Below, one piece after another: positions 1 through 64,000 of a stretch of DNA of 64,000 bases (the stretch's first letter is position 1; each line of letters opens with the position of its first letter). The position numbers were made by a program, and so were the translations under genes. Source of the stretch: Aquimarina acroporae (GTDB lineage: Bacteria; Bacteroidota; Bacteroidia; Flavobacteriales; Flavobacteriaceae); contig NZ_JALPRE010000012.1 of assembly GCF_023195925.1 (NCBI RefSeq), positions 62,001 through 126,000 on the forward strand, in the 5' to 3' direction. The notes beneath the pieces are model-generated. The model did not search any database. It was not told where the DNA came from and worked only from the letters and a program-made list of their open reading frames with translations.

Positions 1-170
1 AGATACGTATCTAGAATTCAAATTTTTAATACAAAAACCAATGATAAGTAGTAGTAGAGGACAAGCCATTGTCTGCATCCTTTTTTCTCTTTATATGATC
101 TAAGTACTATCCCTCCTAATTTTTTTAATAGAAGATAAAAGCGTGCAATTTTACCTTCTTTGGTTGTTAA

Positions 171-872
171 TTATTTTTGGTTATAGCAATATTGATATAG
201 TATTTTAAAATGTGCTTTCATTTTTTCTTTGGCCAGTTTTGGGTCTTGACTTCGAATTGCAGCATATATGTCTGTATGTTCCTGAATACCCAAAAAAGCC
301 TGGTTTTTGTCACAAACATGATACTTTTCAAAATTTGTAATAATACCCGGTGTAATGATTAGCATGAATGTATTCATTGAACTGTTTCCGCTTGCTTTTG
401 CGATAGCTAAATGAAACAATAAATCCTCTTGTACGGCATCTTCTCCATTAATCACTTTCTCTGAGTAGGCGTCAAGAGCGTCTTTTATCTCTTGTAAATC
501 TTCTTCCGTTCTACGCATTGCTGCAAGCTGTGCAGTTTTTAACTCTAATAAAATCCTGGTTTCAACCAAAGACTTAAAATCGGGTTCTTCTAATCTTAAA
601 ATATCTTCGATCATGCCATTCATGGCGGTAACGCCAATGTTAGCAACAAAAGTACCGCTTTGGGGGATGGATTCTAGAAGACCATAAAACTCTAATTTTT
701 GAATGGCTTCTCTAATATTTCCACGGCTCACTTCAAATTTCTCAGATAAAGTCCTTTCTGAAGGAAGTTTATCTCCAGGTTCAAGATTTTTATGGTTGAT
801 CAAATCCCGAATCTTAGAAATTATTTTCTTTTGAATGTCGTGATTTTCATTTTTTAAAATTTCTAACTTCAT
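171..872 (-). CDS. GntR/FadR-family transcriptional regulator (alginate locus, copy 1)
   Basis: A 233-residue protein with an N-terminal winged helix-turn-helix of the GntR type (residues about 10-78; PGDKLPSERTLSEKFEVSR then IREAIQKLEFYGL) and a C-terminal all-helical FCD ligand domain (about 90-225). FadR-type regulators are usually repressors released by a sugar acid. A regulator of this family, AusR, is described as the repressor of the alginate system of Zobellia galactanivorans, with KDG as effector. The gene lies at the end of the PL7-SusCD block and has its own promoter with two operator palindromes (896-920), which suggests autoregulation. It is clearly paralogous to the regulator at 13193-13906. 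The role in alginate control is inferred from context and operators. Confidence 0.93.
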   Translation of the reverse strand: MKLEILKNENHDIQKKIISKIRDLINHKNLEPGDKLPSERTLSEKFEVSRGNIREAIQKLEFYGLLESIPQSGTFVANIGVTAMNGMIEDILRLEEPDFKSLVETRILLELKTAQLAAMRRTEEDLQEIKDALDAYSEKVINGEDAVQEDLLFHLAIAKASGNSSMNTFMLIITPGIITNFEKYHVCDKNQAFLGIQEHTDIYAAIRSQDPKLAKEKMKAHFKILYQYCYNQK

Positions 873-895
873 GGTTGTTTAGAGTATTATCTAAA

Positions 896-948
896 TTGGT
901 TAACCAGATTGGTTTTCCAAATTTATTAAATTTATCGTGTACTACAAA
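896..948 (-). promoter_or_regulatory. Promoter and double GntR operator of regulator copy 1
   Basis: On the minus strand a -33 TTTG (945-948) and a -7 TAAATTTG (918-925) are separated by exactly 19 bases, matching the Bacteroidota promoter TTTG-N19-TAnnTTTG. Overlapping and following the -7 box are two palindromic units, TTGGTTTTCCAA (909-920) and CTGGTTAACCAA (896-907 read on minus), with centres 13 bases apart. An operator placed on the -7 box and start site implies repression. The same unit recurs at four other promoters of this locus. Confidence 0.8.
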
Positions 949-993
949 AGCCTTCTATATCTTTATTTTTAATTTTTCTTATTCATATTTTGG

Positions 994-1028
994 GTTTGTT
1001 ACCCTTTAGTATAGAAAGGGTAACAAAC
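994..1028. terminator. Perfect 14-bp stem-loop after the PL7 gene
   Basis: GTTTGTTACCCTTT (994-1007) and its exact reverse complement (1015-1028) flank a 7-base loop. It lies between the end of the PL7 gene and the promoter of regulator copy 1. No strong T-run follows on either strand, so it may be a processing or stability element rather than a classical intrinsic terminator. Confidence 0.5.
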
Positions 1029-1079
1029 TCAACATATTGGCTAATTCAAAACTATTTTCATTTAGTTTTTTAGTTGGTG

Positions 1080-1973
1080 TTAATGTGTTACCTCAAGGCT
1101 ATAATATTTCACTTTAGCATAAGCATCGGGATCCTGAGTAGTGAGATAGTTGCCAGCTTTAAAGTAATTTTCAAATACACCCCATCTACTTATATTATGA
1201 TCATCATAGGTTACAAATTCGTTGTTATTTAAGGCAATAATCATTTTACCTTTGGTAACCCTTACTTCCAAGGTGAATTTTTTGAAATCTACTTTTTCTT
1301 TAAATGTAAATCCTTTATCGTCGGTCCAAGAGTTCTTTTTTAGTATTTCTTTTTGCGACATACTAGGGTCTTTTAACACTTTTGTTTTTACCCTTATTTT
1401 TCCATCCTTCCAATAGATCTTCAATATTGGAGGGGCGTCATTGTCTTTTTTACCGATTAATGCCCTTTGATCGTTAGAAAGTCTACCATGAATTTGCATG
1501 ATAATGGTTTTATGGTATTTTCCATTTTTATCTCTAGAGATATCACCCATTCGTAATTTCCCCTTCATTGTTCCTCCTTGTGCAAATGTCCAATTGGTAT
1601 GATTATCACCTGGTACCATTTGTTCACGTAATTCAGATCGCGAATATTTGGTGTTTGCAGTTTTTGAATTCGGAAATGCATAAAATACGAGTGATCCATC
1701 TGTAGAATCATTATACATATACTTTTTTAGGATTTCATTATTTGCATAATCCAAAATTTCGGGAGGTGAAACTTCGTCTGGTTTACCTACCGGTAGTGTT
1801 ACTTTCCAATTACTTAAGTCTATTTTAGGTAGCCTGTACTTCTTTTTCTTTTTCTTCCTTTCTTTTTTAACATTCAAATCTGTTACGCTACTACCCTGGG
1901 CCTGGGCAGTAGCATTAACAGATATAAATATTATTACCAAAAGGGGTAATATGTTTTTATGAATGTTTTTCAT
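1080..1973 (-). CDS. Secreted PL7 alginate lyase with a polybasic N-terminal linker
   Basis: A 297-residue protein with a signal peptide (about residues 1-26, ending ATAQAQ) and a PL7 jelly-roll catalytic domain (about 50-297). The three PL7 signatures are present: SELREQ (113-118), QIH (160-162) and YFKAGNY (270-276), which supply the catalytic Arg, Gln/His and Tyr. PL7 enzymes cleave alginate by beta-elimination. Between signal peptide and catalytic domain is an unusual run, KKERKKKKKKYR (36-47), nearly all Lys/Arg, which could bind the polyanionic substrate or cell surface. It is the last gene of the SusC-SusD-PKD-PL7 set, 15 bases after the PKD gene, and should be co-transcribed with it. 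Confidence 0.95.
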   Translation of the reverse strand: MKNIHKNILPLLVIIFISVNATAQAQGSSVTDLNVKKERKKKKKKYRLPKIDLSNWKVTLPVGKPDEVSPPEILDYANNEILKKYMYNDSTDGSLVFYAFPNSKTANTKYSRSELREQMVPGDNHTNWTFAQGGTMKGKLRMGDISRDKNGKYHKTIIMQIHGRLSNDQRALIGKKDNDAPPILKIYWKDGKIRVKTKVLKDPSMSQKEILKKNSWTDDKGFTFKEKVDFKKFTLEVRVTKGKMIIALNNNEFVTYDDHNISRWGVFENYFKAGNYLTTQDPDAYAKVKYYSLEVTH

Positions 1974-1988
1974 TTTCTCAATTACATT

Positions 1989-2993
1989 TTAATTAACAGC
2001 AGTAATGGTTACAGAATCGACGCGTAATTCTTCATCACCACTAGAGTAGCCATACATTGCAAAATCTGCAGGGTCTTCTGGTCCAGAATTTCCAATTCCT
2101 CTAATAAATAGCGCAACACTATCATTGGCACCAGAATTGAAGAAAAATGTGTATAGCCTATATTCTGTATTATTAGGGTTATCGACCACTTCAACCATCA
2201 GGTTATTGCCAGCTTCTTCAATTTGAGGAATAGAAGTATATCCAAAGTCATCCTGAGGAATTTCAACAGTGTCGGTATAATACACAGGGGTATAACCATC
2301 TACATAACCTTCTCCAGCCAAAACTCTCACTTCTAACTGAGTTGGTAAATCTCCTGTTTGATCTGATTGAAATTGTACAGGTATTTCAATTCTGTAATCT
2401 GCATTAGGAACAACAGCAAATTCCTGATAAGCGTGATCTGGCTCTGCATTATCTAGTTTAATAACATCTGAACCATTACCGCTACTAGATTCACCTTGTT
2501 CACCAACGCTCTTATTAATCCATCCAGAGCAAGTACAATCAGATCCCGACGATTTTGGGAGTCTGTTGAAATCAACATTTAGTAATACTGGATCTGGAAC
2601 GGCCGGAGCTTCTGGTTCAATTAACTCTATAGTTTCTGAATATGTAGAAGTTTGACCTAAAGCATCTGAAACCGTTAAGGTAACAGTATACGAACCTTCT
2701 CCCGGATAGGTGTTTACAGGATCTATTTCGGTTGAAGTATTTCCATCTCCTAAATCCCAGCTGTATGAGGTTGCATTATCTGATTGATTTGCAAATGTTA
2801 CCTGAGTAAAGGTTTCGATTTCTACACCATTGGTAAAAGTGAAAAATGCATTTGGAGGAGTCTCATCTGCAATCGAGTTTGCTTCGGGCAATTCGTCTAC
2901 GAACTCACAAGAAAGAAATATCATTGTACAAACCAGAAGTATAGCCTTACTGGTTTTTGATATTAGTCCTTTGTTTAAACTTATTTTTTTCAT
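1989..2993 (-). CDS. PKD-domain surface lipoprotein, probable alginate-binding protein
   Basis: A 334-residue protein with a lipoprotein signal (lipobox around MIFLSCEF, Cys about 29), a PKD domain (about 45-125, with YSWDLGDGNTS typical of the fold) and a C-terminal beta-sandwich-like domain (about 135-334) rich in acidic and aromatic residues. Its place directly after susD is that of a SusE/SusF-type surface glycan-binding protein. No catalytic motif is seen. Binding of alginate is inferred from position in the locus. The gap to susD is 18 bases, so it belongs to the same transcript. Confidence 0.8.
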   Translation of the reverse strand: MKKISLNKGLISKTSKAILLVCTMIFLSCEFVDELPEANSIADETPPNAFFTFTNGVEIETFTQVTFANQSDNATSYSWDLGDGNTSTEIDPVNTYPGEGSYTVTLTVSDALGQTSTYSETIELIEPEAPAVPDPVLLNVDFNRLPKSSGSDCTCSGWINKSVGEQGESSSGNGSDVIKLDNAEPDHAYQEFAVVPNADYRIEIPVQFQSDQTGDLPTQLEVRVLAGEGYVDGYTPVYYTDTVEIPQDDFGYTSIPQIEEAGNNLMVEVVDNPNNTEYRLYTFFFNSGANDSVALFIRGIGNSGPEDPADFAMYGYSSGDEELRVDSVTITAVN

Positions 2994-3011
2994 GACATTA
3001 CTGTTTTTTCT

Positions 3012-4445
3012 TTAGTATCCGGGGTTTTGTTTTAACAATCCTTGGCTAATGGCGATTTCTGCACCAGGAATTGGTAATAATAGATCGGTAGCTTGAAAAT
3101 CAAAACTATTTGAAGTTGAAAACGCCGATAGCACCTCTTGCGCTACACCAAAACGTTTTAAATCTAGAAAACGGTGGTTTTCAAAAGCTAATTCTACACG
3201 TCTTTCATCCATTAATTCCTGTTTGGTTATACTAGTTACAGGGTCCATTATTCCTGCTCTCTGACGGACAGCACTAAACGAAGCTATTGCCGCCGGAGCA
3301 CTGGTTTCTAGCCCACCAGCAAGAATAGCTTCGACATGCAGAAGCAGTACATCTGCATAACGGGTAATGATCCAATCATTACCAGCAATTCTAGGATTTG
3401 CTGGAGCAGTTGTAACTCCCACACTCTCATCAACTATTGGTAAAAATTTTACGGTTTGAAATAAACCAGGATTTCCCGGATCTTCTCTAAAACTAAATTG
3501 TCCTCGGTTACCACCAAAAGCATCAAACGCTGCTACTAATTCTGCCGTAGCATAATTTGAACCGGTACCACGGCCAACAGCATCAAGAAATTCTGCAGAA
3601 AAACCTTGACTATCATCTACAATTGTATCGTCGAATCCTACAGCAAATATGGTTTCATCATTAGCTTCATTATAGAATATATCTAAGAAATTAGGTTCAA
3701 GACTATAATCACCACTAGTCATTACATCTTCAAGTAGACGTTGCGCTTCCAGATAATTTGTGCCTAACGTTAAATAAACTTTTGCTAAATACGTTTGAGC
3801 TGCTGCTTTTGATGCTCTAGTTCTGAAACTGTTATCTAAATCGCTATCAACAGCAAATTGCAGATCACTTACAATTAGATCGTATACCAAATCTTCATCG
3901 ACTCTGGTAAATGCAATTTCGGTCTCTTGTGGTCCTATCACTCTATCAACCAGAGGAACATCTCCATAAAAACGAACCAAATTGAAATAAGCGTAGGCTC
4001 TTAGAAAACGAGCTTCTGCTTCAAATTTATTAGCATTACCGCTAGAAGCATTTTCAAGGTTTTCCAGCACCAAATTGGCCCTAAAAATAATGTTGTACAT
4101 ACTTCTGTAATAGGTAATAACCGCTGCGGTTTCGGGTGTAACAGTAAAAGTTTCAAAATCAAATCCTTGTGGAGACCCACTTTTGGTTCTTGAATTATCA
4201 CTTAAGGTTTCGGCCATTTGATATTCTATTTGAATAGCTAAATGTGGATTGTTAAATCCTCCATCACCTTCTAAAGGGTTACTACCTTGTAAACCGTCAT
4301 ATATATTTATTATTCCTGCCGTTATCTCTTCATCATCGTTGAAAAAACTATCTACAGTAGTAGCAGATTCAGGAACTGTATCTAAATCACAAGACCACAG
4401 GAGAAGGGTCAAGCACAATAATGAATATTTTGTTATAAGTTTCAT
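3012..4445 (-). CDS. susD: SusD/RagB-family outer-membrane glycan-binding lipoprotein
   Basis: A 477-residue SusD-like protein. The start at 4445 is preferred over an in-frame start 30 bases upstream because it puts a clean lipoprotein signal (MKLITKYSLLCLTLLLWSC) at the N-terminus, with lipidated Cys19. TPR-like helical segments such as FEAEARFLRAYAYFNLVRFYGDVP (split by family features) and the C-terminal RRVELAFENHRFLDLKRF block are characteristic of SusD. It would cap the SusC channel and bind alginate oligosaccharides at the cell surface. It begins 16 bases after susC ends and is followed by the PKD lipoprotein and a PL7 lyase. Specificity for alginate rests on context. Confidence 0.95.
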   Translation of the reverse strand: MKLITKYSLLCLTLLLWSCDLDTVPESATTVDSFFNDDEEITAGIINIYDGLQGSNPLEGDGGFNNPHLAIQIEYQMAETLSDNSRTKSGSPQGFDFETFTVTPETAAVITYYRSMYNIIFRANLVLENLENASSGNANKFEAEARFLRAYAYFNLVRFYGDVPLVDRVIGPQETEIAFTRVDEDLVYDLIVSDLQFAVDSDLDNSFRTRASKAAAQTYLAKVYLTLGTNYLEAQRLLEDVMTSGDYSLEPNFLDIFYNEANDETIFAVGFDDTIVDDSQGFSAEFLDAVGRGTGSNYATAELVAAFDAFGGNRGQFSFREDPGNPGLFQTVKFLPIVDESVGVTTAPANPRIAGNDWIITRYADVLLLHVEAILAGGLETSAPAAIASFSAVRQRAGIMDPVTSITKQELMDERRVELAFENHRFLDLKRFGVAQEVLSAFSTSNSFDFQATDLLLPIPGAEIAISQGLLKQNPGY

Positions 4446-4461
4446 GAGTTCATTTTTTGTG

Positions 4462-7400
4462 TTAAAATTCAACATTTACTCCTAATGTAATTGTTCTTTG
4501 TATTGGCGTACCTCCTCTTTGATAACCAAAAGTTAAAGGTGTTAGCTCGCGTACATGTTCAGGATTCCAACCCGTATAGTCATCTGCCGTGATAAACAAT
4601 AGATTTTGTCCAGTGGCATATAACCTCAGATTAGATAAATTTAAATTTGAAGTAACCTCTTTCGGGAAATTGTATCCTAAAGTTACTGTTCTTAAGGCTA
4701 CATAACCGGCATTTTGAACCAGTTGACTGGTAAAAATACGTTGTACTAAAAACTCCTGATCTGGTGTAATAGATCTGTCAAAATCTACAGTATTACTGTT
4801 GAAGAAGTCAAAAATGTACTGATCTCCTAAGTTATAGGTTTTAGCGCCGTGACTTCCTTGAAATAGAAAACTAAAGTCCATGTTTCCAATAGTAACATTG
4901 TTACCAAAACTCCAAATTAAATCTGGATACGGGTCACCTAAAATAGTTTTGTCATCTTCATCAATAAGACCGTCACCATTTAAATCTTTGGCATAAGCAA
5001 ACTGTGTTCTGTTACCAACTTGTCTAAAGGGATCATTTAAGAATTCAAAAGGAATATCTCTATCAAATACATAACCATAGAACGATGAAATAGGCTGGCC
5101 TACTAGGTTAATCCATTCTACCAATCTACTTCCATCATTAGTGTTTACTACCTGACCATTAGAATCTCCAAAATCAACTAAAGTGTTCTTGTTGTATGAT
5201 CCTATCACAGTAGCTTCCCATTTAACTTTAGGAGTGCTTATAATTCTTGTACGTAGTTCTACTTCGAATCCTTCATTTTCTACGGTACCAAGGTTAACCA
5301 ATGCTGAGGTAAAACCTGTAGTTCCCGATACAGGGTTGTCTAAAAGTAATTCGTCACTTGTTCTTTTGTAATAGTCTACAGAACCTGAAATAGCGTTATT
5401 GAAGAATCCAAAATCTACCCCAGGGTTAATTTCTTCTGAACGTTCCCACTGAAGAAGTGCATTAGGAATATTTACAGGATCAAAACCATTGGTAATTGCG
5501 CCATCGACCACAGCACTTGATGGCTCAAGTAATGCTAGAGAAGGGTAATTTTCGGTTAAGAAATCACCATTTAAAGCATTTGTACCTGTGACACCATAAC
5601 TAACCCGAAATTTTAGTTGGTTAACCCAGTCGGCATTTTCCATAAATTTTTCATTCGACACTACCCATCCAGCAGATACTGCCGGGAAATTTCCATATTT
5701 CGTATCACTACCAAAAACTGAACTACCATCACGTCTGATACTGGCATTGAACAGATATTTATCGTCATAAGAGTAAATTACCCGTCCTAAAAACCCATTT
5801 AAGAAATTTTCATATTCGAAAGCTGTTGCATCGTTAATGATAGAGCCTCCACCAACATTTGGTATTAAGTCTGAGGTAAATCCACTAGCTTCTATTTGAG
5901 ACTCTTCAAAAAATCTATTTTCTAAAGATACCCCTGCGATAGCACTTATTTTATGTTTTCCAAATATCTTGTTGAAACTTATAATATTATCAGAAATAAG
6001 AGCGTATCGACTTCGAGTGTCATATGATGCGCTTGCTGCTGCAGCTCCGTTTCTTGAGCTATTTATACCTTGGTAATCGGTATTTATTCTATTTTCGTAG
6101 GTAGCAGTAAATGTCGATTTAAAGCTCAGGTAATCGGTAAACTTATAATCTGCATATAAATTCCCATAGAAATTATATCTATTTTCAAAACGTCTGCGTT
6201 CTAATAGTTTTGCAAGAGGGTTAATGTTACTGGTATTACTAATATCTACACCACTTGTAACTGGAACACCTTGAAAATTACCAGAAGCATCAAATATACT
6301 TGTGGCACCAGCAGGATACTGGTAGTCGTCGAACATTCTCTGTAGGACATAATCTCCAATTTGAGCATCTGCATATCTACCACCATCACGAACTCTGTTT
6401 ACAAGATTGATATTAAATTCATTTAAACGTGTAGGTACCCAGGATGGTTGGCGCACAACATCATATAGTCCGGTTGCACTGAACCTTCTTCTCTTTGAAT
6501 AAGAAGGGGAGAAGCTAGCTCCGATTTTTAGGTTATCTGTAACCTTGGTGCTTAGTTTTAATTGAGCCTGGTATCTTTCAAAGCTATCGGTAAGTAATAC
6601 TCCCTCATCAGAAACGTAACTAAGGTTAACATTATATTTTGTTTTTTTGTTTCCTCCTCGAACACTAAAACTATGACTCTGAATAGTTCCTCCGTCTAAA
6701 ACTATATCTTGCCAGTCGTTTTCGGCATTAATGAATTGTCTAAATTGACTTCCTAAAGAAAGTCCGCCTGTTATTTGACGTTCTCTGGCTAATTCTGCCT
6801 GAAAATCTATATCATAATCATCACTTCTTCTTCCTTCTTTAATCCCGGTAAAGGTGTTATAAGTAAACTTGGCTTTACCTTCTTTACCTTCTTTGGTAGT
6901 AATTTGTATTACTCCATTTGACCCCCTTGAACCAAAGATAGCGGCAGAAGCAGCATCTTTTAATACTTCAAAAGATTCAACATTGTTCATGTCTAAGTTG
7001 GTCAAAAAATCTGAATCTACAACAGCACCATCTACTACAACAAGTGGTCCGTTATTTGAGGTTATTGATCCAACCCCTCTAATTCTAATAGTAGGCGCAG
7101 AACCTGCTTCTCCTTCAGAGTTTCTAATATTTACACCAGAAACCTGACCAATCAAAGCTTCATCTACCCTTGAAACTGCTATTTGATCTAAGTCTTCATT
7201 AACGACTTTAGAAATAGATCCTGTAAGTAATGATTTCTTTTGCGTTCCATAACCAATAACAACAACTTCATCAAGTACCGCAGAGTCTTCTACAAGAACT
7301 ACTTCTACATTTTTTTGTCCGGAAACGACTATAGTTTGTGCAACGTATCCTATATAAGAAATTTGAAGTACATCATCATTTTTAACTTCGATTTGAAATA

Positions 7401-7578
7401 ATCCATCGAAATCGGTAGATGCTCCTTTGGTAGTATTGCTTATAATTACGTTTACTCCTGGGATAGGTAACCCTTTATCGTCGGTAACCTTTCCAGAAAG
7501 TAAATAACTGTCCTGTGCAAGCAGTGGTATCTGTAACAAAACCAAGACAGTAAAGATTAGTTTAATTTTAAAATTCAT
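4462..7578 (-). CDS. susC: SusC/RagA TonB-linked outer-membrane transporter
   Basis: A 1038-residue protein with a signal peptide (1-21), a carboxypeptidase-like regulatory domain (about 25-110; SGKVTDDKGLPIPGVNV), a TonB-box-like segment (DEVVVIGYGTQKK), a plug domain (about 115-230) and a C-terminal 22-strand barrel ending in the usual aromatic residues (GVNVEF). It would import alginate oligomers across the outer membrane using TonB energy, paired with SusD. It is the first gene of the operon susC-susD-PKD-PL7. Its promoter lies about 340 bases upstream, giving an unusually long leader that covers a candidate antisense RNA. Confidence 0.96.
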   Translation of the reverse strand: MNFKIKLIFTVLVLLQIPLLAQDSYLLSGKVTDDKGLPIPGVNVIISNTTKGASTDFDGLFQIEVKNDDVLQISYIGYVAQTIVVSGQKNVEVVLVEDSAVLDEVVVIGYGTQKKSLLTGSISKVVNEDLDQIAVSRVDEALIGQVSGVNIRNSEGEAGSAPTIRIRGVGSITSNNGPLVVVDGAVVDSDFLTNLDMNNVESFEVLKDAASAAIFGSRGSNGVIQITTKEGKEGKAKFTYNTFTGIKEGRRSDDYDIDFQAELARERQITGGLSLGSQFRQFINAENDWQDIVLDGGTIQSHSFSVRGGNKKTKYNVNLSYVSDEGVLLTDSFERYQAQLKLSTKVTDNLKIGASFSPSYSKRRRFSATGLYDVVRQPSWVPTRLNEFNINLVNRVRDGGRYADAQIGDYVLQRMFDDYQYPAGATSIFDASGNFQGVPVTSGVDISNTSNINPLAKLLERRRFENRYNFYGNLYADYKFTDYLSFKSTFTATYENRINTDYQGINSSRNGAAAASASYDTRSRYALISDNIISFNKIFGKHKISAIAGVSLENRFFEESQIEASGFTSDLIPNVGGGSIINDATAFEYENFLNGFLGRVIYSYDDKYLFNASIRRDGSSVFGSDTKYGNFPAVSAGWVVSNEKFMENADWVNQLKFRVSYGVTGTNALNGDFLTENYPSLALLEPSSAVVDGAITNGFDPVNIPNALLQWERSEEINPGVDFGFFNNAISGSVDYYKRTSDELLLDNPVSGTTGFTSALVNLGTVENEGFEVELRTRIISTPKVKWEATVIGSYNKNTLVDFGDSNGQVVNTNDGSRLVEWINLVGQPISSFYGYVFDRDIPFEFLNDPFRQVGNRTQFAYAKDLNGDGLIDEDDKTILGDPYPDLIWSFGNNVTIGNMDFSFLFQGSHGAKTYNLGDQYIFDFFNSNTVDFDRSITPDQEFLVQRIFTSQLVQNAGYVALRTVTLGYNFPKEVTSNLNLSNLRLYATGQNLLFITADDYTGWNPEHVRELTPLTFGYQRGGTPIQRTITLGVNVEF

Positions 7579-7718
7579 TTTAAATATGTTATGTTTCTAC
7601 AATGAGATAGATATCGGTAGATATCATAATGAAGAATAAATAAAGAAGATGTATTCCCTATTCCCCTTTTACGAATCACATAACCTACAGTTTTATTAAA
7701 ATTTAGTATTTTTGCAAG

Positions 7719-7808
7719 GCATGTGATGAATATAGATCATGTGTTAAGTATTACTTCCCTCCGATAAGAAGTAATTTAAAAAGGATAGGCGTGCACCTGT
7801 CCTTTTTT
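7719..7808 (+). ncRNA. Candidate small RNA antisense to the susC leader
   Basis: A plus-strand -7 box TATTTTTG (7707-7714) is followed by about 90 bases that fold into three consecutive hairpins. These are CATGTGAT/ATCATGTG (7720-7743), ATTACTTC/GAAGTAAT (7750-7775) and a terminator AAAGGATAGG/CCTGTCCTTT with a 6-base loop and a T-run (7778-7808). Hairpins 1 and 3 close through G-U pairs only when read on plus; the minus copy has C-A mismatches. This points to a plus-strand transcript. No good -33 box is visible. Antisense RNAs in Bacteroides polysaccharide loci are a known precedent. Not experimentally shown. Confidence 0.6.
7778..7808 (+). terminator. Intrinsic terminator of the candidate small RNA
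   Basis: The 10-bp stem AAAGGATAGG / CCTGTCCTTT (one T-G pair) with loop CGTGCA is followed by a run of T. On the minus strand the same bases form a weaker hairpin with an internal mismatch, so some bidirectional action, including attenuation of susC, is possible. Confidence 0.65.
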
Positions 7809-8056
7809 GCTTTTACTACTCGAATAGTTTCATAATAATGTATAGTTTGATTGTTTTTTGGTTTGAATAATTGACTTGTGTTTTACTGGTAAACCAAATT
7901 GGATAACCAAATTGGTTTACCAAATATATATTATTTAAATGTTAAACAAAAATTAATTGTCAATTTAAATGTTAAAATTTTCAGGAATTGTCAATTTGAA
8001 GTTTGATTTTTCATATGAAAGACAATTCTTAAAAAATATTAGCGCACAAATAGAGT

Positions 8057-8401
8057 TCACATGAAGTCTTCTCTAATAGGGCTAAATACGTCAATTAACA
8101 CACCATCTTCCAGACAGATGGCTCCGTGGGGTGCATGTGGTGGGATATAAAAACAGTCACCTCCTTTAAGAATTTTTTTCTCACCGTTAATACTTACTTC
8201 AAACTCACCGCTTTGTACATAGGTAACTTGTGAGTGATGATGATCATGTATAGGACCTTCTGACCCTTTTTTAAATTTCACATGCACTAGCATGATTTTG
8301 TCATCATATCCCATGATTTGACGTTTTACGCCTTCTCCCACGGTTTCCCATGTCACTTCATTTCCTTTGATAAATACATCGCTTGATCCGAAACTTTTCA
8401 T
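8057..8401 (-). CDS. kdgF: KdgF-like cupin, converts unsaturated uronate to keto form
   Basis: A 114-residue single-domain cupin. Metal-binding motifs are visible: the HDHHHSQVTYVQSGEFE segment (about residues 57-73) and HAPHG (about 94-98). KdgF proteins speed the linearisation of 4,5-unsaturated monouronates released by pectin or alginate lyases to DEH. The gene starts 25 bases after the PL17 exo-lyase, the enzyme that produces such monouronates, so a joint role is expected. It has no signal peptide and should be cytoplasmic or act in the same compartment as the PL17 product. Other small cupins look similar, so the name rests on size and context. Confidence 0.85.
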   Translation of the reverse strand: MKSFGSSDVFIKGNEVTWETVGEGVKRQIMGYDDKIMLVHVKFKKGSEGPIHDHHHSQVTYVQSGEFEVSINGEKKILKGGDCFYIPPHAPHGAICLEDGVLIDVFSPIREDFM

Positions 8402-8426
8402 TTTGCTATATGTTTATGTTTGTTTA

Positions 8427-10685
8427 CTAATTTTTAAAGTAGTAGTAGGGGCCAGTCCATTGCAGAGTTTTTGCATCTATTTTTATAGAATGCTTTGCGC
8501 TTTTAGTGTTGTTTGAGGTGCATAAAATAAATGTATGTTGTTTCCCATTTTTTAATATGATGGTACAGGCAACATAATTATCATCGTCAATTTTGAGTTT
8601 TCTGATTTCTTGAATTGAACTAGATGAATGTTTTGCAATCTCTGTTACGGCATTATAGCTTCCATGAGCTTCTATGGTTGAGATAAATACGTTATCCTTG
8701 GCCTTCGTTTTTCTTAATATAAATGCGGGATCTCTTCTTAAATTGAAATTTGGGTCATTTGCACCAATTCTAGTAAATAAAAATTCATCATTAGCATGGC
8801 TTAATGTAGATAACGTATAAAATGTATTTGCTAAGAGCCAAGTATTTTGTATCGTTTTTGTAGGATCATTTATGGTACCTTTTCCTTGCAACCATAAATG
8901 TTGATATCCATTTTTGGTTCCTAAAGGTTTTAGGCTGGGGGAGATGTCATAGTTAAAATTAGTATCTATGATCTGTCCTCTATAATAATATGGGAGATCA
9001 TATTGATGTTCGGTGTTTGAGGATACTTTAAAAATATCAATCAATAATGGGTTTTCAAAATCTTCATCTTCAATCATAATCATGGTTCTGTGAAGTTTGG
9101 TATTTGGATATGCATTCTCTTCTGTTGCACTTACGATTTTGAAATTTGGATTTTCAATTTCGAAAATGAATTTTTCTGAGTGATGTTTACTCCCAATTTC
9201 GTATTTCCCACCAAAATGTGAAGTTTGATCCTGAATAATGGTGTTATGAGCAATACTTTGTTTGGCCCAGGTTTTATTTTCTTTTAAATATCCGCCTCCA
9301 TTTTTTTGTTCAATATTTACAAACCTAGCTAAGCCATAATCTTGTACTACTTCTTCTCCTTTATTATAATATGAAAAGGAGAGTTTGTCATAATGTCCAT
9401 GACTTAATCCTTGGGCACTATATTTCATAATAAGCTCAAGTTGTGAATTTTCTGATCGTAAAATTCCAACTCCACCTTCACGACCATCGGCGCCGTCTTT
9501 TAGTTCCAATGATTTTTTTTGAAATTCAATTGATTTTTTATTCTTGATTCCCAGTGCTATGCTTAGACCTGTTTCGTCTAATTGCACTCGATTTTGTTTT
9601 TCGGCAATACTTAGTAGTTGCTTATCTTTTGAACCAAAATGATAAGCAATGTCTACGGCAGAAACTAATTCTTTTGAAAAGTATGACATTCCTTTTTGGG
9701 CGTCATTAAGTGGAAAAAACTCTCCTTGCGTGTCTGTAAGATTTAGCAACGCATAAACTGCCTTTATTAAAACACCGTCTTTATATTTGAAAATGTCGAG
9801 ATCAGGTTTTTTGTTTTGTAATGCTTGTGCAAATATCATAAATGGATACATCGCATATCTCTGATAATAAGGTCCTTCGGTATAATACCCGTCTGGAGAG
9901 AAAGGACTATCAAGGTTTGCTAGAAACCCTGACTTTTGGTCTTCAGAAATAATAAAACCTCCATCATTATCTTTCATGTCGGGTTCTAAACTTGTTGTTT
10001 TCAAACCGTATAAAGCTCTGTCGACAAGCTCATCATTGTTTATAGCCAAGCCTATCATTCCAACTGCTACGTTGCCCCAGGTACTATGGTTATGAATGCG
10101 ATTGAAAAACTGCGGAGTTTCTTCTGACAGAAAATTAGCATATGGGATGAATAGATTTTTCTCTAAATACGTTCTATCTTTTTTGCTAATGTAATTGTAT
10201 ACGCAATCATAAGCCTGGCTAACATATACCAACCAATTGGCATCGTTAAGGCACTGCCAGAAAATTTTTCCTCTTGCATAAGATCTTTCCTGGGGATGTC
10301 TTGGAAGGGTAGGATACATTTTTGCATATTCCTTCAATACATCCAATACATATTTAGCGTATTTGGTGTCATTGAGTAGTTGGTATAATACTCCTGATTT
10401 ATATAATATACTCCAGTTTTTTTTGTGTCGATCATGGGTATATCCTCCCGCCATGTCTTTTGGAATAGGAACGTGAATTCCAGAAGAAATTTCTGCATCT
10501 ACTTCTTTTTTGAATTCAGCTAATGTTTTATCAAAAATAGGAATCGCACCTAGGTGTTGCTTAATATTTTCTACTCCGGTTTTAGTAAGGATTAAACCCG
10601 GGTGATCCTGCCCAGTTATCTGTAAACTCAATAGTAAAACAAAAACAGATAATAGTGACCTTCCTTTTGTGTTTAACGAAATCAT
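8427..10685 (-). CDS. PL17 oligoalginate lyase (heparinase II/III-like)
   Basis: A 752-residue protein from the ATG at 10685, chosen because it gives a signal peptide (MISLNTKGRSLLSVFVLLLS, mature part from about QDHPG) and starts 13 bases after the PL6 gene; longer versions would overlap PL6. It has an N-terminal alpha/alpha-toroid alginate-lyase domain (about 25-350; HNHSTWGNVAVGMIGLA and SPDGYYTEGPYYQRY) and a heparinase II/III-like beta-sheet domain (about 370-720; GLSHGHYDKLSF). PL17 enzymes are mainly exolytic and release unsaturated monouronate from alginate oligomers. It forms an operon PL6-PL17-kdgF under the operator at 13043-13067. Confidence 0.94.
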   Translation of the reverse strand: MISLNTKGRSLLSVFVLLLSLQITGQDHPGLILTKTGVENIKQHLGAIPIFDKTLAEFKKEVDAEISSGIHVPIPKDMAGGYTHDRHKKNWSILYKSGVLYQLLNDTKYAKYVLDVLKEYAKMYPTLPRHPQERSYARGKIFWQCLNDANWLVYVSQAYDCVYNYISKKDRTYLEKNLFIPYANFLSEETPQFFNRIHNHSTWGNVAVGMIGLAINNDELVDRALYGLKTTSLEPDMKDNDGGFIISEDQKSGFLANLDSPFSPDGYYTEGPYYQRYAMYPFMIFAQALQNKKPDLDIFKYKDGVLIKAVYALLNLTDTQGEFFPLNDAQKGMSYFSKELVSAVDIAYHFGSKDKQLLSIAEKQNRVQLDETGLSIALGIKNKKSIEFQKKSLELKDGADGREGGVGILRSENSQLELIMKYSAQGLSHGHYDKLSFSYYNKGEEVVQDYGLARFVNIEQKNGGGYLKENKTWAKQSIAHNTIIQDQTSHFGGKYEIGSKHHSEKFIFEIENPNFKIVSATEENAYPNTKLHRTMIMIEDEDFENPLLIDIFKVSSNTEHQYDLPYYYRGQIIDTNFNYDISPSLKPLGTKNGYQHLWLQGKGTINDPTKTIQNTWLLANTFYTLSTLSHANDEFLFTRIGANDPNFNLRRDPAFILRKTKAKDNVFISTIEAHGSYNAVTEIAKHSSSSIQEIRKLKIDDDNYVACTIILKNGKQHTFILCTSNNTKSAKHSIKIDAKTLQWTGPYYYFKN

Positions 10686-10698
10686 TTTGACGAAGTGT

Positions 10699-13035
10699 TT
10701 AGTTAAGGACAATTCCTGGATTGAGTTTATCATCTGCTTTTCCAAGTAACTTAGATGTTTCATGTAACTTATGAAAATCGTTATTCTCAAACTTTGGTTC
10801 TATGGACCATAGTGTATGCATATCGAAAGGTTGATCCCCTGTTACGATCACTTTTTCAGAATTATAGAAGTTGTTATGATGTATTTTGGCTATCGGGCCT
10901 CCTACTACCAAGTGCATTTGAACTCCTTTACTATCTTTGAAAATACTATTTTTTATTACAGCATTTTGAACTCCAACCAGAGTGATTGCTTTCTTATTCG
11001 TATTTCTTTTTCCATGCCCCACATTGTTGATTAGGTTATGATTAAAGTTTAAAAACGGCCCGAAAGTACTTTCATCTTTTCCATCACGAACTAAATTTAA
11101 AATTGCCCCATCGATTTGATCGAAAATATTGTTTTCAAGAATTACAAATTCAGCATTAAAAATCCCATTTTCCCCAATTTCTTTATCAAGAGCAAGGACA
11201 TTACCAGATATGTTTTTGAAAATAGAATTGGTAATGCTTATAGTATCTGCAACCGTGTTTTTATAAACCTTAATCGCGTCAAAAGAATGGTTAATATTTA
11301 AATCATTAAATTCACATGCATTAACCAATAATTTGTAGTTCTTATTCATAGAATATTTGCTGGTTCTTATCACAGAATTCCCCGAATAATCTGGAGCTTC
11401 ATGACCATCAAATATTAATTTATTTAATTTAAGACTTCCTCCATTTTGTATGTCAAACAGTGACTTTTTTTCAAAAGTGATGGTAGATTTTTCAAGAAAT
11501 GAAGTAACCGTAATAGGGTGGAGTATAGGTATGGTTTTAGACACCTGATATCCATGTGCCGAAGTAAGTTGTATGATATCTCCAGGAGTAGAATTTTTAA
11601 TAGCATCAACGAGTGTATTAAGCCCAGGTTCTACTTGAATTGTCTTACCCGAATTAAAAGTTACATTTTTTTCTTTTTTAGTATACCAAGATGGTCCAGT
11701 ATTTTCTTTTGTAGGAATGTCTTTGAGTAATTCTGCTCCAGCATTTAAAGAACTGTTATCGGGTAGAAGCAATCCGTTCTGTTGCTCTTTTAAATTAAGA
11801 GATTGTTGAGTAAAACCAGTTGGACTAATAGGTTTGGTGTTAGAACTGATAATGTTGTTGTTGAATTGTATACCACTTATATCATCATAAACGGTAAAAA
11901 TGTCATTTTTTTCTTCGTTATAGAAAATGTTGTTTTCCATAACCGAATTAATGGGAGTTGCGCTTCTTTCGCTGTCGCTTCCTGCGCACAATTGTATATA
12001 ATCGCAATTAATAAAAGTGTTGTTTTTTATTTTTGCATCTGCAACTTGAAAATATCGGTTAAGTGGTGAATTGGGAACTCCATTCATAACCACCAAGGCA
12101 CCTCCAAAGCGATAACCAGTAAGGCCAATGGCATAATTATTTTCAACGGTTTGCTTACCATTGATCACTCGAATACCTCCAGTGCTTCGTACCTTATTGC
12201 CTATAAATATATTGTTCTTTACTAGAGTCTCGTTTCCGTGCCTCATAGTAAGCGTACCTCTGCATTCATAAAAAACATTATTCTGAAATGTATTTTGACA
12301 GGATTTGTTAGAAATGATCTCCAATTCGCCGCTACATCTATCGAAATAATTATATTCTACTAATGTGTTTGAGTTACTAAGGGAATGATGACTTGTTCCG
12401 ATGCGTAGTGTTTCTCCGCCATTTGAACCAAGAGTTTGTCTGGGGCCGAAATAATTATGATCTATGCGATGATTGTTTTCAATGAATTTTTTTGAATTTA
12501 AGCGTACAGCCATGGTCACACCTAGGTTACTTTTTCCTTCGAAATGGTTATGGTCAATTCGGTTGTTTTTCCCATAGATCCCTATCCAATAATCCTGCTC
12601 TCTTCTTTCAGGATTGCTGTAATTGTCTATGACACATTCTGTAAGTCTTGAGTTAGAAGCAAAATTCTTTTTGTCTTTTTTAAATGAAATTACTTCTGAA
12701 GTAGGAGTAAAACCATTTTGAAAAACCAACCCGCTAACTACAAGATGTTCTCCTGCCATTCTCAAATAAGACGCACCTTCTAAAGTGGTTTTTCCTTTTT
12801 CTTCAACTGTAAGTGTTATCGGTTTTTCTGGGGTTCCCTTAGCTTCAAAAAGTAATTCAGCATCTTTCCAAATACCTTTTGCTAATAGTATAGAATCTCC
12901 GGGTTGAGCTGTTTTAACTGCCTCCTGAAAATCTTGAATTGTTTTAACTACAGAATGTTGTTGCCGTTCTTTCTTTTCTTTGGAGCAAGAAAAAAGTATA
13001 AAGAGTAAGACGAAAAGTGGAGTGATGTTTTTCAT
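10699..13035 (-). CDS. PL6 alginate lyase lipoprotein, two beta-helix domains
   Basis: A 778-residue lipoprotein (MKNITPLFVLLFILFSCSKE; Cys17). The N-terminal half (about 30-400) is a chondroitinase-B-type parallel beta-helix of PL6, with conserved blocks GGETLRIGTSHHS, NYFDRCSGELEIISNKS and MRHGNETLVKNNIF, which provide the Lys/Arg catalytic pair and calcium ligands of the family. The C-terminal half (about 450-778) is a second beta-helix, as in the two-domain PL6 enzymes. These enzymes cleave alginate, often G-rich blocks. It is first in the operon PL6-PL17-kdgF and has its own promoter and double operator although regulator copy 2 lies just upstream. Confidence 0.94.
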   Translation of the reverse strand: MKNITPLFVLLFILFSCSKEKKERQQHSVVKTIQDFQEAVKTAQPGDSILLAKGIWKDAELLFEAKGTPEKPITLTVEEKGKTTLEGASYLRMAGEHLVVSGLVFQNGFTPTSEVISFKKDKKNFASNSRLTECVIDNYSNPERREQDYWIGIYGKNNRIDHNHFEGKSNLGVTMAVRLNSKKFIENNHRIDHNYFGPRQTLGSNGGETLRIGTSHHSLSNSNTLVEYNYFDRCSGELEIISNKSCQNTFQNNVFYECRGTLTMRHGNETLVKNNIFIGNKVRSTGGIRVINGKQTVENNYAIGLTGYRFGGALVVMNGVPNSPLNRYFQVADAKIKNNTFINCDYIQLCAGSDSERSATPINSVMENNIFYNEEKNDIFTVYDDISGIQFNNNIISSNTKPISPTGFTQQSLNLKEQQNGLLLPDNSSLNAGAELLKDIPTKENTGPSWYTKKEKNVTFNSGKTIQVEPGLNTLVDAIKNSTPGDIIQLTSAHGYQVSKTIPILHPITVTSFLEKSTITFEKKSLFDIQNGGSLKLNKLIFDGHEAPDYSGNSVIRTSKYSMNKNYKLLVNACEFNDLNINHSFDAIKVYKNTVADTISITNSIFKNISGNVLALDKEIGENGIFNAEFVILENNIFDQIDGAILNLVRDGKDESTFGPFLNFNHNLINNVGHGKRNTNKKAITLVGVQNAVIKNSIFKDSKGVQMHLVVGGPIAKIHHNNFYNSEKVIVTGDQPFDMHTLWSIEPKFENNDFHKLHETSKLLGKADDKLNPGIVLN

Positions 13036-13042
13036 AATAAAT

Positions 13043-13094
13043 CTGGTTAACCAAATTGGTTAACCAAAAATAAAGATATAAATTGATTGTACAA
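13043..13094 (-). promoter_or_regulatory. PL6-PL17-kdgF promoter with double GntR operator
   Basis: On minus, -33 TTG (13092-13094) and -7 TATTTTTG (13065-13072) are 19 bases apart. The two palindromes TTGGTTAACCAA (13056-13067) and TTGGTTAACCAG (13043-13054) overlap the -7 box and the start region, centres 13 bases apart, the same layout as at regulator copy 1. Confidence 0.82.
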
Positions 13095-13192
13095 GAAAAA
13101 CTGATGGTTTTTTTTGAAATAAATGAATTCTTTTTGTTAAAAAAGATCGATATTGTTATTAAGATCAGCTTATATAAGCCGTGCAGACCATA

Positions 13193-13906
13193 TTATTGGT
13201 TGCAATATTTATATAAATCTTTAAAGTGATCTTTTAGGTGGAGTACGGCTTTTTCGGCATCTTTTTCTACAATCGCATTCATAATTGCCTGGTGTTCTTC
13301 AATAAGAGAATGATTCTCCTCTTTATTACACACTTTGTTTTTTCTGAAATAGGTGATAATTTCTGGAGTAATGATGAGCATTAGAGAGTTAATAACACTA
13401 TTGTTACTAGCTTCTGCAATTTTTATATGAAACATCAAATCTTCTTCTACCGCTTCAATGCCCTTTAATGCCTTTATTTTATAGGCTTCATGTGCCTTTT
13501 GAATTTCTTCAATTTGCTTTTCTGTTCTTCTGGTTGCAGCCAATTGAACAGCATTAGTCTCCAGAATAATTCTAGTTTCAACCAGCGATTTGAAGTCAGG
13601 TTTTTGAAGTTGTAAAATATCCGACATCATTGTGTTTAATGCGGTAACCCCAATGTTTGAAACTCTTGTGCCACTTTGAGGATATTTTTTTACGAGTCCG
13701 TAAAACTCTAATTTTTGAATAGCTTGACGCAATTGATTTCTCGATACACCAAATTTTATGGCTAGATCTCTTTCTGCAGGAAGTCGATCACCTGGTTCCA
13801 GCTGCTTGGTGTTGATCAATTCTTTGATTTTGGAAATGATCACTTCCTCAACATCGATTTTTGGTTTCTTTGATTTTTCAATATTTGCACTGACATTCAA
13901 GCTCAT
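13193..13906 (-). CDS. GntR/FadR-family transcriptional regulator (alginate locus, copy 2)
   Basis: A 237-residue FadR-type regulator with winged HTH (about 18-90; PGDRLPAERDLAIKFGVSRN, LRQAIQKLEFYGL) and FCD domain (about 100-232). It shares long blocks with the 171-872 product (for example LQKPDFKSLVETRI against LEEPDFKSLVETRI), so the two arose by duplication. Recognition-helix residues differ slightly (VSRNQLRQ against VSRGNIRE), leaving room for different DNA preference. No TTGGTnAACCAA unit is visible in front of it, unlike copy 1. It lies between the PL6 operon and the downstream PL7 genes. Its effector is unknown; a uronate product of alginate is likely. Confidence 0.93.
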   Translation of the reverse strand: MSLNVSANIEKSKKPKIDVEEVIISKIKELINTKQLEPGDRLPAERDLAIKFGVSRNQLRQAIQKLEFYGLVKKYPQSGTRVSNIGVTALNTMMSDILQLQKPDFKSLVETRIILETNAVQLAATRRTEKQIEEIQKAHEAYKIKALKGIEAVEEDLMFHIKIAEASNNSVINSLMLIITPEIITYFRKNKVCNKEENHSLIEEHQAIMNAIVEKDAEKAVLHLKDHFKDLYKYCNQ

Positions 13907-14004
13907 AAATATTCAAAATTTACGTAGGTATATTTGAAAAAATGTGTTTTTAACATAAAAACTAACTTAAAACTATTAAATAATTTTAAATAGAGTAGTT
14001 TTTT

Positions 14005-14043
14005 TAGAAAAAAATAAGACCATTTAGATTTTTTTCTAAATGG
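14005..14043 (-). terminator. Terminator of the CBM32-PL7 gene
   Basis: CCATTTAGA (14020-14028) and TCTAAATGG (14035-14043) form a 9-bp stem. Reading minus, the stem is followed by TCTTATTTTTTTC. It lies just after the PL7 stop codon at 14081. Confidence 0.75.
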
Positions 14044-14080
14044 CCTTGATGTTATGAGGCAGTATTTATGTTAAGGTTTT

Positions 14081-15370
14081 TTAGTGAAATACGTCAAGTT
14101 TTTGTATTGCAACTCTTCCATAATCAGAACTTTTGTAACTCTTTCCTTTCATAGATTGCAAATAGTTCCCAGCTTTAAAATAGTTTTGTTTAGCTGAAAC
14201 ACTTTTTGAGGTATAAATGGTTCTAATTCTATTACCACTGCTGTTGAGCTCGTAGAGTTTGACAATCTTGTTTTGATATGTTAGCTCTAGATACATTTCT
14301 TCACCAAGGTTAAAGTTACCCACGGTCTTGCCACCACCTTCTAATACTTCGGTTACATATCCATTAATTCTCATTTTTACCGAACCGCTGGTCTGGTTTG
14401 CAGATCCTTGACATTGAACTCTAATAACATCATCGAAGGTATCTGTTTTATCATGAATCTGACCAAAGCATACTTTTCCTGAACTTGGTAAACGATCAAC
14501 TCGTACTTTCCATTTCATTCGGTGTTCTTTACTGGTGGTTCCATCCCAAAAGATATTGTTATCTCCATCGGCAGTTAGTTCTCTTAGTTCCATTCTAGGG
14601 TTGCCAGATCCAGATGAGGTATCACTGCCAGACCACACTTGAAAGATGCTCCAACCGTTTTCAAGAAAAAACCAGTCAGAATTTGTATAGGACGATAAAT
14701 TGGGGATTTGGTCTACGTAATTATTATTCGACTTAGAACCTTCTAATCCATTTAATTTCCAGTTCTGGAGACCTAACAAATCATAAGGTGTATTGCCTGA
14801 AGGAGGAGGGGGAGGATTACCACCGCCATTGGAACCGTTGCCATAGATTTCAACTTCTGTAACACTATTCCAGTCATTACTGGAGTTACCAAAACTTGAA
14901 ATTCTTACATAACGAGCAGACACTTGATTGAAATCATAAGTTTCTAGTTGCGTTGTATTACCGCTGCTACCATTTTGTTTTCGATCTACAACAGTTGATA
15001 AACTTGAAGTAGAATTCCCTACTCTAACTTTAAAAAATGCTTTTCGCTGGTTTCCTTTAAACCATGCTATTTTGATTCTGGAAATATTTTGAACAGATCC
15101 TAAGTCATAGGTAATATATTTTCCTGTTCTCCCTAAAGAAGACCATCTGGTATTTAAATTTCCGTCTAAGGTATTTGCAGGAACGTTACCGTCATCACCA
15201 TTTGCAGAAACAGATGATATAGATAATTTAGATAGTGATTGTTTTTGATCATTTAATTCTTCTAGTAGAGCAGCGTCTTCTACAGATTCAATGTCTGTGG
15301 TGCAATTAGTGAGTAAAGTAAATGCTATTAAGCATAGGCCATAGCTAAATACTTTTTTAAAGTTTTCCAT
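14081..15370 (-). CDS. PL7 alginate lyase lipoprotein with F5/8-type (CBM32) domain
   Basis: A 429-residue lipoprotein (LLTNC, Cys23) made of a discoidin/CBM32-like domain (about 50-178; TRWSSLGRTGKYITYDLG and the closing NDWNSVTEVEIYG), a short Gly/Pro linker (179-193, with PPPPP) and a PL7 catalytic domain (about 195-429). Catalytic signatures are ELREL (261-265), QIH (304-306) and YFKAGNY (397-403). It is probably surface-exposed and attacks polymeric alginate, the CBM adding affinity. It is monocistronic: an operator palindrome lies upstream and a terminator lies downstream. Endolytic action is inferred from the family. Confidence 0.95.
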   Translation of the reverse strand: MENFKKVFSYGLCLIAFTLLTNCTTDIESVEDAALLEELNDQKQSLSKLSISSVSANGDDGNVPANTLDGNLNTRWSSLGRTGKYITYDLGSVQNISRIKIAWFKGNQRKAFFKVRVGNSTSSLSTVVDRKQNGSSGNTTQLETYDFNQVSARYVRISSFGNSSNDWNSVTEVEIYGNGSNGGGNPPPPPSGNTPYDLLGLQNWKLNGLEGSKSNNNYVDQIPNLSSYTNSDWFFLENGWSIFQVWSGSDTSSGSGNPRMELRELTADGDNNIFWDGTTSKEHRMKWKVRVDRLPSSGKVCFGQIHDKTDTFDDVIRVQCQGSANQTSGSVKMRINGYVTEVLEGGGKTVGNFNLGEEMYLELTYQNKIVKLYELNSSGNRIRTIYTSKSVSAKQNYFKAGNYLQSMKGKSYKSSDYGRVAIQKLDVFH

Positions 15371-15406
15371 AATAATTAGTTTGTGTTAAATGATAAATAT
15401 GATTTT

Positions 15407-15449
15407 AAATTGGTCAACCAATTTATATTAAATTGTTGATTTTCACAAA
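15407..15449 (-). promoter_or_regulatory. Promoter and single GntR operator of CBM32-PL7
   Basis: The extended palindrome AAATTGGTCAACCAATTT (15407-15424) overlaps a -7-like ATAAATTG (15419-15426 read on minus). A -33 TTTG (15446-15449) is 19 bases further upstream. Only one operator unit is present, against two or three at the other main promoters. Confidence 0.72.
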
Positions 15450-15572
15450 TTAAAATTGAATATTTAACAAAAAAAGAGTTAAAAATATGCGTAGTTGATA
15501 TTTCGATTAGCGTTTTGTTTTCCGAATAGGTAAACGCATGTCGCACCTAATTATTCTATATCAGGATATTGC

Positions 15573-15613
15573 AAAAAAAATGCCCGACTTCAAAATATTG
15601 TAGAAGTCAGGCA
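15573..15613 (-). terminator. Terminator of the third PL7 gene
   Basis: TGCCTGACTTC / GAAGTCGGGCA (minus; 15603-15613 and 15581-15591) with one T-G pair, followed on minus by TTTTTTTT. It follows the stop codon at 15653 and insulates the upstream PL7 gene from the CBM32-PL7 promoter. Confidence 0.82.
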
Positions 15614-15652
15614 ACTATATTAACTTGTTGTTGTAGCTAAAGAACGAGAGCT

Positions 15653-16681
15653 TTAGAAGTTTTCTGAAACTGTAATTTCACTAAATTCTACGATTCCATT
15701 TCCGGTACTTGTATCATTAACAGATTGGTTATACAATCCAGCTTTGTAATAATTACTGGTGCACGTTATGTTGTCATAGCTTCGTATAGGTGTACTCATA
15801 TCATCCAGATAAATCTTTAATGTACTATTTTGTACTGTTATCTTAAATGTTAACCAATCCCCTAAGACGTAATCGTTTTTGATATACCGATCTGCATAGT
15901 TTTGACTTCTGAAATCTATAGGAAAACCATCAGAAAGTTCGCCTTCTATAACATCACCAAGTAGATATATTCTACCTGTATCTCCTTCTTTGGCAAAAGC
16001 CTTATCACTTTGTATCTGAACTCTTAAAAGATCATCCCAAACGTCTTGTTGAAAATCATGAATTTGAGCAAAGGCAAACTTTTTGGTAGAAGAGGTTTGA
16101 ATTATTCTTACTTTAAAAGTAAGTGTTTTTATTTTTGAATCTGTAGCATCCCAGCCGGTTTCTCCATCACCGTTGGAGGGCATTTCTCTTAGCTCGCTTC
16201 TAGTATTCGACGAATTACTGGTGGTTGGTGTGCCTTGTTCTGTGGGGCAAAGAAATCTTACATTTCCATTTTCAACAAAAAAGAACTCGTCTTTATATTC
16301 TGTAAAACTTGGATCTTGAGCATAATCATTTCTGGTAGCATCTAAGTATACTTCATCTGCTTTACCATCACCACTTAAGTCTCTTGGCAATGTTATTTTC
16401 CAACTGGTTAAATTTAGTGCTACGTATGGGATGTCAGAACTTGAATCGGTGCCATCTGTATTACTGTCTCCGTCGTTCCCGTCTCCATTATTTTCATCTC
16501 CATTGTTTCCATCTCCATCATTACTTCCGTCACTATCGTTGTTATTGTCCTCATCAGAACCGCCATTGGTGTCGCTCCCTTGTTCTTGATCATTTACAGG
16601 AGTATCATCTGACGAGCAATTGTAAAAAGTACATGAAAAAACAAGAATAAAGGTAAGTAGGGGTAATTTTAAATGTTTCAT
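15653..16681 (-). CDS. PL7 alginate lyase lipoprotein with acidic low-complexity linker
   Basis: A 342-residue lipoprotein (LVFSC with Cys17; a second Cys22 follows), a 60-residue linker of Asp, Asn, Gly and Ser (about 23-83) and a PL7 catalytic domain (about 86-342) with SELREM, FAQIHDF and YYKAGLYNQ signatures. The acidic linker contrasts with the polybasic linker of the PL7 at 1080-1973, so the three PL7 paralogues differ most in how they are tethered. It would act at the cell surface on alginate. The gene stands alone with its own operator palindrome upstream and terminator downstream. Confidence 0.95.
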   Translation of the reverse strand: MKHLKLPLLTFILVFSCTFYNCSSDDTPVNDQEQGSDTNGGSDEDNNNDSDGSNDGDGNNGDENNGDGNDGDSNTDGTDSSSDIPYVALNLTSWKITLPRDLSGDGKADEVYLDATRNDYAQDPSFTEYKDEFFFVENGNVRFLCPTEQGTPTTSNSSNTRSELREMPSNGDGETGWDATDSKIKTLTFKVRIIQTSSTKKFAFAQIHDFQQDVWDDLLRVQIQSDKAFAKEGDTGRIYLLGDVIEGELSDGFPIDFRSQNYADRYIKNDYVLGDWLTFKITVQNSTLKIYLDDMSTPIRSYDNITCTSNYYKAGLYNQSVNDTSTGNGIVEFSEITVSENF

Positions 16682-16728
16682 AGTATTTTGGGTTTACTTT
16701 TTTTGAATGTGTAAAAGTAGTAAAATTT

Positions 16729-16747
16729 AATTGGTCAACCAATTTAA
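16729..16747 (-). promoter_or_regulatory. Single GntR operator upstream of the third PL7
   Basis: AATTGGTCAACCAATT (16729-16744) is the same palindrome as at the CBM32-PL7 gene, identical over 16 bases. A -7-like TTAAATTG overlaps it on minus (16740-16747), but no TTTG is seen 19 bases upstream, so the promoter call is weaker than the operator call. Confidence 0.68.
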
Positions 16748-16915
16748 ACAACTATTAATCATATAGTTTGTTATAAATGTGGACAAAATATAGTATTGAT
16801 ATGTTGTTTTTTGATTCTCTGTTTTTTTATCATTTTGTTATATGATGTCTAATTTTTTTAGGTGTTTTTTGAGAAAAACTTATTAATAACGTCTTTTTCT
16901 AAATTTTTTAGTTTA

Positions 16916-16969
16916 GTAAAAAGTTTTTACGTAATATTGCACTATTAGTTAACGAAAGGGGCTTCGGCC
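16916..16969 (+). promoter_or_regulatory. Probable arginine-operon promoter region and leader start
   Basis: A perfect palindrome GTAAAAA-G-TTTTTAC (16916-16930) directly precedes TAATATTG (16932-16939), one mismatch from the -7 consensus TAnnTTTG. A C(UUCG)G tetraloop hairpin, GGCTTCGGCC, follows at 16960-16969. No clear -33 TTTG is visible. The palindrome does not resemble the ArgR box. Confidence 0.4.
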
Positions 16970-16989
16970 GACGATTTAGAGTTACTATC

Positions 16990-17097
16990 ATGAAAACGGC
17001 AAAAATATTTTATTCAGAAGTTAACGTTCAACCCTTGAACGCATTAGGTAATATCAATATACCCACACGCCGCTTTCGTCGCCCCTTGGGGGTCTAA
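16990..17097 (+). CDS. Candidate arginine-rich leader peptide of the arg/pro operon
   Basis: A 35-codon ORF from ATG at 16990 to TAA at 17095-17097. It begins MKTAKIFYSEVNVQ and ends IPTRRFRRPLGV. Four Arg codons lie within a five-codon stretch near the end (17068-17073 and 17077-17082). It lies 182 bases before the first gene of an arginine biosynthesis operon and on the same strand. The Arg codons sit inside a segment (CGTCGCCCC, 17077-17085) that can pair either with CGACG and GGGG upstream (16958-16973) or leave later hairpins to form, so ribosome position could select the structure. Function as an attenuator is inferred; the ORF and codon cluster are directly visible. Confidence 0.6.
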   Translation: MKTAKIFYSEVNVQPLNALGNINIPTRRFRRPLGV

Positions 17098-17279
17098 TTT
17101 TCATTTGAAGTAGGTGCGTCCTGCTTCCCCGAGAGACATCCAAATGTATATAGAAGATATTTAAAGTACTCTTTATAATAGAGTGTTTTAAAGCGTATTT
17201 TCTTCTGTATCATACTTCGGATACCACTACACAAATAAGATACAATTATTATAACTTTTTGATAAACGGAGGTACGTTT
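17098..17279 (+). promoter_or_regulatory. Structured leader RNA between leader peptide and arg operon
   Basis: Three hairpins lie in this 182-base stretch: GAAGTAGG/CCTGCTTC (17107-17127, one T-G pair), AAAGTACTCT/AGAGTGTTTT (17163-17189, two G-T pairs that favour the plus strand) and GTATC/GATAC (17207-17224). CCCC at 17127-17130 could also pair with GGGGG at 17088-17092, giving alternative folds. No stem with a proper T-tail is seen, so control may act on translation or through Rho rather than by an intrinsic terminator. Confidence 0.5.
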
Positions 17280-17921
17280 ATGCAACAGGTAGACATCATT
17301 ATAGCTAATGAAGATCATCTTCAGTACGCACAGGAAATATGCGAAGTAATATCTAACTCTGCAAAAATCAGAGGGACTGGTATTGCTAAGCGTACTCCTG
17401 AATATATTCAAACCAAAATGAAAAACGGTAATGCGGTAATCGCTTTATCCAAAGATCGTTTTGCTGGGTTTTGTTATATAGAAGTGTGGGGACATGAAAA
17501 ATATGTAGCCCATTCGGGTCTTATTGTGCACCCCGATTTTAGAAATCAAGGATTAGCCAAAAAAATTAAAAAATTTACGTTTGATTATTCCCTAAAAAAA
17601 TACCCAAGCTCAAAGGTATTTGGAATAACAACGGGATTGGCAGTGATGAAAATTAACTCCGATTTAGGTTACAAACCTGTAACGTTTTCAGAATTAACAG
17701 ATGATCCAAAGTTTTGGTCTGGGTGCAAAACATGTACCAATTACGATATTCTTACTTCCAAAGATCATAAGATGTGTCTTTGCACTGGGATGTTGTATGA
17801 CCCAGCAAAGGAAAAAACAAAAACCAGAAAGTGGTACGATAAAAAAGTTTTAAAAAGATTAAAAAGAATCAAGCAAACTATGCTTTCAAACAATAAACAA
17901 TTAGTGCTATGGAAAAAGTAG
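17280..17921 (+). CDS. GNAT acyltransferase, probable N-acylglutamate synthase
   Basis: A 213-residue GNAT. The ATG at 17280 is chosen because GGAGG (17268-17272) stands 7 bases before it. The acyl-CoA-binding motif is LIVHPDFRNQGLAKK (81-95). A cysteine set, CKTC (149-152) and CLC (166-168), looks like a small metal-binding knuckle and is unusual for GNATs. The C-terminus is strongly basic. It overlaps argG by 13 bases and leads the arg operon, which has no argA or argJ. From memory, a GNAT at this position in Bacteroides thetaiotaomicron was assigned as N-acylglutamate synthase from fitness data. Whether the acyl group is acetyl or succinyl is open. Confidence 0.8.
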   Translation: MQQVDIIIANEDHLQYAQEICEVISNSAKIRGTGIAKRTPEYIQTKMKNGNAVIALSKDRFAGFCYIEVWGHEKYVAHSGLIVHPDFRNQGLAKKIKKFTFDYSLKKYPSSKVFGITTGLAVMKINSDLGYKPVTFSELTDDPKFWSGCKTCTNYDILTSKDHKMCLCTGMLYDPAKEKTKTRKWYDKKVLKRLKRIKQTMLSNNKQLVLWKK

Positions 17922-19093
17922 TATTGGCATATAGTGGAGGGTTAGACACTTCATATTGTGTAAAATATCTCATCAACGAGAAAAACTTAGAAGTTCACAC
18001 CATCTTAGTGAATACTGGAGGTTTCTCGAATGAAGAATTGATTGAAACCGAAAAAAGAGCCTATGAGTTGGGAAGTTCTTCTCATGTTAATAAAACCATA
18101 CTCCAGGAGTTTTATGAAAAAGCGATTAAGTATTTAATTTTCGGAAATGTTTTAAAGAATAATACATATCCCTTATCGGTAAGTGCCGAGCGAATTTTTC
18201 AGGCGATAGAAGTTATCAATTATGCCAAAAAAGTAGGGGCAAAATATATTGCTCACGGTAGTACCGGAGCGGGGAATGATCAAATAAGATTTGACGTTAT
18301 CTTTCAAACTTTAGCTCCAGAAATCGAAATTATTACTCCGATTAGGGATTTACGTCTCTCTAGACAAGAAGAAGTAGCTTATCTAGAAAAACATGGAGTA
18401 CATTATAGTTGGAAAAAGGCTCAGTATTCAATTAATAAGGGGATTTGGGGAACAAGTGTTGGAGGAAAAGAAACACTTACCTCACATAGCGCTCTTCCAG
18501 AGGATGCATATCCTAGTCAACTTCAAAAAGAAAAAGAAGAAATCATCACTTTGAATTTTGAAAAAGGTGAGTTGGTAGGGCTTGATGGAATTGAAGATAC
18601 ACCCGTAAAAAATATTCAAAAACTTGAGGAGCTGGCCAAAGCTTTTGCCATAGGAAGAGATATACATGTAGGTGATACCATTATCGGAATCAAAGGAAGA
18701 GTTGGTTTTGAAGCTGCTGCTCCACTAGTAATTATTAAAGCACATCATTTATTGGAGAAACATGTATTAACAAAATGGCAACAATATTGGAAAGAACAAT
18801 TGGCAAATTGGTATGGGATGTTACTTCATGAAGGAAATTATCTTGATCCGGTTATGAGAAATATTGAAGTATTTCTTGAAGATTCTCAGAAATCGGTTAC
18901 TGGGGATGTGAAGGTGAAATTAAAACCCTATCACTTCACCCTTGAAGGAATTGAATCGAATTTTGATATGATGAAATCAGATTTTGGTCAATATGGAGAA
19001 ATGAATAATTCTTGGACCTCCGATGACGCAAAAGGGTTTATCAAAATATATGGCAATGCCAATAAAATATACCACAACGTAAACCCAGAGTAA
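17909..19093 (+). CDS. argG: Argininosuccinate synthase
   Basis: A 394-residue enzyme that joins citrulline and aspartate using ATP to form argininosuccinate. The N-terminal PP-loop AYSGGLDTSYC (about 7-17) binds ATP, and blocks such as AHGSTGAGNDQIRFDV are typical of ArgG. Length fits the family (about 400). The start overlaps the GNAT gene by 13 bases, so translation is coupled. It is followed after two bases by argC. Cytoplasmic. Confidence 0.96.
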   Translation: MEKVVLAYSGGLDTSYCVKYLINEKNLEVHTILVNTGGFSNEELIETEKRAYELGSSSHVNKTILQEFYEKAIKYLIFGNVLKNNTYPLSVSAERIFQAIEVINYAKKVGAKYIAHGSTGAGNDQIRFDVIFQTLAPEIEIITPIRDLRLSRQEEVAYLEKHGVHYSWKKAQYSINKGIWGTSVGGKETLTSHSALPEDAYPSQLQKEKEEIITLNFEKGELVGLDGIEDTPVKNIQKLEELAKAFAIGRDIHVGDTIIGIKGRVGFEAAAPLVIIKAHHLLEKHVLTKWQQYWKEQLANWYGMLLHEGNYLDPVMRNIEVFLEDSQKSVTGDVKVKLKPYHFTLEGIESNFDMMKSDFGQYGEMNNSWTSDDAKGFIKIYGNANKIYHNVNPE

Positions 19094-19095
19094 TC

Positions 19096-20073
19096 ATGAT
19101 AAAAGTAGGAATTATAGGAGGATCAGGGTATACTGCAGGAGAGTTGCTAAGACTATTAGTACATCACCCAATGGTAGATATAGATTTTGTATTTAGTACT
19201 ACCAATGCTGGATCAAGTATTGCAAAGCAACATCCTGATTTAGTTGGAGAAATAGATTTAAATTTTACCAATACAATAAATCCTGATGTACATGTAGTCT
19301 TCCTTTGTTTGGGACATGGAAGATCAAGGAGTTTTTTAGAAAACAATACGTTCTCTGGGATTACTAAAGTAATAGACTTAGGGAATGATTTTAGGTTGGC
19401 CAAAGATGCAAGTTTTTTAGGTAATGATTTTACTTATGGTTTACCTGAATTACATAGGGAAAAAATCAAGCAGGCTGATCATATTGCAAACCCTGGTTGC
19501 TTTGCTACAGCAATTCAACTTGCATTATTACCATTAGCGTCTCAAGGAAAACTAAATAAAGCGGTGCATATAAATGCAACCACCGGAAGTACCGGAGCAG
19601 GAGTTGTACCTGGAAGCACAACTCATTTTAGTTGGAGAGATAACAATTTTTCAAGTTATAAGGTATTTACGCACCAACATCTGGATGAGATAGAGCAAAG
19701 TATAAAACAGAAACAACAAAACTTTGAATCTCCGCTGTTTTTTATTCCAAATAGAGGGAATTTCAGTAAAGGAATTTATGCAACTCTATATACCCAATTT
19801 GATGGTACAGAAGAGGAAGCCTTACAGTTATATAGGAGCTTTTATAAAGAGGCAAAGTTCACTATAGTTTCAGATTATGAAATTAATCTAAAGCAAGTGG
19901 TTAATACCAATAAGTGTATTCTGCATGTCACTAAGAAGAATGGTATGTTATTGATCACTTCGGTTATCGATAATTTGATTAAAGGAGCGTCTGGGCAAGC
20001 AATACATAATATGAATCTAATGTTTGGATTAGAAGAAAAAACAGGATTAGAATTAAAAGCAAGCGCATTTTAG
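19096..20073 (+). CDS. argC: N-acyl-gamma-glutamyl-phosphate reductase
   Basis: A 325-residue NADPH-dependent reductase of the third step of arginine synthesis, turning N-acylglutamyl phosphate into the semialdehyde. It has a GxSGYTAGELLRLL nucleotide-binding start (about 8-20) and the catalytic Cys in ANPGCFATA. Start and stop are packed tightly between argG (two bases) and proC (two bases). Family length is about 310-345. Whether it handles acetylated or succinylated substrate depends on the operon's transcarbamylase and synthase. Confidence 0.96.
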   Translation: MIKVGIIGGSGYTAGELLRLLVHHPMVDIDFVFSTTNAGSSIAKQHPDLVGEIDLNFTNTINPDVHVVFLCLGHGRSRSFLENNTFSGITKVIDLGNDFRLAKDASFLGNDFTYGLPELHREKIKQADHIANPGCFATAIQLALLPLASQGKLNKAVHINATTGSTGAGVVPGSTTHFSWRDNNFSSYKVFTHQHLDEIEQSIKQKQQNFESPLFFIPNRGNFSKGIYATLYTQFDGTEEEALQLYRSFYKEAKFTIVSDYEINLKQVVNTNKCILHVTKKNGMLLITSVIDNLIKGASGQAIHNMNLMFGLEEKTGLELKASAF

Positions 20074-20075
20074 AA

Positions 20076-20870
20076 ATGGATAAAATAACAATAATAGGAG
20101 GAGGAAACTTAGGTAAATCTATTATATCAGGATTAGCAAATAGTGACCTTTTTGAAGCAAAAAATATTACTGTTGTCGATAAGTCGAAGTATAATTTAAA
20201 GGAAGTTGAAGAAAAACTTGGTGTTTCGACCTCGCAAGATATTATTTCCTCTATTAAGGATGTGAAATGGGTAATACTATGCGTACAACCCAGGCAACTA
20301 GATACCGTGTTACAAGAAATTAAAGGGCATGTTACATCTGTGCAGGTTCTTATTTCTACAGTAACAGGAACTTCGATTGCTGAAATTAATGAAGTATTAC
20401 CAGATAATAAAGTGGTACGTGTTATGCCTAATACCGGAGCAGCGAAAAAACTATCTATGACTTGTATCTCTGCCAATGACGATGTGAAAGAAGAATTGAA
20501 TATGGTTGCCAAAATGTTTGATACAATAGGTGAAACATTGGTTATAGAAGAACGACTCATGCAAGCTGCTACTGTTTTGGGAGCTAGTGGAATAGCTTTC
20601 TTTTTGAGATTTCTAAGAGCTATGATTCAAGGAGGTATTCAAATGGGATTTCATCCTCACGAGGCACAAATAATAGCCGTGCAAACTGCTATTGGCGCTG
20701 CTACACTGGTAGCAGAAAATGGAACACACCCAGAAAGAGAGATTGATAAAGTTACTACTCCCCAGGGATGCACCATCGAAGGACTAAATGAAATGGAACA
20801 TCAAGGACTTAGTTCCTCGGTGATCAAAGGAGTTATGGCGTCATATGAGAAAATAAACACCATAAAATAA
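20076..20870 (+). CDS. proC: Pyrroline-5-carboxylate reductase
   Basis: A 264-residue enzyme making proline from P5C with NAD(P)H. It has an N-terminal Rossmann motif (IGGGNLGKSIISGL, about 6-19), VRMPNTGAAKKLSMT (about 108-122) and the C-terminal ProC signature around TTPQGCTIEGLNEME. It sits inside the arg genes rather than beside proA-proB, an arrangement that mixes the two glutamate-derived pathways in one transcript. It is followed by a 23-base gap to argD. Confidence 0.95.
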   Translation: MDKITIIGGGNLGKSIISGLANSDLFEAKNITVVDKSKYNLKEVEEKLGVSTSQDIISSIKDVKWVILCVQPRQLDTVLQEIKGHVTSVQVLISTVTGTSIAEINEVLPDNKVVRVMPNTGAAKKLSMTCISANDDVKEELNMVAKMFDTIGETLVIEERLMQAATVLGASGIAFFLRFLRAMIQGGIQMGFHPHEAQIIAVQTAIGAATLVAENGTHPEREIDKVTTPQGCTIEGLNEMEHQGLSSSVIKGVMASYEKINTIK

Positions 20871-20893
20871 TTAACCAACAATAAGATTATATT

Positions 20894-22033
20894 ATGAAGT
20901 TATTTGATGTATATCCACTATATGAGGTAGAACCAGTAAAAGCTTTTGATGCAACGGTTATCGATAAGAATGGGGCTGAATATCTGGATCTTTATGGAGG
21001 TCATGCGGTAATTTCTATTGGGCACTCACACCCTCATTATGTAAATAAACTAAAAGAACAAATTGATAAAATTGGATTTTACTCCAATGCGGTTCAGAAT
21101 AGCCTTCAGGTGCAGTTAGCAGAGAAACTTGGGAAACTATCTGGATATGAAAATTACCAGTTGTTTTTGTGTAACTCTGGAGCAGAGGCAAATGAAAATG
21201 CACTAAAACTAGCCTCTTTTAATACAGGTAAATCAAGAGTGATTGCATTTGAAAATGGTTTTCATGGGAGAACTTCTGCAGCTGTAGCAGCTACAGACAA
21301 TGAAAAAATCAATTCACCTTTAAATAAACAGCAGAACGTCACCTTTTTACCTTTAAATAAATTAGAGTTAGTCCAAGCTGAGTTGGTGAAGGGTGATGTC
21401 TGTGCTGTTATTATCGAACCTATTCAAGGGGTAGGTGGTCTGGATGAAGGAAATACTGACTTTTTTAAAGGATTAGAAGCCTTGTGTCATGAATTTGGAG
21501 CAGTGCTAATTCTTGATGAGGTACAATCTGGATATGGTCGAACGGGAAAGTTTTTTGCTCACCAATATCATGAAATTACTCCTGATATTATTTCAATCGC
21601 TAAAGGAATGGGAAATGGGTTTCCAATAGGTGGTATCATGATTGCACCCCATTTTAAATCTAGCTATGGAATGCTAGGGACCACTTTTGGGGGAAATCAT
21701 CTTGCCTGTGCGGCAGCTTTGGCTGTTTTGGAAGTAATTGAAACCGAAAACCTAATCGATAATGCTAGATTAACCGGAGAGTACTTTGCTTCTGTAGTGT
21801 CCCAACTTCCTGGAGTTTTGAAAATGAAAGGTAGAGGACTCATGGTAGGACTGGAGTTTGATTTTCAAATTTCAGATTTACGTAAGAAACTTATCTATGA
21901 TCAACATATTTTCACAGGAGGAGCTATGAATAAAAAGTTACTTCGAATATTACCTCCGCTTACTATTGGTAAACAGGAAATAGATCAGTTTATCGAAGCA
22001 TTACAACAGGTGTTAATTGTAGAAAAAGTATAA
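20894..22033 (+). CDS. argD: N-acylornithine aminotransferase
   Basis: A 379-residue class III PLP aminotransferase. LILDEVQSGYGRTGKFFAHQ gives the PLP-ring Asp and ISIAKGMGNGFPIGG holds the Schiff-base Lys; FGGNHLACAAALAVL is another family block. It transfers the amino group from glutamate to N-acylglutamate semialdehyde. In this operon argD stands between proC and proA. Class III aminotransferases overlap in specificity, and use of unacylated ornithine cannot be ruled out, but the context makes ArgD the best call. Confidence 0.93.
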   Translation: MKLFDVYPLYEVEPVKAFDATVIDKNGAEYLDLYGGHAVISIGHSHPHYVNKLKEQIDKIGFYSNAVQNSLQVQLAEKLGKLSGYENYQLFLCNSGAEANENALKLASFNTGKSRVIAFENGFHGRTSAAVAATDNEKINSPLNKQQNVTFLPLNKLELVQAELVKGDVCAVIIEPIQGVGGLDEGNTDFFKGLEALCHEFGAVLILDEVQSGYGRTGKFFAHQYHEITPDIISIAKGMGNGFPIGGIMIAPHFKSSYGMLGTTFGGNHLACAAALAVLEVIETENLIDNARLTGEYFASVVSQLPGVLKMKGRGLMVGLEFDFQISDLRKKLIYDQHIFTGGAMNKKLLRILPPLTIGKQEIDQFIEALQQVLIVEKV

Positions 22034-22035
22034 AG

Positions 22036-23232
22036 ATGAGTTTAGTATTGAGTATAGCACAAAGAAATTCGGTATTAGAAAAAATGGCTGTTCTTATAGA
22101 TCAGAATAGACAACATATCATTAGCGCAAATCAAAAGGATATAGAAAGCTATGTTGGTAATGATAAAGCTATGTTTGATAGATTAAAGGTTGATTCAGAC
22201 AAGATTGAAGGAATGATCACTTCTTTAAAGCAATTAGCATCGCAAGAAGACCCTTTGGGAGTAGAACGGTTTAGATTTACTCATGATAATGGAATGCAGG
22301 TTTACAATAAAACGGCTTCTTTTGGAACGGTATTAATTATTTACGAATCAAGACCAGATGTTACTGTTGAAGCTGCTGGAATTGCATTTAAATCTGGGAA
22401 CAAAATCTTACTTAAAGGAGGAAAAGAGTCCTTGAATTCTAATGAAGAGATTGTCAAACTTTGGCATCTGGCACTTTCTAGTACAGGGATTCCTGTCGAT
22501 TGGGTTACTTATTTAAATTATAATAGAGTTCAAACTCAGGATTTTCTACAAAAACCAACTCAAAAAGTAGATCTCATTGTGCCTAGAGGTGGAGATAGAC
22601 TTATAGAATTTGTGAAAACACATGCGAGCTGTCCGGTAATCGTTAGTGGAAGAGGTAACAACTTTGTATATGTTCATGACGAAGCCGATAGAGCTTTAGC
22701 TTTAGATAATATTGTTAATGGAAAAACAGATAAAATATCTGCTTGTAACGCTGTAGATAAGGTGTTGATAGATAAAAATTTACCTAACAAGGAGGATTTT
22801 GTTAGGAATCTTATCACCTCACTAAAAAATTACAATGTAGAAATACATGGAGACCAGTCTCTAATTAATTATGAAGAGGTAACTCCTATAAAGGATGCCG
22901 ATGTTTGGTTTGAAGAGTTTTTAGATTACAAAATTGTAATCGGTGAGATCGATGGTTTAGACGAAGCTATTAGTAAGATCAATACATATAGCGGAGGGCA
23001 TTCTGCAGCTATCATGACAAGAAATAATGGAATTGCCAATGATTTCATGACTTCGGTAGATTGTGCTGCGGTGTATCATAATGCTTCTACCCGCTTTACC
23101 GATGGTTTTCAACTCGGATTAGGTGGAGAATTGGCTATAAGTACAGATAAGTTGCATCAAAGAGGGCCTATTGGTTTGCAACATTTGGTAACCAACAAAT
23201 GGTATATACATGGAGAAGGTCAGATTAGATAA
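22036..23232 (+). CDS. proA: Glutamate-5-semialdehyde dehydrogenase (gamma-glutamyl phosphate reductase)
   Basis: A 398-residue ALDH-superfamily enzyme of proline synthesis that reduces gamma-glutamyl phosphate. The signatures are SFGTVLIIYESRPDVTVEAA (about 95-114) and DKISACNAVDKVLID, which carries the catalytic Cys. It overlaps proB by 23 bases, so the two consecutive enzymes, whose intermediate is labile, are translationally coupled. The order proA-proB is the reverse of the usual proBA. Confidence 0.95.
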   Translation: MSLVLSIAQRNSVLEKMAVLIDQNRQHIISANQKDIESYVGNDKAMFDRLKVDSDKIEGMITSLKQLASQEDPLGVERFRFTHDNGMQVYNKTASFGTVLIIYESRPDVTVEAAGIAFKSGNKILLKGGKESLNSNEEIVKLWHLALSSTGIPVDWVTYLNYNRVQTQDFLQKPTQKVDLIVPRGGDRLIEFVKTHASCPVIVSGRGNNFVYVHDEADRALALDNIVNGKTDKISACNAVDKVLIDKNLPNKEDFVRNLITSLKNYNVEIHGDQSLINYEEVTPIKDADVWFEEFLDYKIVIGEIDGLDEAISKINTYSGGHSAAIMTRNNGIANDFMTSVDCAAVYHNASTRFTDGFQLGLGGELAISTDKLHQRGPIGLQHLVTNKWYIHGEGQIR

Positions 23233-24004
23233 AAAAAGAATTGTCTTAAAAATAGGATCGAATACACTTACCAAAGAGACCAATCAAATCTCCAGAGGTA
23301 AGATTGAAGATATTGGAAGGCAAATTGTGGCTTTGCAAAACGAATATGAATTTGTGATTGTGAGCTCTGGTGCCATTGCTGTGGCGAAACAATTCGTGAA
23401 TTTAGAAAGTAACGGAAAAGAAATAAATATCAAACAGGCATTAGCATCAATTGGTCAGCCGCATTTAATGAGGATTTTTCAGGAAAGCTTCAGGGATTTA
23501 GGGTTGCTTACGTCACAGTGTTTATTGTCCTATTCAGATTTTGAAAGAGAACAATCTAAGGTGAACATTGTAAATACAATAAATGTACTCTTAGACAACA
23601 ATTACATTCCGATCATAAATGAAAATGATACTGTAGCGACAGATGAAATACAATTTGGTGATAATGATAAACTAGCGGGGTTAACAGCTGCTTTACTAGA
23701 TGCAGATATGTTAGTAATCGCTACCAATACTAATGGGATTTGTACCAAAGAATCTGTAGAAAATAAAACCTTCAAAACTATTGAAGAAATATATGATATT
23801 GATGAGCTACAAAAAGAAGTAGCAACTTCAATTTCGAGTCATGGTACAGGAGGAATGAAAACAAAAATAGAAGCAGCAAGAATTGCGCAAAATGAAAATA
23901 TTGAAACATGGATAGTAAATGGTCTTGAAGATAACTTCATGATGAATGCAATTAATGAAACTGTGCCATTTACAAGAATAACAAAAGTAGTGTATAATGA
24001 ATAA
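23210..24004 (+). CDS. proB: Glutamate 5-kinase, short form without PUA domain
   Basis: A 264-residue amino-acid kinase phosphorylating glutamate. The blocks VLKIGSNTLT (about 12-21), NENDTVATDEIQFGDNDKLA and GTGGMKTKIEAARIA are typical of ProB. It ends after the kinase domain and lacks the C-terminal PUA domain of the E. coli enzyme, as in other short ProB forms. It starts within proA and its end overlaps the transcarbamylase gene by 8 bases (ATGAATAA). Proline feedback control may differ from that of the long form. Confidence 0.94.
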   Translation: MEKVRLDKKRIVLKIGSNTLTKETNQISRGKIEDIGRQIVALQNEYEFVIVSSGAIAVAKQFVNLESNGKEINIKQALASIGQPHLMRIFQESFRDLGLLTSQCLLSYSDFEREQSKVNIVNTINVLLDNNYIPIINENDTVATDEIQFGDNDKLAGLTAALLDADMLVIATNTNGICTKESVENKTFKTIEEIYDIDELQKEVATSISSHGTGGMKTKIEAARIAQNENIETWIVNGLEDNFMMNAINETVPFTRITKVVYNE

Positions 24005-24941
24005 TTATTTTTCTGTACAAGATATTGATGCCCTTAATGATTGGGTAAATGAAGCGATAGTATTAAAGAAAAACCCTTTGTCGCATAATTATTTGGGGAA
24101 GAATAAAACCATTGGGTTATTGTTTTTCAATCCAAGCCTTCGTACCCGTTTAAGTACACAAAAAGCAGCACTAAACCTTGGTATGAATGTTATGGTTATG
24201 AATTTTACAGGTGAAGGATGGTCGCTTGAATATGAAGATGGAGTTGTTATGGATCAGGGAAATTCAGAACATATTAAAGAAGCTGCTCAGGTTGTTTCTC
24301 AATATTGTGATGTGCTAGCAATCAGAGCCTTTGCAAAGCTAGAAGATAGAGAAGAGGATTATAAAGAGAAGGTTTTAAAGAGTTTTATTGAGTATGCTAC
24401 CATTCCGGTAGTCAATATGGAAAGTGCAACAGGGCACCCATTACAGGCATTGACTGACGCGATTACCATTACCGAACATAAAAAAGTTAGGAAACCAAAG
24501 GTTGTATTATCATGGGCACCGCATCCAAAAGCTTTGCCCCAGGCAGTTGCCAATTCTTTTGTTGAAATGATGCAACGAATGGAAGCAGATTTTGTAATTA
24601 CCCACCCTGTGGGATTTGAGTTAGCCAGTCAGATTACCAAAGACGTGCCCATTGATTACAACCAGGAAAATGCGTTAAAAGATGCCGACTTTGTGTATGT
24701 GAAGAATTGGAGTTCGTATTCAGATTATGGTCAAATAGGGAGTGATCAACAATGGAGAATTACCGAAGGTAAAATGAAACTTACCAATCAAGCTAAGTTT
24801 ATGCATTGTCTTCCGGTTAGAAGAAATGTAGTGGTTGATGACGCAGTGTTAGATGGAGAACATTCTATCGTAATAGAACAAGCAAACAATAGAACCTATG
24901 CAGCACAATTGGTTTTGAAGAAAATTCTTGAAGCAAAGTAG
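23997..24941 (+). CDS. argF': N-acylornithine carbamoyltransferase (acetyl or succinyl type)
   Basis: A 314-residue transcarbamylase. FFNPSLRTRLSTQKAA (about 42-57) is the carbamoyl-phosphate loop, related to but distinct from the STRT of ordinary ornithine enzymes. MESATGHPLQALTDA and FMHCLPVRRN are also present. Proteins of this branch use N-acetylornithine (Xanthomonas) or N-succinylornithine (Bacteroides fragilis); a single active-site residue (Glu92 against Pro90) decides. The matching position here is near GNSEHIKEA, but I cannot align it surely without the structures. The presence of an argE-type deacylase after it fits carbamoylation before deacylation. Confidence 0.92.
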   Translation: MNNYFSVQDIDALNDWVNEAIVLKKNPLSHNYLGKNKTIGLLFFNPSLRTRLSTQKAALNLGMNVMVMNFTGEGWSLEYEDGVVMDQGNSEHIKEAAQVVSQYCDVLAIRAFAKLEDREEDYKEKVLKSFIEYATIPVVNMESATGHPLQALTDAITITEHKKVRKPKVVLSWAPHPKALPQAVANSFVEMMQRMEADFVITHPVGFELASQITKDVPIDYNQENALKDADFVYVKNWSSYSDYGQIGSDQQWRITEGKMKLTNQAKFMHCLPVRRNVVVDDAVLDGEHSIVIEQANNRTYAAQLVLKKILEAK

Positions 24942-24942
24942 T

Positions 24943-25725
24943 ATGGAAAGGCAAAAATTATTAGTAGCAAAAATAGGAGGAAACATCATAGAAGATCAAA
25001 ATGCTTTAGCCACATTCTTAAGGGATTTTTCTAAGATTCAAGGTCCAAAAATTTTGATCCATGGAGGAGGTAAATCTGCAACTAGGCTCGCATCAAAACT
25101 CGGAGTGAAGACAGAAATGATTGATGGTAGAAGAATCACTTCTGCCGAGAATCTTGATATTGTTGTTATGACCTACGGAGGTTTGATCAACAAAGCGATA
25201 GTTTCGGGGTTACAAAAAAATAATTGTAATGCATTAGGGTTAACCGGAGCAGACGCCAATGTGATCGTAGCTGAAAAAAGACCAGTTCAGTTTATTGATT
25301 ATGGATTCGTAGGGGATGTGATTAATGTAAATCATACTACTATTAAAGGTTTATTGGATATCGGGATTATTCCAGTGTTTTGTGCAGTTACTCATGATGG
25401 TAACGGACAATTATTTAATACAAATGCAGATACGATAGCTTCAGAAATCGCTTCTGCTATGAGTGAAGATTTTGAAGTATCTCTTTTTTATTGTTTTGAA
25501 CTTAAAGGGGTACTAGAAAATATAAACGATAAAGATTCTGTAATTGAAAACATAGATTTAGAAAAATATACCAAACTTAGAGATGATGAGGTGATAGCTG
25601 ATGGAATGTTACCTAAACTACAAAACTGTTTTGATGCCCTACATAAAAATGTGAGCAGTGTACATATCGCTAACGCCGATTTTATTAAAGACCAAACAAT
25701 TAAACACACCACATTGAGCCTATAA
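24943..25725 (+). CDS. argB: N-acylglutamate kinase
   Basis: A 260-residue amino-acid kinase of the second arginine step. The ATG at 24943 is preferred to an upstream TTG because it lies directly after the stop of the transcarbamylase gene and gives the usual N-terminus MERQKLLVAKIGGN. The substrate block is ILIHGGGKSATRLASKLGV, and NADTIASEIASAM lies in the nucleotide region. In many bacteria this is the arginine-inhibited enzyme. The N-terminal extension linked to arginine feedback is missing here, which makes control at the leader RNA more plausible. Confidence 0.95.
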   Translation: MERQKLLVAKIGGNIIEDQNALATFLRDFSKIQGPKILIHGGGKSATRLASKLGVKTEMIDGRRITSAENLDIVVMTYGGLINKAIVSGLQKNNCNALGLTGADANVIVAEKRPVQFIDYGFVGDVINVNHTTIKGLLDIGIIPVFCAVTHDGNGQLFNTNADTIASEIASAMSEDFEVSLFYCFELKGVLENINDKDSVIENIDLEKYTKLRDDEVIADGMLPKLQNCFDALHKNVSSVHIANADFIKDQTIKHTTLSL

Positions 25726-25728
25726 ACA

Positions 25729-26793
25729 ATGAAAGAAAAGTTAATAAATAGTGCCATAGAGTTATTACATCAATTAATAGAGACACCTTCTTTTTCTTCA
25801 GAAGAGGATAATACCGCGGTATTAATTGAAGGATGGTTTACGATGCATGGTATAAATTATGAAAGAGAAAACAATAATATTTGGGCTTATAATAAGTATT
25901 TCGATACTTCGAAACCTACTATTTTATTGAATTCGCATCATGACACTGTGAAACCAAATGGTAATTATACAAACGATCCCTTTAAAGCCTTTACCAAAGA
26001 TGGGAAATTATTCGGTTTAGGGAGTAATGATGCTGGAGGGTGTTTGGTTTCCTTATTGGCCACCTTTACCTATTTTTTTGACAGAAAAGATTTGAAATAC
26101 AACTTTGTAATTGTTGCTTCTGCCGAAGAAGAAAGTAGTGGTCCATTAGGATTGAAAAGTGTATTGAAATATTTGAAAAATGTATCCTTTGGTATTATTG
26201 GAGAGCCTACTTTAATGCAATTAGCAGTTGCAGAAAAAGGATTACTGGTACTAGATGTTTCCGTAAAGGGTACTGCAAGTCATGCAGCCCATCCTAACGA
26301 TGATAATGCTATTTACAATGCTCTTAAGGTAATAGAGTGGTTTAAAGAATATGAGTTTGAAAAAACCTCTGAAACACTTGGTAAAGTTAAGATGACCGTT
26401 ACTCAGATTAATGCTGGGAAACAGCATAATGTTGTTCCTGCTACGTGTAACTTAGTAGTTGATATTAGGGTAAATGATAAATATAAGAATGAAGAAGTTT
26501 TGAGTATTGTACAAGAAGCAATGCCCGAAAATGTAGTTGTCAAACCAAGGTCGTTACATCTTGGGTCTTCATCGATACCTATCGATCATCCTGTTGTACA
26601 ATCTGGGATTGCTTTGGGCAGGACGACCTATGGTTCTCCCACCTTGTCAGATCAATCGGTACTTAGTTGCCCATCATTAAAACTGGGGCCGGGAGACTCT
26701 ACTCGGTCACATTCTGCTGATGAATTTATTTATGTAGGTGAAATTGAAAACGGAATTGAATTATATATAGAAATACTAGAAGGTATTGTTTAA
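25729..26793 (+). CDS. argE: M20-family N-acyl-ornithine/citrulline deacylase
   Basis: A 354-residue zinc aminoacylase. Metal and catalytic motifs are NSHHDTVKP (first His/Asp), GSNDAGG (bridging Asp), ASAEEESSGP (catalytic Glu) and GEPT. A dimerisation domain sits near 170-275. It removes the acyl group at the end of the acylated branch. Since the transcarbamylase here acts on acyl-ornithine, the true substrate is probably N-acylcitrulline rather than acylornithine. It is three bases from argB and 19 bases from argH. Confidence 0.92.
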   Translation: MKEKLINSAIELLHQLIETPSFSSEEDNTAVLIEGWFTMHGINYERENNNIWAYNKYFDTSKPTILLNSHHDTVKPNGNYTNDPFKAFTKDGKLFGLGSNDAGGCLVSLLATFTYFFDRKDLKYNFVIVASAEEESSGPLGLKSVLKYLKNVSFGIIGEPTLMQLAVAEKGLLVLDVSVKGTASHAAHPNDDNAIYNALKVIEWFKEYEFEKTSETLGKVKMTVTQINAGKQHNVVPATCNLVVDIRVNDKYKNEEVLSIVQEAMPENVVVKPRSLHLGSSSIPIDHPVVQSGIALGRTTYGSPTLSDQSVLSCPSLKLGPGDSTRSHSADEFIYVGEIENGIELYIEILEGIV

Positions 26794-26812
26794 GGAATAA
26801 AGAATAGAAAGA

Positions 26813-28090
26813 ATGAAACTCTGGGATAAAGGATTACCAACAGATCAAAAAATAGATATCTTCACCGTAGGAAATGATAGACAGTTAGATTTGGTAATTG
26901 CCAAATACGATGTAAAAGCAACTTTGGCACATGCAAAAATGCTTCATAAGGTGAAAATTCTCTCCAACGATGAAATTGTAGATATAGAAAGAGAGCTTCA
27001 AAAGTTAATGATAGAAATTGAGGCTGGAACTTTTTCTATCGACCAGCAATTTGAAGATGTACATTCCAAAATCGAGTTCGAATTAACGCAAAGAATTGGA
27101 GATGCAGGAAAAAAGATACACACTGCTCGCTCTAGAAACGATCAGGTTTTGGTAGCAATGCATTTGTATCTTAAAGATGAACTGCAGCAAATTAAAGTAT
27201 TGGTAAAAGAGTTATCTCAAAATTTATTGAAATCGGCAGATCAATATAAAGATGTGCTACTGCCAGGATATACACATTTACAAATAGCAATGCCTTCTTC
27301 TTTTGGGTTGTGGTTTTCTGCCTATGCCGAAAGTTTTGTAGATGATTTATACTTCGTAAACGCTGCCCTTAAAGTAGTAGATCAAAATCCTTTGGGAAGT
27401 GCTGCTGGCTATGGGAGTTCGTTTCCTATTGATAGAGATTTTACAACAAAAGAATTAGATTTTTCTACATTAAAATATAATGTAGTAGCTGCGCAAATGA
27501 GTAGAGGTAAGTCTGAAAAATCGGTTGCTTTTGCCTTAAGTAGTATAGCAGGTACTTTATCAAAGTTGGGAATGGATGTCTGTTTATATATGAGTCAGAA
27601 TTTTGATTTTATGAGTATTCCTTCAGAATTTACTACAGGATCTAGCATTATGCCTCATAAAAAGAATCCAGATGTATTTGAGCTCATAAGAGGAAAATGT
27701 AATAAAATACAGGCTTTACCCTATGAATTAACCTTGTTGACCAATAATTTGCCTAGTGGTTATCATAGAGACTTACAGTTACTAAAAGAGGGAGTTGTTC
27801 CTGCAATACAAGATATTAAAGCTTCTCTGGAAATGGCAATATATGCCTTGAAAAATGTAACTGTGAATACAAATATTTTAGATGACAATAAGTACGATTA
27901 TCTATTTAGTGTAGATACTCTGAATGAGTTGGTTAAAAACGGACTTTCATTTAGAGATGCCTATGTACAAATTGGGAAGGAAATAGAAGAGGGACGATAC
28001 CAACCGGATAAAAACACCAAACATACACACATTGGAAGCATAAATAATTTATGCTTAGAACATATAGAAGAGAAGCTGAAACAAGTTTAA
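26813..28090 (+). CDS. argH: Argininosuccinate lyase
   Basis: A 425-residue member of the fumarase/aspartase superfamily that splits argininosuccinate into arginine and fumarate. The superfamily signature GSSIMPHKKNPD (about 280-291) carries the catalytic Ser and is intact, as are HTARSRNDQV and YTHLQIAMP. It is somewhat shorter than the E. coli enzyme (457) but normal for Bacteroidota. It is the last gene of the operon, followed by a terminator. Confidence 0.96.
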   Translation: MKLWDKGLPTDQKIDIFTVGNDRQLDLVIAKYDVKATLAHAKMLHKVKILSNDEIVDIERELQKLMIEIEAGTFSIDQQFEDVHSKIEFELTQRIGDAGKKIHTARSRNDQVLVAMHLYLKDELQQIKVLVKELSQNLLKSADQYKDVLLPGYTHLQIAMPSSFGLWFSAYAESFVDDLYFVNAALKVVDQNPLGSAAGYGSSFPIDRDFTTKELDFSTLKYNVVAAQMSRGKSEKSVAFALSSIAGTLSKLGMDVCLYMSQNFDFMSIPSEFTTGSSIMPHKKNPDVFELIRGKCNKIQALPYELTLLTNNLPSGYHRDLQLLKEGVVPAIQDIKASLEMAIYALKNVTVNTNILDDNKYDYLFSVDTLNELVKNGLSFRDAYVQIGKEIEEGRYQPDKNTKHTHIGSINNLCLEHIEEKLKQV

Positions 28091-28133
28091 TTGAGTGTAA
28101 GTTGAGTTAGTTTAATTTTTAGTTTCAGCCTAG

Positions 28134-28174
28134 ACCCCCAGAGGAGTTGTTAACCTGTGGGGGTTGTTTTTATT
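28134..28174 (+). terminator. Terminator of the arg/pro operon
   Basis: ACCCCCA / TGGGGGT closes a stem extended by three more pairs after one mismatch (28134-28164) and is followed by TGTTTTTATT. It lies 43 bases after the argH stop. Confidence 0.85.
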
Positions 28175-28209
28175 AAAGGATTAATATTAAATTAGAAGGA
28201 AATTTTAAT

Positions 28210-29097
28210 ATGATGAGAATAACATGCTTTGGAGAGGTACTTTGGGATATATTCCCTGAACACAAAAAAATAGGAGGGGCACCACTTAATGTAGCTCTAA
28301 GGATGTATTCGATGGGTATAAAAACATCTGTAATTACTAGAGTTGGAAATGATGAGTTAGGTAATAATATATTGAAACATCTAGAAAAAGAAGGTGTTGG
28401 TATTCATACTTGTCAAATAGATCATGTGTATAAAACGGGTGAGGTAGTGGTTACATTAGATGAAAACAATACCGCGACATACGAAATAAGTGAGCCTGTT
28501 GCTTGGGATTTTATCGAATTCTCAGATGCGATTTCAAAAGAAGTAGAACAATCTGATGCTTTGGTGTTCGGTAGTTTGGCTAGTCGTAATGAGGTATCAA
28601 GAACTACATTGTTAGCTTTGCTTCAAAAAGCAAAATATAAAATCATGGATGTTAATCTAAGGCCACCTCACTACTCCGAAGACGAGCTTTTAGAACTTAT
28701 GGAAAAGGCGGATTTTATTAAACTCAACGATGAAGAACTAGAGGAGTTATGTGATCTCTTACATATTCAAGAGAATGATATTGAAAACAACATAAAATCT
28801 ATAGCTAATAAAACAAATACCAGTCAAATTTGTGTTACAAAAGGGGGTAAGGGAGCCACTTTGTTTTATGACAATGAATTTTATCATAACACTGGTTACA
28901 AGGTAATTGTTGTTGATACTGTCGGAGCAGGAGATTCCTTTTTGGCTACACTCGTTTCAAATTTGATTCTACAGGAGAGTCCTCAAAAATCTCTTGATAA
29001 AGCATGTCTTATTGGAGCTATGGTCGCAGGAAGTGAAGGTGCAAATCCTATATTTTCTCAATCCCAAATAGATGAATTTATAAAAGAACAGAGTTAA
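28210..29097 (+). CDS. PfkB-family sugar kinase, probably fructokinase-like
   Basis: A 295-residue ribokinase-fold enzyme. GEVLWDIFPEHKKIGGAPLNVA (two family blocks at about 8-29) is the sugar-binding start and DTVGAGDSF (236-244) the C-terminal signature with catalytic Asp242. The GGAP-NVA form is usual in bacterial fructokinases. A 2-keto-3-deoxygluconate kinase would suit the nearby alginate genes, but no GntR palindrome is seen upstream and the arg operon intervenes. Two consecutive ATGs (28210, 28213) are possible starts. It is followed by the TIM-barrel gene on the same strand. Confidence 0.85.
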   Translation: MMRITCFGEVLWDIFPEHKKIGGAPLNVALRMYSMGIKTSVITRVGNDELGNNILKHLEKEGVGIHTCQIDHVYKTGEVVVTLDENNTATYEISEPVAWDFIEFSDAISKEVEQSDALVFGSLASRNEVSRTTLLALLQKAKYKIMDVNLRPPHYSEDELLELMEKADFIKLNDEELEELCDLLHIQENDIENNIKSIANKTNTSQICVTKGGKGATLFYDNEFYHNTGYKVIVVDTVGAGDSFLATLVSNLILQESPQKSLDKACLIGAMVAGSEGANPIFSQSQIDEFIKEQS

Positions 29098-29161
29098 GTT
29101 ATGCTACTGTATGCTATTTAAATAGTATCTTTAAAAAAACATTCGCACAAATTTTCTCATT

Positions 29162-30067
29162 ATGTCTAATTCAAAAATTAATAGGAGACAGGTAATTAAA
29201 AATATATCTTTAAGCCTGGGAGCTATGAGCATAGGAGTTCCTGCACTTGATCATGAATCTAAAAGTGCAACAGAGCATGTGATTGATGGTAAATTATCCC
29301 AATTAAAAGGAAATATAAATCATTCTGCTTGTCGATGGTGTTATCAGGATATTGCTCTGGAAGAATTTGCCGAAAAAGGAAAAGATTTAGGCCTTAAGGC
29401 AATAGATCTTTTGAAACCTGATGAATGGGGGATAGTAAAGGAAAAAGGTTTGAACTGTTCGTTGGCAACTGATTCTTTTGCAAGCATTGTAGATGGATTC
29501 AATGATCCTAAAAATCATGAAATACTGCAGCAAAAGTACCTGAAATTAATTTCCGAAGCCTCTCATGCCGGAATACAACAAGTTATAGTGTTTTCTGGGA
29601 ATCGAAATAAAATTTCTGATGAGCTAGGGCTGGAGCATTGTGCAAAGGGACTGGATACTTTGGTAAAACACGCAGAGAAAAATAATGTAACTCTTATTAT
29701 GGAGTTGCTAAACAGTAAAGTAGATCATGCAGACTACCAATGTGATCATACTCCCTGGGGAGTCGCTCTGGTAGAGAAAATAGGTTCAAACAATTTTAAA
29801 TTGTTATATGACATCTATCATATGCAAATTATGGAAGGAGATATCATTTCAACCATTAAGAAATACCATGAGCATATTAATCATTATCATACTGGAGGAG
29901 TTCCCGGAAGAAATGAGATTAATGCTAGCCAAGAGTTGAATTACCCCGCAATTATGAAGGCCATACTCGAAACAAACTTCAGCGGATACGTAGCGCAAGA
30001 ATTTATACCCACCAATAATGATAAACTCTCAGCGTTAAAAGAAGCAATTTCAATCTGTGATGTCTAA
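29162..30067 (+). CDS. Tat-exported TIM-barrel protein, hydroxypyruvate-isomerase-like
   Basis: A 301-residue protein with a twin-arginine signal (NRRQVIKNISLSLG, Arg8-Arg9, hydrophobic core to about 30) and an AP-endonuclease-2/xylose-isomerase-type TIM barrel (about 45-300). Blocks such as ELLNSKVDHADYQCD, LYDIYHMQIMEGD, HYHTGGVPGRNEI and YVAQEFIPT match the hydroxypyruvate isomerase (Hyi) group with Glu/Asp/His metal ligands. Export by Tat is unusual for Hyi but common in Bacteroidota sugar-isomerase-like proteins. The substrate is unknown. It shares strand and a 64-base gap with the sugar kinase. Confidence 0.82.
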   Translation: MSNSKINRRQVIKNISLSLGAMSIGVPALDHESKSATEHVIDGKLSQLKGNINHSACRWCYQDIALEEFAEKGKDLGLKAIDLLKPDEWGIVKEKGLNCSLATDSFASIVDGFNDPKNHEILQQKYLKLISEASHAGIQQVIVFSGNRNKISDELGLEHCAKGLDTLVKHAEKNNVTLIMELLNSKVDHADYQCDHTPWGVALVEKIGSNNFKLLYDIYHMQIMEGDIISTIKKYHEHINHYHTGGVPGRNEINASQELNYPAIMKAILETNFSGYVAQEFIPTNNDKLSALKEAISICDV

Positions 30068-30070
30068 AAA

Positions 30071-30430
30071 TTAAGGAACTAGAGATTTTATATCGTTAAT
30101 CACGTCAATATTGTGCCTTAGGTGTGCATAAAGAATAAAAAGAATAAAAATAGCGATTGTGAATCCTAATAAGGTCCCTCTTTTATTACTAGTTGAGAAT
30201 TTTTTTGAGGTTTTAAGATATGCTTGAGAGAATTTTTTTGTGTATTTAGAAACGAAAGCAAACGCAGGTGCAAAAATTAATACTACAATAATCATATCTA
30301 TCAATACCAGAAGATATCCTTGTTGATCAATATGTTTTTTGACGTACTTTATAATGTACTCATTGATCAAAGCAGCACACAGAACAGCAACAGCATATAT
30401 GGCATATTGAGTGGTTTTTTTATTACTCAT
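30071..30430 (-). CDS. Small membrane protein, unrecognised
   Basis: A 119-residue protein with three hydrophobic stretches (about 9-27, 37-60 and 86-105) separated by Lys-rich loops. I do not recognise the family. It converges on the TIM-barrel gene, with three bases between the stops, and starts divergently from the zinc-ribbon HTH gene 218 bases away. Coding is supported by the regular hydrophobic pattern and position. Confidence 0.7.
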   Translation of the reverse strand: MSNKKTTQYAIYAVAVLCAALINEYIIKYVKKHIDQQGYLLVLIDMIIVVLIFAPAFAFVSKYTKKFSQAYLKTSKKFSTSNKRGTLLGFTIAIFILFILYAHLRHNIDVINDIKSLVP

Positions 30431-30605
30431 GGGGCGTAAAGGTTATTTTTAAGCTGAAAAGCTAATAAATCTATTGTATTAAATCAAACTATAACGTATG
30501 TAAAACGAAGCTTCAATAATTTTAGTTTGTGAAAGATCGTGAGAATAGTGTGTTTTTTTAAGATAAACACTGGGCTTTTAATAATAAATTTAGGTTATAG
30601 TTGTT

Positions 30606-30640
30606 ATATTTATTGCTAAATTGATATATTTATGCTAAAT
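30606..30640 (+). repeat. Direct repeat in front of the zinc-ribbon HTH gene
   Basis: ATATTTATTGCTAAAT (from 30606) is repeated almost exactly as ATATTTATGCTAAAT (from 30626), 20 bases apart, ending 8 bases before the ATG of a DNA-binding protein. This could be an autoregulatory site. A looser relative, TTTATTACTAAT, lies in the porin leader near 31150. Confidence 0.5.
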
Positions 30641-30648
30641 AAATATAT

Positions 30649-31068
30649 ATGAAAATTACATCTTGCCCAAATTGTAATTCTGAAGATTATATTAAAAGTG
30701 GAATAGTTAACAATCGTCAGCGATTTAAATGTAAATCTTGTGGGTATTTCTTTTCTGTAAATAAAATTGGGAAAAGAATAGATGATTATTATGTTAACAA
30801 AGCTTTACAGTTGTATTTAGAGGGATTAACCTATCGAGAGATTGAACGTATTTTGGGGATTTCACATGTAAGCATCATGAATTGGGTAAAAAAATATAAC
30901 ATTAAACGTCCTTATAACTCAAACTATCATCCTACCTATAAAATTCTTAGCGCTTCGGAGTTATCTGCCTACTTCGGAGAAGTACAAAACTTATCGGGAG
31001 CAGGAGTAGTTGTAACTGAATTAGGAGATAAGTTTATGCTAATCAAATGGGAACGTTTTAGAGATTAA
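30649..31068 (+). CDS. Zinc-ribbon plus HTH protein, domesticated IS1-type transposase N-terminus
   Basis: A 139-residue protein. A zinc ribbon (Cys6-Cys9, Cys28-Cys31; CPNC and CKSCG) is followed by an HTH (about 62-88; YREIERILGISHVSIMNWVKKY), the layout of the DNA-binding part of IS1 transposases (InsA). No DDE catalytic domain, frameshift site or terminal repeats follow; the remaining 50 residues are a different small domain. It heads the acetate-type island and probably acts as its regulator, by analogy with position only. Direct repeats just upstream may be its site. Confidence 0.8.
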   Translation: MKITSCPNCNSEDYIKSGIVNNRQRFKCKSCGYFFSVNKIGKRIDDYYVNKALQLYLEGLTYREIERILGISHVSIMNWVKKYNIKRPYNSNYHPTYKILSASELSAYFGEVQNLSGAGVVVTELGDKFMLIKWERFRD

Positions 31069-31124
31069 CTATAGTAAATTAACGAATAAATATATTAGTT
31101 TTTTCTTAACTAGTAGATTTTAAG

Positions 31125-31163
31125 AGATTAGTATCGCGCACAAAATCAATTTATTACTAATCT
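31125..31163 (+). repeat. Inverted repeat in the porin leader
   Basis: AGATTAGT (31125-31132) and ACTAATCT (31156-31163) are exact inverted copies separated by 23 bases, 15 bases before the porin ATG. It could be an operator or an mRNA hairpin. Confidence 0.4.
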
Positions 31164-31178
31164 AATCTTTTAAACTCT

Positions 31179-32411
31179 ATGAGAAAACAGCTAATCATAC
31201 TGGTAGTTTCCATATTTTTTACATTCCAGTATACGTATTCCCAGGGTTCGCCAGATTATAATGGTGGACTAAAAGTAAAACTCAATGAAGATGGCTCTAA
31301 ATATTTTAGAATTATATCTTGGGCACAATTTTGGGCGAGATACCAAGATGACGTTCCCGACGATGTCAGTAATACAAGCATGAGCATCAGAAGGGCGCGG
31401 ATTTTGACCTATGCTCAGATTAACAAAGATTTTTTAATTCTAACTCATTTCGGACTCAATAGTTTAAACGCAAATAACCAAAGTCCTTTAGGGCGAGGAG
31501 AGGAGTCTCAGCTTTTTTTTCACGGAGTATGGGGGCAATACAATCTAAACGCTAATCATTCTATTGGAGCAGGTCTTCATTATTGGAATGGAATATCAAG
31601 ACTTAATAATCAGAGTACTTTAAATATTATGACTCTTGATAATAATCGACAATCCTGGGCAACCATCGGGTTATCCGATCAATTCGCACGACATATTGGT
31701 ATTTATGCCAAAGGTACTTTTGGAAAACTTCAATATCGAGTATCTATTAATGAATCTGGAACCAATAATTTACAAGAAACTACAGATCCGACCCCAGATG
31801 GCCCGGCAGTATATGCGGGTAGAAGACTACTTGGCTCTAAAGATGCTGGGAAAAACTTTGCAGGCTATTTTGATTATAACTTTTTTGATCAGGAATCGAA
31901 TTTCCTTCCTTACAAAGTAGGTACCTATCTGGGAGGTAAAAAGGTTTTTAATGTAGGAGCTGGTTTTTTCTTTCACCCAGAAGGTAGTGTAGTAGCAAAT
32001 AGTACGGGAGAATTAGAAGGTGAAGATGTAGCCATTTTTGCGGTAGACGCTTTTTATGATGCTCCATTAGGAGAAAATGGATCTGCAATTACGGCTTATG
32101 CTACATATCAAAATAATGATTACGGAAAAAACTTTACCTTAGGACAAACCTATGAAACAGGTTCCATGATTTATGGACACGTTGGTTATGTTATCCCCAA
32201 TGACAATAAAAAAACCAAGTTTCAACCTTATGCTTCTTTTAACACGAGATCGATAGACGCGATTGATGATAATGCCACAACTTTTGGAGTAGGTGCAAAT
32301 GCTTATTTCAGTGGGCATCATTCTAAAATTACTTTAGAGTATTTAAATACAAAATACGGGGATAATGATGCGCAAAGTTTTGTTACCCTGCAAGCGATGA
32401 TTTACTTATAA
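31179..32411 (+). CDS. Outer-membrane porin, OprO/P-like
   Basis: A 410-residue protein with a signal peptide (1-21, ending TYSQ) and a beta-barrel pattern of alternating aromatic strands, Gly/Asn-rich turns and a C-terminal strand ending in an aliphatic aromatic tail (VTLQAMIYL). It resembles the phosphate-selective porin group but the substrate is not evident. It stands 11 bases before the DUF4212 gene and is probably co-transcribed with the symporter, suggesting a path for small carboxylates across the outer membrane. Confidence 0.82.
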   Translation: MRKQLIILVVSIFFTFQYTYSQGSPDYNGGLKVKLNEDGSKYFRIISWAQFWARYQDDVPDDVSNTSMSIRRARILTYAQINKDFLILTHFGLNSLNANNQSPLGRGEESQLFFHGVWGQYNLNANHSIGAGLHYWNGISRLNNQSTLNIMTLDNNRQSWATIGLSDQFARHIGIYAKGTFGKLQYRVSINESGTNNLQETTDPTPDGPAVYAGRRLLGSKDAGKNFAGYFDYNFFDQESNFLPYKVGTYLGGKKVFNVGAGFFFHPEGSVVANSTGELEGEDVAIFAVDAFYDAPLGENGSAITAYATYQNNDYGKNFTLGQTYETGSMIYGHVGYVIPNDNKKTKFQPYASFNTRSIDAIDDNATTFGVGANAYFSGHHSKITLEYLNTKYGDNDAQSFVTLQAMIYL

Positions 32412-32422
32412 AATATAAAGTT

Positions 32423-32680
32423 ATGACAGATAAACAAAAAGCAGTTGCTTATTGGAAACAGAACTTAAAGTACCTGGTAGTTCTTCTTATTATTTGGTTT
32501 GTAGTTTCCTATGGAGCGGGTATACTTTTTAAAGATGCATTAAACAATATAAGACTAGGAGGGTTTAAACTTGGCTTCTGGTTTGCTCAGCAAGGGTCTA
32601 TTTACACTTTTGTGATTCTAATCTTCGTTTATGTGCGATTGATGAATAAACTGGACAAAAAATATGGTTACGACGAGTAA
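32423..32680 (+). CDS. DUF4212 small subunit of sodium/carboxylate symporter
   Basis: An 85-residue protein with two transmembrane segments (about 16-37 and 52-73) and the family feature WKQNLKYLVVLLIIWFVVSY. DUF4212 proteins are regularly encoded next to SSS symporters of the ActP/VC_2705 type and are thought to be a partner subunit. Here the SSS gene follows after 30 bases. Confidence 0.9.
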   Translation: MTDKQKAVAYWKQNLKYLVVLLIIWFVVSYGAGILFKDALNNIRLGGFKLGFWFAQQGSIYTFVILIFVYVRLMNKLDKKYGYDE

Positions 32681-32710
32681 TCTTAATACTAACCAAAAAA
32701 ATATATTATT

Positions 32711-34483
32711 ATGAGCGTTCAAGTATGGACATGGATTTTAGTAGGGATTACGTTTGCCCTGTATTTTGGGATTGCTATATGGGCCCGAGCAGGCTCAACC
32801 AAAGATTTTTATGTAGCCGGAGGAGGTGTTTCTCCGTTAGCCAATGGGATGGCGACCGCAGCCGACTGGATGAGTGCAGCTTCGTTTATTTCTATGGCAG
32901 GTTTGATATCTTTTATGGGATATGATGGTTCTGTTTTTCTGATGGGGTGGACTGGGGGCTATGTGTTGTTAGCACTTTTATTAGCTCCGTATCTTCGGAA
33001 GTTTGGGAAATTTACAGTTCCCGATTTTATTGGGGATAGATATTACTCTAATACCGCCAGAACTGTAGCCGTGATATGTGCGTTAATCGTTTCATTTACT
33101 TATGTGGCCGGACAGATGAGAGGTGTAGGTATCGTGTTTTCTCAATTTTTACAGGTAGATATTACTCTGGGAGTTGTTATAGGAATGGCTGTGGTACTGG
33201 TATTTGCCTTTTTAGGAGGGATGAAAGGAATTACTTATACACAAGTGGCTCAATATTGTGTATTAATTTTTGCCTTTATGGTTCCAGCATTTTTTATATC
33301 AATGCAAATGACAGGAAATATCATTCCGCAGATAGGAATGGGTGGTACAGTTGAAGACGGAACATATTTACTTGAGAAGTTAGATACTCTACATACACAA
33401 TTAGGTTTCAATGAGTATACCGATGGTTCAAAATCTACCTGGGATGTATTCGCAATTACACTTGCCCTTATGGTAGGTACTGCCGGATTACCACATGTGA
33501 TTGTGCGTTTCTTTACAGTTCCTAAAGTAAAGGATGCTCGAAAATCTGCTGGATTGGCCTTATTGTTTATCGCTATTTTGTATACGACTGCTCCTGCGAT
33601 TGCAGTTTTTGCTAGAACTAATTTGATAGAAACAGTAAGCAATAACCCATACAAAGAGGTCCCAGAATGGTTTAAAAACTGGGAGAACACTGGTCTTATT
33701 GCATGGTCGGATAAAAATGGTGATGGAAAAATACAATATGTAAATGGTAGCGCAACAGAAGGTAAACCAAAGTATACTGGTGAAAGAGGAGTAAATGGAG
33801 AAAGATTAGTTTCGAATGCCAGTGGTTCTGAAAATGAGTTATATGTAGATAGAGATATTATGGTTTTAGCAAATCCTGAAATCGCTAATTTGCCTAATTG
33901 GGTGGTAGCACTAGTTGCCGCAGGAGGCTTGGCTGCTGCATTATCAACTGCAGCTGGTTTATTATTGGTAATTTCTACTTCTATTTCTCATGACCTTATT
34001 AAAAAACAAATCAAACCAGATATCTCTGAAAAAGGAGAGCTTTGGGCAGCTAGAATTAGTATTCTATTTGCAATTATCATAGCAGGATTATTTGGGATAT
34101 ATCCTCCTGGATTTGTGGCAGCTGTGGTAGCCTTAGCATTTGGCTTGGCTGCGGCATCATTTTTCCCGGCGATTATACTGGGTATTTTTGATAAGCGTAT
34201 GAATAGGCAAGGAGCAGTAGCAGGAATGATCGTAGGAATCACCCTCATGCTAATCTACATGGTTGTATATAAAACAGGATTAATTGGTGTTATGGAACCC
34301 AGACCTAAAGAAGAATGGTGGTTTGGGACATCTCCAGAAGGTTTTGGTACCATTGCGATGGTTGTGAATGTAGTTGTTTCTGTAATCGTTTCCAGAATGA
34401 CTCCAGAACCACCAAAAGAAGTGCAAGAAATTGTTGAAGATATAAGAATCCCAAGTGGAGCAGGAGAAGCTTCACATCATTAG
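32711..34483 (+). CDS. Sodium:solute symporter of the acetate/ActP (VC_2705) type
   Basis: A 590-residue SSS-family protein with about 13 transmembrane helices; GGGVSPLANGMATAADWMSA (about 37-56) is the conserved early block and LAAALSTAAGLLLVISTSISHDL the sodium-site helix. A soluble loop (about 320-390) contains DKNGDGKIQY, an EF-hand-like calcium-loop pattern. It probably imports acetate or other short carboxylates, in line with acs downstream. A strong terminator follows, so the next genes are a separate transcript. Confidence 0.92.
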   Translation: MSVQVWTWILVGITFALYFGIAIWARAGSTKDFYVAGGGVSPLANGMATAADWMSAASFISMAGLISFMGYDGSVFLMGWTGGYVLLALLLAPYLRKFGKFTVPDFIGDRYYSNTARTVAVICALIVSFTYVAGQMRGVGIVFSQFLQVDITLGVVIGMAVVLVFAFLGGMKGITYTQVAQYCVLIFAFMVPAFFISMQMTGNIIPQIGMGGTVEDGTYLLEKLDTLHTQLGFNEYTDGSKSTWDVFAITLALMVGTAGLPHVIVRFFTVPKVKDARKSAGLALLFIAILYTTAPAIAVFARTNLIETVSNNPYKEVPEWFKNWENTGLIAWSDKNGDGKIQYVNGSATEGKPKYTGERGVNGERLVSNASGSENELYVDRDIMVLANPEIANLPNWVVALVAAGGLAAALSTAAGLLLVISTSISHDLIKKQIKPDISEKGELWAARISILFAIIIAGLFGIYPPGFVAAVVALAFGLAAASFFPAIILGIFDKRMNRQGAVAGMIVGITLMLIYMVVYKTGLIGVMEPRPKEEWWFGTSPEGFGTIAMVVNVVVSVIVSRMTPEPPKEVQEIVEDIRIPSGAGEASHH

Positions 34484-34501
34484 TTTTTAATTTAGTAGAA
34501 T

Positions 34502-34536
34502 ACGGTGCTATAATTTTAGTTATGGCACCGTTTTTT
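34502..34536 (+). terminator. Terminator after the symporter gene
   Basis: ACGGTGCTATAA (34502-34513) pairs with TTATGGCACCGT (34520-34531) through 12 bp including one T-G pair, followed by TTTTTT. It separates the transporter operon from the sensor kinase operon. Confidence 0.9.
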
Positions 34537-34562
34537 CCTAACTTTATAGAGTGAGTTCAAAA

Positions 34563-34757
34563 ATGAAGAAAAGACATCAGCAAAAACTTATCATCCTTTC
34601 ATTGGTGCTGTTTTTATTATGGAACGTTCCGTTGGTACTAGTTTTTGACCATTCTGGCGAAATTTTTGGTTTCCCAATGATCTATTTCTTTATTTTCCTG
34701 ATATGGATATTGGCAATTATTATTTCTTACATCATCTTACATAGGCACTATGAATAA
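34563..34757 (+). CDS. Small two-TM membrane protein before the symporter-kinase
   Basis: A 64-residue protein with two hydrophobic segments (about 8-26 and 37-58). The ATG at 34563 is preferred to a GTG 12 bases upstream. Its end overlaps the start of the SSS-kinase gene by 8 bases, so the two are co-translated and may form a complex. DUF-type small proteins in front of CbrA-like kinases are common, but I do not recognise a named family. Confidence 0.75.
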   Translation: MKKRHQQKLIILSLVLFLLWNVPLVLVFDHSGEIFGFPMIYFFIFLIWILAIIISYIILHRHYE

Positions 34758-37434
34758 TTATCTTTTGATATCTATCATAATTGTCTATTTGACTTTTTTA
34801 TTTCTAGTAGCCTTTTGGGCAGAGAAAAACTCAAAAAGCAAATGGGTCAATAATCCATACATTTATGTATTGTCTCTTGCTGTATATTGTTCGGCTTGGA
34901 CATATTACGGAAGTGTGGGTATTGCATCCCAATCAGGAATAAGTTTTCTCACTATTTACCTTGGTCCTGTGATATCTATTCCGTTGTGGATTCTCGTAAT
35001 GCGTAGAGTTATCAGAATTTCTAAACAACATAAGGTTTCTAGTATTGCAGATTTTATATCATTACGATATGGTAATAATCGTTTTTTGGGTGCACTGGTC
35101 ACCATAATTTGCGTTTTTGCTATTGTTCCCTACATTTCGCTCCAACTTAAAGCGATCTCCGAAACCTTTGAAATTATTACCGACGATACTAGCTACAATG
35201 CTACGTTAATTGTAGATGATTCTACTTTTTATATTGCTGTACTTTTGGCAATATTTGTTGCTTTTTTTGGAACTCAAGCAGCAGACGCATCTCAGCATCG
35301 AAAAGGTATTATGACTACGGTAGCTGTGGAGTCTATTATGAAGTTAGTCTTTTTCCTTGTAATTGGGATTTACGTTACCTTTTTTATGTTTGATGGCACA
35401 AAAGATATTTATAACCAAACTTCTATGCTCGGAAATTTTGAGAAAATCACCTCTTTTAATGGTTTAGAATCTGGTTTTAACTGGATGTTTACGATCATGC
35501 TTTCCTTTTTTGCTATTTTCCTGCTCCCCAGACAGTTTCATGTTGCAGTGGTCGAAAATGACAGAGAGCGTTATTTAAAGAAAGCAATATGGATGTTTCC
35601 TTTATACCTTTTATTATTTAACATATTCGTAATTTTCATAGCATGGGCAGGAAACCTTAGTATTTCAGGAGAAGTGAACCATGATTACTATACATTATTA
35701 CTACCGTTACAAAATGGAAATGTTATTTTGGCATTATTAGTATTTCTTGGGGGATTCTCTGCTGTAATTTCGATGGTAGTTGTATCTACATTGGCGCTAT
35801 CTACAATGGTTAGTAATAACCTTATTATTCCCTACGGATTCCTTGATAAATTCTTGAAAGGAGATCCTGAAAAAAACGAGAAGTATATCAAAAATATAAG
35901 ACGTATCTCAATATTTACCTTAATTATCGCAGCTTACTTTTTCTATATCAACTTTTCCTATGAATTGTCGTTGTATTCTATAGGTTTAATTTCATTTGCT
36001 GTTATTGCTCAATTGGCTCCTTCTTTTTTTATGGGACTTTTTTGGAATCGTGGTTCTGCGAAAGCAGTTAAAATAGGAATGATTATAGGTGTTTTTATTG
36101 TAATATATACGTTAATCCTACCGCTTATTGTAAATGTGCTGGCAGGAAACAATCTGTTTGTGGAAAACGGATTATTTGGGATAAAACTCTTAAAGCCATA
36201 CGCATTGTTTGGTTTAGATTTTTTAGGCCCAGAAGCACATTCCTTTTTTTGGAGTATGTTCTTTAATACATTAACTTTTTTAATTATTTCCTTGCTGTCT
36301 AAAGGGAACTACAGAGAACGAAATTATGCCGAAATGTTTGTGAATAGTAGTAATTATGCCAATTTACAAGATGGAGCTTTTGTATGGAAAGGAGAAGCTT
36401 TTATCTCTGATATTAGAAACATGTTAAACCGTTTTTTAGGAAAAGAACGCACAGAAAAAGCACTGAATTTGTTTTACTTAAAATATGGAATTTCTAAAGA
36501 GGAAGAAATGGCCGATGCCCGATTGATTAAGTTTTCTGAAAAACTATTAACGGGAACGATTGGTAGTGCTTCTGCTCGAATATTGATAGGAAGTGTAGCC
36601 AAAGAAGAACCAGTGAGTTTACTTGAGGTTCTAAAAATATTAGAAGAATCAAAAGAAACTATAGCAGTAAATAAAGCACTTCAAGAAAAATCTGAAGAAT
36701 TAACCAAACTTACCCAAAAACTAAAAACAGCTAATGAAGAGCTGCTAGAACAAGATAGAATAAAAGATGAATTTCTAGATACTATTGCTCATGAGCTTAA
36801 AACCCCTGTAACTTCAATCAAGGCGGCTTCAGAGGTATTAACAGATGACGATGATATGCCTGAAGATCTAAAAAGTAAGTTTCTGGAAAATATAGTTACA
36901 GATTCAGATAGATTAACAAGGTTAATACACAATATTTTAGATCTCGAAAAATTATCGAAGGGACAAGAGCATCTCGACATGGAATCTAGAGAGGTTCATA
37001 AAACTGTAGATAAGGCGATTCATGGTGTTGAGCAGATTGCAAAAAACAAAGGAGTGGAGCTAATACATAATGATGGGTATCAAATACAGGCGAATTATGA
37101 TGAAGATAGAATAATTCAGGTACTCACAAATTTATTATCGAACGCGCTCAAGTTTTCAGATGAAAAAACTGGAAAGATAAAGGTGCATGTCCGTCAGAAA
37201 AAACAAACCGTAGAAATTATAGTCGAAGATAACGGAAAAGGCATTCCAAAAGAGGAAATGAACTATATTTTTGATAAATTTTACCAGTCCAAACATCAAA
37301 ATATAAAAAAACCTATAGGTAGCGGATTGGGGTTAGCGATCAGTAAAAAAATTGTTGAAAGTCATAATGGAAAAATCTGGGTGGATAAAAAGTATAAAGA
37401 AGGAGCCCGTTTTTTATTTACCATACCCAAATGA
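34750..37434 (+). CDS. SSS-type sensor histidine kinase (CbrA-like)
   Basis: An 894-residue fusion of a sodium/solute symporter domain (about 1-510, roughly 13 helices) with a cytoplasmic linker (about 530-640), a coiled coil (about 637-670) and a histidine kinase. The H-box is FLDTIAHELKTPVTSIKA with His681; the N-box LTNLLSNALKFSD, G1 VEDNGKGIPKEE and G2 GSGLGLAISKK are intact. CbrA-type proteins couple substrate sensing to carbon metabolism control. The cognate receiver follows after 27 bases. The ligand is likely a small carboxylate given the symporter and acs nearby. Confidence 0.93.
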   Translation: MNNYLLISIIIVYLTFLFLVAFWAEKNSKSKWVNNPYIYVLSLAVYCSAWTYYGSVGIASQSGISFLTIYLGPVISIPLWILVMRRVIRISKQHKVSSIADFISLRYGNNRFLGALVTIICVFAIVPYISLQLKAISETFEIITDDTSYNATLIVDDSTFYIAVLLAIFVAFFGTQAADASQHRKGIMTTVAVESIMKLVFFLVIGIYVTFFMFDGTKDIYNQTSMLGNFEKITSFNGLESGFNWMFTIMLSFFAIFLLPRQFHVAVVENDRERYLKKAIWMFPLYLLLFNIFVIFIAWAGNLSISGEVNHDYYTLLLPLQNGNVILALLVFLGGFSAVISMVVVSTLALSTMVSNNLIIPYGFLDKFLKGDPEKNEKYIKNIRRISIFTLIIAAYFFYINFSYELSLYSIGLISFAVIAQLAPSFFMGLFWNRGSAKAVKIGMIIGVFIVIYTLILPLIVNVLAGNNLFVENGLFGIKLLKPYALFGLDFLGPEAHSFFWSMFFNTLTFLIISLLSKGNYRERNYAEMFVNSSNYANLQDGAFVWKGEAFISDIRNMLNRFLGKERTEKALNLFYLKYGISKEEEMADARLIKFSEKLLTGTIGSASARILIGSVAKEEPVSLLEVLKILEESKETIAVNKALQEKSEELTKLTQKLKTANEELLEQDRIKDEFLDTIAHELKTPVTSIKAASEVLTDDDDMPEDLKSKFLENIVTDSDRLTRLIHNILDLEKLSKGQEHLDMESREVHKTVDKAIHGVEQIAKNKGVELIHNDGYQIQANYDEDRIIQVLTNLLSNALKFSDEKTGKIKVHVRQKKQTVEIIVEDNGKGIPKEEMNYIFDKFYQSKHQNIKKPIGSGLGLAISKKIVESHNGKIWVDKKYKEGARFLFTIPK

Positions 37435-37461
37435 GCAAACCTTAGGTGAATAGCTAAGCAT

Positions 37462-37824
37462 ATGAAAAAGATTTTAATTGTAGATGATGAACCTAATATT
37501 GTAATGTCCCTAGAATACACGTTCAAAAAGAAAAATTTTGAAGTATTCATCGCCAGAGATGGTAGTGAAGCATTGCAAATTGCCGAAGAAGAGATTCCGG
37601 ATGTGGTATTACTAGATATTATGATGCCCAATGTAGACGGTTACGAGACCTTAAAAGAAATAAAGAATAATAAAAACCTTAAGAATACCAAAGTCGTATT
37701 TCTTTCGGCAAAAAATAAAGCTACAGATATAGAAAAGGGATTAAGCATGGGAGCAGATAAGTACCTTACTAAACCTTTCTCAGTAAAAAAACTGGTAGCA
37801 GAAATAAATGAACTATTGAATTAA
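37462..37824 (+). CDS. Single-domain response regulator
   Basis: A 120-residue receiver with acidic pair Asp8-Asp9, phospho-acceptor Asp52 (LLDIMMPNVDG), Ser/Thr in FLSAKNK and Lys in YLTKPFS, all intact. No output domain, so it must act by protein contact or phosphotransfer. It directly follows the SSS-type kinase and is its likely partner. Confidence 0.93.
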   Translation: MKKILIVDDEPNIVMSLEYTFKKKNFEVFIARDGSEALQIAEEEIPDVVLLDIMMPNVDGYETLKEIKNNKNLKNTKVVFLSAKNKATDIEKGLSMGADKYLTKPFSVKKLVAEINELLN

Positions 37825-37873
37825 CTTTTGATGTTGTGCGCAAACAACAAGGATTTAATTTAGATATGTAAAA

Positions 37874-38104
37874 ATGAAAGTACGTTTAAAACCATTGGCA
37901 TCAGATATATTTATTAGTGTTTATGTAGTAATCTCTTTGTTTCTAAGGTTTTTGTTGGAGACGAAAACACAAATAAGTGCTGCAAATTCTATAGTTATAG
38001 GATTATGTTTTGTTGTCATTCTTTGGGTTTTGATACAATTAAAATTTCTTAACCCAAATTGGTTCGGATTATTTACGCCGAAGGATCAGAAAAATAAAAA
38101 TTAA
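37874..38104 (+). CDS. Small two-TM membrane protein before acs
   Basis: A 76-residue protein with two hydrophobic segments (about 12-30 and 36-58) and a charged C-terminus (FTPKDQKNKN). Lies between the receiver gene and acs, all on one strand with short gaps (49 and 26 bases). No recognised family; perhaps part of the same signalling or transport unit. Confidence 0.68.
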   Translation: MKVRLKPLASDIFISVYVVISLFLRFLLETKTQISAANSIVIGLCFVVILWVLIQLKFLNPNWFGLFTPKDQKNKN

Positions 38105-38130
38105 CATAAAGAATATAAAACATACCAACA

Positions 38131-40038
38131 ATGAGTAATTATCACATAAAACATCTTGAAGAATATTATCAGGTTTACCGAAAATCTGTACGTGATCCGG
38201 AAACGTTCTGGGCAGAAGTTGCAGAAGAACACTTTATGTGGAGAAAAAAATGGGATAATGTGTTAAGCTGGGACTTCACCAAACCGGAGGTGAAATGGTT
38301 TGAAGGAGCTAAGTTAAACATTACCGAAAATTGTATCGATAGACATCTTCAAAATAGAGGACATAAAACTGCTATTCTCTTTGAGCCTAATAATCCAGAA
38401 GAAGACGCACAACATATTACCTATAAACAATTGCACGAACGTGTTTGTAAGTTTGCCAATGTTCTCAAAGAGCAAGGCGTGCAAAAAGGAGATCGCGTTT
38501 GTATTTATTTACCAATGATCCCCGAACTTGCAGTTTCAGTATTGGCTTGTGCCCGTATAGGAGCTATTCATTCGGTTGTGTTTGCAGGGTTTTCTGCTTT
38601 AGCATTATCGACTAGAATAAATGATTGTGATGCAAAAATGGTAATCACTTCTGATGGTTCCTTCCGAGGTGCGAAAACAATAGATCTTAAAGGTATAGTA
38701 GATGAGGCTTTAGAGAGCTGCCCAGGAGTACGCTCTGTTTTAGTAGCAAAAAGAATCAACTCTGATGTGCAAATGAAAAGTGGTCGTGATCACTGGTTAC
38801 AACCATTACTTGATGAAGCTTACAAAGATTGTGTTCCTGAGGTAATGGACGCTGAGGATCCCTTATTTATTTTGTATACTTCGGGATCTACAGGAATGCC
38901 AAAGGGGATGTTACATACCACAGCAGGATATATGGTATATACGGCGTATACCTTTAAAAATGTATTTCAGTATAGAGAAAATGATATTTATTGGTGTACG
39001 GCAGATATAGGTTGGATAACTGGTCATTCCTATATAGTATATGGGCCTTTGGCAAATGGAGCAACAACAGTAATGTTCGAAGGTGTGCCTTCGTATCCTG
39101 ATTTTGGCAGATTTTGGGATATCGTGCAAAAACATAAGGTTACTCAATTCTATACTGCGCCAACTGCTATTAGAGCATTGGCAAAAGAGAATCTCGATTA
39201 TGTAACTAACCACGATCTCTCTAGTTTAAAAGTACTGGGAACTGTAGGAGAACCTATTAATGAAGAAGCATGGCATTGGTATAATGATCATGTTGGTGAA
39301 AAGAAATCTCCAATTGTAGATACTTGGTGGCAAACAGAGACTGGTGGTATCATGATTTCACCCATTCCATATTCTACACCCACCAAACCCACATATGCGA
39401 CATTACCATTACCAGGAATTCAACCCGCTTTAATGGATGAAAATGGTTTAGAAATAAAAGGAAATCAGGTCGATGGACGTCTCTGTATAAAATTTCCCTG
39501 GCCGTCTATGGCACGAACTATCTGGGGTAATCACCAACGCTATAAAGAAACCTATTTTTCGGCATTTGAGAATAAATATTTTACCGGTGATGGCGCTTTG
39601 CGTGATGAAGTAGGATACTATCGAATTACTGGCAGAGTAGATGATGTGATCATTGTCTCTGGTCATAATCTGGGTACCGCTCCAATTGAAGATGCCATAA
39701 ATGAGCATCCTGCGGTTGCAGAGTCAGCTATTGTAGGGTTCCCTCATGATATAAAAGGGAATGCATTGTACGGCTATGTAATTCTAAAAGAAACAGGGGA
39801 AAACAGAGATCGTAATAATTTAAGTAAAGAGGTAAATCAACAGATTACCGAACGTATTGGACCTATTGCAAAACTGGATAAAATTCAATTTGTTCCAGGT
39901 CTTCCTAAAACCAGAAGTGGAAAGATTATGCGTCGTATTCTTAGAAAGATAGCCTCAAAAGACACTAGTAACCTAGGAGATACAAGTACATTGCTTAATC
40001 CTGAAGTGGTTCAGGAAATTATGGATAAATCTTTATAA
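38131..40038 (+). CDS. acs: Acetyl-CoA synthetase (AMP-forming)
   Basis: A 635-residue ANL-superfamily ligase making acetyl-CoA from acetate, ATP and CoA. Motifs: YTSGSTGMPKGMLHTT (P-loop), WWQTETGG (acetate/AMP site, Trp that limits chain length) and KTRSGKIMRR with the catalytic Lys598, the usual site of lysine-acetylation control. Length fits Acs (about 640-650). As last gene of the island, it supplies the metabolic end of the porin/symporter/sensor set. A perfect-looking terminator follows. Confidence 0.96.
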   Translation: MSNYHIKHLEEYYQVYRKSVRDPETFWAEVAEEHFMWRKKWDNVLSWDFTKPEVKWFEGAKLNITENCIDRHLQNRGHKTAILFEPNNPEEDAQHITYKQLHERVCKFANVLKEQGVQKGDRVCIYLPMIPELAVSVLACARIGAIHSVVFAGFSALALSTRINDCDAKMVITSDGSFRGAKTIDLKGIVDEALESCPGVRSVLVAKRINSDVQMKSGRDHWLQPLLDEAYKDCVPEVMDAEDPLFILYTSGSTGMPKGMLHTTAGYMVYTAYTFKNVFQYRENDIYWCTADIGWITGHSYIVYGPLANGATTVMFEGVPSYPDFGRFWDIVQKHKVTQFYTAPTAIRALAKENLDYVTNHDLSSLKVLGTVGEPINEEAWHWYNDHVGEKKSPIVDTWWQTETGGIMISPIPYSTPTKPTYATLPLPGIQPALMDENGLEIKGNQVDGRLCIKFPWPSMARTIWGNHQRYKETYFSAFENKYFTGDGALRDEVGYYRITGRVDDVIIVSGHNLGTAPIEDAINEHPAVAESAIVGFPHDIKGNALYGYVILKETGENRDRNNLSKEVNQQITERIGPIAKLDKIQFVPGLPKTRSGKIMRRILRKIASKDTSNLGDTSTLLNPEVVQEIMDKSL

Positions 40039-40067
40039 ATAGACTTAGCTCTCGTTAAGATCAATAA

Positions 40068-40118
40068 AAAGAGTCTCTGGCTTTCTTTCAAAGTGAGAAA
40101 GTAAGCCAGAGACTCTTT
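40068..40118 (+). terminator. Terminator after acs
   Basis: AAAGAGTCTCTGGCTT (40068-40083) and AAGCCAGAGACTCTTT (40103-40118) are exact inverted copies of 16 bases, with partly paired CTTT/AAAG inside. It works in both directions but no gene reads in from the right. Confidence 0.88.
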
Positions 40119-40611
40119 CATTATATGCTACCTCATAATAAAGAAATCTTCATAAAATCTTAAATTCTAACAAATAAACAATGAGGTAGGGGTTTGTAGG
40201 AATTTTATTTGTTTGTCTTAGACGAAAAAGAATCCCAATAACATTGATTTTCAGGGTAAATACGTTAACATTTGGTTTTTTTAAAATCTTAAAATTTACT
40301 AAAATAAAGTTAATTAACAGTTAAATAATGTTAACAAGTGTTTTGATTGTTTGATTTCAATTTGCGCATATTTTAACACACTGTTATTCTTTGTTTAAGT
40401 CTTTGGTATTCAGTAAAGCAACTAGGTTGCATTATTAAATAATGAAGAATACTTATTCCTGTTTCACCATGAGAAAACCAAATTTAACCCTTATTTTACT
40501 ACGTTTTTGCCGTATTTCTGTGTAAGAATTAATCTATACTTTTGAGCAACTAGTTTTGAGATCTCAACAAATTAACTTTAAAAATTTATTTAACACAAAC
40601 ATTGAAAACCA
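40119..40611 (+). other. Long AT-rich intergenic region with a short ORF
   Basis: About 490 bases without a normal gene. It holds a 18-codon ORF (40469-40525) beginning MRKPNLTL and ending RFCRISV, and a -7-like TACTTTTG (40537-40544) that could serve the protease gene. No hairpin with a T-tail and no recognised riboswitch was seen. Whether the short ORF is translated is unknown. Confidence 0.4.
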
Positions 40612-41838
40612 ATGAAAACTCAACTTAGAATTTTAAGCGCAATTACTGTCTTTTCTTTTCTCTTTTACAGTTGTGAAAAAGATAATGATGGATTCACAGA
40701 CGCAGAAACAGGAATTGAACTAGAGACACCAGATAATATAGGTGCAGACGAAGCAGTATCTGGAAAGTACATCGTTATTTATAATGATGATAAATCTTTA
40801 TCTGGAGATGTAGCTAAAATGCAGGCGAAGTCCCAACAAACATTAGCAAAATATGCTATAGCAGATAGTAACTTAGAAGAAATTTATAGTTATGCTATTC
40901 AAGGTTTTGCTGTTGCCAATCTTTCTACTAAGCAAGCTGAACTACTTAGTAATGACGCAGATGTGGCATTTGTAGAACCAGATATTATCCATAAGTTAGA
41001 TATGGATATGGGTAAACCTGTAAGCTCCCTTCCTGCAACTGTTAACGATAAATCGGATGCTACTAAGGATGTTGGACTTCCAAATGGTGAATTTTTACCT
41101 TGGGGAGTACAATTGGTAGGAAGAGCTAACGGAAGCGGCAGAACTTGCTGGATTATCGATAGTGGTATTGCTCCGCATAGTGATTTAAATATTAATACTG
41201 GTAGAAGCAGAAGTTTCGTTGGTGGATCTTGGGTAGATCAAAACGGACATGGAACTCACGTGGCGGGAACTGTTGCTGCTAGAAATAATGGTTCAGGAGT
41301 TATAGGTGTAGCTTATGGAGCAACCGTGGTTTCTGTTAGAGTATTAAACGCTCAAGGTAGTGGTGCTACTTCTGGTATTCTATCTGGTGTAGATTATGTT
41401 GCAAATAACGCAGGAAACGGAGATACTTGGAACTACAGCGTAGGATTCCGTAACAGAGCTACTTCTCAAGCCATTGATAATGCGTTCAGAAACCTTGAAG
41501 GAAGAGCGATTGGAGCTATGGCAGCAGGAAATAGCAATGACGATACTCAGTTTTATTCACCACAAAGATTACGTACAAGTAACTCTTGGAATGTAGGTAA
41601 TATGACTCGTAATAGAACGGCTGCAGGTACTTCAAACTATGGTAGTAGTGTAGATCGTTGGGCTCCTGGTACAGCAGTATGGTCTACTTGGTTAAACGGA
41701 CAGTTTAATAGAATTTCTGGTACTTCTATGGCATCGCCACACGTAGCAGGAATATTATTATTAAGAGGTAACCGAACAGGAACAAGTGGAACTGTAACTA
41801 AAAGAGGGTTTACAGCTCCGGTAGCTACCTTAAATTAA
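40612..41838 (+). CDS. Subtilisin-family (S8) serine protease lipoprotein
   Basis: A 408-residue protease with a lipoprotein signal (FLFYSC, Cys21), an inhibitor I9 propeptide (about 50-130; GKYIVIYNDD to VAFVEPD) and a peptidase S8 domain (about 160-400) of the proteinase K/aqualysin type. The triad is Asp183 (IIDSGI), His213 (NGHGTHVAGT) and Ser372 (GTSMASPH), with oxyanion Asn307. It would be secreted or surface-held and degrade protein. A terminator follows at once, so it is monocistronic. No C-terminal sorting domain is visible. Confidence 0.95.
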   Translation: MKTQLRILSAITVFSFLFYSCEKDNDGFTDAETGIELETPDNIGADEAVSGKYIVIYNDDKSLSGDVAKMQAKSQQTLAKYAIADSNLEEIYSYAIQGFAVANLSTKQAELLSNDADVAFVEPDIIHKLDMDMGKPVSSLPATVNDKSDATKDVGLPNGEFLPWGVQLVGRANGSGRTCWIIDSGIAPHSDLNINTGRSRSFVGGSWVDQNGHGTHVAGTVAARNNGSGVIGVAYGATVVSVRVLNAQGSGATSGILSGVDYVANNAGNGDTWNYSVGFRNRATSQAIDNAFRNLEGRAIGAMAAGNSNDDTQFYSPQRLRTSNSWNVGNMTRNRTAAGTSNYGSSVDRWAPGTAVWSTWLNGQFNRISGTSMASPHVAGILLLRGNRTGTSGTVTKRGFTAPVATLN

Positions 41839-41863
41839 AAAATAATTTATTACTTATAAGTAA

Positions 41864-41895
41864 GAAAGAGGTTGGAGTATTCCAACCTCTTTTTA
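41864..41895 (+). terminator. Terminator of the protease gene
   Basis: AAAGAGGTTGGA / TCCAACCTCTTT (41865-41892) forms a 12-bp stem with loop GTAT and runs into TTTT. Confidence 0.9.
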
Positions 41896-41929
41896 TGTTC
41901 CGCAAAAATAAGTTATTGGGTATTTAGTG

Positions 41930-42059
41930 AAAGAGGATACCAAAAGTTAATTACGAAACTAAACTTGCCAAAGTCTTCGGTGTCTTGGTTTCTAGGTGAG
42001 TTTCTTCGGCAAATTAAAACTGTTAACCAATAGAGCTTTAATTTTTGAGTATCCTCTTT
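41930..42059. repeat. 130-base imperfect inverted repeat
   Basis: AAAGAGGATAC (41930-41940) and GTATCCTCTTT (42049-42059) are exact inverted copies; pairing continues inward with interruptions, and an inner arm TTGCCAAAG pairs with CTTCGGCAA. The whole can fold as one long stem. It lies between converging genes. It may be a miniature mobile element, a structural RNA or a bulky bidirectional terminator. Confidence 0.45.
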
Positions 42060-42116
42060 TTCAATATGGTTTTGGGTAAAATAGTGACGACTACTTAAAA
42101 AAAGAGTAATCTTATT

Positions 42117-42473
42117 TTATCCTGCTTTAGATTTTACATAATCGTCTACTTGATCATAAGGTATTTCTTTTACGTCTATCAGAAAATCTCCATTAGAACC
42201 AGAAATAACAACTTTGGGTTTAAATTCTCCATTAAACGAATGTTGCACTTTATATGGTGTAGTGCCCTTTCCTAAGGGGCCTGTCCATCCCATAGCATCT
42301 ACTTTCAGCCCACCAACGAAGTGTGAATCGCGTACTAGACTAAATCCGTATGAATAATTAGGAGCATCTCCCTCTACAGTTACAGAAAAAATTCCAGGTG
42401 TTCTTAAACCTGTCCAAAGATATGTTACGCTACATTTAGCCGGATCTACCGGCTGCTTACCAAAAAATCCCAT
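42117..42473 (-). CDS. Unrecognised 118-residue protein under a double-palindrome promoter
   Basis: A compact protein without signal peptide or membrane segment, probably all-beta: short strands around CSVTYLWTGLRTPG, GIFSVTVEGDAP, YSYGFSLVRD and KPKVVISGSNGDFLIDV. I do not recognise the family. The promoter has a good -7 box and the double-palindrome element shared with the gene at 44541-45152, so the two may be expressed together. It diverges from the cyclase-family gene. Coding is supported by its clean frame, promoter and normal codon use. Confidence 0.7.
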   Translation of the reverse strand: MGFFGKQPVDPAKCSVTYLWTGLRTPGIFSVTVEGDAPNYSYGFSLVRDSHFVGGLKVDAMGWTGPLGKGTTPYKVQHSFNGEFKPKVVISGSNGDFLIDVKEIPYDQVDDYVKSKAG

Positions 42474-42578
42474 AATATTTTAGTTTTAATTTTTCCTACT
42501 CTTTTTAGTAAAGGCTTTTCAGATGCCGCCTACAATTATGACTATTGTTTTTCCCTTACTTGATTCTTGTTTACATTT

Positions 42579-42649
42579 CAAATGTAGTAGTAAACTTGTG
42601 GTTGTACCAGAGTAGAATTACTCCATTTCATGAAATGGGTATAATTACC
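42579..42649 (-). promoter_or_regulatory. Promoter with double-palindrome element, 42473 gene
   Basis: On minus, a consensus -7 TACATTTG (42579-42586) is preceded by 23 bases and then GAGTAATTCTACTC (42610-42623), followed upstream by a second palindrome GGTAATTATACC (42638-42649), centres 27 bases apart. No TTTG is present at -33, as expected for an activator-dependent promoter. Confidence 0.65.
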
Positions 42650-42740
42650 TAGTATGATAGGGTAGTGTAGTTGGAAGAAATAAAAAGTATTCTCAGTAAA
42701 TTTTGTACTTTCACTTAGCACAAATACAATATACCACTAA

Positions 42741-43502
42741 ATGAAAATAATAGACCTCTCAAAGCCTATTCAATATAATAAAAATGATCCCTGGTTTATG
42801 AGGGTGAAAATAAAACACAAACCTCATAAGAAAGCCAAATGGCTTATTCGCATATTCGGATTACCATTTAAATTATTTCCTAAAGATTTTGTAGGTTGGG
42901 CAGATGATACTATACAAAAAATGGGAGTACATGCTACCACTCATATCGATGCCCCATGGCATTATGCTCCAACAACCAATGGTAAAAAATCTAAAACTAT
43001 TGATGAAGTACCTTTAGACTGGTGTTTTGGTGAAGGTATTGTTGTCGATATGAAACACAAAGAAGATTTTGATCCTATAACAATTCAAGATATTGAATCT
43101 TTCCTTTCTGCACATGAATTATCATTATCTCCAGGAATGATTGTGCTTATAAAAACAGGAAGGGATAAATTTAATGGAACAAAAGATTTTCATAAAATAG
43201 GCACCGGTATGAGCGCCGAGGCAACTTCTTGGTTAATAGATCAGGGAATAAAGGTAATGGGTATAGATTCCTGGGGTTGGGACCTGCCATTACCACATAT
43301 GGTAAAGAAAGCTAAAGAAACCAATAATTCTGAGCTCTTTTGGGAGGCTCATTTGGTCGGGAAGGATAAAGAGTATTGTCATATGGAGCAATTGGTAAAT
43401 TTAGACGCATTGCCGTATAGTGGATTTAAAGTAGCTGTTTTTCCGCTAAAAATTGTCGGAGCTTCTGCAGCTCCTGCAAGGGTGGTGGCAATGCTGGAGT
43501 AG
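42741..43502 (+). CDS. Cyclase-family hydrolase (kynurenine formamidase-like)
   Basis: A 253-residue metal-dependent hydrolase of the cyclase family. The zinc motif HATTHIDAPWH (His64, His68, Asp70, His74) matches HxGTHxDxPxH with one change. The family includes kynurenine formamidase and isatin hydrolase and related amidohydrolases. No kynurenine pathway gene is nearby. It is divergent from the 118-residue protein and shares the region holding the double-palindrome element. Confidence 0.85.
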   Translation: MKIIDLSKPIQYNKNDPWFMRVKIKHKPHKKAKWLIRIFGLPFKLFPKDFVGWADDTIQKMGVHATTHIDAPWHYAPTTNGKKSKTIDEVPLDWCFGEGIVVDMKHKEDFDPITIQDIESFLSAHELSLSPGMIVLIKTGRDKFNGTKDFHKIGTGMSAEATSWLIDQGIKVMGIDSWGWDLPLPHMVKKAKETNNSELFWEAHLVGKDKEYCHMEQLVNLDALPYSGFKVAVFPLKIVGASAAPARVVAMLE

Positions 43503-43523
43503 AAGAGTGATAAGCCAACTTTA

Positions 43524-44492
43524 TTAAAGATATATTTTTAGATAAAGTTCTGAAGCGATAATTTTTCTTGTATCATTCGTACTGCGAATAGATAACTCTT
43601 GTTGTAAAACATTTTGGTCCTGTGAATTGAAACTGTCAAGAATAAATAAAGATTCATTTTTCTGACCTCTTTTCAAAATAACAAAATTTCCGAGATGGGT
43701 GAGACCAAATCCTATTTGAAAAGCAAACGATTGTTTTATGTTGAATAAAAGTGAAGCAGATAGTTGAGCACTATAGGTTGTAGTTTGGTAATGTTCCTCA
43801 AATAACTGACCTGGACCTAAGACTAAATGTTGAGATACCGAATCTCCTTCGATATCCATTTGCATAAAGACATATGGTATCGAGGATTTTATGTGATATA
43901 TAGATATTCCAGAACCAATGCCTATTTCAAAATTTACCGTAGAAGATTCATTGAGCTGAATTTGATCAAATTTATATTGGGAAGTAACAAGAAAAGTAGT
44001 GTTTTTGATTTTTGATAATTGCCGATATTCTGCAAAAGAAGAGACTTTTATATTATTTATTTCCATCTGTTTGAATTGCCAGAAAAGCATATGAGTTTCC
44101 TGATCATAATTGTTTCTGTAAGTTGAGGAAATACCTATTGAAATGCTTGAAGTTAAACGGTAAGTTGCTTCAGCTGCTATAAACCAGCTTGGAGAAATAG
44201 TAGTACTTGCAATTTTAGACTCGGTAGCGTTTAGCACATTAGTATCACTTAGTGTACTACTTAAGATGTCCAGACTATGATTTCCTAATAATTCTGGAGA
44301 CGAATACCCTGCAGCAATGCCAAGCTGAAAGGCATTTTGCGCATAATTAGTAGCTTTGGGATATTCTTGTGCATAAATGAAGATGATAGGAAATAGATAT
44401 ATGTACTTTAAGACTACTGTTTTTACTAAGAATAATATCTTATATGCCGAGTATGTGGGGAAAGAAACGCACATCTTTAAAAAAGTATGCAT
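43524..44492 (-). CDS. Probable outer-membrane beta-barrel protein, unrecognised
   Basis: Up to 322 residues. A hydrophobic export segment (about 22-40, YIYLFPIIFIYAQ) is followed by alternating beta-strand pattern (for example SWFIAAEATYRLTSSISIGIS, YSAQLSASLLFNIKQSFAFQIG) and ends in LYLKIYL, all typical of outer-membrane barrels. The true start is unclear: in-frame starts at 44492 and 44474 both put extra residues before the signal. Converges on the cyclase gene. It follows the 203-residue protein after 48 bases and may be in its transcript. Confidence 0.6.
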   Translation of the reverse strand: MHTFLKMCVSFPTYSAYKILFLVKTVVLKYIYLFPIIFIYAQEYPKATNYAQNAFQLGIAAGYSSPELLGNHSLDILSSTLSDTNVLNATESKIASTTISPSWFIAAEATYRLTSSISIGISSTYRNNYDQETHMLFWQFKQMEINNIKVSSFAEYRQLSKIKNTTFLVTSQYKFDQIQLNESSTVNFEIGIGSGISIYHIKSSIPYVFMQMDIEGDSVSQHLVLGPGQLFEEHYQTTTYSAQLSASLLFNIKQSFAFQIGFGLTHLGNFVILKRGQKNESLFILDSFNSQDQNVLQQELSIRSTNDTRKIIASELYLKIYL

Positions 44493-44540
44493 TACCCAAG
44501 GAATAATGATTCTTTAGGTAACACATACTCATTAGATTAG

Positions 44541-45152
44541 TTAGTATAATTTTCCTACCACTGGAAGAGATCCTGATCCATCTGAAGAATTCATATGTAC
44601 ATTTGGTGCCAGAACTCTAATTTGTTGGTGAGACTCCCCTTTCTGGATAGTGCAATCCATTACAATTCCGAAGAGATTTCCAGATACAGAATAGTCGTAT
44701 TTATCGTTGGTGATGGTGCCAGAATATTTATAAGTATTAGGTTCATTTGTAAATTTTAACATTGCATCTACAATACGCTGTTGGTTTTCTTCACTCAACC
44801 CCCATTTGTCCATAGTATGTTTTGTGTCTGAATAAGAGGACTTTACTCCTCCAGAGAAAAACAAAAAGAAACTTACCCCACCACTAGATTCTTTTTTAGA
44901 TAACTCATCATATTCATGTTGTTTTGATGCATCAAGAAGACTTTTGATTAAGCTGTCTAATGCTTTAACATTGTCAGGAGTAATGCATTGCATATTAATA
45001 TCAAAATTAACATCAATCGTGGCGTGAGCAGGTACTGTATAGGTCACCCCAGAACACTGTCCTTGTCCATATGCATTTACTTCTATTCCATCTGTAGAAG
45101 TCCCTTGATTACCATCTACGCTAAATACTTTGTCTAAACTTGCAGTTTCCAT
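44541..45152 (-). CDS. Unrecognised 203-residue protein under a double-palindrome promoter
   Basis: A protein without signal peptide or clear membrane anchor. A mid-region with SGGVSFFLFFSGGVKSSYSD is short and Gly/Ser/Phe-rich, amphipathic, and could insert into membranes; it is flanked by charged helices (ALDSLIKSLLDASKQHEYDELSKK and KHTMDKWGLSEENQQRIVDAM, in parts). The C-terminal part looks beta-rich. I do not recognise the family. Its promoter shares the double-palindrome element with the 42117-42473 gene. A pore-forming or toxin-like role would be speculation. Confidence 0.65.
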   Translation of the reverse strand: METASLDKVFSVDGNQGTSTDGIEVNAYGQGQCSGVTYTVPAHATIDVNFDINMQCITPDNVKALDSLIKSLLDASKQHEYDELSKKESSGGVSFFLFFSGGVKSSYSDTKHTMDKWGLSEENQQRIVDAMLKFTNEPNTYKYSGTITNDKYDYSVSGNLFGIVMDCTIQKGESHQQIRVLAPNVHMNSSDGSGSLPVVGKLY

Positions 45153-45177
45153 ATTAAATATATTTTAAGTTGTTAGA

Positions 45178-45246
45178 TAAAGTTCTTAAAAGCAATGATT
45201 AAAAAACAGAGTACAATTACTCATTTTTAAAAACAGGTAGAATTAC
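45178..45246 (-). promoter_or_regulatory. Promoter with double-palindrome element, 45152 gene
   Basis: GAGTAATTGTACTC (45209-45222) and a second half GTAATTCTAC (45237-45246), centres 26 bases apart, match the element in front of the 42473 gene. The -7 position, again 23 bases downstream, reads GAACTTTA (45178-45185), a poor match. Alignment of both elements spans about 45 bases. Confidence 0.6.
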
Positions 45247-45374
45247 TTAGCATAGTATTATTTTCTCCCAGAAAAGAGGTCTAAACTAATTTTTTTGAAG
45301 TTAAAATGGTAATGTTATCCTCTGTAACCTTAATGGTGTTAATGTAACCTAATATTTTCTACTTTAGCTAATGC

Positions 45375-45382
45375 TAAATTTG
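45375..45382 (+). promoter_or_regulatory. -7 box of the nitrilase-family gene
   Basis: TAAATTTG matches TAnnTTTG and lies 57 bases before the ATG at 45440. No TTTG at the usual -33 distance is seen. Confidence 0.45.
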
Positions 45383-45439
45383 TAGATATTTTATAAGGGA
45401 TTCATATAAAAATCTACATACACTTAAGGAAAAATTGAA

Positions 45440-46168
45440 ATGAGAATTTGTATTGCGCAATCCAAATCTTACAAAGGAGATATCGATGAGAACATAAAAA
45501 ACCACTTAGAAATAATTGAGTATGCAGTTGAAGGCTCCTCAGATTTGGTAATCTTTCCAGAGTTGTCAATTACTGGCTATGAACCCGATTTAGCAAAAAA
45601 ACTTGCAGTAGATGTCGCAGATACTATTTTTGATAAGTTTCAAAAACTATCGGATAACCATAATATCGCAATTGGTGTTGGTATGCCTACCAAGGGGCAA
45701 GAAGGGATACATATAAGCATGATTATGTTTAGACCAGGACAGCATAGAGGTATATATTCAAAACAACTGTTGCATGAAGATGAATTGCCATATTTTGTTG
45801 AAGCTAAAGATCAACGACTATTTGAAATTAATGGAAAGAAAGTTGCAGTTGGTATTTGTTATGAAACGTTACAACGCGAACATTTTTTGAAATCTAAGGA
45901 GGCAGGTGCAGATATTTATATAGCCAGTGTAGCTAAACCAAAGGCAGGAGTGACAAAAGCTTATCATCATTTTCCTAAAATTGCTAATGAATTCAAAACA
46001 CCTATTCTCATGGCAAATAGTGTTGGTTTTTGTGATAATTTTTTAAGCTTTGGACAAAGCGCTGTATGGAACGAAAAAGGAGTACGTTTAAGCAAATTAG
46101 ATATTGAAAATCAAGGAGTTATGGTATATGAGACTGAATTGAATGAGGTAGCTGTTTCTTATATATAG
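45440..46168 (+). CDS. Nitrilase-superfamily carbon-nitrogen hydrolase
   Basis: A 242-residue amidase with the Glu-Lys-Cys triad visible: Glu41 (FPELSITGYEP), Lys108 (YSKQLLHEDE) and Cys140 (VGICYE). Family members hydrolyse amides, nitriles or carbamoyl compounds. The short length and lack of fused domains fit the stand-alone branch. Substrate unknown. It is divergent from the 203-residue protein gene and 40 bases before the DUF4269 gene. Confidence 0.88.
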   Translation: MRICIAQSKSYKGDIDENIKNHLEIIEYAVEGSSDLVIFPELSITGYEPDLAKKLAVDVADTIFDKFQKLSDNHNIAIGVGMPTKGQEGIHISMIMFRPGQHRGIYSKQLLHEDELPYFVEAKDQRLFEINGKKVAVGICYETLQREHFLKSKEAGADIYIASVAKPKAGVTKAYHHFPKIANEFKTPILMANSVGFCDNFLSFGQSAVWNEKGVRLSKLDIENQGVMVYETELNEVAVSYI

Positions 46169-46208
46169 TTCTGTTTTTGAATAAAAGAAAAACTTTGAAT
46201 TTGCGACT

Positions 46209-46736
46209 TTGGAAACTGATTTTTTAAATATAAAATACCTTAAAACAGGCAATGTACGTCAACAAAAGGCCTACAAGGTACTCTATGAATTAGAAATTGT
46301 TAAAAAGCTTAGCTCTTATACACCTGTATTAACAGGTACAATTCCCATTAATATCGATGTGCCTGATAGTGATCTAGATATCATTTGTTATTGTAAAGAT
46401 CATATAGAATTCTCAAATGTACTTATCGATTGTTTTCAAAAAGAAAAAGAGTTTATGATTAAGTCAGGTGAATACAATGGTATACAATCTACAATAGCTC
46501 GTTTTAAGGTAACTGAGTTTGATATTGAGATATTCGGGCAGGACATTCCTACTCATTTACAACATGCTTATAAACATATGGTTATAGAATATAAGATATT
46601 AAATAAAATGGGGGCTCAGTTTAGAAAAGATATCATAAAACTTAAATTACAAGGAATCAAAACTGAATCGGCTTTTGCAAAACTATTGGGATTAAAAGGT
46701 AATCCTTATGAAGAGCTGCTACGATACAAAATATAA
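46209..46736 (+). CDS. DUF4269 (nucleotidyltransferase-fold) protein
   Basis: A 175-residue protein. GTIPINIDVPDSDLDIICY (about 42-60) holds the DxD pattern of the nucleotidyltransferase fold, and IEIFGQDIPTHLQHAYKHM is typical of DUF4269. A TTG at 46209 is the only reasonable start: an in-frame TAA lies at 46182-46184 and no ATG comes before the conserved core. The role is unknown in the family. Same strand as the nitrilase gene and the AraC gene. Confidence 0.82.
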   Translation: METDFLNIKYLKTGNVRQQKAYKVLYELEIVKKLSSYTPVLTGTIPINIDVPDSDLDIICYCKDHIEFSNVLIDCFQKEKEFMIKSGEYNGIQSTIARFKVTEFDIEIFGQDIPTHLQHAYKHMVIEYKILNKMGAQFRKDIIKLKLQGIKTESAFAKLLGLKGNPYEELLRYKI

Positions 46737-46777
46737 GTACCTTATCTTTATAGAAGAAAAATGAGTAAAATCTTTTA

Positions 46778-47659
46778 ATGAAAGAAGAAACCATTCGGCA
46801 TATTGAGTTTGATAATAAGACGAATCCTAAATCTTATTTTGAGGTTGTTCGTTTAGAAGAACTCCTTACCAGGGAACTGGATCATGATATCTGTAAAAAC
46901 CATATCGTACATTTCTATATGATCGTTTTTGTTTCAAATGGAGAAGGTTATCATACTATCGACTTTACCGATTATAAATATCAAAAAGGAACGATATTAC
47001 TTATTAGGAAAGATCAAATTCAAAAGTTTTTTAAAAGTCCAAATGTTGAAGGGTATTTATTAATCTTCACTGAAGAATTTGTTGTGAGTCATCTTAATAA
47101 AATGGAGGCTTTAAAATCACTACAACTTTTTAATGAATTATTAAGTTTTCCTAAGATAGAGATTAGCCCTGATCAGGAAGAATTTTCTGATTTTGCCACT
47201 CTTATAAGGCAAGTAGAATTAGAAAGTAAATACATCGATGAGTACTCAATTGGGATTACCCGTAGTGCATTACATATGATCATTACAAAGCTATTTCGTG
47301 TTAAATCAAAGAAAGGAGAACTATTGAAAGAAAGGAAGTACTTGCCAGAGTTTTTGTCCTTTCAAGAAATGGTAGAAAGAGATTGTTTTCAATATAAACA
47401 AGTAAAGGTTTATGCAGATAAATTAGGGGTTTCGACTAAAACGTTAAACACAATTGTAAGGGCAATAGTTAATAAACCTGCTAAAACATTTATAGATGAA
47501 ATTGTAATTACTCAGATTAAGAGATTATTGCTAGGAACGAATATGCCGGTAAAGGAAATTGCATACACGGTAGGTTTTGAGGATCCAGCTAACTTTTTTA
47601 AATACTTCAAGAAATATGTCGATGCTTCGCCCGAAGCTTATCGGCAAGCACACCATTAA
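46778..47659 (+). CDS. AraC-family transcriptional regulator
   Basis: A 293-residue regulator with an N-terminal cupin-like sensing region (about 20-110; GYHTIDFTDYKYQKGTILLI) and a C-terminal double HTH (about 190-290; VYADKLGVSTKTLNTIVRAI, and VKEIAYTVGFEDPANFFKYFKKYVDASPEAYR split in two helices). AraC proteins are usually activators. It is the only specific DNA-binding regulator between 41 and 51 kb, so it is the best candidate to bind the double-palindrome elements. That link is inference. Confidence 0.92.
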   Translation: MKEETIRHIEFDNKTNPKSYFEVVRLEELLTRELDHDICKNHIVHFYMIVFVSNGEGYHTIDFTDYKYQKGTILLIRKDQIQKFFKSPNVEGYLLIFTEEFVVSHLNKMEALKSLQLFNELLSFPKIEISPDQEEFSDFATLIRQVELESKYIDEYSIGITRSALHMIITKLFRVKSKKGELLKERKYLPEFLSFQEMVERDCFQYKQVKVYADKLGVSTKTLNTIVRAIVNKPAKTFIDEIVITQIKRLLLGTNMPVKEIAYTVGFEDPANFFKYFKKYVDASPEAYRQAHH

Positions 47660-47721
47660 GATTTTCCCATTTTGACACTATTTGGGATAGTTTTTACTAT
47701 TTCCTTTTCATAAGGCTGAAT

Positions 47722-47729
47722 TACATTTG
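47722..47729 (+). promoter_or_regulatory. -7 box of the four-domain lipoprotein gene
   Basis: TACATTTG matches TAnnTTTG, 34 bases before the ATG at 47763. The -33 position is weak (TTTCC). Confidence 0.5.
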
Positions 47730-47762
47730 GAGTAAAATTATTCTACTTCAAAAACAATACTA

Positions 47763-49214
47763 ATGAAACATGTCAACAAACTTGCACTGGTACTTGCTAC
47801 TATTCTTCTTGGTAGTTGTGCAAACAAAGAAAAGTCTAATAAAGACAAAACCATAATGGAGGTAACTACCTTTAAAATTAACTCAGATACTGATCCTATA
47901 GATTTTAAAGAGAGAGATGCTCAGGTAGAAAAGGATTTTACGAGTAAACAACCGGGCTTTATTAAAAGACAAAGCGCAATTAATGATAAAGGAGAATATG
48001 CTGTTATTGTATACTGGGATAATATTGCAGACGCTGATGCTTCAATGCAGAAATTTATGGATGATCCATCGGTATCGGATTATGCTAAGATGATCGATGG
48101 AACTTCAATGAAAATGGAAAGATACGCTATGGATAGTGCGTTTAATGCAAATAATAGTGAGTTTGTTGAAGTTATGACTTTTGATCTAAAACCAAATACA
48201 GATTTAGAAAAATTTGATGTTCTCAATAAAAAAGTGGAAACAGATTTTACAGGGAAAAGGGAAGGTTTTTTGCAAAGACTTACTGGTGTAAATGAAGAAG
48301 GGAAACAAGCTGTAGCTGTGTATTGGACTACAAAAAAAGCTTCAGATGCTTCATTGAGTGGCTTTATGTCAAATCCGACAGCAAAAGAGTTTATGAGTAA
48401 AATGGATCAATCTAGTATGTTTATGGGCCGATATGAATCGTTAAGTTCGTACTTAACAAAAAAAGAAAAAGTTGTTGCTTTATTGAATAGCTTTAACACA
48501 GGAGATCAGACACCAATTTCTTATATAAATCCGCAAAAATATGTGCAGCATAATCTTGCCGTGGGAGATGGACTTGCAGGTTTTGGTGAGGTAATGAAAA
48601 ATGCTCCAGAAGGAGGTTTTAAGGCCAAGGTAGTACGAGCTTTTGAAGATGGAGATTTTGTATTCACTCACACCGAGTATGACTTTTTTGGACCTAAAGT
48701 AGGGTTCGATGTTTTTAGATTCGAGAATGGTTTAATCGTAGAGCATTGGGACAATTTGGCCGAAATCACTCCACCAAATCCTAGTGGTAGAACCCAGCTT
48801 GATGGAGCAAAAGATATTACAGACAAGGATAAAACAAAAGTAAATAAAGCTATTGTCAAAAAATTTGTCGATGACGTTTTGCTTAACCATAAAAATGACA
48901 AAATTGCAAGTTATATCAATCCTGAAAAATATATACAGCACAATTCTGCTGTAGCAGATGGTTTAGAAGGTTTTGGAGCGGCAATGCAGTATTTTGCTAA
49001 AAACGGATTGGTTATGGAGTACGACAAACTACACATGATACTAGGTGAAGGAAACTTTGTGCTTACCGTAAGTGAAGGTAAATTCGGAAAAGGTGACCAT
49101 ACCGCATTTTATGATCTATTCAGACTTGAAAATGGCCTAATCGTGGAACATTGGGATGTAATTACAACTATTCCATCAAAAGAAGATTGGAAAAATGATA
49201 ATGGTAAGTTTTAA
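47763..49214 (+). CDS. Lipoprotein with two ABM-like and two SnoaL-like domains
   Basis: A 483-residue lipoprotein (TILLGSC, Cys about 19). Two repeated antibiotic-monooxygenase-like ferredoxin folds (about 30-115 and 135-220) share VEVMTFDLKPNTD and FxGKxxGFLxR patterns; two repeated SnoaL/NTF2-like domains follow (about 238-345 and 365-478), each with SYINPxKYxQHNxAVxDGLxGFG and RxENGLIVEHWD. So the gene is a double internal duplication joining two folds seldom fused in one lipoprotein. Catalytic activity is unknown. It is followed by another SnoaL-like gene. Confidence 0.85.
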   Translation: MKHVNKLALVLATILLGSCANKEKSNKDKTIMEVTTFKINSDTDPIDFKERDAQVEKDFTSKQPGFIKRQSAINDKGEYAVIVYWDNIADADASMQKFMDDPSVSDYAKMIDGTSMKMERYAMDSAFNANNSEFVEVMTFDLKPNTDLEKFDVLNKKVETDFTGKREGFLQRLTGVNEEGKQAVAVYWTTKKASDASLSGFMSNPTAKEFMSKMDQSSMFMGRYESLSSYLTKKEKVVALLNSFNTGDQTPISYINPQKYVQHNLAVGDGLAGFGEVMKNAPEGGFKAKVVRAFEDGDFVFTHTEYDFFGPKVGFDVFRFENGLIVEHWDNLAEITPPNPSGRTQLDGAKDITDKDKTKVNKAIVKKFVDDVLLNHKNDKIASYINPEKYIQHNSAVADGLEGFGAAMQYFAKNGLVMEYDKLHMILGEGNFVLTVSEGKFGKGDHTAFYDLFRLENGLIVEHWDVITTIPSKEDWKNDNGKF

Positions 49215-49277
49215 ACTTGATAAGAGCCGAAATGATTGTCGATCAAAGAATAATCACCTTAAAAACGATTATTGAAA

Positions 49278-50027
49278 ATGAATTTTATAGAAAAAATAGT
49301 TGAACAAGAATATAAAAGTATACTTTCTGATCTTACAGAAAATGTAGAACTAGATCTTCAATCTGTTGGTTTTGCAAAAGGTAAAGCAAGTGGGGTAGAG
49401 TTGCTAAAACGACAATATAATTATCTCAAAGATGAAATCAAGGAAATTAAAAAATTCCAACAATTTGAAGATCAAAAACATTTGGTGATTGAGTATGATA
49501 TACTATTGCATAATACTTTTGATTTACCCCTGGTAGTAATATTGGTTAAAGAAGGAGATAAATACAATGCTATTCGAACATATCATTCTGTATACCCCAT
49601 TACTGAGGGACATGTGTTTAGAGCATCAATTTTTTCTGATCTAATTGAATTAACAGAGCCTAAGGAGGTCGTAAATTATTTTAATGCCATTGCAAAGGGG
49701 GCTACTGAAACAGCGATGAATACGCTTTCGTTTGATGATGATGTGTATTTTAGAGAACCTGCTGGATGGCGCTGGACCCATAAAACAAAAGAGGGTCTGC
49801 GTGAACATTTTGACCATTTTTTCAGTGATGGAGGTGTTCCCTTAAAGTTTCATAATTACATTTTTGATGCAGAAAAAGGAACTTTTGCAGGAGAATACAC
49901 TTGTGATGTGTGGGGAAGCGCAACGTTTAAACCACAAGCAGGAGTTTCTATTTATGATATTAATATGGAAACAGGAAAAATAAAAGGTATTCGTGTGTAT
50001 GATAATGTAGATACTAGTTATTCGTAA
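49278..50027 (+). CDS. SnoaL/NTF2-like protein, two domains
   Basis: A 249-residue protein without signal peptide. The ATG at 49278 is preferred over a TTG six bases upstream. The N-terminal half (about 5-115) and the C-terminal half (about 120-249) each look like an NTF2-type alpha+beta cone; the second has VYFREPAGWRWTHKTKEGLREHFDHFF (in parts) and a KIKGIRVYDNVD end. Function not evident. It lies 63 bases after the four-domain lipoprotein and is closed by a terminator, so the two form a short operon. Confidence 0.78.
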   Translation: MNFIEKIVEQEYKSILSDLTENVELDLQSVGFAKGKASGVELLKRQYNYLKDEIKEIKKFQQFEDQKHLVIEYDILLHNTFDLPLVVILVKEGDKYNAIRTYHSVYPITEGHVFRASIFSDLIELTEPKEVVNYFNAIAKGATETAMNTLSFDDDVYFREPAGWRWTHKTKEGLREHFDHFFSDGGVPLKFHNYIFDAEKGTFAGEYTCDVWGSATFKPQAGVSIYDINMETGKIKGIRVYDNVDTSYS

Positions 50028-50133
50028 ATGTAAAATTCAATGAAGTTCTAATTTTCAAAAGTATTTAGAAACATATACCTGTTTGAAAATGGAATGGAAG
50101 TGAGAAAGAAAAATTTAAACACAGAATACAATT

Positions 50134-50165
50134 TTAAGCTGTCTCAATATTGAGGCAGCTTTTTT
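50134..50165 (+). terminator. Terminator after the SnoaL pair
   Basis: AAGCTGTCTCAAT pairs with ATTGAGGCAGCTT (50136-50161; one T-G pair), followed by TTTT. Confidence 0.88.
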
Positions 50166-50339
50166 ATGCTAATTACGACAATGATATAAAACAGCTTGAT
50201 TATGAGGTGTTAAAGATTTGTTGTGTAGAATGTCATTATGAAAAACAATTTGTTTAATTTTATAAAACATAATGAAGATGTTAATGTAGCTTAAGAATTG
50301 TTTCATGATAATTTCTTCGGAAAAATATCTTAAAAACAT
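50166..50339 (+). other. Intergenic stretch, nothing clear
   Basis: Together with 50028-50133 this is a 312-base gap. Apart from the terminator it holds an 18-codon ORF (about 50239-50295, starting MKNNLFNFIKH) that I cannot link to a function. No promoter of good quality was recognised. Confidence 0.4.
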
Positions 50340-50957
50340 ATGAAAAGAATACTGAAAGGATTCTTAAAGATAGTTGCTGCAATTGTTGTTCTTGTATTAA
50401 TGCTGGCGGGGTATCTATACTTTCGGTTACATAATTCTATTGAAAATGTTCTGGTGGCTGATGAGAATTGGCGTAATGAAGTATTAGAATTTCCTCTAAT
50501 TTTTGCTGGGGATTTAGACTATACCGGTGAAGAATATATACGGTTTGCTCCGGGATGGGGAGAACAACATAGTGAAGGGTATTTTTCTTATGTTTTTCTT
50601 TGGATGATTGAGGAAAGTTTGGAAGGAAATGTCAATAGCTTAGAACATATAATTGAGGTGTATTTTGATGGACTTATGAATACAGGTGCAATAACTAATT
50701 TTAATTTTTTCAAAAAAATACCCGCTTCAAAAGCTACTATTCAGCAAATAGAAGAGCATGTTTTTGAAGGTTCTGTTACTCTTTACGATGAGTTTTTTGC
50801 AAAAGAAATGATTACACTTAACATTACTATTAAGACCGAAAACTGCTTAATTAATCAAAAGAATATTATTTGGTTTTATTTGTCCCCAAAAGAAAGAGAA
50901 CACCCCATTTGGACAGAACTTACCGAGGTGAAACTGAATTTTAGATGTAATCCTTAA
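50340..50957 (+). CDS. Membrane-anchored protein, unrecognised
   Basis: A 205-residue protein with one N-terminal membrane segment (about 9-28) and a soluble remainder with acidic/aromatic character (FAGDLDYTGEEYIRFAPGWGEQ). No family recognised. Probably in the periplasm facing side of the inner membrane. It stands 99 bases before an SRPBCC protein with the same topology. Confidence 0.72.
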   Translation: MKRILKGFLKIVAAIVVLVLMLAGYLYFRLHNSIENVLVADENWRNEVLEFPLIFAGDLDYTGEEYIRFAPGWGEQHSEGYFSYVFLWMIEESLEGNVNSLEHIIEVYFDGLMNTGAITNFNFFKKIPASKATIQQIEEHVFEGSVTLYDEFFAKEMITLNITIKTENCLINQKNIIWFYLSPKEREHPIWTELTEVKLNFRCNP

Positions 50958-51055
50958 GTTGGTGCTTATTTAAAAATTATAAGTGCTTTCAAGGTTGATT
51001 GAATGGTTATGGAAGTTGTCATTGAGTATTAATTCATTCATTATACTTTATCATT

Positions 51056-51583
51056 ATGAAATATCTTAAATATTTACTCTTTGTAGTAATCGCAATTGCT
51101 TTGGTGTTTTTTGGAAAAGGGTTATTTACTCCTTCAGTTTATTACGAAAGGGAAGTTGTTATTAATAAGCCGGTAAAAGAAGTTTGGGCAGTAATGTCTG
51201 ATGAATCTAAACTACCTGACTGGATAGAGGGTTTTGTGAAAACTGAATTAGTGAGCGGAACACCAAATACGGTAGGAGCAGTATCCAAGGTTTATGTTGA
51301 AGATCAAGGACAGGAAATGGTTATGGAGGAAATCATTACCAAGATAAAACCAGAGGAGTTGATGGCAATGACTTTCACAATGGATTTTATGAATATGGAT
51401 TATGAAATCTCTATGGAAGAGAAAGATGGGAAAACTAGCATCAAATCAAAATCTACCACTGTAGGAAATGGAATCTTCGCTAAATCTATGATTTCATTCA
51501 TGAAAGGCTCAATGAAAGATCAGGAGGATGAAAATTTAAATAAGCTAAAGTTAATCGTAGAAGAAAATACGAAAAATTATTAA
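51056..51583 (+). CDS. SRPBCC (polyketide cyclase/START-like) protein
   Basis: A 175-residue protein with an N-terminal hydrophobic anchor (about 4-22) and an SRPBCC helix-grip domain (about 33-165; YEREVVINKPVKEVWAVMSD, PDWIEGFVK). These domains bind hydrophobic ligands. The anchor suggests a membrane-attached form. Ends just before a bidirectional terminator facing the carboxylase operon. Confidence 0.85.
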   Translation: MKYLKYLLFVVIAIALVFFGKGLFTPSVYYEREVVINKPVKEVWAVMSDESKLPDWIEGFVKTELVSGTPNTVGAVSKVYVEDQGQEMVMEEIITKIKPEELMAMTFTMDFMNMDYEISMEEKDGKTSIKSKSTTVGNGIFAKSMISFMKGSMKDQEDENLNKLKLIVEENTKNY

Positions 51584-51589
51584 TAAACT

Positions 51590-51622
51590 AAAAATCCCTT
51601 GTAAATTTTACAAGGGATTTTT
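51590..51622. terminator. Bidirectional terminator between SRPBCC and carboxylase genes
   Basis: AAAAATCCCTTGTAAA and TTTACAAGGGATTTTT are exact inverted copies around a single base; the A-run and T-run serve both converging genes. Confidence 0.93.
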
Positions 51623-51639
51623 AATTATTACGATAACCT

Positions 51640-53181
51640 CTATAAAGGTATGTTTCCGTGCTTTCGTTTGGGTTTTTCTACTTCTTTGTTTTCTAACATG
51701 CTAAAAGCTTTTATAAGCTTTCTACGCGTGTTTTTAGGTAATATTACCTCGTCGATAAAACCTCTTTGAGCAGCTCTATATGGGTTGGCAAACTTATCAG
51801 CATATTCTGCTTCTTTTTCGGCAAGTTTAGCTTCAGGATCATCTGCAGATTTTATTTCTTTTCTGAAGATAATCTCACTAGCACCTTTTGCACCCATAAC
51901 TGCAATTTCAGCTGTTGGCCAAGCAAAATTTAGATCGGCTCCAATATGCTTTGAGTTCATAACATCATACGCACCACCATAAGCTTTACGAGTGATTACA
52001 GTTACACGAGGTACTGTAGCTTCACTTAGTGCATATAATAATTTTGCTCCGTGAACAATAATTCCATTCCATTCCTGATCGGTACCAGGTAAGAAACCAG
52101 GAACGTCTTCAAGAACCAATAATGGTATATTGAAACAATCACAAAAACGAGTAAAACGAGCAGCTTTTTTCGAACTATTTACGTCTAAAACACCTGCCAA
52201 AAACAAAGGTTGATTAGCTATGATTCCTATACTTCGCCCTCCAAGACGAGCAAAACCAACAATAATATTTTCAGCATAATCTTTATGTATTTCATAGAAA
52301 GAATCTTCGTCTATGATTCCTGCTATGACTTCATGCATGTCATATGGTTTATTAGGATTGTCAGGAACAATATCAGACAGTTCTTCACGCACTTCATCTC
52401 CCAAAGTATAAGGAATAGCTTTTGGAGTTTCAGCGTTACTTTGAGGCATATAGCTCAATAATTGCTTAAGGTCTTCAAGGCATTCAATATCATTTGAAGA
52501 GGTAACATGAGCCACCCCTGATTTTGTTGAGTGGGTGCTGGCACCACCAAGTTCTTCAGAAGTTACTTCTTCATTTGTAACTGTTTTTACTACATTGGGG
52601 CCAGTTACAAACATATAACTAGTATCTTCAACCATCATTGTAAAATCTGTCATCGCAGGAGAATATACAGCACCACCGGCGCAAGGTCCCATAATGGCAG
52701 AAATTTGAGGAATTACTCCAGATGCTTGCACGTTTCTGTAAAAAATATCTGCGTAACCACCTAAAGATCGAACACCTTCTTGAATTCGGGCACCTCCAGA
52801 ATCATTTAAACCAATAATAGGAGCGCCTACTTTGACAGCCAAATCCATAACTTTGCAAATCTTTTCTGCATGTGTTTCCGATAGCGCACCACCAAATACG
52901 GTGAAATCCTGAGCAAAAATGTAAACAAGTCTTCCGTTTATGGTACCATATCCTGTCACTACACCATCTCCATAGTAGATTTCTTTATCCATTCCAAAAT
53001 CTGTGGTTCTATGAGTAACCAGGATTCCAATTTCTTCAAAAGATCCTTCGTCAAGCAGGTATTCTACACGTTCTCTAGCAGTTAGCTTTTTCTTTTCGTG
53101 TTGTTTTTCGATACGTTGTTGACCCCCACCAAGTTTTGCTTGAGCAACTTTTTCCTGTAATGTTTTTATTTTAGCATCCAT
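51640..53181 (-). CDS. pccB: Acyl-CoA carboxylase beta (carboxyltransferase) subunit, propionyl-CoA type
   Basis: A 513-residue carboxyltransferase with both crotonase-like halves (about 25-255 and 270-510). Blocks [39 protein letters not shown] and [20 protein letters not shown] (in pieces) mark the acyl-CoA and biotin sites. It moves CO2 from carboxybiotin to an acyl-CoA; the single-chain form and grouping with a biotin carboxylase point to propionyl-CoA (or related) carboxylase rather than bacterial AccAD. It is the last gene of a three-gene operon, three bases after accC. Confidence 0.94.
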
Positions 53182-53184
53182 AGT

Positions 53185-54627
53185 TTAGTGAGTTGGTATT
53201 CGTAACGTTTTTTGATCGTTAATATATTGTTTCATTGCAATAACGGCAGCAATTTTAGCTTCCTGAGCTATTTTGTCCTGAATTTTATCGGCCGAATAGT
53301 ATTTTTTTACAAAATGAGTGTCAAAATTACCTGAAGTAAAAGCTTCATGTTCACAAACAAACTTCCCAAATGGAAGCGTAGTTTGTGCTCCTACTACTTT
53401 ATACTCATTTATAGCTTTAATCATTAACTGAATCGCTTCTTCTCTTGTGCTACCATAAGTTATAAGTTTGGCCAGCATAGGATCATAATAAATAGGGATA
53501 TCCATGCCTTCTTCAAAACCGTTGTCTACGCGAATACCGTCTCCTACCGGGATTTGGTACACTTCTAAATTCCCTACACTAGGCAAAAAATCATTCAAAG
53601 GATCTTCTGCATATACTCTAAGTTCTAGCGCATGTCCGGTTATGCTTAGTTCTTCTTGAGTTACAGGGAGTGTTTCTCCACGAGCGACTTTAATTTGCAA
53701 TTCAACAAGATCGATTCCTGTGATTAGTTCAGTTACGGGATGTTCTACCTGTAAACGAGTATTCATTTCCAGGAAATAGAAATTATGATTTTCATCTAGC
53801 AAAAACTCCACAGTTCCTGCACCCAAATAATCACAAGCTTTGGCAACTCTCACCGCTGCTTCACCCATTTTGCTCCTAAGTTCTGGAGTAAGTACAGCCG
53901 AAGGAGCTTCTTCCACTACTTTTTGATGTCTTCTTTGAACACTACATTCCCTTTCGAACAAGTGAATAACATTGCCATGACTATCTGCCATTACCTGAAT
54001 TTCGATATGTCGAGGAGAGGCAACATATTTTTCTATAAAAACAGATCCGTCTCCAAATGCAGAAGTTGCTTCACTAATAGCTCGTTGCATTTGTGACTCA
54101 AGATCTTCTTCTTTTTCAACTACCCGCATTCCTTTTCCTCCACCTCCTGCAGAAGCTTTAATTAAAATAGGGAAACCAATATTCAGAGCTATTTCTTTGG
54201 CTTTATTTACATCGTCAATTGCTTCATCTATACCCGGAACCATAGGAATATCATAAGCTTTTACAGCATCTTTTGCTGCTAGCTTACTTCCCATAACCTT
54301 AATAGCTTTTGATTTAGGACCGATAAAAATAAGATCGTTTTTTTCTACTTCTTCTGCGAAGTCTGCATTCTCACTTAAGAATCCATAGCCGGGGTGAATT
54401 CCATCTACATGAAGTTGTTTAGCAACTTCAATAATTTTTGTCCCTAGTAAATAGGATTGATTTGATGGAGCCTCACCAATGCAAACGGCCTCATCTGCAA
54501 ATTTAACATGTGGAGCATTACGATCAACCGTAGAATATATCGCTACAGTTTTAATACCCATTTTTTTCGCAGTCTTCATTACTCTGATGGCAATTTCCCC
54601 GCGATTTGCAACTAATATTTTCTTCAT
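53185..54627 (-). CDS. accC: Biotin carboxylase subunit of acyl-CoA carboxylase
   Basis: A 480-residue ATP-grasp enzyme. RGEIAIRVMKTAKKMG starts the preATP-grasp domain, KASAGGGGKGMRVVEKEEDL is the glycine-rich ATP loop, and EMNTRLQVEHPVTELITG carries the catalytic/biotin site. It carboxylates biotin on the partner BCCP with ATP and bicarbonate. Somewhat longer than E. coli AccC (449), as in propionyl-CoA systems. It sits between the BCCP and carboxyltransferase genes. Confidence 0.95.
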   Translation of the reverse strand: MKKILVANRGEIAIRVMKTAKKMGIKTVAIYSTVDRNAPHVKFADEAVCIGEAPSNQSYLLGTKIIEVAKQLHVDGIHPGYGFLSENADFAEEVEKNDLIFIGPKSKAIKVMGSKLAAKDAVKAYDIPMVPGIDEAIDDVNKAKEIALNIGFPILIKASAGGGGKGMRVVEKEEDLESQMQRAISEATSAFGDGSVFIEKYVASPRHIEIQVMADSHGNVIHLFERECSVQRRHQKVVEEAPSAVLTPELRSKMGEAAVRVAKACDYLGAGTVEFLLDENHNFYFLEMNTRLQVEHPVTELITGIDLVELQIKVARGETLPVTQEELSITGHALELRVYAEDPLNDFLPSVGNLEVYQIPVGDGIRVDNGFEEGMDIPIYYDPMLAKLITYGSTREEAIQLMIKAINEYKVVGAQTTLPFGKFVCEHEAFTSGNFDTHFVKKYYSADKIQDKIAQEAKIAAVIAMKQYINDQKTLRIPTH

Positions 54628-54678
54628 ATTAAAATAATAATAGAATGATACTGTTCTTTGTTATACTCGTGTAGTGAG

Positions 54679-55164
54679 TTATTCGAATTCTACTAATAAC
54701 TGACCCTTATCTACAGCGTCTCCTTTAGAAACAGAAATGCCTTTAATCACTCCATTTCTTGGAGATAGGATTACATTTTCCATTTTCATAGCTTCTAAGA
54801 TTAATAACGGATCATCTTCTTTTACTTCTTGGCCAGCTTCTACCTGAATATCCAATAAAAGCCCAGGCATAGGAGCTTTAATAGCATTTACCTGTTTCGA
54901 AGACCCCAAAGAGAATCCCATGGCTGCGATTTGCAGATCTAACGCACCCGAAATAGTTACTTGATATTCTGTGTTGTTAACTTTAACGGTATATTCCTTC
55001 TTGTTGAAGTCTGAATTGCTGATTTCTGTTTGATAGGAAGAATAATCGTCAATAATGTGATATTGGCTGTCTGATACTGGTATTGCATCAATTTCAGAGA
55101 TGTCTTTATCGGTAAAATCAAACTCAAAGTTTTTATCTACCTTAACTTTATAAGAATTGCTCAT
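54679..55164 (-). CDS. Biotinyl-domain (BCCP) subunit of acyl-CoA carboxylase
   Basis: A 161-residue biotin carrier. The ATG at 55164 (MSNSYKVKVDKNFEF) is taken instead of an upstream in-frame start that would add a non-conserved tail. The C-terminal biotinyl domain (about 90-161) has ILEAMKMENVI with the biotinylated Lys. It carries carboxybiotin between the accC and pccB products. First gene of the operon BCCP-accC-pccB. Confidence 0.94.
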   Translation of the reverse strand: MSNSYKVKVDKNFEFDFTDKDISEIDAIPVSDSQYHIIDDYSSYQTEISNSDFNKKEYTVKVNNTEYQVTISGALDLQIAAMGFSLGSSKQVNAIKAPMPGLLLDIQVEAGQEVKEDDPLLILEAMKMENVILSPRNGVIKGISVSKGDAVDKGQLLVEFE

Positions 55165-55377
55165 AAAATAGTTATGTTTTCGGCGATAAATATAGGTATT
55201 TAAAAGAACCATTTCTTAGAACAAATGCAAAAATATTATCAATTTCCTACGGATACCATAATTGAAGTTGGTTCATGGCCCAAAATTCAATACAATCTTT
55301 AAATTTGGTCTCGTTGGATTAGGGAGCATAAATCAAAGAATATCTATATTTACAAATACCTAAAGTAATACTTGTTT

Positions 55378-55980
55378 ATGTCTTTTATAGAAGGTTTCGG
55401 TATCGGATTGGGAATGATTATTTTCGTAGGTCCCGTTTTTTTTCTTTTACTGAACAGTAGTTTACAATTTGGTTTCAAAGCTGGTGTAGCAGTAGCTTTG
55501 GGGATTATCGTAAGTGATATAGTTTGTGTGGGTCTGTGTCATTTTGGTCTTTCTTCATTTTTCAATCTGGAAGAAAATGAGTTTTGGGTGGGAGTACTGG
55601 GAAGCATAATAGTTTTGATACTTGGAATTAATTATTTAGTAAAAAAAGCAAGAACTCAGGTTGGTGTAAAAACGGTAAGTTCCAGAAACTTGGGTATCCT
55701 TTTTTTTAAAGGGTTTAGTGTTAACTTTTTTAACCCTTTTGTATTCGCTGTCTGGATTGGCGTGTACAACTATGGGCAAAAACAGTATCCAGATATCAAA
55801 TCTCTTACACTTTTTATTTTGGCAGTACTATTGGGGATATTTACTACTGATTTATTGAAAGTATTTTTATCTAAAAAAGTGAAAAAAATCGTTTCTCAAA
55901 AACGACTAACAGTTTTTTTTAGAATTACAGGAGTCCTTCTTATCTTGTTCTCTATGAGGTTGCTATATATGGTTTGGTAG
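55378..55980 (+). CDS. LysE-family transporter
   Basis: A 200-residue protein with about six transmembrane helices. The ATG at 55378 is used rather than a TTG six bases upstream. The family start GFGIGLGMIIFVGPVFFLLL and the block FFKGFSVNFFNPFVFAVWIG are typical of LysE/RhtB exporters, which export amino acids. Substrate not evident. Divergent from the carboxylase operon. Confidence 0.9.
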   Translation: MSFIEGFGIGLGMIIFVGPVFFLLLNSSLQFGFKAGVAVALGIIVSDIVCVGLCHFGLSSFFNLEENEFWVGVLGSIIVLILGINYLVKKARTQVGVKTVSSRNLGILFFKGFSVNFFNPFVFAVWIGVYNYGQKQYPDIKSLTLFILAVLLGIFTTDLLKVFLSKKVKKIVSQKRLTVFFRITGVLLILFSMRLLYMVW

Positions 55981-56036
55981 ATTTAAAGAAATAAGTTTTA
56001 CTTATATTTGAGTAACAACTTTTAATACTAATCAAT

Positions 56037-56537
56037 ATGGAATTTAATTTTCTAATTACTGCACTTGCAGCTCTAGTCCCCCTTATCTTAGGTTTTATCT
56101 GGTACAATCCCAAGGTTTTTGGAACTGCCTGGATGAATGCATGTGGATTTACCGAGGAGGATTTAAAAGGAGGAAATATGGCATTGGTTTTTATACTTAG
56201 CTATGTTTTTAGTTTCTTTCTGGCGGCAATGTTAACTGGTATAGTAATACATCAATTTAACTTTTTTTCGAGTTTGATGGCAGATCCTGCTTGGAACGAA
56301 GTAGGTTCTGAAACCTATAAATTTTCTCAGATCTACATGGAAAATTATGGACAAAATCATAGAAGTTTTGGACATGGAGCATTACATGGAGGAATAGCAG
56401 GACTGTTTTTTGTTTTACCAGTATTAGGAACCAATGCGATGTTTGAGAAAAAAGGATTTAAATATATAGCTGTCAATGTAGGATATTGGGTGGTGTGCTT
56501 AGCCCTTATGGGCGGAGTTATTTGTCAGTTTGCCTAA
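56037..56537 (+). CDS. DUF1761 membrane protein
   Basis: A 166-residue protein with four hydrophobic segments and the family-typical start (LVPLILGFIWYNPKVFGTAW), later GHGALHGGIAGLFFVLPVLG. DUF1761 proteins are inner-membrane proteins of unknown function. Followed by a terminator. Confidence 0.85.
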   Translation: MEFNFLITALAALVPLILGFIWYNPKVFGTAWMNACGFTEEDLKGGNMALVFILSYVFSFFLAAMLTGIVIHQFNFFSSLMADPAWNEVGSETYKFSQIYMENYGQNHRSFGHGALHGGIAGLFFVLPVLGTNAMFEKKGFKYIAVNVGYWVVCLALMGGVICQFA

Positions 56538-56557
56538 CAAATACAAAAGAATTATAA

Positions 56558-56587
56558 AGAAGGTCTGACTTTATGTTCAGGCCTTTT
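56558..56587 (+). terminator. Terminator of the DUF1761 gene
   Basis: AAGGTCTGA (56560-56568) pairs with TCAGGCCTT (56577-56585) with a T-G pair that fits the plus strand, followed by TT. Confidence 0.78.
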
Positions 56588-57601
56588 CTATGATTTGTTT
56601 CCAAGTATTCGATGAAATAGTTTTTTAAGCAGGGGAGAAGCATCTTGAGCCATACGTTCTCTTTCTTTGGCTTGTAATCTACCTTCTTCATCATAAAATA
56701 GTTCATAACTAAAAACAAAACGATTCGCGTCTCTACCAATTCCCAAGAGACCGAACCTAAGATCATTAAAAAAGGTTTTATCTCCTTGTTTTTCTATTGT
56801 ATACCAACCTTCACTAAGCCTTATAAGCCTTGAGATAAGTGGGTCATTTTTCATATTTCCTAATAAGTGATGATCTTTGGGGAACTCCGAAAAATCAATA
56901 ATATCATCTTCATCCAGTAAAGAGTGATAGCCGATCAAAAAAGAATTAGGAGTTTCTACATTGGCAGTCCATAAAATGCTATTGAGCGGAGTGGGGCGGG
57001 TTTGTATTTCGTTGTAAGGTATATGTTGATTCTCTAGACTTACCGAAAAATTTGCCTTTGCATTCCATTGCAATACCAATGTGATCAGCATATAAAAACT
57101 ACTTACATATATCCCAAGGTTATTATACATTCTTCTTTTAGGGTGTGTTCTTTTATAGAACATGGTAATAATAAGACAAATTAGAAAAGGAACCGTATAA
57201 AGCGGATCTACCACAAAAATGTTATTAAATGCTACTTTGTAATCTAGCGGCCAAAATAGTTGTGTTCCCCAAGTAGTAAAGGCATCTAAGAGAGGATGTG
57301 TAAATAACCCTAGAAACATTAATTTAGACCAATCTCTCCAATTTGCTTCTTTGTTTTTGTATAGTTTAGAAATTAGCCAACCTAGTATTGGGGCGACCAT
57401 TATGCTAAAAAGTATAGAGTGTGAAAAACCTCGGTGTAATTCATTTGCTGTAACATTGTCGACAAACATTTTGGATAACACATCAAGATCAGGAATGGTA
57501 CCGGCAATGGCACCCCAAAGCATAGCTTTGTTACCAACTTTTTTTCCTAGGGCGGCTTCGCCTACAGCGGCACCTAAAACGATTTGGGTTAAAGAATCCA
57601 T
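56588..57601 (-). CDS. YdjM-like membrane-bound metal-dependent hydrolase
   Basis: A 337-residue protein of the DUF457/YdjM type. N-terminal MDSLTQIVLGAAVGEAALG, AIAGTIPDLDVL, HRGFSHSI and HPLLDAFTTWGTQL carry the His/Asp residues thought to bind metal; helices lie at about 60-80, 90-110, 135-155 and 165-185, with a soluble C-terminal tail (about 190-337). Family members are linked to phospholipase-like activity or LexA control in E. coli, but the role here is open. Its start is 11 bases after the GNAT gene ends. Confidence 0.87.
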   Translation of the reverse strand: MDSLTQIVLGAAVGEAALGKKVGNKAMLWGAIAGTIPDLDVLSKMFVDNVTANELHRGFSHSILFSIMVAPILGWLISKLYKNKEANWRDWSKLMFLGLFTHPLLDAFTTWGTQLFWPLDYKVAFNNIFVVDPLYTVPFLICLIITMFYKRTHPKRRMYNNLGIYVSSFYMLITLVLQWNAKANFSVSLENQHIPYNEIQTRPTPLNSILWTANVETPNSFLIGYHSLLDEDDIIDFSEFPKDHHLLGNMKNDPLISRLIRLSEGWYTIEKQGDKTFFNDLRFGLLGIGRDANRFVFSYELFYDEEGRLQAKERERMAQDASPLLKKLFHRILGNKS

Positions 57602-57612
57602 GTATAGAAATA

Positions 57613-58803
57613 TTAGTCTAATTGAAGTTTGAAGGGGTTTCTAACTTCATATTCACTTGGTGATATAAGTTCGACCAGGGGCGTTAGCAAGGTGTTAGAA
57701 ATAGAGTTTCCATGACGTACATATAATTTCATAGGTACAGGTTTGGCACCAACACAGCTTTTAATAATTTCTGCTGTCCTACCCAAGCGAAGTTCTTTTG
57801 CCTTGTGTTGTATTGCCAAATCTACATAATCATATAGCATTTTTTGGTAAATATCATACTCTTTATTTAAGGAGTAATCAATTCCTATATGATTAGCATC
57901 AATGGCATCTAGAAGGATAAAAGAAGTTGTAAAGCCAATCAATTTTTGCTGTAAAAAATACCCTTTAAAAACAAAAGATTTTTTCAAGCTGTGCTTTAAA
58001 TGCATAAATGTTGAAGCATTTAATTTACCAATTTTGAAATCTGCTTTTTCTAGTACTGATAAGTACAAAGTGTTTATCTCTTTGGCATATTTTTCAATAT
58101 CTGAGACTTCAAAATTCTTTACTTCAATTTCATTAGAATTCTTCAAAACCTTTTTTGCCCTTGTTCTAAATTTTGTTCGCATACTTTCAAGGTAGTCTTC
58201 AAAGGTGTTCCAATCGTTCTTGATTTGAAGAACCATGTTAACATCTACTTCAAATTCTCTGAAATCATGTTCTTTTACATGATCACTACTCTTAAAAGAT
58301 TCTGGCCAGAACTCCTTCAAAAGAATAAAAGAAGGTTTATTTGCGCTCTCAGTCTTTCGTATGTCTCTTAAAGCATCAGAAAGGTATTCAAATGCTTTAT
58401 TTGCACTAATTATCTTGTCGTTATACAGAAAACCATGTTCACCACAAGAAAATAAATTACCGCAAACCAAAACTTTTACATCTAGATTCTTGAATAATTT
58501 ATTTCTAATAGCATTGTTTATTTTACAGGGAAACTCTTGAAATTTTAATTGAGCAGAATTAAATTTTATCAGTTGTGCTGCCGCTATGGCCACAGGGATC
58601 TTATTTTGGTAAAAAATGATGTACCTAAATTTGATACTATTGTATAATGTATTTTCTAAGGCTCTTAGATAATCTAATGATAGAAAAGTGTTACTAGATT
58701 TGTTTACTAAGTTCCAATCGTGAATTGGTATCTTAGATGTATGATTAAAAAAATCATACGTCACCAAATTTGTTTTGGATCTCTTATTTATTTTCTCAAG
58801 CAT
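57613..58803 (-). CDS. GNAT/FemAB-like acyltransferase
   Basis: A 396-residue protein from the ATG at 58803 (MLEKINKRSKTN); a TTG 21 bases upstream is less likely. The C-terminal half (about 200-370) is a GNAT-like fold seen in peptidoglycan-bridge/FemAB and mycosporine/siderophore-like N-acyltransferases: AKEINTLYLSVLEKADFKIGK, GYFLQQKLIGFTTSFIL, HIGIDYSLNKEYDIYQKMLYDY (in pieces) and ELRLGRTAEIIKSCVGAKPVP. The reaction is unknown. It probably forms an operon with the YdjM-like gene. Confidence 0.8.
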   Translation of the reverse strand: MLEKINKRSKTNLVTYDFFNHTSKIPIHDWNLVNKSSNTFLSLDYLRALENTLYNSIKFRYIIFYQNKIPVAIAAAQLIKFNSAQLKFQEFPCKINNAIRNKLFKNLDVKVLVCGNLFSCGEHGFLYNDKIISANKAFEYLSDALRDIRKTESANKPSFILLKEFWPESFKSSDHVKEHDFREFEVDVNMVLQIKNDWNTFEDYLESMRTKFRTRAKKVLKNSNEIEVKNFEVSDIEKYAKEINTLYLSVLEKADFKIGKLNASTFMHLKHSLKKSFVFKGYFLQQKLIGFTTSFILLDAIDANHIGIDYSLNKEYDIYQKMLYDYVDLAIQHKAKELRLGRTAEIIKSCVGAKPVPMKLYVRHGNSISNTLLTPLVELISPSEYEVRNPFKLQLD

Positions 58804-59078
58804 ATATTCCCTTACTGAATACAAAAAGACTGTATTCGTTTTATTTCAAAATTACATTTATTTTTTAATACGTACTTGTTAAAGATTTATCAAAGTCTTG
58901 GAGTTCATTGAATTAAAAATTCACATGAGTTGGGGTAAATTCCCTAAAATTGTTTAGTTAGTATTGTCTTTTGGTCGAAAAAAAATAGATTTTAACGAAA
59001 ACTGTTTCATAAAATTTATTTTTATAGTTGATAATTCAAATAAGTTTATTTCCTTTATTGTGTAATTGGAAAATACAT

Positions 59079-59489
59079 ATGGAAAAATCTGTTAATTGTG
59101 TGTTGTTAATAGATGATGATAAAGCAACAAACTTCTTCAATCAAAGGGTTGTAACCAAACACGATGGTTTTGACCAGGTGAATACGGTTCAAAGCGGAAT
59201 GGCAGCACTACAGTACCTTAATGAGGTCGAGAAAAATTCAGCCACTAAACCAGACTTAATCTTTTTAGATATTAATATGCCAGCTATGAACGGTTGGGAG
59301 TTTTTGGTAGAGTTTTCAAAGCTTAACGAAGAGTTGATCCAGGGTATCAAGGTTATTTTATTATCTACATCTTCTAACCCCGATGATGTAAAAGAATCTA
59401 TTAAAAATCACTCGGTAGATGATTTTATTAACAAGCCCTTGTCTTTAGATCTTTTGGATAATGTTTTAGAAAATCATTTTAACTCTTAA
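59079..59489 (+). CDS. Single-domain response regulator (sister copy A)
   Basis: A 136-residue receiver from the ATG at 59079 (MEKSVNCVLLIDDDKATN). Asp12-14 acidic cluster, phospho-acceptor Asp64 (IFLDINMPAMNGWEF), Ser/Thr in ILLSTSSNPDD and Lys in FINKPLS are all present. Belongs to the TNFFN-type receiver group of Bacteroidota. It is the first of two related receivers before a TonB receptor and a YfiR-domain protein. Confidence 0.9.
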   Translation: MEKSVNCVLLIDDDKATNFFNQRVVTKHDGFDQVNTVQSGMAALQYLNEVEKNSATKPDLIFLDINMPAMNGWEFLVEFSKLNEELIQGIKVILLSTSSNPDDVKESIKNHSVDDFINKPLSLDLLDNVLENHFNS

Positions 59490-59534
59490 GGCTTTCAAGA
59501 CACTTTTTGGTTGTTAATTCATTCTTAATAACAT

Positions 59535-59575
59535 GTTGAAAAGTTGTTTTTTGTCGTATTTTTGTGCTTTTCAAC
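59535..59575 (+). promoter_or_regulatory. Promoter of the second receiver gene flanked by an inverted repeat
   Basis: TTG (59536-59538), 18 bases, then TATTTTTG (59557-59564) make a good promoter. GTTGAAAAG (59535-59543) and CTTTTCAAC (59567-59575) are exact inverted copies that bracket the -33 and the start region, as an operator or loop site would. Confidence 0.6.
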
Positions 59576-59656
59576 GCTAAAACAATTATTTTTTCGTTTT
59601 CTTTTTATTGGTATTCAGGGTTTTTGGATTTTTGCCTTTTGTTTTAGTAGGAAATT

Positions 59657-59734
59657 ATGGGTAAATATGATGCTGAATTACTTTATTTTTTGAAAACGAA
59701 AGAATTAAGTTTAGGGATAAGAAACATTTTTTAA
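59657..59734 (+). CDS. Possible 25-residue ORF upstream of the second receiver
   Basis: Begins MGKYDAELLYFLK and ends at a TAA one base before the ATG of the receiver gene at 59736. The close stop/start spacing would allow translational coupling. No homology recognised and no ribosome-binding evidence; it may be chance. Confidence 0.25.
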   Translation: MGKYDAELLYFLKTKELSLGIRNIF

Positions 59735-59735
59735 T

Positions 59736-60167
59736 ATGGGGAAAATAAAACATGTTCTTTTGGTTGATGATAGTGACGCAACCAATTTTTTCAATAAAAC
59801 CATTCTTAAAAAAACTGAATGTATAGAAGAAGTTTTAGTCGCAAAGAATGGGAATGAAGCATTAGAGATTTTAAAAACTGCAAGACAGCCAGAACTAATT
59901 TTTCTTGACATTAATATGCCTGTAATGAATGGTTGGGAATTTATAGAGGAATATCAAAAAATACACTTTGACAATCCTCCGGTAATCATACTAATGTTGG
60001 GGGCAGAATTGAGTACAGAAGAAAAGAAAAAGGCCGATAGCATTCCTGAGATTAAAGAATTTAGAGAAAAAATGCTGTCCAAAAAGATTGTTTGTGGCAT
60101 TCTACAAAAATATTTTAAGGATGTGACTTCGAATAAATGTACAGAAAACTTAAAATTAGTAGTGTAA
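59736..60167 (+). CDS. Single-domain response regulator (sister copy B, partly degenerate)
   Basis: A 143-residue receiver related to copy A (shared ATNFFN, LIFLDINMP, MNGWEF). Asp58 is present, but the conserved Ser/Thr of beta-4 is replaced (IILMLGAELS against ILLSTSS) and Lys-Pro of beta-5 is Lys-Met (REKMLSKK). These changes are expected to weaken the phosphorylation switch, so it may be a constitutive or binding-only version. It starts 247 bases after copy A, with its own promoter. Confidence 0.86.
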   Translation: MGKIKHVLLVDDSDATNFFNKTILKKTECIEEVLVAKNGNEALEILKTARQPELIFLDINMPVMNGWEFIEEYQKIHFDNPPVIILMLGAELSTEEKKKADSIPEIKEFREKMLSKKIVCGILQKYFKDVTSNKCTENLKLVV

Positions 60168-60304
60168 TGAGGAGAATGTAAAGCTATTTTTTTGCATATT
60201 GTAATAACTTGTATTAGTTTTAAAATATTCCTGTTAATCTTGACATATTAATTAAAATTAGTAAATACATTAAAACTTTAATAAAACGCACGATTCATCT
60301 TTTA

Positions 60305-63013
60305 ATGGTAGATTTTAAGTCATCATATTTCTTATTTCTATTTATTTTTTGCCTGACAACCACAACCTACTCTCAGACCAGAGCGGTCATATCTGGTAAT
60401 GTATCTGATCAATTTGGGAATTTACCGGGAGCTCGCATCAGCATAGAAGGTACAGATTTACTTACTACAACAGATGTTAATGGGAACTACTCGTTTAATG
60501 TTGATGAAGGTGAGTACGTGGTAAGCGCTGGATTCGTTATGTACACCACGGTTTCTAAAACGGTAACCGTTAAAGTAGGCGATGAGGTAACTTTAGATTT
60601 TATATTAGAAACAGGCTTTTCTATGGATCAACCTGTATCACTTGGATCTAGAGCAAAGCCTAAATCATTACTCAAAAATACAGCAGCGGTAGACATTGTG
60701 GCTCCTCAACAACTTACCAATTCTTCTCAAGTAGAATTAAGCCATATTTTACATTATCTCATCCCGTCTTTTCACTCTACAAATCAAACTATAGCAGATG
60801 GTACCGATCATATTGACCCTGCTACGTTAAGAGGATTAGGCCCAGACCAGGTTTTGGTTTTGGTAAATGGAAAACGAAGACATAGTAGTTCTTTGCTCAA
60901 TGTAAATGGGACTATTGGTAGAGGATCTGTGGGTACAGATTTTAATGCAATTCCCATTGCGGCCATTGAACGCATAGAAGTATTAAGAGATGGTGCTACT
61001 TCGCAATATGGGTCTGATGCTATTGCTGGAGTGATTAATATCATTCTAAAAAAACAAACAGAAATTATTCAAATCGATAATAGAGCTGGGATAACAACAG
61101 AAGGAGATGGTTTTAACCTGTATTCTTCGGCAAATTTTGGTTTGAAAATTGGTGAGGAAGGGTTTATAAATGTTACAGCAGAATACCGCGAACGAGAATC
61201 TATAAATAGAGCTGGTAACTATACAGGGCGTGTATATACCAATGATGTTGATCAAGATGAATTGCTAATACAGCAGAATAATTTTTTTCAGCAAACAGGA
61301 TATTCAGATAATAGAGTTATGGAGATAGGAAGCGCCGAAACTCAGAATCTAACTCTAGCATTTAATGGTGAAATTAAAATGTCTGACAATGCTACATTTT
61401 ATATGCAAGGGGGGAGAAACTATCGTGAAGGCAATTCAAAAGGGTTTTATAGGTTTCCTAAAGATCAGGATAGGGTAGTACTTGAACTTTTTCCTAATGG
61501 TTTTTCACCAGAAATACTAACCGATATTCAAGATGATGCAATTGCAGGTGGTATTAGAGGAATAAAAAATGGATGGGATGTAGATTTCAGTCACTCTATA
61601 GGAATTAATAGACTAGATTACACTGTCAATAATTCTAATAATGCATCCTTAGGAGTTGCTTCTCCTAGAACATTTTATGCAGGAGGTTTTATCTACAAAC
61701 AAAATACTACAAATCTTGATATTTCAAGAACCTTCGATTGGTTAAGTGGAATCAATATTGCTTTTGGAGCAGAATTAAGAGTAGAAAATTATCAGATTAT
61801 TGCAGGTGAAGAAGCTTCTTATATCGATGGGGGCAGTACTTTTATAAATGAAAATGGGATAGAGCAGCCCCGTATTGCAGGGGCTCAGGTTTTCCCCGGA
61901 TTTCAACCAGAAAATGAATTGAATCGTTTCAGAACAAATATTTCTGGATATGTCGATGTAGAGGCTAACGTTACCGATGAACTATTACTTAGAGGAGCAA
62001 TTAGGTACGAAGCGTATAATGATTTTGGAGGCCAAACGATAGCGAAACTTTCTGGGCGATATAGGCTTAATGAAAATATTAGTGTACGAGCAGGTTACTC
62101 TACTGGATTTAGAGCTCCTTCATTACATCAGGTGTTTTTTCAGAACGTAAGCACCCAGTTTATTAATGGGGAAAGCCTTCAGGTAGGAACATTCAATAAT
62201 GAAAGTGCGATAGTAACAGAAGCTTTTGGGATAGAAAAATTAAAACCGGAATTATCGAGCCATCTTAGTGCAGGATTTAGTGGAAAGTTTAATGATAATT
62301 TTACCTTCAGCCTAGATTATTATATGATAGATATTGATGATAGAATTGTACTGTCTGGAAGGTTTGCTGAAGGTTATGAGACTATTTTGGAACCATTTAA
62401 CGTAGGTGCCGCCCAGTTTTTTACCAATGCCATAGATTCTAAAACGAATGGAGCAGATGCGGTATTGTTTTTTAAAACGCCCTTATATGAAGGTGAGTTT
62501 AATGCCTCTTTAGGAGCAAACATAACACAAACCAGAGTAAAAGGAGGTATAAAAGTTTCACAAGCGCTCATAGGACAAGAGGAAGTTCTATTCAATAGAG
62601 AAGAAATCTCAAGAGTAGAGGATGGTCAACCTAGTTACAAGGTAAATTCCCTATTGTCTTACGACATAAATAAGTTTAGATTCCAGTTGGTAAACACGGT
62701 TTTTGGAGAGGTAAAATTTATTCATCCGCAAGATGGGGATTCAGCAAATTGGGTGCTAAACGAATTTACAGGTTTGGTAGAAACTAGAGATCAAACATTT
62801 TCTCCTAAATTAGTTACAGATGCTGCTATTTCTTATCAGTTTAATGACTATTTAAAATGTACAATAGGGGGGAATAATGTATTTAATGTTTTCCCAGATC
62901 GACATACGCATTCGGCAAATACCGAAGATGGTAACTTTATGTATAGTAGAAGAGTACAGCAATTTGGAGTAAATGGAGCCAATTATTTTGTTAGAATGTT
63001 ACTTAGGCTATGA
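60305..63013 (+). CDS. TonB-dependent receptor
   Basis: A 902-residue outer-membrane receptor with signal peptide (1-23), a CarboxypepD_reg-like domain (about 27-105; ISGNVSDQFGNLPGARISIEG), a plug domain (about 125-245; LRGLGPDQVLVLVNGKRRHSS, VLRDGATSQYGSDAIAGVINI in pieces) and a barrel ending NYFVRMLLRL. No SusD partner follows, so this is a classical TonB receptor rather than SusC; the substrate is unknown. Its stop codon overlaps the ATG of the YfiR-domain gene, so the two are co-translated. Confidence 0.94.
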   Translation: MVDFKSSYFLFLFIFCLTTTTYSQTRAVISGNVSDQFGNLPGARISIEGTDLLTTTDVNGNYSFNVDEGEYVVSAGFVMYTTVSKTVTVKVGDEVTLDFILETGFSMDQPVSLGSRAKPKSLLKNTAAVDIVAPQQLTNSSQVELSHILHYLIPSFHSTNQTIADGTDHIDPATLRGLGPDQVLVLVNGKRRHSSSLLNVNGTIGRGSVGTDFNAIPIAAIERIEVLRDGATSQYGSDAIAGVINIILKKQTEIIQIDNRAGITTEGDGFNLYSSANFGLKIGEEGFINVTAEYRERESINRAGNYTGRVYTNDVDQDELLIQQNNFFQQTGYSDNRVMEIGSAETQNLTLAFNGEIKMSDNATFYMQGGRNYREGNSKGFYRFPKDQDRVVLELFPNGFSPEILTDIQDDAIAGGIRGIKNGWDVDFSHSIGINRLDYTVNNSNNASLGVASPRTFYAGGFIYKQNTTNLDISRTFDWLSGINIAFGAELRVENYQIIAGEEASYIDGGSTFINENGIEQPRIAGAQVFPGFQPENELNRFRTNISGYVDVEANVTDELLLRGAIRYEAYNDFGGQTIAKLSGRYRLNENISVRAGYSTGFRAPSLHQVFFQNVSTQFINGESLQVGTFNNESAIVTEAFGIEKLKPELSSHLSAGFSGKFNDNFTFSLDYYMIDIDDRIVLSGRFAEGYETILEPFNVGAAQFFTNAIDSKTNGADAVLFFKTPLYEGEFNASLGANITQTRVKGGIKVSQALIGQEEVLFNREEISRVEDGQPSYKVNSLLSYDINKFRFQLVNTVFGEVKFIHPQDGDSANWVLNEFTGLVETRDQTFSPKLVTDAAISYQFNDYLKCTIGGNNVFNVFPDRHTHSANTEDGNFMYSRRVQQFGVNGANYFVRMLLRL

Positions 63014-64000
63014 TGTTTGATACTCTAAATATTAAAAATCATATCGTTTCAGTACTTGTTGTAACTTTTATGTTGGTGTTTTCTTATGGAGATATCTATG
63101 CTCAAGAGTTAGGAAATGAAGAAGTAAAAAGATTACAAAGAGCAATTTTTACATTTAATTTTGCACAACAAATAGCTTGGCCAAATGCCGAAGATCAAGA
63201 AACGTTTAAGATTGGAGTTCTAGGACCAGACCGAACTATCCTAGACCTTAAAGCCCTCGCTTTAAAGAGAAAAATTAATAATAAACCGGTAGAGATATTG
63301 CGGTTTCAATCTGTAAAAGCAGTCAAAGATATTCAATTATTATATGTTAATCAGAAGTATAACTATAGTATAGATTACATCCTAAGTAAGATTACAGGAA
63401 AAAACATTCTTTTGGTGAGTGAAGATTATAATTTTAATTCTTCTATGATCAATATGGTGAATGTTGGGGATTCTTTTGAATATGAAATCAATGTAGATCG
63501 CATTCAAAAAGAAGGTTTCGTAATCGCTCCTACACTACGCAGAGCGGCGATTACTTCTTCTGAAAAATGGAAACAGCTATATAGAAAAACCGAAAGAACT
63601 CTGCAGGTTGTTCAAGAAGAAAGTAAAGAACAACAATCGGTTATTAAACATAGGGAACAACAAATACAAAATCAAAATACTCAAATTACGGATCAACTTG
63701 AGCAAATAGGAGACCAAAGACAGGAGATTGGGAAGCAAAATAGACGCATAGAAAGTTTATTTACTGAGAGTCAGTTGCAACAGAAGAAGTATGAAGAAAA
63801 AGTGTTGATCGAGCAGGAACTTGAAAAAAATATTCAGGAACAGGTTACTTATATTCAAAATCAACAGATAAAAATAGATAGTAGCAATCTCGAAATTGAA
63901 AAACAGTATGAGGTTCTAGAAAATCAGAAATCTCAAATTGAAAATCAGAAGCTAACACTTGAGAAGCAATCTACAGAGCTCAATAAGCAAAAGAAGATCA
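63010..64000 (+). CDS. YfiR-domain protein with long coiled coil, cut by window end
   Basis: Starts at 63010 (ATGATG, overlapping the TonB gene stop) and stays open to the last base, 330 codons. A hydrophobic signal segment (about 10-33) precedes a YfiR/DUF4154 domain (about 40-175; IFTFNFAQQIAWP, FKIGVLGPD, ITGKNILLVSEDYNF), followed by a coiled coil rich in Gln/Glu/Lys (about 195-330). In Bacteroidota this layout is often completed by a histidine kinase, which would suit the two receivers upstream. The end is not visible, so the kinase part is inference. Confidence 0.85.
   Translation, partial: MMFDTLNIKNHIVSVLVVTFMLVFSYGDIYAQELGNEEVKRLQRAIFTFNFAQQIAWPNAEDQETFKIGVLGPDRTILDLKALALKRKINNKPVEILRFQSVKAVKDIQLLYVNQKYNYSIDYILSKITGKNILLVSEDYNFNSSMINMVNVGDSFEYEINVDRIQKEGFVIAPTLRRAAITSSEKWKQLYRKTERTLQVVQEESKEQQSVIKHREQQIQNQNTQITDQLEQIGDQRQEIGKQNRRIESLFTESQLQQKKYEEKVLIEQELEKNIQEQVTYIQNQQIKIDSSNLEIEKQYEVLENQKSQIENQKLTLEKQSTELNKQKKI

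Follow-up and report, generated by a model that had tools for sequence, protein, structure and literature searches.

A short open reading frame (ORF) ending in a cluster of arginine codons precedes the arginine/proline operon in the 5.18 Mb genome of Aquimarina acroporae, and comparison with related genomes suggests that it probably works as a leader whose translation gauges arginine and thereby governs the GNAT-argG...argH operon. That arginine is sensed through translation of this leader appears very likely; that the output is specifically of the Rho type is a tentative proposal. In the mechanism envisaged, scarcity of Arg-tRNA would cause ribosomes to linger on the Arg codons, so that a 5' element (E1) could not pair with these codons and a short hairpin over the ORF end (H2) could not close; the operon would then be expressed. 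With arginine plentiful, ribosomes would complete the ORF and depart, the E1:Arg-codon helix and H2 would re-form, and expression would drop, most likely because transcription ended prematurely in a Rho-type manner, or the RNA decayed, within the AU-rich sequence that leads up to the GNAT gene. If true, this would explain the control of arginine synthesis in a large family without an arginine repressor and would provide a defined example of leader-peptide control without an intrinsic terminator, in bacteria that are not known to rely on Shine-Dalgarno pairing.

The leader and the genes of the operon all lie on the + strand of the window, that is, the whole 64,000-nt stretch of DNA that was analysed (Table 1). 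A reading of this DNA made from the sequence alone (hereafter, the sequence-only reading) had placed the ORF directly before the first gene; the ORF is indeed upstream of it and on the same strand, but 182 nt separate it from GNAT. The box found ahead of E1 resembles TAnnTTTG, the Bacteroidota -7 box consensus according to PMC9723704, and transcription would be expected to start a few bases 3' of it; similar boxes were seen by eye ahead of E1 in relatives. A search for the arginine repressor ArgR (PF01316) found none in 25 flavobacterial genomes (0/25), the same search being positive in Bacteroides, in E. coli and in seven other control genomes. Membership of an ArgR regulon, for which ArgR has to be encoded, therefore finds no support in these 25 genomes. 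Elsewhere in the window, a DUF805b RNA (RF02914) scored above its gathering score at 42493-42532 (-), and two secreted proteins without an NCBIfam match are encoded at 14081-16681 (-). From a motif recognized by eye, we take these two proteins to resemble alginate lyases.

Table 1. Leader elements and operon genes, with positions in the window.
Feature	Position	Strand	Basis or remark
-7 box match, TAATATTG	16932..16939	+	one mismatch to Bacteroidota TAnnTTTG
E1, TTAACGAAAGGGGC-NNNN-GCCGACGATTTAGAGTTA, hairpin GGC-N4-GCC plus outer stem	16947..16987	+	near-invariant in comparison
E1 strand ACGAAAGGGGC, complementary to Arg codons	16952..16962	+	pairing energy
Leader ORF, 35 codons, MKTAKIFYSEVNVQPLNALGNINIPTRRFRRPLGV then stop	16990..17097	+	ORF list and comparison
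H1, CGTTCAA-CCC-TTGAACG, in ORF	17025..17041	+	hairpin before Arg run
Arg codon cluster, CGC CGC TTT CGT CGC	17068..17082	+	sequence and comparison
H2, GCCCC-TTG-GGGGT, over ORF end	17081..17093	+	short hairpin, 5-pair stem
H3, GAAGTAGG-TGCGT-CCTGCTTC, apex GGUGNGUCC	17107..17127	+	hairpin, conserved
GNAT-family acetyltransferase, first gene of operon	17280..17921	+	Pfam PF13508/PF00583
argG, argininosuccinate synthase	17909..19093	+	Pfam PF00764, PF20979
argC, proC, argD, proA, proB, N-acetylornithine carbamoyltransferase, argB, argE/dapE-type deacylase, argH	19096..28090	+	domain matches; argC, proC, proA and proB named by domain matches and gene order
N-acetylornithine carbamoyltransferase	23997-24941	+	within operon

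The ORF of 35 codons with four Arg at its end was located exactly as the sequence-only reading had described it. Its last codons (17068-17097) read CGC CGC TTT CGT CGC CCC TTG GGG GTC TAA, so that the peptide closes on four Arg, with a Phe inserted, followed by PLGV. GNAT is present in 30 of the 33 genomes of the genus searched, and an ORF of the Arg-rich type lies upstream of it at all 30 genus loci fetched, far more often than chance would give. At least three Arg occur among the last 14 residues at 29 of these 30, the exception being L025, whose leader has a single Arg and ends FCFCRP-stop. Further irregularities are found in L030, which lacks E1 and would have to start with GTG, in L013, where an altered stop codon makes the ORF five codons longer, and in L041, which has Leu in the third Arg position (RCFLRP). 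Among 33 Aquimarina leaders listed by hand, the middle of the peptide is variable and the Arg-rich C-terminus is kept: all changes at Phe31, Arg32 and Arg33 are synonymous, and six of the 33 have Cys as the second Arg residue's replacement. The list omitted L013, L024, L025 and L041, and also L028-L030, which are too divergent. Once the first four, which are close leaders, are added, all three residues are kept in 35 of 37 leaders, L013 and L024 retaining them and L041 and L025 having Leu and Cys, respectively, in place of Arg32. The start codon and the C-terminal motif remain in the same frame across leaders of 33-36 codons.

An Arg-rich leader ORF was likewise found before GNAT at 70 of 72 loci of the family, chosen for genus spread from the 273 genomes in which GNAT was matched. 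The test accepted ORFs of 12-65 codons lying at most 420 nt upstream of GNAT with at least three Arg in the last 10 residues; five dinucleotide shuffles passed it at 7, 7, 2, 5 and 6 of the 72 loci, and the reverse strand at 14. When at least four Arg were required, 59 of 72 loci passed, as against 2, 1, 0, 0 and 1 in the shuffles and 4 on the reverse strand. Examples of leader endings in the family are SPRRRRP, PTRRRP and FPRRP, each followed by the stop codon; by eye, the residues before the Arg run vary widely among genera. Outside the family, the leader occurs at some loci of the order, with ...RRRPV... in L201 and L203 and with MNKTTKHINTLAPRFFRRPLWVLN before the stop codon in L208 and L244. 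Four of eight loci from other families (L201, L202, L205 and L207) passed the three-Arg test. For L205 and L207 this is probably a chance result; L203 did not have the length needed for the test. On these comparative grounds, the leader ORF is real and has been conserved within a bacterial family whose members live in the sea and in soil. Both coding selection and enrichment in codons for the end product were found, as expected of a ribosome-mediated leader placed upstream of, and on the same strand as, the operon for synthesis of that product. Conservation in relatives, which the sequence-only reading had singled out as a check, thus came out in its favor, with a kept C-terminus, a variable middle and two deviating loci, L025 and L041.

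The ORF end is accompanied by conserved RNA structure. A search pattern for the module formed by hairpins H2 and H3 matched 111 of 190 upstream regions, 99 of them distinct. Thirty-three of these loci, including L154 from another genus, are called here Aquimarina-type; the 66 others include L030 of the genus. The regions missed by the pattern are mainly from Flavobacterium, plus variants such as L024, L028, L029, L049, L067, L141, L143, L152, L163-L165, L167, L176, L190 and L191. H2 conforms to the consensus CGYCGCCC-GUAA-GGGUG or a variant of it. The stop codon comes directly after Arg-Pro, within the H2 loop, at 64 of the 66 other loci, and the ORF extends past the loop and the Pro codon at 32 of the 33 Aquimarina-type loci. 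The H2 pairs are nearly invariant and hence yield no covariation signal; the Pro codon is CCC in 33 of 33 Aquimarina leaders, which the H2 stem explains. H3 follows about a dozen nucleotides after H2, as GGAAAU-A-GG-UGNGU-CC-AUUUCC or GAAGUAGG-UGCGU-CCUGCUUC, and is the hairpin that had been correctly read at 17107-17127. Of the 99 distinct loci, 87 have the H3 apex GGUGNGUCC and the other 12 have GGUGNGCCC, a constancy that is mostly fixed by the search pattern. With the best register taken for real and shuffled arms alike, 5/5 pairs form at 63 of the 66 other loci (shuffled arms: mean 41.6, max 50) and at 32 of the 33 Aquimarina-type loci (mean 27.4, max 30). The covariation that had been suggested as a further check was also found, in the form of pair-preserving changes in H3 and, partly, in H1. 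The H1 motif GTTC[AG]..TGAAC is present at 22 of the 33 Aquimarina-type loci, and H1 is found with many compensating changes at 13 of 13 loci of group B (see below). At the 66 other loci, H1 stems of at least six pairs number 39, versus 21.8 in shuffles (max 30), those of at least five pairs number 52, versus 45.0 (max 51), which is no clear excess, and the mean fold z-score of the H1 stretch is -0.98; H1 is not general across loci. A pairing of the GGUGNG of H3 with Arg codons CGYCGCC was also considered and set aside: it is good in L161, but by eye its variable bases do not co-vary.

A covariance model of the module, R1, gave one match in the host genome (150 of 1964 candidates scored) and, when 20 family genomes were scanned, a strong match just upstream of GNAT in 18, with no strong match in the remaining two (G148 and G160). 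Since some of the genomes scanned had contributed to R1, single strong matches arise by construction; the informative part of the scan is the absence of further copies, no second strong site being found over 24 genomes with 150 candidates scored in each. Seven weaker matches were inspected. Six of them (E 0.017-0.82) fall inside coding regions and were attributed to chance, and L244 (E 2.5) is a genuine leader belonging to another family; the remaining weak matches have E values of 1.5-4.7. Because R1 matches once in the host genome, the module is not general to amino-acid operons, and a role of that kind was rejected. The RNAalifold structure underlying R1 lacked the outer stem of H3, the aligner having misplaced the 5' arm, and for this reason H3 was tested separately, as described above. 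No Rfam family rose above its gathering cut-off at the leader; below threshold, ar15 overlaps the L114 leader (25.1 bits, cut-off 40). The H2/H3 module and E1, being without an Rfam match, are targets for structure and factor searches.

The choice of Arg codons bears on the identity of the sensor. Within the last 10 codons, CGC and CGT account for 117 of 122 Arg codons at the 33 Aquimarina-type loci and for 256 of 267 at the 66 others, the search anchor itself forcing one CGN codon per locus; in the 43 long ORFs of the window, the same two codons make up 20% of Arg codons and AGA makes up 55%. Arg codons are conserved outside H2 as well. Because CGU and CGC are decoded by one Arg tRNA, the CGY-reading Arg tRNA is the likely sensor, and the near-exclusive use of CGC and CGT turns this into a sharp prediction on the identity of that tRNA.

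As to the output, Rho-type termination or decay is favored because no convincing intrinsic terminator was found (see below). The spacer between H3 and GNAT measures 35-99 nt at the 66 other loci, where it is C-rich and G-poor (C 0.17, G 0.06), an indirect pointer to Rho, versus 100-375 nt at the 33 Aquimarina-type loci, which lack this bias (C 0.14, G 0.13). Two folds that the sequence-only reading had proposed past the Arg codons exist in the host but have a limited distribution. The later hairpin corresponds to a 13-pair stem at about 17160-17192, but the best spacer hairpins of the other Aquimarina-type loci differ from it and from one another; the GGGGG/CCCC option is present in the host, and the CCCC after H3 is kept at 21 of the 33 Aquimarina-type loci but at 7 of the 66 others. 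The short distance from the H3 end to the GNAT start at the 66 other loci would suit control at the level of translation, in which the leader would alter access to the GNAT start or RNA stability and not transcription; the Arg-codon leader of Salmonella orf34-speF, for one, affects translation, RNase G decay and Rho (PMC6386406). In the Aquimarina-type loci, however, the long spacer and its locus-varying hairpins make direct masking of the GNAT start unlikely, and translational control seems on the whole a rather unlikely account of the operon.

E1 is remarkably uniform where it occurs: its 32 fixed bases, 21 of which were already fixed by the picking pattern, are identical in 50 of 50 distinct sequences picked, which carry 17 different tetraloops. 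It precedes the leader ORF in the host genus, where it is present at 29 of 30 loci, and in ten further genera. Among 397 family genomes, 19 contain a 24-base core of E1 without any mismatch, 15 times before argG and four times before GNAT (G000, G028, G116 and G232). There is no second copy in the host genome, and in a sample of 395 genomes of the phylum the one match was the host itself. Fourteen family genomes matching E1 at three mismatches only were taken as chance. As E1 is confined to 19 of 397 family genomes, an E1 switch cannot be the family-wide mechanism. At 13 of the 15 argG-type loci, another protein of about 190 residues, not GNAT, lies between E1 and argG, the leader and E1 being kept (L114-L117, L122, L123, L129, L130, L132, L133, L135, L136 and L139); the single copy scanned, that of L114, is an acetyltransferase (PF00583).

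The Arg codons had been proposed to pair with segments of the 5' leader. Such pairing exists, that with CGACG (the E1 3' strand) amounting to -9.8 kcal/mol, but a stronger partner is the 5' strand of E1: ACGAAAGGGGC (16952-16962) and GCCGCTTTCGT (17069-17079) form 10 pairs with one G-G mismatch, at -16.2 kcal/mol. This energy is the tied best of the 32 CGC/CGT, TTT/TTC codings of R-R-F-R-R (one ties), and among all 2592 Arg-codon codings two pair better with E1, by 0.3. The mean energy of the E1:Arg-codon pairing is -13.6 at the 33 Aquimarina-type loci versus -6.9 at the 66 others. For 8 of 16 distinct Aquimarina-type 15-mers spanning the Arg codons (L008, L019, L020, L025, L026, L027, L034 and L037), the pairing is weaker than -10 kcal/mol, the weakest value being -5.7 in L025. 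Pairing with E1 could explain why the Phe codon is kept and why the second Arg codon changes to TGC or TGT, which preserves G-U pairs. In genomes that have E1, the E1:Arg-codon helix and the local E1 hairpin are candidates for mutually exclusive folds set by ribosome position; no equivalent pair of folds was identified in genera without E1. A ribosome sitting on the Arg codons would displace the helix, and folds constrained accordingly offered E1 other partners. In group B, E1 can pair instead with GCCCC at the ORF end plus TTTCGTTA downstream (three loci folded). The latter sequence, complementary to the 5' end of E1, occurs at 13 of 13 group B loci and at none of the 33 Aquimarina-type loci; it was rejected as a general feature and kept as a group B one. 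Among the last 14 residues of group B leaders there is one Arg in L135, two in six leaders and three in six.

The invariance of 32 bases over 50 sequences and 11 genera is stricter than pairing requires, and E1 remained unchanged while its group B partner moved. Both features would fit an element that binds a ligand or a protein, in the manner of a riboswitch or an operator, and for which pairing with the Arg codons would be secondary. The zero-mismatch copies, however, all stand before argG or GNAT, and hardly any other Arg coding would pair with the E1 5' strand better than that of Aquimarina; we consider a binding element unlikely. A broader version of the leader-translation model can also be formulated, in which terminator-less arginine control has replaced ArgR throughout the family, a CGY-specific Arg leader has its end within a hairpin, the H3 apex GGUGNGUCC docks a putative transcription-deciding factor, and the Arg codons of the Aquimarina lineage now serve as antisense to E1, itself a new element, ribosome position setting the 5' fold. 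Taken in full, this version is speculative and somewhat doubtful.

A terminator scan flagged one terminator-like site, H2 plus CTAATTTTCA, where 0.3 would be expected; this would fit if H2 (or H3) acted as a weak intrinsic terminator blocked by stalled ribosomes, in the manner of a classical attenuator. The genome does have such an attenuator before its his operon (L253, G000:C1 near 422414-422878), where a leader carrying HHHH (MKNLFVHHHHSYIFAQAW, then stop) is followed by a stem and a T run; since the his operon has one, the genome does not lack such terminators in general, and their absence is particular to arg in this comparison. But the H2 stem comprises just 5 pairs, and a run of five T within 15 nt after the H2 loop codon occurs at 0 of 33 Aquimarina-type loci and 3 of 66 others. 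Neither the terminator scan of the window nor the check for T runs after H2 at the 99 loci revealed a convincing T-tailed terminator between the leader ORF and GNAT, the first gene, such as defines classical attenuation. Moreover, to judge from the coordinates, much of H2 would be hidden whether the ribosome stood at the Arg codons or at the stop codon; H2 alone can therefore hardly report Arg shortage, and a classical attenuator appears improbable. The sequence-only reading, which had seen no T-tailed stem, was nearly right given the flagged H2, and its view that the leader departs from classical attenuation holds. Its more general claim, that the layout is that of ribosome-mediated control, is supported by the conserved ORF, the Arg cluster, the stems and the long-range pairing.

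The immediate succession of Arg-Pro and stop codon at 64 of the 66 other loci recalls TnaC, which likewise ends Arg-Pro-stop, and raises the idea of an arrest peptide whose nascent ...RRP would stall at Pro-stop and sense arginine or a product. Such a peptide has little to recommend it: the Aquimarina-type ORFs, but for one, continue beyond Pro, the CCC Pro codon is accounted for by the H2 stem (33/33), and the residues ahead of the Arg run diverge between genera. Conservation of RNA structure alone, with the ORF untranslated, would account for the strongly conserved H2 and H3, for CCC and GGG codons fixed by pairing and, through E1 pairing, possibly for other codons, but not for the single frame kept over 33-36 codons, the synonymous-only changes at F31, R32 and R33 or the Arg codons kept beyond H2, and is very improbable.

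Leader-peptide control as a kind is already known. Closest in working principle to the leader described here is Salmonella orf34-speF (SpeFL/DUF2618; PMC6386406), a 34-codon ORF whose consecutive Arg codons sense arginine via ribosome pausing, with hairpins at and just past the stop codon and with Rho and RNA decay as outputs without an intrinsic terminator. However, orf34-speF acts on a polyamine gene and responds to ornithine as well, whereas the present leader belongs to an arginine biosynthesis operon, has its Arg codons at the ORF end and, in genomes with E1, is preceded by an element that can pair with them. Four leaders matched no Pfam family, SpeFL (DUF2618) included, at E up to 1, a weak test with such short queries. 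Attenuators of the trp/his type share with this leader an ORF with end-product codons before the operon and, putatively, alternative RNA folds, but have a T-tailed terminator. In S. aureus, ribosomes pause at the Arg codons of the rbfL leader peptide when arginine runs short (PMC13009471); these codons are AGA/AGG, and the effect of rbfL is to repress a regulator's translation, with no tie to the synthesis of arginine. Short ORFs resembling leader peptides are mentioned for Bacteroides thetaiotaomicron (PMC7366714). Two structured Bacteroidetes motifs, Bacteroid-trp RNA (RF01692), a likely cis-regulator, and Flavo-1 RNA (RF01705), are listed in PMC2864571; neither matched the window at gathering scores or, with E values as high as 5 allowed, any of eight leader loci. 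For Flavobacterium psychrophilum, of the same family as the host, strong clues for leader-peptide attenuation before amino-acid operons have been presented (PMC9723704). The available part of that article names no arginine leader or RNA elements of this kind; its supplementary appendix may contain an arginine leader. In the literature searched, there was no report of a terminator-less arginine form, of the H2/H3 module or of E1 pairing.

Flavobacterium loci such as L070, L077, L086, L094, L097 and L107 have a different first leader, by eye of the type MNKxxLHITSxSRTNRPxTSPEVRxLSL-stop, whose Arg codons are CGG and AGA and lie close to where the transcript begins. L097 and L107 have, in addition, a second frame whose end, ...RP-stop, falls in an H2-like hairpin (by eye). 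A Flavobacterium-like GNAT region, L078, lies on a contig labelled as a Klebsiella pneumoniae MAG, probably through a binning error. Tandem leaders, in which a first Arg-rich ORF near the promoter box (for example MKNLKNKIRCTIPGLPVRSRRRF, then stop) is followed by a second ORF, were seen at 19 of 19 loci picked for this arrangement (L152, L163, L165, L167, L170, L181-L183, L186, L188, L199, L200, L209, L213, L214, L216 and L218-L220).
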